Positions 1 through 34,307 of a DNA stretch of 34,307 bases are shown here, piece after piece (the first letter of the stretch is position 1; every line of letters begins with the position of its first letter). The stretch comes from Coprothermobacterota bacterium. Its GTDB lineage: Bacteria; Caldisericota; JANLFM01. The position numbers were made by a program, and so were the translations under genes. The notes beneath the pieces are model-generated. The model worked only from the letters and a program-made list of their open reading frames with translations, did not search any database and was not told where the DNA came from. The stretch spans positions 1-34,307 of the forward strand of contig JAPLHW010000060.1 of the NCBI GenBank assembly GCA_026389425.1, in the 5' to 3' direction.

Positions 1-2
1 TT

Positions 3-104
3 TTTAACCTGGCAGACTCCTCAGTGGTAGTGGGGGGGATCTTGCTTGCCTTATCCCTGCTCCTTGTAGAGCGCCGATCGAGCGTCAAGACGACCTCCTT
101 ATAG
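3..104 (+). CDS. lspA: Signal peptidase II (LspA), C-terminal fragment, truncated by window start
   Basis: Frame 3 reads FNLADSSVVVGGILLALSLLLVERRSSVKTTSL*, matching the conserved C-terminal FN.AD motif and last TM helix of LspA; directly upstream of rluD-like gene as is common. Confidence 0.8.
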   Translation, partial: FNLADSSVVVGGILLALSLLLVERRSSVKTTSL

Positions 105-115
105 TCCCGGCGGAA

Positions 116-1006
116 TTGGCCGGGGAACGTTTGGACCGGGCCCTCTCTGTCCTTCTTGGCTTAAGCCGAGGCGAAGCTCAGCGTTGGATCGAGTCCGGCC
201 AGGTTAAGCTGAGCGGCAAAACGACGAAGGCTTCGATGCGCCTTAAGGGAGGCGAGGAACTGATTGCATGGGAACCGACTCGATACCCCTCGCATCTTCA
301 ACCTGAAGCGATCCCGTTGGTGATCCTTTATGAAGATGAGGCACTTCTGGTATTGGAAAAACCGCGTGGCCTGGTCGTCCACCCCAGTGCGGGACATCGT
401 TCGGGTACCCTGGTCAATGCCTTGTTGGCGCATACCCATCTTTCTGGCGGCAGTGCTCCCCAGCGACCGGGCATCGTTCACCGGTTGGACAAAGACACCA
501 GCGGATTGATGTTGGTCGCCAAGACGGATCAAGCTCACGGGCTCTTGGCTGCACAGTTCGCAGAGCGCACCGTGATGAAGACCTACCTGGCTTTGGTTCA
601 CGGCTTGTTACCGGAAGAGGAGGGGCGCATTGAAGTGCCCTTGCGCCACGATGTCGGAAAGCTACGGGTGGAAGTAGCTGCGTCAGGTAAGCGGGCTTCT
701 ACTGAGTTTCGCCTTCTCAAGCGCTACCCCCAGGGGTACTCCTTGCTTGAGTTGCACCCGGAAACCGGCCGTACTCATCAGTTGCGAGTACATCTCGCTT
801 TCATCGGACATCCTGTTGTGGGGGATCCACTCTATGCTTCTGGCAACCCTTGGAAGCTGTCGGGGCAGATGCTTCACGCCTCCCAGCTGCGTTTTCGTCA
901 CCCCTACCGGCTCGAAGAGATGTCCTTTTCCGCACCGTTGCCCGAATACTTCCGAGCCATCCTGGATTCTTTGGAAACAGGTCTTGTTGGCCAGAGTTCA
1001 TGGTAA
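116..1006 (+). CDS. rluD: RluD-family 23S rRNA pseudouridine synthase (TTG start)
   Basis: S4-like N-terminus (RLDRALSVLLG..SR) and catalytic HRLDKDTSGLMLVAK motif. Confidence 0.92.
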   Translation: MAGERLDRALSVLLGLSRGEAQRWIESGQVKLSGKTTKASMRLKGGEELIAWEPTRYPSHLQPEAIPLVILYEDEALLVLEKPRGLVVHPSAGHRSGTLVNALLAHTHLSGGSAPQRPGIVHRLDKDTSGLMLVAKTDQAHGLLAAQFAERTVMKTYLALVHGLLPEEEGRIEVPLRHDVGKLRVEVAASGKRASTEFRLLKRYPQGYSLLELHPETGRTHQLRVHLAFIGHPVVGDPLYASGNPWKLSGQMLHASQLRFRHPYRLEEMSFSAPLPEYFRAILDSLETGLVGQSSW

Positions 1007-1027
1007 GCTTTCGTGCCAGAGGAGAGA

Positions 1028-1678
1028 ATGAGGACGGAAAAATTGCTGCCGCAGGCTGCTAAATTGAGCCCAACCCTGCCGAATCTGCTGATTGTGCTTT
1101 CCGGCCCTTCCGGGGTGGGAAAAGGAACCTTAGTGCAGCGATATCTAGAAGCTCACCCACGAACATTTCTCTCGACCTCTGCAACCACACGGTTACCGCG
1201 TAGTTGCGAGCAAGACGGGGTGCACTATTGCTTCTTGGAAATCGACCGTTTCCAGGAGATGCGGAAGCGTGGGGAACTGTTGGAATGGGCCGAGGTCTTC
1301 GGTGACCTTTACGGCAGCCCTCGCCGACCGGTGGAGAAGGCGCTAGCGGAAGGCCGCGACGTTATCCTGGAGATCGATGTGCAAGGAGGGCTTAAAGTCC
1401 GTCAGGCGATTCCCGAGGCGGTTCTGCTTTTCGTGCTTCCGCCCACCTTCGAGGAGCTCTCCCGTCGTCTCTGCGCTCGGCGCACCGAAAGCCCGGAGCG
1501 GATCGAGTTTCGCCTGCAGACGGCCCGCCTTGAGCTGCAAGCCCTTCCGCAGTATGATTACCTACTTGTGAACGACCGCCTGGAGGAAGCGGTTGCCGCT
1601 ATTCGCTCGATCGTCGAGGCGGAGCGGCACCGCATCAGCCGGATCGTCCCCAAGCAGGAAGGAGATTGGCTGAAATGA
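1028..1678 (+). CDS. gmk: Guanylate kinase
   Basis: LLIVLSGPSGVGKGTLV P-loop, TSATTRLPR; ATG 1028 preceded by GAGGAGA. The ORF-track start (GTG 1013) is less likely. Confidence 0.93.
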   Translation: MRTEKLLPQAAKLSPTLPNLLIVLSGPSGVGKGTLVQRYLEAHPRTFLSTSATTRLPRSCEQDGVHYCFLEIDRFQEMRKRGELLEWAEVFGDLYGSPRRPVEKALAEGRDVILEIDVQGGLKVRQAIPEAVLLFVLPPTFEELSRRLCARRTESPERIEFRLQTARLELQALPQYDYLLVNDRLEEAVAAIRSIVEAERHRISRIVPKQEGDWLK

Positions 1679-1863
1679 TGTTCCCACCCTTGGAGCTGCT
1701 ATTGGAGGAGATGAAAGAGAACAAGTATTGTCTGGTCGTGGTTGCCGCCAAGGAAGCTCACCGTCTTTCCAAGCGGCAGTCAGCCCGTGCCGGACATCCG
1801 CTCTCGGCAGCCTTGACATCCATCTACGAAGGAAAGGTGGAGGTACTCGAGCCCGGCGAGTGA
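1675..1863 (+). CDS. rpoZ: DNA-directed RNA polymerase omega subunit
   Basis: Small ORF MMFPPLELLLEEMKENKYCLVVVAAKEAHRLSKR..., immediately after gmk (canonical gmk-rpoZ order). Confidence 0.88.
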   Translation: MMFPPLELLLEEMKENKYCLVVVAAKEAHRLSKRQSARAGHPLSAALTSIYEGKVEVLEPGE

Positions 1864-3872
1864 CGGAAGGATTATTCCGTTCCCTGATCCTCGTTGAAGT
1901 CCCCCTACCGCCGGGAGAGGGACTTTTTTCGTATACGAGCGAGGAGCCGCTGATTCCTGGAGAACGCGTCACCGTCCCATTGGGCAAGTCGAACCGGGCG
2001 GTGAGCGGGTTGGTCCTCGGGGAGGATCCGTCCACCTTTTCGACCGAGTCGCTGAAGCCAATCCTATGCCGTAGCCGGAAGGTGGCCTTCGATCGAATCC
2101 GGGCACAGTGGTTGCTCTGGCTCTGGTGTCATTATTTATCCGGCTCGCAGGCCATCTGCCGGGCCATTCGGGTGGAGGTGGGAGTGGTGGTTCGCTTGCT
2201 TCTCTCCCCTCTAGAGGTGAGGACTCTGGAGGGGACTTTGGCGACTACTCCAGGTTACAGGCAACTGCTGGATTGGCTGGTGGGGGAGGGGGGGGTGGCC
2301 GACAAGGTAGATTGCCCACAGCCTGGATTATTAAAGAGGGCAGCTTGTCGTGGTTGGCTGCAAGTGGAAGAGCGAACCCTCCTACCGGGTGTTCCTTGTT
2401 CTGCAGGAGAGAGTCGTGAGTTGGTTTGGGCACCTTGGCGCCAACAACTAGACCGCCTCCTCGAGCTGGTGACCTCGGTGAGGAATGCTGGTCATCAATG
2501 TCTGATCCTGGTACCGGAGGTTTCCCTGGCCGAAACCCTAACTTCGCGCTTGCGCGAAGACGGGGTTTCGGCTTACCCCTATCTAGGCGACCGTTCTCCC
2601 CGGGCCCGCGTCCAGGCTGTACGACGCGCTCAAGGAGAGGAGCCTGCCGTTTGGGTGGGTCATCTTCTAGCCCTCTTCCTCCCTTTCCGCCGCTTGGGCG
2701 GGGTTCTCGTGCTGCAGGAGGAAAGCCTCGGCTATCGCCCCCGAGCCCCCCTTCATCTACCCCTCGTCCCAGCGGCAAGCCGCCTGGCAGCCCTTTGCGG
2801 TGCCCGCCTGGCCCTCTTCTCCCGCGCTCCTTCGATGGAATCCTACTTAGAGACGTACCGCGGCCTCTCCCTGTCTTATCAACCGCCCGTCCACTTGGCA
2901 AAGCGCCAGCTGGTCGTTCAGCGCAGTGCCAAGGGGCTCTCCCCAACACTTTTAGCCGGAATCCGAACGACTTCCCGGGTCGGGAAACGCTCGCTGGTCT
3001 ACATTAACCGATTGGGGTACGCTCACATCCTCCTTTGCCGGGAATGTGGAGAGACCTTTTTTTGCCCTCACTGCGCAGTCTCCCTCACGCCGCACAGCCG
3101 TCAGCTGGTTTGCCATTATTGCGGTCACCGGGAGGAGATCCCGGCTCTCTGTCCGACTTGCCGGAGCCCTTCGCTAGAGGCTTGGGGAGCAGGGATCGAA
3201 CGCCTGGAGGAAGTGTTGTTGAAGGAGGTTGAGGGCGGGCTCGTCTTTCGACTGGACGCGCAATCGGAGGAGGGACAGCAGGGGCGGGAAGATCTGCTGG
3301 AGCGTTTTCGCCGCACGCCGGGGGCGATCCTGTTGACCACCAGCCGTCTACGCGGTTCCTCCCTGCCGCCTGTTTCCTTCCTAGCCGTCTTGAACGCCGA
3401 CCAAGCTCTTAACCGGCCGAGCTTTCGCGCTACCGAGCGGGCTTTCCAATTGTTGGCCAACCTGGAACCGCTAGCCCGGGAGCGTTTTTTCCTTCAGGCC
3501 GGCAGCCTTCGCGGCACCGAGCGCCTGCTGCAACCCGGCCCCTCGTTCTATCGCCAGGAGCTGGAAGCTCGCAAACAAGCCGGTTTCCCTCCTCACATCC
3601 GCCTCCTGCGTCTACTCTTTATGGGGAGGGAGGAAGAGAGCGTTTGGAAAGCAGCCCAACTTTTTCGCCAGCACTTGCTAGACGCTCAACTGCCGTTCTC
3701 TCTCACCGGGCCTTTAGCCGCAGCCTATCCGCGCCTGCAAGGACTCTGGCGAGTGGAGTTGCTGGCTCGTTTTGATATCGGGCCATTGCCGGAAGAGGTC
3801 CGGCCACTCCTCGCTTTCCGCTCTCCCCGCGGGGGAGTGCACCTTTCTGTTGAACTTGATCCGGAGGATTGA
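1860..3872 (+). CDS. priA: Primosomal protein N' (PriA), apparently helicase-deficient variant
   Basis: N-terminal PriA-like region, 8-Cys zinc motif CRECGETFFCPHC...CHYCG...CPTC, NADQALNRPSFRATERAFQLL; GTG start at 1860 overlaps rpoZ stop. ATPase motifs degenerate (see findings). Confidence 0.9.
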   Translation: MTEGLFRSLILVEVPLPPGEGLFSYTSEEPLIPGERVTVPLGKSNRAVSGLVLGEDPSTFSTESLKPILCRSRKVAFDRIRAQWLLWLWCHYLSGSQAICRAIRVEVGVVVRLLLSPLEVRTLEGTLATTPGYRQLLDWLVGEGGVADKVDCPQPGLLKRAACRGWLQVEERTLLPGVPCSAGESRELVWAPWRQQLDRLLELVTSVRNAGHQCLILVPEVSLAETLTSRLREDGVSAYPYLGDRSPRARVQAVRRAQGEEPAVWVGHLLALFLPFRRLGGVLVLQEESLGYRPRAPLHLPLVPAASRLAALCGARLALFSRAPSMESYLETYRGLSLSYQPPVHLAKRQLVVQRSAKGLSPTLLAGIRTTSRVGKRSLVYINRLGYAHILLCRECGETFFCPHCAVSLTPHSRQLVCHYCGHREEIPALCPTCRSPSLEAWGAGIERLEEVLLKEVEGGLVFRLDAQSEEGQQGREDLLERFRRTPGAILLTTSRLRGSSLPPVSFLAVLNADQALNRPSFRATERAFQLLANLEPLARERFFLQAGSLRGTERLLQPGPSFYRQELEARKQAGFPPHIRLLRLLFMGREEESVWKAAQLFRQHLLDAQLPFSLTGPLAAAYPRLQGLWRVELLARFDIGPLPEEVRPLLAFRSPRGGVHLSVELDPED

Positions 3873-3873
3873 T

Positions 3874-4806
3874 ATGCGCATCATCTTTTTCGGCAGCCCG
3901 GTCTTCGCGATTCCAGCGCTGGACGCTCTGGCAGTCTCACCCTACCGGCCTCTGGCCGTCGTCACCAAGCCTGACCAACCACAAGGTCGTGGACTGCGAC
4001 TGCAACCCACGGCAGTTCGCCAACGAGCGGAGTCGCTGGGCCTTCCTGTCCACGCGCCCGTCTCCCTAGCCGACCCTCATTTCCAGAATATCTTGCGGGA
4101 TCTCCAGCCCGACTTCTTCGTGGTAGTGGCTTTCTCCATCTTGCCCAAGTCCCTGCTGGCCATTCCCCGCCGGGGAAGTTGCAACATCCATCCCTCGCTT
4201 TTGCCGGCCTATCGCGGGGCAGCGCCGGTAGAAAGGGCACTTCTAGCGGGCGAGGAGCGCACCGGCGTGTCCCTGATATGGTTACAGGAGAAGGTCGACC
4301 GCGGCCCCTTGATTAGCCAGGAGGAGACCCCCATCGCTCCCTTCGAGACTGCAGGGGAGCTGCACTGGCATCTTAGCCGGCAAGGAGCCGACCTGCTGTT
4401 GCGGACGATACCGTTGGTGGAGGATGGCAGTTGCCCCTCAGTACGGCAGGATGACAGCCTAGCCTCTTGGGCGCCGAAGATCGGCGAAGAGGACTGCCGC
4501 ATCCGCTGGGAGGAGCCCGCCCTGGCCAGCCACAACCGCGTCCGTGCTCTCAACCCATCCCCAGGCGCCTATACCACATGGCCTGGGAAGAGTCGCACGG
4601 TACGCTTGAAAATATGGCGAGCACACCCGCTGGAAGAGCAAGGTCTGAAGCCCGGGGAAATCAGTGTGATCGGGGACCGGCTCGTTATCGGCTGCGGGTC
4701 AGGAGCCCTGGCAGTGGAGTTGCTGCAGCAAGAGGGGAAGAAGCCACTGGAAGCCTCCGCTTTCCTGCGTGGAGCTGGTTTGCACCAGGGGGAGCGCTGG
4801 GGATGA
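3874..4806 (+). CDS. fmt: Methionyl-tRNA formyltransferase
   Basis: MRIIFFGSPVFAIPALDAL, NIHPSLLPAYRGAAPVERALL; ATG 3874 with GGAGG upstream. Confidence 0.93.
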   Translation: MRIIFFGSPVFAIPALDALAVSPYRPLAVVTKPDQPQGRGLRLQPTAVRQRAESLGLPVHAPVSLADPHFQNILRDLQPDFFVVVAFSILPKSLLAIPRRGSCNIHPSLLPAYRGAAPVERALLAGEERTGVSLIWLQEKVDRGPLISQEETPIAPFETAGELHWHLSRQGADLLLRTIPLVEDGSCPSVRQDDSLASWAPKIGEEDCRIRWEEPALASHNRVRALNPSPGAYTTWPGKSRTVRLKIWRAHPLEEQGLKPGEISVIGDRLVIGCGSGALAVELLQQEGKKPLEASAFLRGAGLHQGERWG

Positions 4807-5834
4807 TCTTCCAATTGAGCTACGAGGAGCTGGCCGCCTACTTGGCTTCCCGCGGTGAGGCAGCCTACCGCAGCGAACAGGTCTGGGGTTGGCTCTACCG
4901 TCAATCAGTGTCCTCCTTCGAGGAGATGATCACCCTCTCTCTCCCGCTACGCCGGCATCTGGAGGCTGATCATCCCGGCTCTTTCCCGGAATTGATCGAT
5001 CGCGCCATCTCCCGCGACGGAAGTGAGAAGGTCCTTTGGGCGCTGGCCGACGGCGAACTGGTGGAGTCCGTCCTCTTGCAGACCGAGACCCGGGAGGGGA
5101 GCTGGACCTCCGCCTGTCTTTCCACCCAGGTTGGCTGCCCGATGGGTTGCTCGTTCTGTGCCACCGGGCAGGCCGGCTTTCGCCGCAACCTGACCGCTGG
5201 GGAGATCCTTGCCCAATTGGTCGGCCTGCGAGCAAAGAGCGGGGAGCGAGTCGGGCGGCTCTTACTGATGGGGATGGGTGAACCATTGCTGAACGTCGAT
5301 GCAGTGAAGAAAGCCATTCGACTGGCGCAAGACCCACGTGGTCTGTCCTTGGGAGGCCGCCGCATCACCCTTTCCACCGTTGCGCCGCGGAACCTGGCCC
5401 AGTTCCTGGCATCTGGCCCACATGTGGAGATGGCTCTCTCCCTTCACGCCCCCAACGACCTCCTGCGAGCTTCGCTGATCGAGCATGCGAATTCTTTGTT
5501 ACCCATTCGAACGGCTCTGGAGCTGCTGTATGACTACCGCCGAGAAGCCGGCCGGATGGTGACGGTGGAGTACCTCATGCTAGCGGAGATCAATGATACC
5601 TGGAGCCATGCCAAAGAACTGGCATCGTTGTTGGAGGGAAGTGCTTTTTTCGTCAATTTGCTGCCCTTCAACACCAGTCCCGGTCTACCCTACCGATCTT
5701 CCCCGGCTGAGCGCATCCGCGCTTTCGCTGAGGTTTTGCGTGCTTCCGGACTGACGGTGAAGATCCGCAAGCCCCGCGGAGCGGATATTGGGGGAGCTTG
5801 CGGGCAACTGCGGGGGCAACGGTCCCTCAGCTAG
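4803..5834 (+). CDS. rlmN: 23S rRNA/tRNA adenine C2-methyltransferase RlmN (radical SAM)
   Basis: Radical SAM CPMGCSFCATG cluster, STQVGC, MGMGEPLLN; ATGA overlap with fmt stop. Confidence 0.94.
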   Translation: MIFQLSYEELAAYLASRGEAAYRSEQVWGWLYRQSVSSFEEMITLSLPLRRHLEADHPGSFPELIDRAISRDGSEKVLWALADGELVESVLLQTETREGSWTSACLSTQVGCPMGCSFCATGQAGFRRNLTAGEILAQLVGLRAKSGERVGRLLLMGMGEPLLNVDAVKKAIRLAQDPRGLSLGGRRITLSTVAPRNLAQFLASGPHVEMALSLHAPNDLLRASLIEHANSLLPIRTALELLYDYRREAGRMVTVEYLMLAEINDTWSHAKELASLLEGSAFFVNLLPFNTSPGLPYRSSPAERIRAFAEVLRASGLTVKIRKPRGADIGGACGQLRGQRSLS

Positions 5835-5838
5835 GCTC

Positions 5839-5866
5839 TTGTCTTTCGCCCGACTTGGGGTAAGAT
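5839..5866 (+). promoter_or_regulatory. Putative sigma70-type promoter for thi operon (TTGTCT-N16-TAAGAT)
   Basis: Hexamers at 5839-5844 and 5861-5866 immediately upstream of the TPP aptamer. Confidence 0.5.
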
Positions 5867-5876
5867 AGGAATCGCG

Positions 5877-5960
5877 ACGGGGTGCCGCAAGGCTGAGAAG
5901 GGCACGAACTGCCCTAACCCTTGGAACCTGCTCTGGGTAATGCCAGCGAAGGGAATGAGA
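5877..5960 (+). promoter_or_regulatory. TPP riboswitch (THI element) aptamer
   Basis: cGGGGTGCCgcaaGGCTGAGAagggc...gccctaACCCTTGGAACCTGctCTGGGTAATGCCAGCGAAGGGAA matches the conserved THI-box consensus; upstream of thiT. Confidence 0.95.
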
Positions 5961-5972
5961 GAAGCCAGCCAG

Positions 5973-5995
5973 CGCCCCGATCCCGGGGCGTTTTT
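5973..5995 (+). terminator. Riboswitch-associated intrinsic terminator
   Basis: CGCCCCG-atcc-CGGGGCG hairpin followed by TTTTT, directly after the TPP aptamer and before thiT. Confidence 0.85.
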
Positions 5996-6015
5996 GGTCC
6001 TAAGGAGGAACTGAA

Positions 6016-6630
6016 ATGGATCAGATTGGATCGATCGGCTGGATCACCTTGATCGCCTCCCTCTTGGTGGGAGTGGTCTTGCTCCTTTCGCGCCTGCGCG
6101 ACTTCAAGACGCGGGACTGGGCAGAGCTGGGGATGATGCTTGCCCTGGCCTTCGCCCTGAAGTTCTTCTCCTTTCAGTTCTTCGGTTGGTTGCGCATCTG
6201 GCCGAACGGCGGTGCCATCACGCTGGCCTCGATGGTCCCCATCTTCTACCTGGCCTTGCGCCGCGGTTGGGCGGTGGGGGTTTTTGCCGGGATCCTTTTC
6301 GGCCTCTTCGACTTCCTCCTCAACCCCTTCTTTTTCCACCCCGCCCAATTCCTGCTGGATTACCCGCTGGCCTTCGGCGCCCTCGGTCTGGCCGGCCTCT
6401 GGCGGAAGCAGTATATCTTGGGAATCGTCGTGGGGGGCTTGGCTAGATTGACCTGCCATATCCTCTCCGGTGTCATTTTCTTCGCCAGCTATGCCCCGGC
6501 CGGGTGGAATCCCTGGCTTTACTCACTGGCTTACAACGCCAGCTATATGGTGCCGGAGATCCTCATCTCGGTGGTGGTGATGGCACTCATTTGGCCACGC
6601 TTGCGATGGGTCAGCGAAGCCGGGCACTGA
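6016..6630 (+). CDS. thiT: Energy-coupled thiamine transporter ThiT
   Basis: Six-TM-like hydrophobic protein, PNGGAITLASMVPIFYLALRRGWAVGVFAGILFGLFDFLL...HFLSG-like C-terminal region; downstream of TPP riboswitch. Confidence 0.88.
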   Translation: MDQIGSIGWITLIASLLVGVVLLLSRLRDFKTRDWAELGMMLALAFALKFFSFQFFGWLRIWPNGGAITLASMVPIFYLALRRGWAVGVFAGILFGLFDFLLNPFFFHPAQFLLDYPLAFGALGLAGLWRKQYILGIVVGGLARLTCHILSGVIFFASYAPAGWNPWLYSLAYNASYMVPEILISVVVMALIWPRLRWVSEAGH

Positions 6631-7268
6631 TCTTTCTGGCTGGGGAGCGGGTCTCTCCCAGTCGAGTAGCGCCCCTCTTGCCCGGTTCTCTCTGTATCGC
6701 CGTCGATGCGGGGATGGAGGCCCTCTCACAAATGCAGGTCGTCCCGGACGTGTTGCTTGGCGATTTCGACTCCCTGCCGAAGCAGGAACTGGCTACTGCC
6801 ATCGGAATCGTCCCCGAGTTGTGCACCTACTCTTGTGAGAAAGACCAGACCGACAGCGAGCTCGCGGTGGCCTACGCCCTGGAGCACGGCGCATCGGAAG
6901 TCGTCTTGGTGGGGGGGTGGGGGGGGCGGCCTGACCATGCTCTGGCTAATGTTCTTCTTCTTGCCCGACTACAGGAAATGGGAGCCGCTGGTTTTCTGCT
7001 GAACGAGGAGTCACGGATGTTTCTGGTCGGCGCCTCCCTCCACTTGCAGGGAAATCCGGGCCAGATATTCTCCCTGCTCCCGCTGTCCCCTTGTCGCGGG
7101 GTGAGCGTGGAGGGTGGCTATTACCCATTGCGCCAGGCCTGTCTCCGCCCAGGAGAGACTCGTGGCATCTCCAATCGATTCCTGGGGAGCGAGGTGACGG
7201 TGAGAAAAGAAAAAGGATTGCTGGTGGCAATCCTTTTGGATCGAGAGGAGGAGAGAGGCGAGAGCTAA
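6606..7268 (+). CDS. thiN: Thiamine pyrophosphokinase
   Basis: [10 protein letters not shown]...[11 protein letters not shown]...[14 protein letters not shown]...[14 protein letters not shown] motifs. Confidence 0.9.
7203..7237 (-). terminator. Intrinsic terminator for rpmB, embedded antisense in thiN 3' coding region
   Basis: Perfect 11-bp inverted repeat 7211-7221/7227-7237 (AAAAGGATTGC-tggtg-GCAATCCTTTT); on the minus strand it is followed by TTTTTCTTTTCT, about 28 nt downstream of the rpmB stop. Confidence 0.75.
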
Positions 7269-7450
7269 ACGGCTTTCACTTTCCCTGCCTTCATGCACTT
7301 GGTGCAGACTCGGATCCTCTGAACCTTGAAGCCGATGACTGTCTTTACCTTTTGCAGGTTGGGATTCCAGACACGTTTAGTGCGCACATGGGAATGGCTG
7401 ACATTGCAACCGCTCGAGGGTCCCTTGCCACACAATTCACACTTAGCCAT
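7265..7450 (-). CDS. rpmB: 50S ribosomal protein L28 (zinc-ribbon, CxxC...CxxC form)
   Basis: [37 protein letters not shown]...[15 protein letters not shown]. Confidence 0.95.
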
Positions 7451-7507
7451 CACGATTCTCCTTGCCGGTGAAATTCTGACGGGTAAAAGTAACACATCGC
7501 ACCTTGG

Positions 7508-7537
7508 TTGGCAAACACGGAACCGCTCTGATAGAAT
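7508..7537 (+). promoter_or_regulatory. Putative promoter for asp23-fakA-recG operon (TTGGCA-N18-TAGAAT)
   Basis: Hexamers at 7508-7513 and 7532-7537; -10 lies 9 nt upstream of the ATG. Confidence 0.55.
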
Positions 7538-7546
7538 CGCTTCGGT

Positions 7547-7894
7547 ATGGAGACACGGATCGGCAAGGTTTACCTGACCAGGGAAGCGTTGGTTAAGATT
7601 GCTGGCTATGCCACGACGGAGTGCTACGGTGTGGTGGCGATGGCTAAGAAGACCCCCAATGATCTGCTGCGCTACCTGCTCAAACGCGAGAATATTGCCC
7701 AGGGAGTAGAGCTGAAGATGACCGGCCAGGGTGTCCACTTGACGGTAAACGTGATCCTCGAATTGGGGATCCGTCTTTCCGAAGTCGTGCGCAACATCCG
7801 CGAACAGGTGGCATTCCGCATAAGGAGCATGGCTCATCTCGAGAACCTCTCCATCGACATCATCGTCTGCAATGTGAGGACAAATGAAGAATGA
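7547..7894 (+). CDS. Asp23/Gls24 family envelope stress response protein
   Basis: [28 protein letters not shown]...; precedes fakA/yloV as in Bacillota. Confidence 0.9.
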
Positions 7895-9518
7895 GGAGAA
7901 GGGGGCGCTCGCAGGCCGGACCGAGCTGACCTACACCGAGCTGATGCAGCTACTGGAGGCTGCTACGGCTCATCTGGAACGAAACAAAGAGATCGTCAAC
8001 GCACTGAACGTCTTCCCTGTCCCCGATGGGGATACCGGAACCAATATGTTGCTCACGTTACAGTCTACCTTGGACGAGCTGCGCCGTTCCCCGTTACACT
8101 CGATGCGGGAATTCGCCGAGGCAACCACACGGGGCTCCCTGTTGGGCGCCCGAGGGAACTCCGGAGTGATCCTCTCCCAGCTCTTCCGTGGATTCGGACG
8201 CTCTTTCGACTCTAAAGAGACAATTACCACGCACGATCTGGCGGAAGCTTTTGTCGAAGCCTCTCGCACGGCCTACAAGGCCGTGATGAAGCCGGTGGAA
8301 GGAACCATGTTGACGGTAGCCCGAGAGGCTGGCAAGACCGCGCTCTTGGTCCAGGACGAGACCCGTATTGACGAGTTCCTCGCAGCCGTACTGCATTCCG
8401 CCCGCCGAACTTTGGCCAACACCCCCAACCTGTTGCCGATCCTACGCGAGGCTGGGGTGGTCGATTCCGGCGGGAGTGGCCTGGTTTTCCTGCTGGAAGG
8501 TGCGCTGGCCTGCTTGCGCGGGGAGCGCCTGGAAACGCATGGCTTGACCGCACAAGCCTCCTTCGACAACGAGGAAGCCTTCGCCGAAGAGCTGAACTTC
8601 CGTTATGATATTCAATTTCTCCTTCGTGATTGCCATTTCAGTCATCGAGAGGTGGAGGAGCGTTTCATCCCCCTGGGCGATTCGCTATTGGTGATCGGGG
8701 ATCCGGCCCTCCTGCGGGTCCACGTCCACAGCAACCTACCAGCCCAGGTGTTAGACTTGGCTTCCCGGATCGGCACCCTCGATCAGGTCACCATGGAGGA
8801 TATGTTGCAGCAGCACCAAGAGTTCAAGGAGAGAGGGAAAACCCCGCCCCCCCGAGGCGTCGCCCTGGCCGTGGTGGCCGCCGGAGCCGGTTTCGAGGAG
8901 ATCTTCAGCAGCCTGGGAGTGGCCAAGTTGATTCCAGGCGGGCAATCGATGAACCCTTCCACCAAAAATATCCTCAACGCCATCGATGCCAGCGAATGCC
9001 AAGAGTGGGTGATCTTGCCCAATAACAGCAACGTCATCGGCGCAGCCCTCCAAGCGAAGAGCATCTCCGGAAAGAAGCTCTCCGTTCTTCCGACCCACAA
9101 TCTGCCCCAGGGCATATCGGCTTGCCTGGCCTACAGCGAGGACTGCACCCTGGAGGAGAATGTGCTGAAGATGGAGCGGGCTATTAAACGGGTACATTGC
9201 GGCGAGATCACGTACGCTGTACGCGATGGCTGCGTCAATGGAGTGACCTTCCAAGTTGGCGAGGTCATCGGCTTGGTGGACGACGAGCTGATGGAAGTAG
9301 GGGAAGACCCGGGTGCTGTCAGCTGCAGAGTGGTTCGAAAGCTGATCGAGCGAACTCATCCCGAAGTGGTGGTAACGCTCTACCGCGGGGAGGAGGCTGC
9401 CGAGGAAGAGGCTGAAGAGCTGCGGGACCAGCTGGCCGCGGAGTTCCCTCAGGCTGAGTTTGAGCAGCACTACGGCGGACAGCCCTTCTACTATTACATC
9501 ATCTCCCTCGAGGAGTGA
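7884..9518 (+). CDS. fakA: DAK2 domain fatty acid kinase-like protein (FakA/YloV)
   Basis: [44 protein letters not shown], and C-terminal FakA-type domain. Confidence 0.9.
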
Positions 9519-11605
9519 GCACTCTCTCTTGGGCTGACCTGAACCAGCCGGTCCGCTTCATCAAAGGATTCGGCCCAGCTCGCGCCGAGACACTCGCCAA
9601 GGTCGGGGTGCAGACACTGCTGGATTTGCTCGGCTATTACCCGCGGGCTTATCAAGACCGCCGGGTTCTCGCCCCGATCCCACTCCTGCGCGACGGCCAG
9701 GTGGCGACCATCACTGGCGTGGTGCGATCCAGCGAGGAGTCGCGAGCACGCCCCGGCCTACGCTTGCTAAAGGTGGTCCTCGACGATGGTCGCGGTAGAG
9801 CCGAGCTCACGTGGTACAACCAGCCCTACCTGAAAAAAGAGTTTCCACCCGGGCGCGAGTTGATCGTCTCCGGTAAGGTGACGCGTCGCTATGGCGCGAT
9901 TCAGCTAAACACCCCAGACTGGGAACCGGTCGACGAAGACCGCGACCCTCTCCACAGCGGGCGCATCGTCCCGATCTACCCACTCACCGCAGGTCTCAGC
10001 CAACGAGGCTTCCGCGCCAAGATGAGAGATGTGGTGAACCACTACGCTGCTCAGATCCCCGAGTTTCTTCCCCCCTCCATCCTTCGGGAAGAGCGTCTTC
10101 TGCCATGGAACGAGGCATTGGCGGCCATTCACTTTCCAGAAGACGACGGGCGATTGGAACAGGCCCGGGAGCGGCTGTCCTTCGAGGAGCTGTTCCTTTT
10201 ACAGCTCGGGTTCGCCCTGCGATGGCAAGGACGCAAGGAAGAGAAGGGGATCGCTTTGCGGGCAGAGGGGCCTCTGCTGGAGCAGTTTACCGGCAGTCTG
10301 CCCTACCGGTTGACGGAAGGTCAAACCCAGGCCTTGGAAGAGCTGAAGCGTGAGCTACGCTCGCCCAAGCCGATGAATCGTTTGCTGCAAGGAGAGGTCG
10401 GCTCGGGCAAGACGGTGCTCGCCGTCTATGCCATCCTGGCGGCGGTGCAATCCGGTTACCAGGCTGCTTTGATGGCGCCTACCGAGATCCTCGCCAGCCA
10501 GAACTATATGGTATTGCGCTCTTTCCTGCACGGTATCCCCACCCAGATGGCTTTGCTCACCAGCTCCACCAAGAGCAAAGAACGAGCCACCTTGCTGGAA
10601 GGGTTGGCTGATGGTTCAGTGCAGATCGCTGTGGGGACTCACGCCTTGCTCGAGGAGGGAGTCCACTTCCGCCATTTAGGACTGGTGGTGATCGACGAGC
10701 AGCACCGCTTCGGTGTGATGCAGCGCAAGCTCCTGCGTGAGAAAGGGGCCAGCCCGGACGTGCTAGTGTTGACCGCCACCCCGATCCCGCGCAGCCTGGC
10801 CCTCACTCTTTATGGCGACCTCGACGTGAGCACCATCCAAGGCTTACCGGACAACCGACAGCCGATCACGACCTACCTAGTGGCCAAGGAGCGGATAGAA
10901 GAGGTGTACAAGTTCATCCGCCGCGAGGTCGGTGAGGGAGGACAAGCTTACATTGTTTGTCCCTTGGTGGAAGAGAAGGAGAGAGCCGAGGAGCTGGCAG
11001 CTCGTGCTGCGACCAGCTTGATGAAAGACCTCCAGTCCAGCATCTTCCCCGACCTCAGCCTGGGCCTGCTGCACGGACGAATGGGAGGGAATGAGAAGGA
11101 GGCGGTGATGGCCGACTTTAAGGAGAGGCGAATCCAAGTTTTGGTGAGCACTACGGTGGTGGAGGTAGGGGTGGATGTGCCGAACGCCAACCTGATGGTC
11201 ATCTGGGACGCCGACCGTTTCGGCTTGGCCCAACTACACCAGTTACGCGGACGGGTCGGGCGGGGAGAGCGCAAGTCATACTGCGTCCTGCTAGCCAACC
11301 CAAAAAGCGAGGAGGCACGGCGGCGTTTGGAGGTGATGGTCTCCACCCAGGACGGCTTTGTGATCTCGGCTGAAGACTTGAAGATTCGTGGGCCGGGGGA
11401 GTTCTTTGGCACCCAACAGTCCGGCAGCTTTGATCTAAAGCTGGTCAACCTTTTCGATCCGAGCACCTACAAGTTGCTTGACAGAGCTCGCGAGGCTGCT
11501 TTCCGCCTGGCCCAGAACCCACGCTCGCTAGAAGTTTACCCCCTGCTGAGGCAGCTTTTGACGAAACGTTTCCCGATGGGAAATGATCTGCCCCAGGTGG
11601 GCTGA
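9515..11605 (+). CDS. recG: ATP-dependent DNA helicase RecG
   Basis: LLQGEVGSGKTVLA, DEQHRFGVMQR, LTATPIPRSLALTLYGDLDVS, QLRGRVGRG. Confidence 0.96.
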   Translation: MSTLSWADLNQPVRFIKGFGPARAETLAKVGVQTLLDLLGYYPRAYQDRRVLAPIPLLRDGQVATITGVVRSSEESRARPGLRLLKVVLDDGRGRAELTWYNQPYLKKEFPPGRELIVSGKVTRRYGAIQLNTPDWEPVDEDRDPLHSGRIVPIYPLTAGLSQRGFRAKMRDVVNHYAAQIPEFLPPSILREERLLPWNEALAAIHFPEDDGRLEQARERLSFEELFLLQLGFALRWQGRKEEKGIALRAEGPLLEQFTGSLPYRLTEGQTQALEELKRELRSPKPMNRLLQGEVGSGKTVLAVYAILAAVQSGYQAALMAPTEILASQNYMVLRSFLHGIPTQMALLTSSTKSKERATLLEGLADGSVQIAVGTHALLEEGVHFRHLGLVVIDEQHRFGVMQRKLLREKGASPDVLVLTATPIPRSLALTLYGDLDVSTIQGLPDNRQPITTYLVAKERIEEVYKFIRREVGEGGQAYIVCPLVEEKERAEELAARAATSLMKDLQSSIFPDLSLGLLHGRMGGNEKEAVMADFKERRIQVLVSTTVVEVGVDVPNANLMVIWDADRFGLAQLHQLRGRVGRGERKSYCVLLANPKSEEARRRLEVMVSTQDGFVISAEDLKIRGPGEFFGTQQSGSFDLKLVNLFDPSTYKLLDRAREAAFRLAQNPRSLEVYPLLRQLLTKRFPMGNDLPQVG

Positions 11606-12147
11606 TGCGTATTTATTCGGGTTCCGAAAAAGGCCGGCATCTTCATGCTAGGCGCAGCCCGGGCTTACGACCGACTTCGGATAAAGTCAAGGAAGCGCTC
11701 TTCAATATCCTAGCCGGCCGGGTAGCAGGTGCTTCCTTTCTCGACCTTTTCGCTGGCACCGGTAACATCGGTTTAGAGGCGCTCAGCCGGGGTGCCGCCC
11801 TTTGCGTCTTCGTCGAACGGTCGCGAGCCAGCTTAGCCCTTCTGCGCCGAAATTTGCAGTCCACCGGGCTGGTGGGGATGGTGCTGGCCATGGAAGTGAA
11901 GACCGCTCTGGTGCGGCTGGAGGAGAAAGGCCTGCGCTTTCGACTGGTCTTTCTCGACCCCCCCTATGAGCGCGGACTGATCGCGCCCACTTTGATGGCT
12001 CTCTATCGTTCTTCCTTATTAGAAGCCGGTGCTATAATTGTCGCAGAACATTCCTTGCGAGAGGAGGCTGTCGTGGAAGGCTTGTCCAAGGTTCGTACTT
12101 ACCGCTACGGAGATACCGCCCTTACCCTTTGGCAGCCAGTCCAATGA
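11605..12147 (+). CDS. rsmD: 16S rRNA (guanine966-N2)-methyltransferase RsmD
   Basis: MRIYSGSEKGRHL...LRPTSDKVKEALFNIL, LDLFAGTGNIGLEALSRGA, FLDPPYERG. Confidence 0.94.
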   Translation: MRIYSGSEKGRHLHARRSPGLRPTSDKVKEALFNILAGRVAGASFLDLFAGTGNIGLEALSRGAALCVFVERSRASLALLRRNLQSTGLVGMVLAMEVKTALVRLEEKGLRFRLVFLDPPYERGLIAPTLMALYRSSLLEAGAIIVAEHSLREEAVVEGLSKVRTYRYGDTALTLWQPVQ

Positions 12148-12638
12148 GAAAGAATCGGGCTGTCGTTCCCGGTAGCTTTGATCCGGTCACGTACGGCCAC
12201 CTGGACATCATCGAGCGTGCCCAAGCCATCTTCGACGAGGTTGTCGTGGCGGTCATCGAGAACCGCAACAAGAACCAACTGTTCGATCTGGTGGAGCGGG
12301 CTGAGATGCTTCGCGATGCAGTTGGGCGATGGCCCACGGTGAGTGTTGACACATTCTCCGGATTGCTCGTAGAGTATATGAAGAAAGAAAGGGCGCAGAT
12401 CATCGTGCGCGGGCTGCGGGTGATGTCCGACTTCGAATACGAATTGCAATTGGCGCTGATCAACCGCGAGCTCGACCCGGACGTGGAGACATTTTTTCTT
12501 GCCGCATCGGGGCGGTATTCGTTTCTTAGTTCGAGAGTGGTCAAAGAGATCGCCTCCTATGGTGGGCAGGTGACGGAGTTCGTCCCGCCGAAAGTGGAGG
12601 CCAGGCTGAAAGAAAAATACCTGCTGGAAAGGGGTTAG
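12144..12638 (+). CDS. coaD: Pantetheine-phosphate adenylyltransferase
   Basis: VVPGSFDPVTYGHLDIIERA, ENRNKNQLF, SFLSSRVVKEIASYGG. Confidence 0.96.
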   Translation: MRKNRAVVPGSFDPVTYGHLDIIERAQAIFDEVVVAVIENRNKNQLFDLVERAEMLRDAVGRWPTVSVDTFSGLLVEYMKKERAQIIVRGLRVMSDFEYELQLALINRELDPDVETFFLAASGRYSFLSSRVVKEIASYGGQVTEFVPPKVEARLKEKYLLERG

Positions 12639-12640
12639 GA

Positions 12641-13129
12641 ATGGGCGTCTTAGAACTTCTGGATGACATCGAGAACCTCATCGATCAGGGTAAAAAAATC
12701 CCGTTCACTCATAATATCACCATCAAAATGGATCGTATGTTGGAGCTTCTCGACCAGATCCGTGAGAGCTTCCCGGAGGAGCTCTCTCAAGCCAAGTGGA
12801 TTCTCCAGGAGCGCAAGAAGATGCTGGAGGAAGGGCAGCAGGAGGCTGACCGGCTGGTCCAGCAAGCCCGTGTCCAGGCACAGGCCATGGTCTCCGAATC
12901 GGATATATTGCAGCAAGCTGAGATGAAGAGCAAAGAGATCTTGGAGCGTCGGGGAGAGGAAGCTCGCGCCTTGAAGCGCGATGCCGAGGCTTACGCCGAG
13001 GCGATGCTGGCCAAGCTGGAGGGAGTCTTAGACAAGGCCTTGTCCACTGTGAAGGCCGGAAAGAGCCAGCTGCGGTCCTCATTGCAGAGTACAGGCGTAA
13101 ATGTATCGGGAAAACCGACCAACGCCTGA
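12641..13129 (+). CDS. Coiled-coil protein of the small DivIVA-like/F0-b-like family found after coaD
   Basis: Alpha-helical Glu/Gln/Lys-rich sequence (LDQIRESFPEELSQAKWILQERKKMLEEGQQEADRLVQQARVQAQ); position after coaD. Confidence 0.7.
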   Translation: MGVLELLDDIENLIDQGKKIPFTHNITIKMDRMLELLDQIRESFPEELSQAKWILQERKKMLEEGQQEADRLVQQARVQAQAMVSESDILQQAEMKSKEILERRGEEARALKRDAEAYAEAMLAKLEGVLDKALSTVKAGKSQLRSSLQSTGVNVSGKPTNA

Positions 13130-13139
13130 CCGGCGAAGA

Positions 13140-13312
13140 ACACAAAACCCCACCGTGCCGTGTGAAGAAGTGGTTTTGAACCTGTTTTTGCAGGTGGGCT
13201 TCTTAACTGAGATGAGGGAGGGACAACTCCCGTCAGCCTCAGATCAGATCCCCGGGGTTTAAGTGTTGGCTCAAACCGTTGTGCCTCTTCATCACTAACA
13301 CAGCAGGGTAGG
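13140..13312 (-). ncRNA. ssrS: 6S RNA (SsrS-like) candidate
   Basis: Minus strand: terminal stem CCUACCCUGCUGUGU/ACACGGCACGGUGGGG (14 pairs, one C-C mismatch), large central bubble with conserved GAGCC on the 5' side and a small CCUGcaaaaaCAGG hairpin on the 3' side, long apical stem, U-rich tail; lies directly downstream of hisS. Confidence 0.8.
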
Positions 13313-13315
13313 TTT

Positions 13316-13344
13316 ATCCTAACCTCTGGTGCGCAAATGCGCAA
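13316..13344 (-). promoter_or_regulatory. Putative 6S RNA promoter (TTGCGC-N17-TAGGAT)
   Basis: -35 at 13344-13339, -10 at 13321-13316 on the minus strand; -10 includes the hisS TAG stop codon. Confidence 0.6.
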
Positions 13345-14575
13345 GCAAAGAGCTTAGCGCCACTTCTGTTTGTTGGCCTAAAGCCATCTCTCGTACCATC
13401 GCCACCCCCCGGCGCAACTCATTCTCGCCAATGATCACGGTATACCGGGCACTTTTTCGGTTGGCTATCTTCAACTGACTAGAAAGGCTGCGGGCGTCAT
13501 AGGATTGGTCGACTGCCAATCCGGCTTGGCGCAGTTCCTGGGAAAGCAGCAAGGCTCGTTCCTGGGCTTCCGGCCCGAGGTGAACCAGGTATACGTCAAG
13601 GGGTGTTAAATTCGCCGCTCCCCGTTCAACGAGGATCAGCAGCGCTCGCTCCAAACCGCCGGCGAAGCCCACCCCAGGGGTCGGTGACCCACCGAGGGTG
13701 GCCACCAAGTCGTCGTAGCGGCCACCACCGCAAAGGGCGTTCTGAGCACCCAGGTCAGGTGAAGTGACTTCAAAGACAGTGCGGGTGTAGTAGTCCAACC
13801 CGCGCACCAGCCGCGGCTCCAGTTGGAAGGGGAGAGCGACAAGGCTTAGGAGGCGCTGGACTTCCTGAAAGTGGGACCGGCAGTCCGGACAGAGATGGTC
13901 AGCGGAATGTGGCGCCTGATCCAGAAAAGGCTGGCAGGAGGGATTCTTGCAATCCAACAAACGCAACGGGTTTCCGGCATGGCGCCGCTGGCAGTCTGGG
14001 CAGAGTTTGTCAAGGTGCGGGGTCATCGATTCTCTCAAGAGAGCCAGGTAAACAGGCCGGCAGCTGCGACAGCCGATGGAGTTGAGCAGGACGGTGAAAC
14101 GCTGAATACCGAGGGTGCGATAGACAGCGATGGCCACGGTGATCACTTCCACGTCGACCAGCGCGCACCCGGCTCCCAGGACCTCGAAACCGAATTGGTG
14201 GTGTTGGCGGAAACGGCCGGCTTGGGGCCGTTCGTAGCGAAACATCGGTCCCAGGTAGAGGAGCTTCTGCGGAAGCCCGCGATTGGCCAGGTTGTGCTGC
14301 AGGTAGGCGCGGGCTACAGCTGCGGTTCCCTCCGGACGTAGAGTCAGGCTACGACCGCCTCGGTCAGCGAAGGTGTACATTTCCTTACAGACGATGTCCG
14401 TCTCACTGCCCACGCCGCGCTGGAACAACTCGGAATGCTCGAAGAGGGGGGTACGGATCTCCTCATAGACGAAGGAACGGGCCACCCGGCGAATGATCCC
14501 CTCCAGCTCCACCCAGAGAGCCGAGTCGGGAGGGAGGATGTCCTGGGTGCCGCGAGGGGCGTTCAGTGCCTCCAT
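13319..14575 (-). CDS. hisS: Histidyl-tRNA synthetase
   Basis: MEALNAPRGTQDILPPDSALW, LRPEGTAAVARAYLQHNL, FRYERPQAGRFRQHHQFGFEVLG, LVRGLDYYTRTVFE. Start trimmed to ATG 14575 (TGATG overlap with asnS stop). Confidence 0.95.
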   Translation of the reverse strand: MEALNAPRGTQDILPPDSALWVELEGIIRRVARSFVYEEIRTPLFEHSELFQRGVGSETDIVCKEMYTFADRGGRSLTLRPEGTAAVARAYLQHNLANRGLPQKLLYLGPMFRYERPQAGRFRQHHQFGFEVLGAGCALVDVEVITVAIAVYRTLGIQRFTVLLNSIGCRSCRPVYLALLRESMTPHLDKLCPDCQRRHAGNPLRLLDCKNPSCQPFLDQAPHSADHLCPDCRSHFQEVQRLLSLVALPFQLEPRLVRGLDYYTRTVFEVTSPDLGAQNALCGGGRYDDLVATLGGSPTPGVGFAGGLERALLILVERGAANLTPLDVYLVHLGPEAQERALLLSQELRQAGLAVDQSYDARSLSSQLKIANRKSARYTVIIGENELRRGVAMVREMALGQQTEVALSSLLAHLRTRG

Positions 14576-15870
14576 CAGGGGTACATCTTTTCCAGCATCC
14601 GGGGGAAGGGGATGCTCTCGCGGATATGCTCCAAGCCACAGATCCAGGTCACCGTCCGTTCCACACCGATGCCGAAGCCGGCGTGAGGGACAGAACCGAA
14701 ACGGCGCAAGTCGAGGTACCAACGGTAGGGCTCCATCGGTAGGTTGTGTTGGCGGATGCGCTCCTCAAGCAGCTCCAGCGAGTCGATTCGCTCGGATCCG
14801 CCGATGATCTCACCATACCCCTCGGGGGCCAGCAAATCAGCGGAGAGGGTCACCTCCGGGCGATGGGGATCCGGCTTCATATAGAACGCCTTACAAGCCA
14901 CTGGGAAGTGGGTGAGGAAGACCGGTTTCTCGTACCGGCACGAGAGGAAAGCCTCTTGAGGCGCCCCTAAGTCTTCGCCCCACGGCAGCTCCAACCCTCC
15001 CTCGGCCAGCAGCTGGAGGGCATCATCGTAAGTGATGCGGGGGAAGGGAGCCGTCACTTTGCGTAAGGCATCGGAGTTCCGCTCCAGTACCTCCAGCTCA
15101 CGGGATCGGTGGGTCAGCACCTGCTCCACGATGGAACAGATCAACCCCTCCTGCAGCCGGACGTTGTTCTCATAAGTGAAGAAAGCTGCTTCCGGCTCCA
15201 TCATCCACAACTCGGTGAGGTGGCGGCGGGTGTTGGACTTCTCCGCACGGAAAGCCGGGCCGAAGCAATAAACACGTTCCAGAGCCATACAGGTGGCCTC
15301 ATTGTACAGTTGGCCGGACTGGGAGAGGTAGGCTGTCTCGTTAAAGTACTCCACTGGGAAGAGAGTAGTGGTTCCCTCTACCGCGGCCGGAGTGAGGATT
15401 GGCGCGTCCACTAGGGTGAAGCCTTGACTGTCCATGTAGTCTCGCATAGCCTTGACGATGGTAGCACGGACGCGCAGGATCGCCGTCTGGCGCAGAGAGC
15501 GCAGCCAAAGGTGGCGGTGCTCCATGAGGAAGGCGGTGCCGTGCTCCTTTAGGGTGATCGGATAATCCTGGGAAGGACCGACCAACTCCAGGTCACTGAC
15601 CTCCAGCTCCACGCCGCCTGGAGAGCGAGCATCCTCGCGAACGCGACCGCGCAGGCGGATAGAAGCCTCATGGGTGAGCCGCTTGGCCAAGGCAAAAGAC
15701 TCCGGGGAGAGGGATTGTCGACTGGCTACAGCCTGCACCAGGCCGGTGCCGTCGCGCAAGAGGATGAATTGAACGGAACCGGAGGAGCGGGTGTTGTACA
15801 CCCAGCCCTCCAACTGTACCTCTTGGTGGAGATATTCCTTCAGGTTCTCGACTACGGGACGCTTGATGAT
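14575..15870 (-). CDS. asnS: Asparaginyl-tRNA synthetase (start apparently ATC at 15870 or 15867)
   Basis: EGWVYNTRSSGSVQFILLRDGTG, SQSGQLYNEATCMALERVYCFGPAFRAEKSNTRRHLTELWMMEPE, GFGIGVERTVTWICGLEHIRESIPFPR. N-terminal extension IIKRPVVENLKEYLHQEVQ is homologous in layout to AsnRS N-termini; SD AAGGAGG 5 nt upstream of the first ATC. Confidence 0.9.
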   Translation of the reverse strand: MIKRPVVENLKEYLHQEVQLEGWVYNTRSSGSVQFILLRDGTGLVQAVASRQSLSPESFALAKRLTHEASIRLRGRVREDARSPGGVELEVSDLELVGPSQDYPITLKEHGTAFLMEHRHLWLRSLRQTAILRVRATIVKAMRDYMDSQGFTLVDAPILTPAAVEGTTTLFPVEYFNETAYLSQSGQLYNEATCMALERVYCFGPAFRAEKSNTRRHLTELWMMEPEAAFFTYENNVRLQEGLICSIVEQVLTHRSRELEVLERNSDALRKVTAPFPRITYDDALQLLAEGGLELPWGEDLGAPQEAFLSCRYEKPVFLTHFPVACKAFYMKPDPHRPEVTLSADLLAPEGYGEIIGGSERIDSLELLEERIRQHNLPMEPYRWYLDLRRFGSVPHAGFGIGVERTVTWICGLEHIRESIPFPRMLEKMYP

Positions 15871-15886
15871 GGATTCCTCCTTTGCT

Positions 15887-18191
15887 TCATTGGGGACCTC
15901 CAGTGGAGGGGATAGGTGTGGGTGTCAGCAGGGACTGAATATCCTCGGGCGGCGTTGAACTGGGTGAAGGAGAGGGACTGGGCTCCGAAGGAGCAACGCT
16001 TGGGGGGGTAGGGGATAATACCGGCGGCGCCAGTGAGGGAGGGGACGGAGTTGCCGAGGAAGACGGTGTAGGCAGGGGGATTGGAGTGGATGAGGGTGAG
16101 GGGATCACTTCCACAGAGGGACTGGGCGTGGGCGAGGCCTCCTTATGCACGTTACAGGTACGGTCCGGTTCGCTGCCGGTCACGAAGGTCTCCCAAACCA
16201 GCTGGTCTTCCGGGCACCAGGGGTTGGCCAAGCGGCCGGACGCTTTGCAGATATGCCGCGTAACTAGATCGCTTTCCTCGTAACCGAGAAAATCCGGCTT
16301 GGGCAGGATGGTGATGGCTTTTTCCACGAAGAGGCGCCAGATCGAGGCAGGCATGTACATACCGATATTCTTGCTCGAGAAGAAGGGAACCGACGCATCG
16401 TCTGCGCCTGTCCACACCGCGCAAGACAGGGCAGGTGTGTAACCGCAGAACCAAGCATCGCGCAGCATATCAGTGGTGCCGGTCTTTCCCGCAGAAGGCA
16501 ATCCCTCGATGAAGGCTTGGGTAGGCCGGATCACCGACTGGAAGTAATCGGTCAGTTGATAGGCGGTTTGGAAGGAGAGGACCCGTTGCTCCGACGGTTG
16601 ATAGGACTTACGAAGGCTGCCGTCCCAGTTGAGGACGCGCAGGATGGGTCGCAATTGTGCTTTGACCCCTCCCTTGGCCAGCACCCCGTAGGCTTGAGCC
16701 ATCTCCAGAGGGATTACCTCACAGCTGCCGATGGCCAAGGAGGGGACCGCTTGGAGATCAGTGGTGATGCCCATAGCATGAGCCATGGCGATGACGTTAT
16801 CCAGGCCGGCTCGGAGCGCTACTTTGACGGCGGCAATGTTGGAAGACTGGACCAGGGCTTGGCGCACGGTGAGGGGTCCGTAGTAGCGTTTCTCGCTGGA
16901 GTTGGGGTTGTCACGGTATTCGGAGGGTTCCCAACTCTCGCTCCCTGTTTGCACCTTGATTGGCTCGGAGACCAAGGTCTCATAAGGTTTGAGCACACCC
17001 GACTCCAAGGCAGTGGCGTAATCGAAGATCTTAAAAGAAGACCCGGGTTGCCGCTGGGCTTGGGAGGCACGGTTGTAATTGGAGGAGGCATAATCAGTCC
17101 CCCCCACCATGGCCAACAGGTCGCCGTTGGTTGGGTCGATGGCCGCCAGAGCCAATTGCGGCTGAGGCACTCCCAAAGCATCGACTAAGTCGGTGGGCCA
17201 CTCCTTCTGCTCTTGCCAGTAGCGCACTCCCTCGGTTGCCGCTTTTTCGGCGAAAGCCTGCAAGCGTAAGTCCAATGAACTGGTGACGCGCATGCCACCC
17301 TGGTAGAGGATGGTTGGACCGTACTCATCCAAGAGCAAGCCTTTCACGTAGTCCACGAAATAGGGTGCCTTCCAAGCTTGGACGCTGAGGTCGTGGAAGC
17401 GCAGGGGCTCAGCCATGGCCTCCTCCATCAGCTGCTGGTCGATCGTCCCTTGGCGTTGCATTCGTGCCAGCACCTCTCCCTGTCGCGCTTTCGCCCCTTC
17501 CGGGTCGCGGTAGGGAGAGATCTTCGAGGGCGCCACAATCAATCCTGCCAAGAGGGCCGCCTGGGCTAGGTCCAATTGTTCCACGCCGACCCCGAAATAG
17601 GTGCGGGCGGCAGCCTCTACACCGTAAGCGCCTTCCCCGAAGAAGATTTGGTTGAGGTACATCTCGAGGATCTTCTCTTTGCTGAAGGAGGCCTCTAGGC
17701 GGAGAGAGAGGATGGCCTCGGAGATCTTCCGCTGCAAAGTTTGCCGCGGGTCGAGGTGATAGAGGGCACGGGCCAACTGTTGGGTAATGGTCGATCCTCC
17801 CTCCTCGATCTGGCCGGAACGCAGGTTGGCCAGAACAGCGCGCATGGTCCCCTCCAAGTCTACCCCGCGATGCACCCAGAAGTTTTTATCTTCGGTGGCG
17901 GTAACGGCCTGCAGCAGCACAGCGGGGATACGGTTGAGGGGGATGTAGTAGCGGAACTCGTCCTGCCAAAGCTGGGCCAGTAAGACCCCGTTGCGATCGT
18001 AGATCTCAGTGGTCAGCGCAGGAGTTTGGTCCAACTGCATCCCCAACACCTCGGCCGGGTTGATACCGATGCGGTTGAGATAGACAAGGCCGATCACCCC
18101 CACTCCAACCACCAAAACCAAGAGGATGGAGAGAAACCAAGTGAAGAATCGCAATAGCATTCGTGCCAAGGTGGGGCGCTGCCTGCTCATA
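15887..18191 (-). CDS. Class A penicillin-binding protein (PBP1A-type) with Pro/Ser/Thr-rich C-terminal tail
   Basis: Transglycosylase ATEDKNFWVHRGVD...GGSTITQQLAR; transpeptidase QPGSSFK, SSN, KTGTT. ATG 18191. Confidence 0.93.
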
Positions 18192-18275
18192 CTCGTATTG
18201 TAGCGATCGTGGCTTTGCACTGCCAGAGAAGGAACGAAAAAGGACGGTTGATGACTGCCCTATCGATAAAGTATC

Positions 18276-18350
18276 TGGTGGAGACAGCGGGAATCGAACC
18301 CGCAACCTCTTCCGTGCGAGGGAAGCGCTCTCCCGTTGAGCCATGTCCCC
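18276..18350 (-). tRNA. tRNA-Ala (anticodon CGC), CCA encoded
   Basis: GGGGACATGGCTCAACGGGAGAGCGCTTCCCTCGCACGGAAGAGGTTGCGGGTTCGAATCCCGCTGTCTCCACCA folds as a cloverleaf; loop CT-CGC-AC; G3-U70 wobble pair (alanine identity element) present. Confidence 0.95.
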
Positions 18351-18362
18351 ACCGGTAGCTTA

Positions 18363-18391
18363 ATTTTAGCTCAATTCTCGCGGTTATCCAA
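18363..18391 (-). promoter_or_regulatory. Putative tRNA-Ala promoter (TTGGAT-N17-TAAAAT)
   Basis: -35 at 18391-18386 and -10 at 18368-18363 on minus strand, within and just past the dtd 3' end. Confidence 0.6.
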
Positions 18392-18817
18392 GAGGATCGT
18401 CACCGGCCCGTCGTTGGTCAGGCTGACCTTCATCCTCGCCTGAAAGGTACCGGCTTGGGTGCGTATACCCAATCCTTGAAGGGCGCTGAAGAAGGACCAG
18501 TACAAACGGCCGGCTTCCTCCGGAGGAGCGGCTTCAAGGAAGTCCGGGCGTCGACCCCGCCGGCTTCTAGCCAGCAGGGTGAACTGAGAGACTACCAGCG
18601 CTTCCCCGCCGATCTCCAACAAGGAGCAGTTCATTTTTCCTTCTTGGTCCGGGAAGATGCGCAAGTTGGCGGCTTTTGCCGCTAACGAGTGAGCCTCACT
18701 CTCCCCATCTCCACGGGCCACTCCGAGGAAGACCAAGAGCCCCAACCCGATTTGAGCCACCTTCTTTCCGTCGACTTCCACCTCGGCGTAGGAGACGCGC
18801 TGGAGCAAGGCTTTCAT
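18371..18817 (-). CDS. dtd: D-aminoacyl-tRNA deacylase
   Basis: MKALLQRVSYAEVEVDGK, VVSQFTLLA, MKVSLTNDGPVTILLD. Confidence 0.95.
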   Translation of the reverse strand: MKALLQRVSYAEVEVDGKKVAQIGLGLLVFLGVARGDGESEAHSLAAKAANLRIFPDQEGKMNCSLLEIGGEALVVSQFTLLARSRRGRRPDFLEAAPPEEAGRLYWSFFSALQGLGIRTQAGTFQARMKVSLTNDGPVTILLDNREN

Positions 18818-20916
18818 CGTCGAACCACCTCGTTTACAGAGGGAATCCGTTCCAACCGGTTGATCAAATGTTGCAACTGGCCGAGGTCACGGACGGTGAC
18901 TTTCAGTTGGATTCCGGTTGATTCTGATGCCATCGGGGAAGCTTTGATCTCCTGGATGTTGACATTGTCGTCAGCGATGGTGGTAGTGATCTCTTTCAAC
19001 ACCCCGGGGCGATTGGCGGTTCGCAGATAGAGGGCGGCAGTAAAGGCGGTTTGTTTTAAGTGGGGTGGCCAAGAAACCTCCATCTTGCGTTGCGGATCAG
19101 GCAGCTTGGCCAAGTTGGGACAGTCACTGCGGTGGATGGCGATTCCCCGTCCTTGTGTGATGAAGCCAACCACTTCATCCCCAGGCAGGGGCAAACAACA
19201 GCCGGCCAAACGGACCACCATCCCCTCGGTTCCCTGAAGCTGGAGGGGAGGGGAGGGAGCCAGCGGGACCAGCTTGGGTTCCGCGGAAGCCTTCTCCTCG
19301 GCCTCCGCCCTAGCCAGGGACTGCAGGATTTGGACGGGCGAGAGAGCGCCAGTACCAAGGGCAAGGTAGAGGTCTTCCTCCCCGGCCAGCTCGAAAGCCT
19401 CCAAGGCTTGGGAGAGCTTCGCGCCAGTTAGAAAGCGGCGCAGATGTTTATCGAAGATGACTTTGCCATCGGCCAGATTCTCGATCTTGTCCTTCTTGCG
19501 GAAGAAGGCGCGGATCTTGCTCTTGGTGGAAGTGGCGCGGACGAACCCCAGCCAATCCAGAGAAGGAGTAGCGGTGGAACGGGTAAGAATCTCTACGCGG
19601 TCGCCGGTATGAAGGGCTGTATCAAGAGAAGTAATCCTGCCATTCACCTTTGCTCCGGCGCAGTGTTGGCCTATCTGGGAATGTATTTGAAAGGCGAAGT
19701 CGACCGGGGTGGCCCCGACCGGTAGGTTGATCACCTCCCCTTTCGGGGTGAAGACCAGCACTTCGTCGGCGAAGAGGTCCACTTTCACCCGTTCCAGGAA
19801 CTCGCGCGAGTCGGTCAACTCTTTCTGCCACTCCAGCAAAGAGCGCAGCCAAGCCATCTTCTCTTCCATCTGGGAGTCCCGTTTACCCCCCTCCTTGTAA
19901 CGCCAGTGAGCGGCGATCCCAAGCTCGGCGGTGCGGTGCATCTCCTCGGTACGGATCTGGATCTCCATCGGTTCCCCTTGCGGGCCGATCACTACTGTGT
20001 GAAGAGACTGGTAGAGGTTGGGCTTGGGCATGGCAATGTAGTCTTTGAGGCGCCCGGGAAGAGGAGTAAAGACGGCGTGGACCAACCCCAGCACTTCATA
20101 GCAGGTAGACACGTCGCGCACGACCACGCGCAAACCGAGCAGGTCGTAGATCTCCTCGAATGGGATCTGGTCTTTGTCCATCTTCTGGTGCACCGAGTAA
20201 AGGTGCTTGGCGCGGTACTGGACCTCACCCGAGATTTTGGCTTGCGTCAATTCGCCGAGGAGGATCTGGCGGCCTTCATGCAGGATGCGCTCCCGCTCGC
20301 TCCGTTTTCGCTGCATGCGCCGGGCCAGATCGAAGTAGAGGTCCGGCTCCAAATAGCGGAAGGAGAGATCCTCCAACTCCCACTTCAACTTGTATATTCC
20401 CAGGCGGGAGGCCAGCGGGGCGAAGATCTCCAGTGTTTCCCGCGCCACTAGCTGTTGTTTCTCCCGCGGTAAATAGTTCAGGGTACGGAGATTGTGCAAA
20501 CGGTCGGCTAGTTTGATCACGACGACGCGGATATCCTGGGCCATGGCCAAGAGGATCTTGCGCAGATTCTCCAGATTGCGCTCTTCTTGTGAGGCGTAGC
20601 TGATACCGGAGATCTTGGTAACACCATCCACCAAAGTGGCCACCTCTGCTCCGAATTCCTGGCTTATTTCCTCCAATGTGGCTCGGGTGTCTTCCACCAC
20701 ATCGTGCAAGAGGGCTGCTAAGAGGGTCGGCTCGTCTACTTCCAGCTCGGTGAGAATAGAGGATACGGCAAGGGGATGATTAATGTAGGGTTCCCCAGAG
20801 TTGCGCTTCTGGTTGGCATTGGCTTGGCTGGCGTACTCGTAGGCACGTCGAACCCGTACTCGATTGACCTTGGGGAGGAGCTGGGCGGTTTTTTCCTCCA
20901 GGTCGTCGATGTTCAT
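18814..20916 (-). CDS. relA: Bifunctional (p)ppGpp synthetase/hydrolase (RelA/SpoT homologue)
   Basis: HD hydrolase LLAALLHDVVEDT, synthetase YDLLGLRVVV/PKPNLYQSLHTVV, TGS (VFTPKGEVINLPVGATPVDFAFQIHS) and C-terminal ACT domain. ATG 20916 or GTG 20937. Confidence 0.94.
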   Translation of the reverse strand: MNIDDLEEKTAQLLPKVNRVRVRRAYEYASQANANQKRNSGEPYINHPLAVSSILTELEVDEPTLLAALLHDVVEDTRATLEEISQEFGAEVATLVDGVTKISGISYASQEERNLENLRKILLAMAQDIRVVVIKLADRLHNLRTLNYLPREKQQLVARETLEIFAPLASRLGIYKLKWELEDLSFRYLEPDLYFDLARRMQRKRSERERILHEGRQILLGELTQAKISGEVQYRAKHLYSVHQKMDKDQIPFEEIYDLLGLRVVVRDVSTCYEVLGLVHAVFTPLPGRLKDYIAMPKPNLYQSLHTVVIGPQGEPMEIQIRTEEMHRTAELGIAAHWRYKEGGKRDSQMEEKMAWLRSLLEWQKELTDSREFLERVKVDLFADEVLVFTPKGEVINLPVGATPVDFAFQIHSQIGQHCAGAKVNGRITSLDTALHTGDRVEILTRSTATPSLDWLGFVRATSTKSKIRAFFRKKDKIENLADGKVIFDKHLRRFLTGAKLSQALEAFELAGEEDLYLALGTGALSPVQILQSLARAEAEEKASAEPKLVPLAPSPPLQLQGTEGMVVRLAGCCLPLPGDEVVGFITQGRGIAIHRSDCPNLAKLPDPQRKMEVSWPPHLKQTAFTAALYLRTANRPGVLKEITTTIADDNVNIQEIKASPMASESTGIQLKVTVRDLGQLQHLINRLERIPSVNEVVRR

Positions 20917-20949
20917 CGCGTGTGGTGCAGCCGGCACCTAGGTGAAAAG

Positions 20950-21329
20950 ATTTGACGAGGGTAGAGATGTTCTCCATCTTGCCAGAACACGCTGCCGCAG
21001 GCTATCAAGCTGCCGCGGGCTAGTAGGGGTGGCGATTGCGTCGCCCCTACACCGGGGGGTCGGGTGGAGATACGGATCGAGAAGAAAGTGATCAACGCAG
21101 CACCCAGATCGAGGAAGGAGCGCAATGCCTCCGAGAGGATGCCGAGGCTGCTGGTGAGCAGCCCGAGAACCAACTTAAGGGTGGTCAGGATAATCCCGAC
21201 TCCCACCGAATAAGCGGCAATCCGTCGTTTGTGCGAGGTGGCCAATAGGTCTGTCTGGTTCATGAGCAGATCCTCGTTCCCGGCTGGGACGATTCCCATA
21301 AGGGTATCCAAAGGTTTCTGAAACTGCAA
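20950..21329 (-). pseudogene. Truncated cation diffusion facilitator (CDF) transporter remnant
   Basis: HKRRIAAYSVGVGIILTTLKLVLGLLTSSLGILSEALRSFLDLGAALITFFSIRISTRPP matches CDF TM1-TM2; after about 70 nt of repeat-like sequence the CDF motif GKMENISTLVKS resumes in another frame, then homology ends before relA. Confidence 0.75.
20977..21050. repeat. MITE-like/intergenic repeat element inside the CDF remnant
   Basis: 28-bp imperfect palindrome GTAGGGGTGGCGATTGCGTCGCCCCTAC (21023-21050) next to two 14-bp near-identical direct repeats (20991-21004, 21009-21022) and a 31-bp segment shared with 23879-23909. Confidence 0.65.
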
Positions 21330-21352
21330 ACGCCAAGCTGGATGGCGTAGAG

Positions 21353-21382
21353 GAAGGGCTCTGCCGGAAGGCAGAGCCCTTC
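21353..21382 (-). terminator. Strong hairpin downstream of secDF, possible terminator
   Basis: Perfect 13-bp inverted repeat GAAGGGCTCTGCC-ggaa-GGCAGAGCCCTTC, 25 nt past the secDF stop; only a weak U-tract on the minus strand. Confidence 0.5.
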
Positions 21383-21407
21383 TTGGGGACGAATTGGGAT
21401 CGATGCC

Positions 21408-23798
21408 CTAACGGCGGCTTTTACTTAAGCGGGCGCGGGCATCGGCTCGCTTCAACCAGATGTTCACTAGCGGGGTGGCGATGAAGACGGAGGAGTAGGC
21501 GCCGGTAGTGATGCCAATCAGCAAACCCCAAGAGAAATCGGGGATGGTCGTGCCGACAAAGATCACCAGGGCTACAACCGCGAGCAAGGTGGTGAGGGTG
21601 GTGTTCATCGAGCGCACGAAGACCTGCTGGATGGAAGTGTTGATCAGTTCTGGGATGCTCTCTTTCTTGCGCAGGCGGAGGTTCTCGCGGACGCGGTCCA
21701 ATACTACCACGGTGTCCATTACCGAGTATCCGACCACGGTCAGCAACACTGCCACTAGCGGGCTGTTGGCCTCCAGGTAGAAGATGGCAAAGAAACCCAT
21801 AACGATGAAGATGTCATGGATCAAGGCGATGATAGTGGCTAAGCCGAAAGTGAACTGGAAGCGCAAGGAGACGTAAAGGGTAATCCCGGCGAGAGCAACC
21901 AGTACGGCCCAGAGGGCATTGAGCTGCAAGTCTTGGCCAACTACCGGCCCGACATAATCGCCGGCGAGCAGCTGGAGGGTAGGGAAGGTCTTTTTCAGCT
22001 CTCCGGTTACACGTGTGGTATCCTGCGAGGTCAATTCCTCCGTGCGCACCACCGCATCGTAATCGTTGACCGGTTGAACTTGTACATTAGGTACGCCCGC
22101 CTGGGCGAAGGCATTGGCCAGGGTAGCGGGGACCAGCTTCTCCGGGGCTTGCGTAGTCAATTCCAACCTGCTCCCTCCGGTGAAGTCGACACCGAGGTTA
22201 TAGGGCAACTGCTGGGGCCGGACGAACCAGTTCACACCGGCTACAGCCAGGGTGACAACGATCAGTGTGAGAGAGATCCCAAACCACAATTTGGTCCGCC
22301 CCATAAAGTCGAACTTGCCGATGCGAATCAGGGAGAAGTAGCCAGGATGCATGTTCAAGAGGGGCATGTTTTTGGCTGCCTTAGTTCCAGCCAAGAGGTC
22401 GACGAAAGCCCGGGTGACGAAGACAGCAGTGAAGAGGGAAACCAGGATGCCCAAAGCAAGGGTGATAGAGAAGCCGCGGATGGCGCCGGTGCCGAACCAG
22501 TAAAGGGCGGCAGCAGCGATCAGGGTGGTGGCATTGGAGTCGATGACCGTGCGGAAGGCCTTGGTGAAGCCTGCAGCGATGGCTCCCCGGAAGGTTTTTC
22601 CGGCAAAGATTTCCTCGCGCATGCGCTCGAAGATCAACACGTTGGCATCCACCGCCATCCCGATAGAGAGGATCACACCGGCGATGCCGGGCAGAGTGAG
22701 GGTGGCTCCCAGCAGCTTAAGCAAAGCCAGGACAAGGATCACATAGAAGACCAAGGCGACATCTGCCAGCAGGCCGAGTAGACGGTAGTTGAGGATCATG
22801 AAGAGGAAGACCAATAGAATGGCGACGATCCCTGCGATGATTGATGCTTGGATAGCCGCTTCACCCAAGGTGGGGTTGACGGTGCGCTCCTCAGCGATGA
22901 CCAGCTTTACTGGCAATGCGCCGCCGCGCAGCAGAGTGGCGATGCTGGAGGCCTCGTCGATGGTGAACTTGCCGGTTAGCCGGGCTTCGCCGGAGGGAAT
23001 CTGCTCTTGCACAGTGCCGGCGAAGACAATGTCATTGTCCAGCACGGTGTAGATCATCTTGTTGACCATCTCTTGGGTCAATTGGGCGAAGATGGTGGTT
23101 CCTTCAGCACTGAACTTGATCGAGACCTCAGGCTCGCCATTTTTCCCGAAAGCAGCCTTGGCGTCGGTTAGATAGCGGCCGGTGATCCCCACATCGCCGC
23201 GGGGGAGGCTGAGCTGGGTGCCGGGGGTAGGGGTGATGGTCTGGGCAGCCTTTTCCGGGCTTTCGAAGCCGGGCTCGGTAGCGCTGTTACCACCGATGAT
23301 GGCGTATTTTCGCTCTCCCGTAGGACTATAGTAGAGCAAGATCATCGGGATCCCGCTGCGCGTTTCGACCAAGATGGTCGGCGTCAAGACATCCCCGTTG
23401 GTGCTGGTGCGGGTAGCCAGATCGGAAGCGGTCAGGACGACTCGTTCCCGCGCGACGATAAACTCCAGTAATGCAGTACGGCCGAGGATCTCACGGGCCT
23501 TGGCCGGGTCTTGGTAGCGGGGCAGATCGACAATGATCCGGTTCCAGCGATCCCCCCCCTGTTGCTGGATGATCGGCTCACTGAGGCCCAAGGCATTGAC
23601 GCGTTGGGAGAGCACCCTGCGAGCGGCATCGACTCCTTCTCGGGTCAGCGGGGCTCCCGGGGAGTCCACTGCCTCCAAGGTGAAGTGAACGCCACCGGCT
23701 AGGTCTAGACCAAACCGGAGCGGCATCAGGAAATAGACCGCGATGCCTCCTGCCAAGATGAGAAGGATCAGGATGATGCGAAATGTTTGGTTCTTCAA
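21408..23798 (-). CDS. secDF: Fused protein translocase subunit SecDF (TTG start)
   Basis: SecD: GLDLAGGVHFTLE, GGRWNRIIVDLPRYQDPAKAREILGRTALLEF; SecF: YNLGVDFTGGSRLEL, DTVVVLDRVRENLR. SD AAGGAG upstream of TTG. Confidence 0.95.
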   Translation of the reverse strand: MKNQTFRIILILLILAGGIAVYFLMPLRFGLDLAGGVHFTLEAVDSPGAPLTREGVDAARRVLSQRVNALGLSEPIIQQQGGDRWNRIIVDLPRYQDPAKAREILGRTALLEFIVARERVVLTASDLATRTSTNGDVLTPTILVETRSGIPMILLYYSPTGERKYAIIGGNSATEPGFESPEKAAQTITPTPGTQLSLPRGDVGITGRYLTDAKAAFGKNGEPEVSIKFSAEGTTIFAQLTQEMVNKMIYTVLDNDIVFAGTVQEQIPSGEARLTGKFTIDEASSIATLLRGGALPVKLVIAEERTVNPTLGEAAIQASIIAGIVAILLVFLFMILNYRLLGLLADVALVFYVILVLALLKLLGATLTLPGIAGVILSIGMAVDANVLIFERMREEIFAGKTFRGAIAAGFTKAFRTVIDSNATTLIAAAALYWFGTGAIRGFSITLALGILVSLFTAVFVTRAFVDLLAGTKAAKNMPLLNMHPGYFSLIRIGKFDFMGRTKLWFGISLTLIVVTLAVAGVNWFVRPQQLPYNLGVDFTGGSRLELTTQAPEKLVPATLANAFAQAGVPNVQVQPVNDYDAVVRTEELTSQDTTRVTGELKKTFPTLQLLAGDYVGPVVGQDLQLNALWAVLVALAGITLYVSLRFQFTFGLATIIALIHDIFIVMGFFAIFYLEANSPLVAVLLTVVGYSVMDTVVVLDRVRENLRLRKKESIPELINTSIQQVFVRSMNTTLTTLLAVVALVIFVGTTIPDFSWGLLIGITTGAYSSVFIATPLVNIWLKRADARARLSKSRR

Positions 23799-23838
23799 AC
23801 TGTCTGCTCCTTACGTTGGATGTGGGAATAACCCTGAA

Positions 23839-23867
23839 AGTATAGGGACTGCTTCTCTTCCTGGCAA
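23839..23867 (-). promoter_or_regulatory. Putative secDF promoter (TTGCCA-N17-TATACT)
   Basis: -35 at 23867-23862, -10 at 23844-23839 on minus strand. Confidence 0.65.
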
Positions 23868-23878
23868 GATAGCTCACT

Positions 23879-23917
23879 GCAGCTTAATAGCCTGCGGCAG
23901 CATGTTCTGAGGCAAGA
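23879..23917. repeat. Second copy of the 31-bp dispersed repeat
   Basis: GCAGCTTAATAGCCTGCGGCAGCATGTTCTG matches the minus strand of 21013-20983 at 29/31 positions, then GGCAAGA after a 2-nt offset. Confidence 0.75.
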
Positions 23918-23925
23918 AGTGGGGC

Positions 23926-24591
23926 TTACCAAATGCGTTGCTTGTTGATGTCCAGGTGAAAAGAGCAACCCAGGTACTCGGCTGCTTTCCGAGCCATCAC
24001 AAGGCGGGGAAAGGAGATTTCGAAATAATCCATCACCGATCCGATAGCGGTGTCGGTGGTGAGTTCTAAAGTAATGTCTGGCGGAATCACCCGTAGGAAG
24101 GAAGAGGTCACGGCGAAGTTGACGCGGTCATGGATGTCGAATTTGCTTGGGTCTTCAAGACGAACCCGGCTTCGGTGAATATCCGATTTGTCAGCCAAGA
24201 TCAGGGCTGAGCTGATGTCTGAGGCTGGGATTCCGGTCGGCTCGTCGTGGTTGCCGATGGCCACCATAATCTCAGTCGTCTCCTCGAAACCCATGCCCAT
24301 CTCTTTCAGCGCCTGGAAGGCGAGGACCGCTCCGACGCTTGGGTGGGTCTCCCTGCCGCAGAGATTGCCGATGTCGTGGATGTAACCAGCGATCCCGGCA
24401 AGTTCGACTTGGCGCTCCTCCTTTCCCAATCGCTTGAGGATGTTCATGGCAATGGCTGAAACCAGGCTGGCGTGCCGAAAACCGTGTTCGGTGTAGCCGA
24501 GCGTGGCCAGGTAGTCATCGGCCCGCTGAATAAAATGGTGGATCTGAGGATCGGTTTTGACTTGCTCGAGGGTGAGGAAGGATTTACTCAT
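23926..24591 (-). CDS. HD-domain phosphohydrolase-like protein
   Basis: MSKSFLTLEQ...HGFRHASLVSAIAMNILKRLG...VELAGIAGYIHDIGNLCGRETHPSVGA...NHDEPTG; ATG 24591 overlaps tgt stop. Confidence 0.88.
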   Translation of the reverse strand: MSKSFLTLEQVKTDPQIHHFIQRADDYLATLGYTEHGFRHASLVSAIAMNILKRLGKEERQVELAGIAGYIHDIGNLCGRETHPSVGAVLAFQALKEMGMGFEETTEIMVAIGNHDEPTGIPASDISSALILADKSDIHRSRVRLEDPSKFDIHDRVNFAVTSSFLRVIPPDITLELTTDTAIGSVMDYFEISFPRLVMARKAAEYLGCSFHLDINKQRIW

Positions 24592-25702
24592 TGATACTAG
24601 CCTCCTTATAGGTGGCATCAAACGTTGCCAGAAATGCTGGGAAAGATCCTTCCCGTAAAGCATAGCGGATCTGTTCCATAAGGTGTTCCATAAAACGCAG
24701 GTTGTGATAGGAGAGTAGTCGCCCGCCCAGCATCTCTTTGCTGGTGAAGAGATGGCGAAGATAGGCGCGGGAAAAGTGGCGGCAAACATAACAGTCACAG
24801 GCTTCGTCGATGGGGCTAAAGTCGTCGCGGAAACGGGCATTGTCGATGTTGATTTTGCCTCGTTGGCAATAGACTGTGCCGTTTCTCCCCAGTCGAGTGG
24901 GCAGGACGCAATCGAAGAGGTCCACTCCCAATGCGACCGAGTGCACTAAGGCGGAAGGCGCGCTCATCCCCATCAGGTAACGTGGCTTGGAGGGGGACAT
25001 GGCCGGAGTAAGCCTAGCCAATGTTTCCAGCATCAGCTCTTTTTCCTCACCTACGGAGAGGCCGCCGATGGCCAATCCGGCGAAGCCGATCTCCTCCAAC
25101 TGCTCTAACGAAACAAGGCGCAGGTCGAAATAGGTACCACCCTGGATGATACCGAAGAGGGTGCCTGGTTTGTCTTGATGATACTCCTTGCTCCGTCGAG
25201 CCCAACGGGTGGTGCGGCTGACCGCATCCTCCACAGCGCGGCGCGAAGCCGGCAAGGAGAGGCAGATGTCCAGCGGCATCAGTAAGTCGGAGCCCAGTTT
25301 TTCCTGTACTCCTACACATAGCTCGGGGGTGAAGAGGTGGGAGGAGCCGTCGATGTGCGAGCGAAATCGCACGCCCTCCTCGGTGAGCTTGCGCAGGTGA
25401 CCCAAGGAGAGGACTTGGTAGCCGCCTGAATCGGTGAGGATGGTCCCCTGCCAGTGCATGAAGTGGTGGAGACCGCCGGCTCTCTCGATCAGCTCGGCTC
25501 CTGGCCGCAGATAGAGATGGTAGGTGTTGCAAAGGATGATCCGTGCTCCGATTTCCCACACCTCCTCGGGGATCAAAGCCTTGACTGTGGCTTGTGTCCC
25601 CACCGGCATGAAGGCGGGTGTCTGGGCTTCCCCGTGGGCGGTGCGCAGCACCCCAAGGCGCCCCCCGCTGGTGGGGTCAGTGCATATAATTCGAAAATTC
25701 AT
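24584..25702 (-). CDS. tgt: tRNA-guanine transglycosylase
   Basis: FMPVGTQATVKAL, NTYHLYLRPG, LTDSGGYQVLSL, GGLSVGEEKELM, zinc site CDCYVCRHFSRAYLRHL. Confidence 0.96.
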   Translation of the reverse strand: MNFRIICTDPTSGGRLGVLRTAHGEAQTPAFMPVGTQATVKALIPEEVWEIGARIILCNTYHLYLRPGAELIERAGGLHHFMHWQGTILTDSGGYQVLSLGHLRKLTEEGVRFRSHIDGSSHLFTPELCVGVQEKLGSDLLMPLDICLSLPASRRAVEDAVSRTTRWARRSKEYHQDKPGTLFGIIQGGTYFDLRLVSLEQLEEIGFAGLAIGGLSVGEEKELMLETLARLTPAMSPSKPRYLMGMSAPSALVHSVALGVDLFDCVLPTRLGRNGTVYCQRGKINIDNARFRDDFSPIDEACDCYVCRHFSRAYLRHLFTSKEMLGGRLLSYHNLRFMEHLMEQIRYALREGSFPAFLATFDATYKEASINE

Positions 25703-25746
25703 TTGTTGCCTCACAATTCCAGCTTGACTGCAACTTTCTCCCTCAT

Positions 25747-25772
25747 TTCCTCATCTTCATGAAAATGAGGAA
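25747..25772. repeat. 26-bp near-perfect palindrome between queA and tgt
   Basis: TTCCTCATcTTCATGAAaATGAGGAA, one mismatched pair. Confidence 0.7.
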
Positions 25773-25822
25773 GATAAGGGGTGATTGTTTCGTCTTTTCA
25801 TCTTCCCTTATTCCTGCCGACC

Positions 25823-26842
25823 CTACAGAATCAGCATCGCGTCCCCGAAGGAGAAGAAGCGGTAGCGAAGGTCCACAGCTTCCTGGTAGGCAGCGAAAAT
25901 TTGTCCACGCGAGGCAAAGGCTGAAACGAGGAGGAGCAAAGTGCTCTTGGGCAGATGAAAGTTGGTAATGATAGCGTCGCAGGCGCAAAAAGGGAAGCCG
26001 GGGGTGATAAAGAGCGCGGTCAGGCCATTCATTGCTTGCACCTCCCCAGTGCTTCCAGCGGCCGTCTCCAAAGCCCGGACCACGGTTGTGCCGCAGGCAA
26101 AGACCTTCCCACCATTGCGGTGTGTCTCTCGAATGGCCGCAGCGGCAGCGATGCTCAAGCTGAACTCCTCTTCGTGCATCTGGTGGTCTTCGATCTCCTC
26201 GGCGCGGATGGGTCGGAAGGTGCCCAACCCGGCGTGAAGAGTCACCTCGACGCGGTTAACACCTTTGTTTTGTAAGGACCAGATTAGCTCGGGAGTGAAG
26301 TGAAGGCCGGCGGTGGGCGCCGCTACTGCCCCCCGCTTCTGGGCGAAGATGGTTTGGTAGTCCGAGTCAGTGCGCAGAGGAGCCTTGATGTAGGGTGGAA
26401 GGGGGATCTCGCCTTGCTCCTCCAGAAAATCCCAGTCGAAAGCGCTGAAACGCACGGTGCGGCCACCGAAGGAATTTCGGCTCTCCACTTGAATCTCTAC
26501 GCCATTCACTAAAAGCCGATCCCCGGGTTGCAGCTTGCGCCCCGGCCGGACCAAAGCTTCCCATCGCAGCAATTCTTCATCTAGTGGGCGTAGGAGAAAT
26601 ACCTCCCCTTTCCCTCCGGTGGGCAGGCGGCCATGGAGACGGGCGGCGATGACGCGTGTGTTGTTTACGACCAACAAGTCCCCGGGGACCATATAATCGA
26701 CGACATCGCGGAACAAGCGATGATGGATCTCTCCGGTGGCGCGGTCCAACACCAGCAGGCGAGCTGCGTCGCGTGGATTAACCGGGTGCTGGGCAATGAG
26801 TTCGGGGGGGAGGTGGTAGTCGTACGTGGCGATCTTGGTCAT
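25823..26842 (-). CDS. queA: S-adenosylmethionine:tRNA ribosyltransferase-isomerase
   Basis: MTKIATYDYHLPPELIAQHPVNPRDAARLLVLDR, VVNNTRVIAARL, AAPTAGLHFTPELI, ITNFHLPKSTLLLLVSAFA. ORF-track start (27154) is overlong. Confidence 0.95.
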   Translation of the reverse strand: MTKIATYDYHLPPELIAQHPVNPRDAARLLVLDRATGEIHHRLFRDVVDYMVPGDLLVVNNTRVIAARLHGRLPTGGKGEVFLLRPLDEELLRWEALVRPGRKLQPGDRLLVNGVEIQVESRNSFGGRTVRFSAFDWDFLEEQGEIPLPPYIKAPLRTDSDYQTIFAQKRGAVAAPTAGLHFTPELIWSLQNKGVNRVEVTLHAGLGTFRPIRAEEIEDHQMHEEEFSLSIAAAAAIRETHRNGGKVFACGTTVVRALETAAGSTGEVQAMNGLTALFITPGFPFCACDAIITNFHLPKSTLLLLVSAFASRGQIFAAYQEAVDLRYRFFSFGDAMLIL

Positions 26843-28443
26843 CAGTAACGCGTCTCCAACTGGATGCCGGTGTAGTAAGTCATAAGGATGGCAATGTAGC
26901 TCATCCCCTCCTCGGCGCGGGCCTTGGCTCCCCACTGCGGCATACCCAGGCCGTGGCCGTTGCCATGTCCGGTGAAGGTCAGGACAACACCTAAACCCGC
27001 CGTGGGAGAGGGAGTTGTCGAAGTGAAGGATAGAGGCCAGGGGCCTTCCGCGGCAAGGAGAATCGGTTGGTCCGGGGGGAAGGACGTCCCCAGGGAAGAG
27101 AGCAGGACTGCTCCCTTCATGGAGAGGCTTCCTAGGCCGGAAATGGACAGGCAAGCGATCATGGCATCACCTGCAGGTGGTTCCTCCTCTCCCGAAGGGA
27201 CAACACTTTGCCAGCTGGTAAGGCTGGAGCGCAACCCAGCTACCTGCCGCAGTTGCTCGCCGGTTAAAGTGCAGGTTCCCGCCGTCCCCTCCACCTGTAG
27301 CGTCTTGATACGTCCGGAGACGCCTTGTTCCAAGATCCTCAGGGAAACCAGATCTCCGAGCGTCACCCCCTTTTTCTTTTCGGCAGCCTCCATGAAAGCG
27401 CTGGTAGCTATGGTGGCAGTCCAGCTGAAGTATTTGTTGGCCTCCTCACCTGGACTGGAGACGCTTCGAAGGTAGGGGAGGGGTGGGCCGCTGAAGACGT
27501 TTTCGTTGTTCTCGGTAATCCCTCCCGAGCAGTCGTGGAAGAGGGCGCTAATTACCTCCCCGTTGTAGGTCAGGACTTGTCCGCGGGTACCGTCCACAGC
27601 TTGGTTACTGGCTTCCGCTTCTGCACTGTAACCTTTATAGACCTGGTCGGAGATGGTGCCGGTGAGGTCGTACCCTTCCGTCTCGCGGGGAGTCCCGCCC
27701 TGCAGCTTGCACAAGGCGTAGCTGCGGGCGGCCACTGCCTGTGCTTTTACCGCTTCCACCGCCCAATTGGGGTAGATCTCAGCAGGCAGGACGCCGTAGA
27801 GGTAGCTCTCTAGGTCTAGTTCATTGACCACGCGCAGAAGAGGTTCCTCGCCAGTTCGAAGGAAGACCTGCAGGCTGCCGCGGTAGCCCTTCCCCTCATA
27901 GGACAACGGTGCAGAAGAAGTGAATTGGAAGGCCACCCCACCCTTCCCGCCGGCCCACCCCAGGTCATAGGCGCGGTCTGTCTCCAGGAAAAAGGAGTAA
28001 CGGCCATTGACTACAGAGGCTCCAGGGAAGGAACTTGCGGAGCGGTTACGATCGGCTTCAGCCGCGCTTTGGCTGGGGTATGGTCCTAAAGAGAGGCTGA
28101 GAACCCCGGAGAGTTCAGCCAAAAGTGGTTTCCCTACTTGTCGCCAGAGGTCGGGAAAGGTGGAGACAGCTTGCTGCAGCGAGGAAACCGGACCCGCCTC
28201 CAGGATCACCCACCAAGGGTCGGTGAGAGGCCAGAGGGCGAGCGATTCCCCACCGGAGAAAGTAACTTGCCCTCCACTCGAGGGAAAGAGAACTTGCCAC
28301 GGAGAATCACCGCCAATCAAGCTGGCATTCGGGGAGGAGTCGAGCAATAGGCACAGAGACGGGGTCTCACTTCCTCCTCCGGCTGTGGTAATCGGCACCA
28401 AGAGCAAAACAATCAAGAGGAGGAGGCTAAGGGAAAAGCGCAT
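26842..28443 (-). CDS. SpoIID/LytB-domain protein with signal peptide
   Basis: RVVNELDLESYLYGVLPAEIYPNWAVEAVKAQAVAARSYAL, HDCSGGITENNENVF, GHGNGHGLGMPQWGAKARAEEGMSYIAILMTYYTG. Confidence 0.92.
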   Translation of the reverse strand: MRFSLSLLLLIVLLLVPITTAGGGSETPSLCLLLDSSPNASLIGGDSPWQVLFPSSGGQVTFSGGESLALWPLTDPWWVILEAGPVSSLQQAVSTFPDLWRQVGKPLLAELSGVLSLSLGPYPSQSAAEADRNRSASSFPGASVVNGRYSFFLETDRAYDLGWAGGKGGVAFQFTSSAPLSYEGKGYRGSLQVFLRTGEEPLLRVVNELDLESYLYGVLPAEIYPNWAVEAVKAQAVAARSYALCKLQGGTPRETEGYDLTGTISDQVYKGYSAEAEASNQAVDGTRGQVLTYNGEVISALFHDCSGGITENNENVFSGPPLPYLRSVSSPGEEANKYFSWTATIATSAFMEAAEKKKGVTLGDLVSLRILEQGVSGRIKTLQVEGTAGTCTLTGEQLRQVAGLRSSLTSWQSVVPSGEEEPPAGDAMIACLSISGLGSLSMKGAVLLSSLGTSFPPDQPILLAAEGPWPLSFTSTTPSPTAGLGVVLTFTGHGNGHGLGMPQWGAKARAEEGMSYIAILMTYYTGIQLETRY

Positions 28444-29434
28444 GGGTACCCTGTATCTCCAGCCGGAGGTGCTGCTTCGCCTTCTCCGTCAGCATCCGCC
28501 CACGCGCGGTCCGCTCCAAAAGGCCTGATTGGATCAAGTATGGTTCGTAGACGTCCTCCACCGTGTCGCGATCCTCCCCCAGGATTGCGCACATCGTTTC
28601 GATCCCTAGTGGCCCCCCACCATATTTACGGGCCAAGGCCTCCAGCAGTTGGCGGTCCATCTCATCCAAGCCCAGCTCGTCGATTTTCATCAATTGGAAA
28701 GTCTCCTCCAATACCAACTTAGTGACTTGGCCATTGTTACGAGCTACAGCGTAGTCGATAACTCGCTTCAAGAGACGGTTGGCGATGCGGGGGGTGCCCC
28801 GTGCGCGTTGAGCGATGGTCTCAGCTTGCTTCCCGTCCACTGCTGTGCCGTAAATTCGCGAAGCTCGGCGGATGATCGCAACGATCTCAGGCAGCGCGTA
28901 GAAACCCAGGCGAAAGACTAGGCCAAAGCGGTCACGCAATGGACTGGTCAGCATCCCGGCTCGTGTCGTGGCCCCCACCAAGGTGAAGGGAGCCAGCGGA
29001 ACCTCGATGGCTTTGGCGGTCAGGCCTTTGCCCAGGGTGATGTGCAGGCGGAAGTCCTCCATCGCCGGATAGAGGGTCTCCTCGGCAGCACGGCTGAGGC
29101 GGTGGATCTCGTCGATAAAGAGCACGTCTCCCTCCTGCAGGCTGGCTACGATGGTAGCCAGATCGCGGGGGGAGGTGATGGCCGGGCCGGTGGAACGCCA
29201 AAGTTTGCTGCCCATCTCGTGAGCGACCACCGCAGCGATGGTCGTCTTTCCCATTCCGGGAGGCCCATAGACGAGGATGTGGTCGATCGGCAGGGAGCGG
29301 ATCTTGGCTGCTTCAATGGCAATGCGCAATGCTTCCTTGACTTCGACTTGGCCGATGTACTCGTCGAGTGTTTGGGGTCGCAGCTGCTGGTCTTCCTCAG
29401 CTTTCGCGATGAGCTGCTTGACCGTCTGGGTCAA
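28427..29434 (-). CDS. ruvB: Holliday junction branch migration ATPase RuvB (TTG start)
   Basis: LRPQTLDEYIGQ, VYGPPGMGKTTIA, GDVLFIDEIHRLSRAAEE, GATTRAGMLTSPLRDRFG. Confidence 0.96.
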   Translation of the reverse strand: MTQTVKQLIAKAEEDQQLRPQTLDEYIGQVEVKEALRIAIEAAKIRSLPIDHILVYGPPGMGKTTIAAVVAHEMGSKLWRSTGPAITSPRDLATIVASLQEGDVLFIDEIHRLSRAAEETLYPAMEDFRLHITLGKGLTAKAIEVPLAPFTLVGATTRAGMLTSPLRDRFGLVFRLGFYALPEIVAIIRRASRIYGTAVDGKQAETIAQRARGTPRIANRLLKRVIDYAVARNNGQVTKLVLEETFQLMKIDELGLDEMDRQLLEALARKYGGGPLGIETMCAILGEDRDTVEDVYEPYLIQSGLLERTARGRMLTEKAKQHLRLEIQGTHALFP

Positions 29435-29976
29435 CCCTGAAGCGCCTCCTTGATGACATCCTCGACGGTCAGGCCGGGGCGTGAAAGATCGATGGCGGCC
29501 AAACGCCGGCGGGCCTCTCCCTCGTCGAAACCGAGAACCAGGAGCGCTTCTAAAGCCTCTCGCCATTCCTCTTGCGGTAGGCTGAGATCCGTATCCCGCA
29601 GTGCGAAAAGGATCTTCGTGGCGGTTTTTTTACCGATCCCCGGAACGGTCAGGAGAGCTGTAGGATTCCCGCTCTTGATGGCTTGACCCAATCCAGTCGG
29701 TCCGACATAGGCGACGATGCCTTGACCGGTGCGCGGCCCCACACCTGGAACCGTCAGCAAATGCCGGAAGAGGGCCAGTTCTTCTCGCTCGCGGAAGGCA
29801 AAGAGGGCGATCAGATCTTCTTTGAAGAAGAGGTGTGTATAGAGGGTGACCTCAGATCCGGCGATGAAAGCCCCTTGGCGCATCAGATAATGGAGGCGCA
29901 AGACGAAGGGGCCGACACGAAGCTGTAACTCGCTCTCGCCTTGTAAGACGACTCTTCCTTCGATCTGTTCAATCAT
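29431..29976 (-). CDS. ruvA: Holliday junction branch migration protein RuvA
   Basis: MIEQIEGRVV, LLTVPGVGPRTGQGIV, LLTVPGIGKKTATKILFALRD, ruvCAB order. Confidence 0.94.
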   Translation of the reverse strand: MIEQIEGRVVLQGESELQLRVGPFVLRLHYLMRQGAFIAGSEVTLYTHLFFKEDLIALFAFREREELALFRHLLTVPGVGPRTGQGIVAYVGPTGLGQAIKSGNPTALLTVPGIGKKTATKILFALRDTDLSLPQEEWREALEALLVLGFDEGEARRRLAAIDLSRPGLTVEDVIKEALQG

Positions 29977-30476
29977 CGACCCGTTTCCTCCACCAGACGG
30001 TGCCATTTTGCTGCGAAGGCGTGACAGAGGGCGATCGCCAGAGCATCGGCAGCGTCATCCGGGCGTGGCCGCGCGGGTAGGCCGAGCAGCATCATCAGGC
30101 TATCTTGGATCTGTTCTTTAGTGGCTCGGCCGTAGCCGGTGATGGCCATCTTGACCTGCAAGGGGGAGTAAGTGTAAAGAGAAAGGTTCTCCTGGCCAGC
30201 CAGCAGGAAGATCACCCCGATCACTGCACCGACAGAAAGGGCGGTGCGGACATTCTTGTTGAAAAAGAGTCCCTCGTAGACAAGCACCTCGGGCCGGTAT
30301 TCCGCCACTAGCCGTCGCAAGCTTTCATAGTGCTGCAGAATGCGAGCGGGCATGATCTCGTCCTTGGAGGTGCGCAGGCAAGAGAAGAAAAGGCAGCGCG
30401 GTTCCGAGCTTTCGTTTTGCTCCAAGACAGCGACCCCCAGAGAGGCCGTGCCTGGGTCCAACCCCAGGATCCTCAA
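29973..30476 (-). CDS. ruvC: Crossover junction endodeoxyribonuclease RuvC (TTG start)
   Basis: LRILGLDPGTASLGVAV, YEGLFFNKNVRTALSVGAVIGV, RPDDAADALAIALCH. Confidence 0.95.
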   Translation of the reverse strand: MRILGLDPGTASLGVAVLEQNESSEPRCLFFSCLRTSKDEIMPARILQHYESLRRLVAEYRPEVLVYEGLFFNKNVRTALSVGAVIGVIFLLAGQENLSLYTYSPLQVKMAITGYGRATKEQIQDSLMMLLGLPARPRPDDAADALAIALCHAFAAKWHRLVEETGR

Positions 30477-30477
30477 G

Positions 30478-31230
30478 CTACTCCGCGGTGATGCGCTGCA
30501 GCTCCTCGTTGGAGATGTCGAAGTTGGTGTAGACATGTACCACGTCTTCGTGATCATCCAGCGTTTCGCTGAGATGGAGCATGCGGCGGGCCTCGTCACC
30601 GGAGAGGGTCACGTAGGTATTCGGCACCATGGTCAGGTCGGAAGTGGTGATGATCGCCCCAGCTGCTTTCAGTGCCTCGCGCACTTTTATCAGGGCATCG
30701 GGTGGAGTGACGACTTCGTACCCGTCCTCGTTCTCGCTGAAGTCATCGGCGCCATGATCCAAGGCGACCATCATCAGGTCGTCTTCCTTGCCAGGTGCTT
30801 TCCCCAGCTGGGCGATGCCCTTCAATTGAAACATCCAGTTCACGCAACCGACCTCGCCCATGTTTCCCCCGTAGCGGGAGAAGATATGGCGGATGGCGGC
30901 GCCGGTTCGATTGCGGTTGTCGGTGGAAACTTCCACCAGTAATGCTACACCACCCACACCGTAGCCTTCGTAGGTGATCTCCTCAATGATTTGACCGGGC
31001 AACCCGCCGATCCCCTTCTGAATAGCGCGCTTTACTGTGTCGGAAGGGACGTTGTTCTCCCTGGCTTTGTCGAGAACCATGCGCAGGCGGACATTGCTGT
31101 CTGGGTTGGCGCCGCCTTGTCGCACAGCAGTGGTGACCTCGCGGGTGATCTTGGTGAAGACCTTACCTCGCTCAGCGTCGGTAGCGGATTTCTTTCCTTT
31201 GATGTTGTGCCATTTGGAGTGGCCGGACAT
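30478..31230 (-). CDS. yebC: YebC/PmpR family transcriptional/translation regulator
   Basis: MSGHSKWHNIKGKKSATDAERGKVFTKITREV. Confidence 0.96.
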   Translation of the reverse strand: MSGHSKWHNIKGKKSATDAERGKVFTKITREVTTAVRQGGANPDSNVRLRMVLDKARENNVPSDTVKRAIQKGIGGLPGQIIEEITYEGYGVGGVALLVEVSTDNRNRTGAAIRHIFSRYGGNMGEVGCVNWMFQLKGIAQLGKAPGKEDDLMMVALDHGADDFSENEDGYEVVTPPDALIKVREALKAAGAIITTSDLTMVPNTYVTLSGDEARRMLHLSETLDDHEDVVHVYTNFDISNEELQRITAE

Positions 31231-31259
31231 GCTTCACCTCCAGGGATGATTCTCCTAGA

Positions 31260-31288
31260 ATTGTATAGCCCGCTAGGCCTCGGGGCAA
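31260..31288 (-). promoter_or_regulatory. Putative promoter for yebC-ruvCAB operon (TTGCCC-N17-TACAAT)
   Basis: -35 at 31288-31283, -10 at 31265-31260 on minus strand. Confidence 0.55.
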
Positions 31289-31309
31289 GTACATCGGAAA
31301 GAGGCAACC

Positions 31310-32389
31310 GTGGAATCATACAATGATCTGCGCTTGGAAGCACTTCGCCGACGCATGACTGGTGCGAGGTTGGATGGCATCTTGGTCAGTCGTCCTGAGA
31401 ATGACTATTACCTGTCCGGCTTTTCCGGTGACACCGGGTATCTGGTGGTCTCCTCCCAGCGGGCTATTCTCTTCGTCGATTCCCGCTTCAGCGAGCAGGG
31501 CCACAGCCAGTGCCCAAGCTGGGAGGTTCGCCAGTTCAGTCAGTTCGCCCCCGATTTGGTCTCACTCTGGGGTGAACTCGATCTTCGTTATGTGGGGGTG
31601 GAGAGCCAACATCTATCGATGGCGGCCGCCCGTGAACTGGAACGCCTGGCCGTATCTCATTTGGTGGTGCCCTTGGTGGACTTTCTGGAACAGCAGCGAG
31701 CCACCAAAGAGGAACAGGAATCGGTTATTCTGCGCCAAGCCGCCCGTTCTGCGACTGCTGCTCTCGAGGAGGTGCTCGAGGATGGCTTGATTGGACGCTC
31801 GGAAGAAGAGATCGCTTGGCGCCTGGAGATGGCCATGCATTCTCATGGGGCCCAGGGTCCCAGCTTTGAAACGATCGTCGCTTCCGGCACTCGCGCCGCG
31901 TTGCCACATGGCGTGGCTTCCCCTAAAGTAGTGGAGGCCGGAGAGATGGTGCTCTTCGACTGGGGTGTGAGAAAAGACCGCTACTGCTCGGACTGTACCC
32001 GGGTCGTCTTTACCTCTCCCCCCACGATCGATCAGGAGCGGATTTATGCCGCCGTCCTCAACTGCCAAGAAGAAGCTCTGCGCTTGATTGTGCCCGGAGC
32101 ACGACCATGTGATATCCTCGTAGCAGCGCGCGAGATTCTGCAGCGCTCGGGGTACGGCGACTTCTCTTTCCAACACGGACTGGGACATGGCCTCGGCCTA
32201 GAAGTTCACGAGCTGCCCTTCCTGCGCGCCTCGAACGAGGAACCCCTGCAGGCCGGTCAGGTGATCACCATCGAGCCGGGGGTTTACATCCCTGGTTGGG
32301 GCGGGGTGCGCATCGAAGACACGGTTCTGGTAACAGAGGGTGGAAGCGAGATTTTCACATCGTTTCCCAAAACGATTATTATTGCCTGA
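31310..32389 (+). CDS. M24B family Xaa-Pro aminopeptidase/dipeptidase (GTG start)
   Basis: ENDYYLSGFSGDTGYLVV, FDWGVRKDRYCSDCTRVVF, HGLGHGLGLEVHELPFL, VITIEPGVYIPGWGGVRIEDTVLV. Confidence 0.94.
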   Translation: MESYNDLRLEALRRRMTGARLDGILVSRPENDYYLSGFSGDTGYLVVSSQRAILFVDSRFSEQGHSQCPSWEVRQFSQFAPDLVSLWGELDLRYVGVESQHLSMAAARELERLAVSHLVVPLVDFLEQQRATKEEQESVILRQAARSATAALEEVLEDGLIGRSEEEIAWRLEMAMHSHGAQGPSFETIVASGTRAALPHGVASPKVVEAGEMVLFDWGVRKDRYCSDCTRVVFTSPPTIDQERIYAAVLNCQEEALRLIVPGARPCDILVAAREILQRSGYGDFSFQHGLGHGLGLEVHELPFLRASNEEPLQAGQVITIEPGVYIPGWGGVRIEDTVLVTEGGSEIFTSFPKTIIIA

Positions 32390-32404
32390 AAGAGGTGAGA
32401 GCGA

Positions 32405-32968
32405 ATGATTTCATCGAATGATTTGCGTCCGGGGATCACTTTTGAGCTTGACGGTGAGATCTGGGTCGTAGTCCAATTCCAACACGTCAAGCCAGGCAAA
32501 GGCGCCGCTTTCGTGCGCACCAAGGTCCGCAACGTGGAGTCTGGAAACGTTATTGAGCGCACCTTCCGTGCAGGCGAAAAGATGCCCCGGGCTTACCTCG
32601 ACCGTAAGCAGATGCAGTTTCTCTACGCCGCCGGCGACGAATATGTTTTTATGGATATGGAGAGCTTCGAGCAGGTCCCCCTACCCAAGAGCGAATTGGA
32701 GGAAGCGATCCCCTTTCTCAAGGAGAACACTATATTGGAAGTCCTCTACTACAAAGGGAAACACATCGGTGTTGATCTACCCACCTTCATGGAACTGGCT
32801 GTAGCCGAGACCGAACCGTCTTTCCGCGGAGATACCGCTGCTGGTAGCACCAAACCAGCCAAGATGGAGACAGGAGCGATCGTGCAAGTACCGTTCTTTA
32901 TCGAGGTGGGGGACGTGATCAAGATCGACACTCGCTCCTGTGATTACATCGAAAGGGTCAGCAAGTGA
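32405..32968 (+). CDS. efp: Elongation factor P
   Basis: [43 protein letters not shown]. Confidence 0.97.
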
Positions 32969-33291
32969 GAATCAAGGTCCATCCCGAAGTCATCCGCCTA
33001 ATCGCTGTACTGGCAGCCTTGGAGGTGGAAGGGGTGACGAGAGCTGTTTCCCGTATGCCCCTCTCGCACGACCCCAAGCGGGCTGCCAGGTTGCGGGTTG
33101 AGGGGGGGCGCCTGGAGTTGGAGTTGCACCTGGCCTTCCTATACGGCGAGGATCTGCTGGCAGTGGCCAGGCAAGCACAACAAGCAGTCCAGCGGGCAGT
33201 GGAGAACCTAGTGGGAACAGAGGTGGCCAGCGTCGACATTGTGGTGGAGGATATCGACTTCCGGAAAACAGATGCGAAGGCAGAAAGCTAG
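32965..33291 (+). CDS. Second Asp23/Gls24-family protein (YqhY-like position)
   Basis: [26 protein letters not shown]...; between efp and nusB as in Bacillota. Confidence 0.85.
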
Positions 33292-33688
33292 AGAGACTGC
33301 CTTTCTTCTTCTTTACCGTATGGACATGGGCCATCTCAACTTGGAGGAAGCGATGGAGTGCGTAGAGAAGGTGCCCGATGCTGACATCTGGCAGTATTCG
33401 CGGAAGCTGGCCGAGACTGTCTTGAAACAACAGGCGGAGATCGACCGTATTCTCCTTGCCCATTCTCTCGAGTGGAGTGTGGAGCGTATGTCCTCCACCG
33501 ATCGCAGCATCCTTCGCCTGGCTGTCGGCGAGCTGCTTTTCTTGCGGGACGCTCCAGTCGGGGTATTGATTGATCAGGCCCTCCGCCTTGCTGAGAAATA
33601 CGGCGGTGAAGAGTCCAGCCATTTTGTCCACGGTGTGCTGGGAGCGATCCTGCGCTGTGAAGCGGCAGACGTTGCGGATCCTCGTTAG
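33272..33688 (+). CDS. nusB: Transcription antitermination factor NusB
   Basis: [61 protein letters not shown]. Confidence 0.95.
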   Translation: MRRQKARETAFLLLYRMDMGHLNLEEAMECVEKVPDADIWQYSRKLAETVLKQQAEIDRILLAHSLEWSVERMSSTDRSILRLAVGELLFLRDAPVGVLIDQALRLAEKYGGEESSHFVHGVLGAILRCEAADVADPR

Positions 33689-33935
33689 CGGCCTCGTGCA
33701 AGGGGTCGGCTATCGCCGTTGGGCCTGGATCAAGGCTGTCTCTTTAGGAATCGACGGGCAGGTGCGCAACCTTGCTGATGGTCGAGTGGAGATCCTCGCA
33801 GAGGCAGAGGATACACCGCTGCGTACATTCATTGGGTTGCTTCGTGAGGGGCCTCGCTTGGCTCAAGTAACAGGCTTGGAAGTGGAGCCTTATCCGGCGA
33901 ACAGCCATTACTGGAGAAGGTTCGAGGTGCGTTGA
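33657..33935 (+). CDS. acyP: Acylphosphatase (GTG start)
   Basis: LRILVSGLVQGVGYRRWAWIKAVSLGIDGQVRNLADGRVEILAEA. Confidence 0.93.
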   Translation: MKRQTLRILVSGLVQGVGYRRWAWIKAVSLGIDGQVRNLADGRVEILAEAEDTPLRTFIGLLREGPRLAQVTGLEVEPYPANSHYWRRFEVR

Positions 33936-33936
33936 G

Positions 33937-34307
33937 ATGGAAGGCCACTCGGAACAAAAGGAACTTCAAAATGCTCTGGCGAGAGTTCAAAAAGAAGTCA
34001 ACTCCTACCTTCAAATATCGCTGGAAGCCCTTGCGGTTGAGCCGAGTGTACGCGAGATGTTGGTCTACGCCGCGTTGGGGGAAGGAAAGCGTTTGCGCCC
34101 AGCCCTTCTACTGTGGGCATGCCAATCCGTACGCAGAGGCAGCTCATCGAGGGGAGGCTTGGCCGGCAGCGAATGGCAGTCGGTTCTGGCAGCAGCAGCG
34201 GGGGTGGAGTGCCTGCACGCTTTCTCAATGGTCCACGATGATTTACCGGGAATGGATAACGCCGATCAGCGCCGTGGGAAACCTTCGGTGCACCGTGTTT
34301 TCGGGGT
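33937..34307 (+). CDS. ispA: Polyprenyl synthetase (farnesyl diphosphate synthase type), truncated by window end
   Basis: GEGKRLRPALLLWA...AAAAGVECLHAFSMVHDDLPGMDNADQRRGKPSVHRVFG; first Asp-rich motif DDLPGMD. Confidence 0.93.
   Translation, partial: MEGHSEQKELQNALARVQKEVNSYLQISLEALAVEPSVREMLVYAALGEGKRLRPALLLWACQSVRRGSSSRGGLAGSEWQSVLAAAAGVECLHAFSMVHDDLPGMDNADQRRGKPSVHRVFG

Follow-up and report, generated by a model that had tools for sequence, protein, structure and literature searches.

We identified a full-length priA orthologue of 670 residues whose predicted product keeps the DNA-binding and zinc-binding parts of PriA and has lost the catalytic motifs of the helicase motor. The gene lies in a stretch of DNA of 34,307 nucleotides, here called the window, from an organism whose phylum is probably Caldisericota. 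Judging from its motifs, this protein has almost certainly lost both ATP hydrolysis and DNA unwinding. We consider it likely that the organism's genuine PriA has here become a pseudohelicase, which as a fork-binding scaffold would recruit the replicative helicase DnaB and do no unwinding.

The gene order in the window is rluD-gmk-rpoZ-priA-fmt-rlmN (Table 1). The GTG start of priA overlaps the stop of rpoZ, which supports the start position used here. The order of this block is identical in three other members of the same family (L004–L006), which share the conserved neighbourhood gmk-rpoZ-priA-fmt with the window, and proximity of priA and fmt is found in other families of the phylum as well. 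The conserved order indicates that the gene stands in the place of an ordinary priA. The small rpoZ, which overlaps the end of gmk as well as the start of priA, falls below the 100-residue cut-off for open reading frames and had therefore been left unlisted. Elsewhere in the window, a protein with a SpoIID domain is encoded between the queuosine genes queA and tgt and the ruvABC genes; we know of no sporulation in this phylum. In addition, a single frame of 796 residues matches parts of both SecD and SecF, and the two genes are apparently fused.

Alignment with Escherichia coli PriA shows that five motor motifs have been replaced. The Walker A sequence GVTGSGKTEVY of E. coli corresponds to VWAPWRQQLDRL, Walker B (VIVIDEEH) to VLVLQEES, motif III (LGSATPALE) to LFSRAPSME, motif V (GTQMLAKG) to TTSRL-RG, and motif VI (VAGRAGRA) to NLEPLARE. 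A pattern search of the whole protein for Walker A, a DExx box or GRxGR found none, so an intact Walker A or B is not located elsewhere in the chain. The former Walker A site carries W-x-x-W-x-x-Q in all five family members compared (the window and L003–L006). The TIGR00595 priA model scores 221 bits against the protein, under the curated cut-off of 230.35, and its alignment begins at model position 15, just beyond Walker A.

Other parts of PriA are retained. The 3'-DNA-binding and C-terminal domains are recognised by Pfam, and the zinc domain scores 25.1 bits, below its cut-off of 26, with all eight cysteines present (C393, C396, C402, C405, C418, C421, C431 and C434). The region between the 3'-DNA-binding domain and the motor is probably a winged helix, for which the similarity is weak and a Pfam search gave no match. 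Motif Ia (VPEVSL) and the NADQALNRPSFRATERAFQLL segment are also kept. The integrity of the two motor lobes is judged from sequence, since the structure predicted with the window protein and its near copy L002 as input has a mean pLDDT of 33. A preliminary description of this DNA, made from the letters alone, had reported the loss of Walker A, DEEH, SATPS and motif VI together with the retention of the eight cysteines and the conserved segment. The alignment bears out all of these losses and retentions, and translation confirms its coordinates and quoted residues for priA; the loss of motif V and the survival of motif Ia go beyond it.

Table 1. Position of priA, its parts and other features in the window
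Feature	Position	Strand	Basis or remark
gmk	1013-1678		part of block around priA
rpoZ (omega subunit)	1675..1862	+	PF01192, 26.1 bits (cut-off 26)
priA coding sequence, putative PriA-family pseudohelicase	1860..3872	+	670 aa, GTG start; dN/dS 0.21 against sister genome
3'-DNA-binding domain, retained, residues 12-95	1893..2144	+	Pfam PF17764, 23.4 bits (cut-off 22.7)
probable winged-helix region, weakly conserved, residues 106-186	2175..2417	+	alignment position only
site of former Walker A, LVWAPWRQQLD, residues 188-198	2421..2453	+	Gln in catalytic lysine column
site of former Walker B/DEEH, VLVLQEES, residues 282-289	2703..2726	+	alignment
site of former motif III SATPS, SRAPS, residues 321-325	2820..2834	+	alignment
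cysteine-rich zinc region, eight Cys, residues 393-434	3036..3161	+	alignment; lowest dN/dS of any domain, 0.09
site of former motif V (GTQMxAKG to TTSRLRG)	3336..3356	+	alignment
site of former motif VI (VAGRAGR to NLEPLAR)	3459..3479	+	alignment
PriA C-terminal domain, retained, residues 578-668	3591..3863	+	Pfam PF18074, E 4e-7, above cut-off
fmt	3868..4806	+	part of block around priA
rlmN	4800-5834		part of block around priA
recG, fork-remodelling helicase that could supply unwinding	9515..11605	+	NF008168, 891 bits, above cut-off
apparently fused secD/secF	21408-23798	-	796-aa single frame
SpoIID-domain protein	26842-28443	-	between queA, tgt and ruvABC

The genome to which the window belongs is in 278 contigs, and with such fragmentation the altered motifs might in principle reflect an assembly error, a frameshift or a decaying pseudogene. 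We regard this as extremely improbable and rejected it, as the relatives already refute it. The frame is open, and a sister genome that was assembled independently (a metagenome assembly of a Coprothermobacterota bacterium, LacPavin isolate; L002/L003) encodes a PriA that is 91% identical and has lost the same motifs in the same way, as have three further members of the family; all relatives agree. Between the window and the sister sequence, dN/dS is 0.21 overall and falls to 0.12 for the C-terminal domain and to 0.09 for the zinc region. The values for lobe 1 (0.20) and lobe 2 (0.24) indicate that the dead motor lobes are under selection as well.

We found no second PriA when the organism's own genome (87% complete) was searched with TIGR00595; the preliminary description had proposed a search for an intact second copy. 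The other matches to this model were RecG and a frame of 1234 residues that is probably Mfd. Because of the completeness of the genome the absence of an intact second priA is not fully assured; none of the more complete relatives shows such a gene.

The loss extends across the phylum. We searched 54 genomes of the phylum with the PriA model and read 36 PriA sequences representing all seven families. The best matches in the phylum have E-values no better than 1.7e-86, as against 1e-130 to 1e-204 for most other bacteria. By pattern count, none of the 36 sequences has Walker A, Walker B or motif VI, whereas these are present in 57, 58 and 58, respectively, of 58 intact controls from other phyla. 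Similarly, the Pfam DEAD and ResIII domains are detected in 22 of 22 intact members and in one of 26 members from the phylum, while the 3'-DNA-binding domain is detected in 22/22 and 22/26. In an alignment of 26 members of the phylum, the zinc cysteines do not vary at seven of their eight positions and hardly vary at the remaining one, and G34, P40, G445, R571 and P577-P578 are conserved as well. Profile comparison (hhalign) aligns the dead and intact PriAs over their whole length (Prob 100, E 3e-114).

The column of the former Walker lysine holds arginine in 29 of 34 aligned members of the phylum and glutamine in the window's family. This basic residue, together with the survival of motif Ia and of the general pattern of the lobes, would be compatible with an atypical site in PriA at which ATP is still bound or hydrolysed. 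We consider such a site very improbable, as the window PriA retains neither the P-loop glycines and the lysine nor the Walker B acid, motif V or the arginines of motif VI, and the substitution K230R alone abolishes the ATPase of E. coli PriA (PMC4504706).

PriA was not found in five genomes of the phylum (G019, G032, G038, G042 and G051), among which G019 is the only nearly complete one. In G019 (96% complete), searches with the window protein, the TIGR00595 model and the phylum alignment all found no PriA. The gene has possibly been lost completely or is fragmented there, and PriA may thus be dispensable in some members of the phylum. In the PriA gene tree, 29 of 34 members of the phylum form one group that also takes in two outsiders on long branches, and family f4 is placed separately on a very long branch. 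As this tree is mixed, a single loss within the phylum is supported mainly by the tree of rpoB and rpoC (2074 columns, 61 taxa, with a 700-column mixture model as a check). In the latter, the phylum and two Coprothermobacter-like genomes form one group (SH-aLRT 100 and 81), all of whose members are motor-dead.

Outside the phylum, poor-scoring genomes were read, and strong-scoring ones in part, so the count of at least 19 genomes from 17 families with lost-motif PriAs is a lower bound. These comprise Coprothermobacter-like genomes and 16 other, scattered families. Motor-dead PriAs occur in L064, L067, L069, L070, L074–L078, L081, L082, L107, L191, L196, L198 and L199, and three very divergent sequences (L109, L110 and L111) were counted as dead on the basis of weak alignments together with the absence of the patterns. 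Partly degenerate forms are found in L073, L186 and L197. Arginine often occupies the Walker lysine position in motor-dead PriAs of the other families, too.

On the rpoB/rpoC tree the state of the motor changes at least 10 times with 2074 columns and at least 12 times in the 700-column check. Counted on well-supported branches alone with the intact label, there are about ten changes in the first analysis and five in the second. The number of changes indicates that loss of the PriA motor is recurrent. The preliminary description had suggested parallel loss; this stands at the scale of Bacteria, but the window PriA is no isolated oddity, as all 36 PriAs of its phylum and those of its Coprothermobacter-like neighbours are motor-dead.

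Other motor-dead genomes lie low in the rpoB/rpoC tree, among them G071, G218, G174 and G194. By the sizes of their rpoB and rpoC, the pair G071 and G218 may be Thermus-like, and G174 and G194 resemble Thermotogota in size. Caldisericota, Coprothermobacterota, Thermotogota and perhaps Deinococcota have been grouped together (PMC10356935). It is therefore conceivable, although we think it rather unlikely, that a single loss of the motor took place at a deep point in a superclade made up of Caldisericota, Coprothermobacterota and perhaps Deinococcota- and Thermotogota-like lineages, which would have inherited arginine at the Walker lysine from it, and that the motor disappeared several more times elsewhere. 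If this were so, restart without a motor would be old and widespread, and what was once the ATP pocket may now serve a different contact, for example through the W-x-x-W of the window's family.

As a scaffold, the window PriA would use its 3'-DNA-binding, zinc and C-terminal domains to recognise abandoned forks and would recruit DnaB with no ATP hydrolysis or unwinding. We guess that the loader DciA is probably its partner in this recruitment; for Caulobacter, a connection of DciA with PriA has been proposed, though not demonstrated (PMC9825169). If the lagging arm needs to be unwound at all, other helicases, for example RecG or UvrD/PcrA, would do this. The organism's own genome encodes DnaB, DciA and one helicase of the UvrD/PcrA type, and RuvABC is encoded in the window. 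The PriA fold could instead have been kept for another job, such as that of a zinc-dependent repair factor binding forks or single-stranded DNA, with restart following another route. This would accord with the fact that the dead lobes are under selection in their own right, as is the new W-x-x-W motif, and with the one near-complete member of the phylum seemingly lacking PriA. However, the window protein resembles an ordinary PriA in its neighbourhood, its domain order and the parts that are conserved best, and DnaB and DciA remain; we judge such a change of function improbable. The scaffold role is inferred by analogy, and the purely structural role proposed in the preliminary description is likewise a reasonable inference of that kind.

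These observations suggest that the motor is optional in replication restart. E. coli mutants affected in the PriA ATPase are viable, and as E. coli lives without the motor, the reason why bacteria keep it is an open question (PMC4504706). A motor-less phylum with PriA under purifying selection and 17 further dead families allow the purpose of the motor to be studied by natural comparison, which could show the fork types, loaders or helicases that accompany its loss. Among the papers searched, none dealt with PriA in Caldisericota or Coprothermobacterota. Calling these genes 'PriA helicase' is a misannotation in many lineages, not just in the one phylum to which the 2015 paper drew attention for motor-dead PriA (PMC4504706).

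Experiments have established the PriA of Deinococcus radiodurans as a pseudohelicase, which has no ATPase or helicase activity and binds forks and DnaB (PMC4504706, Lopper et al. 2015). Pseudohelicase PriA is thus already known, and what is new is a distribution wider than published. Like the D. radiodurans protein, the window orthologue has lost Walker A and Walker B and kept the zinc region. A change from lysine to arginine at Walker A is reported for PriA of Deinococcus-Thermus, and in E. coli PriA K230R abolishes the helicase as well as the ATPase activity (PMC4504706). Most of the window's phylum shares arginine in this column with Deinococcus-Thermus. In contrast, the window's own family has glutamine and W-x-x-W with no such change, has lost motifs III, V and VI too, and belongs to a different lineage. 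The lysine-to-arginine change is a feature of the Deinococcus-Thermus members and need not be present in every pseudohelicase of the PriA kind.

For actinobacterial PriA (NCBIfam PRK14873), UniProt notes no detectable helicase motifs. By this database description it resembles the window PriA in having lost these motifs and kept the PriA domains. However, the window protein scores 226 bits against the model of ordinary PriA (PRK05580) and 60 bits against PRK14873, and descent from actinobacterial PriA was rejected on these scores. The preliminary description had pointed to Actinobacteria as the precedent. Loss of helicase motifs is noted in databases for PriA of that group, and by profile scores the window PriA is not actinobacterial, but Actinobacteria are not the only precedent, since D. 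radiodurans PriA is a shown pseudohelicase (PMC4504706). With canonical PriA (E. coli; Klebsiella structure 4nl4), the window protein shares the 3'-DNA-binding domain, the zinc region, the C-terminal domain, the layout of the lobes and the segment ADxxLNxPxFRAxERxFQLL. It differs from canonical PriA in a shortened stretch before Walker A and in the loss of motifs I, II, III, V and VI.
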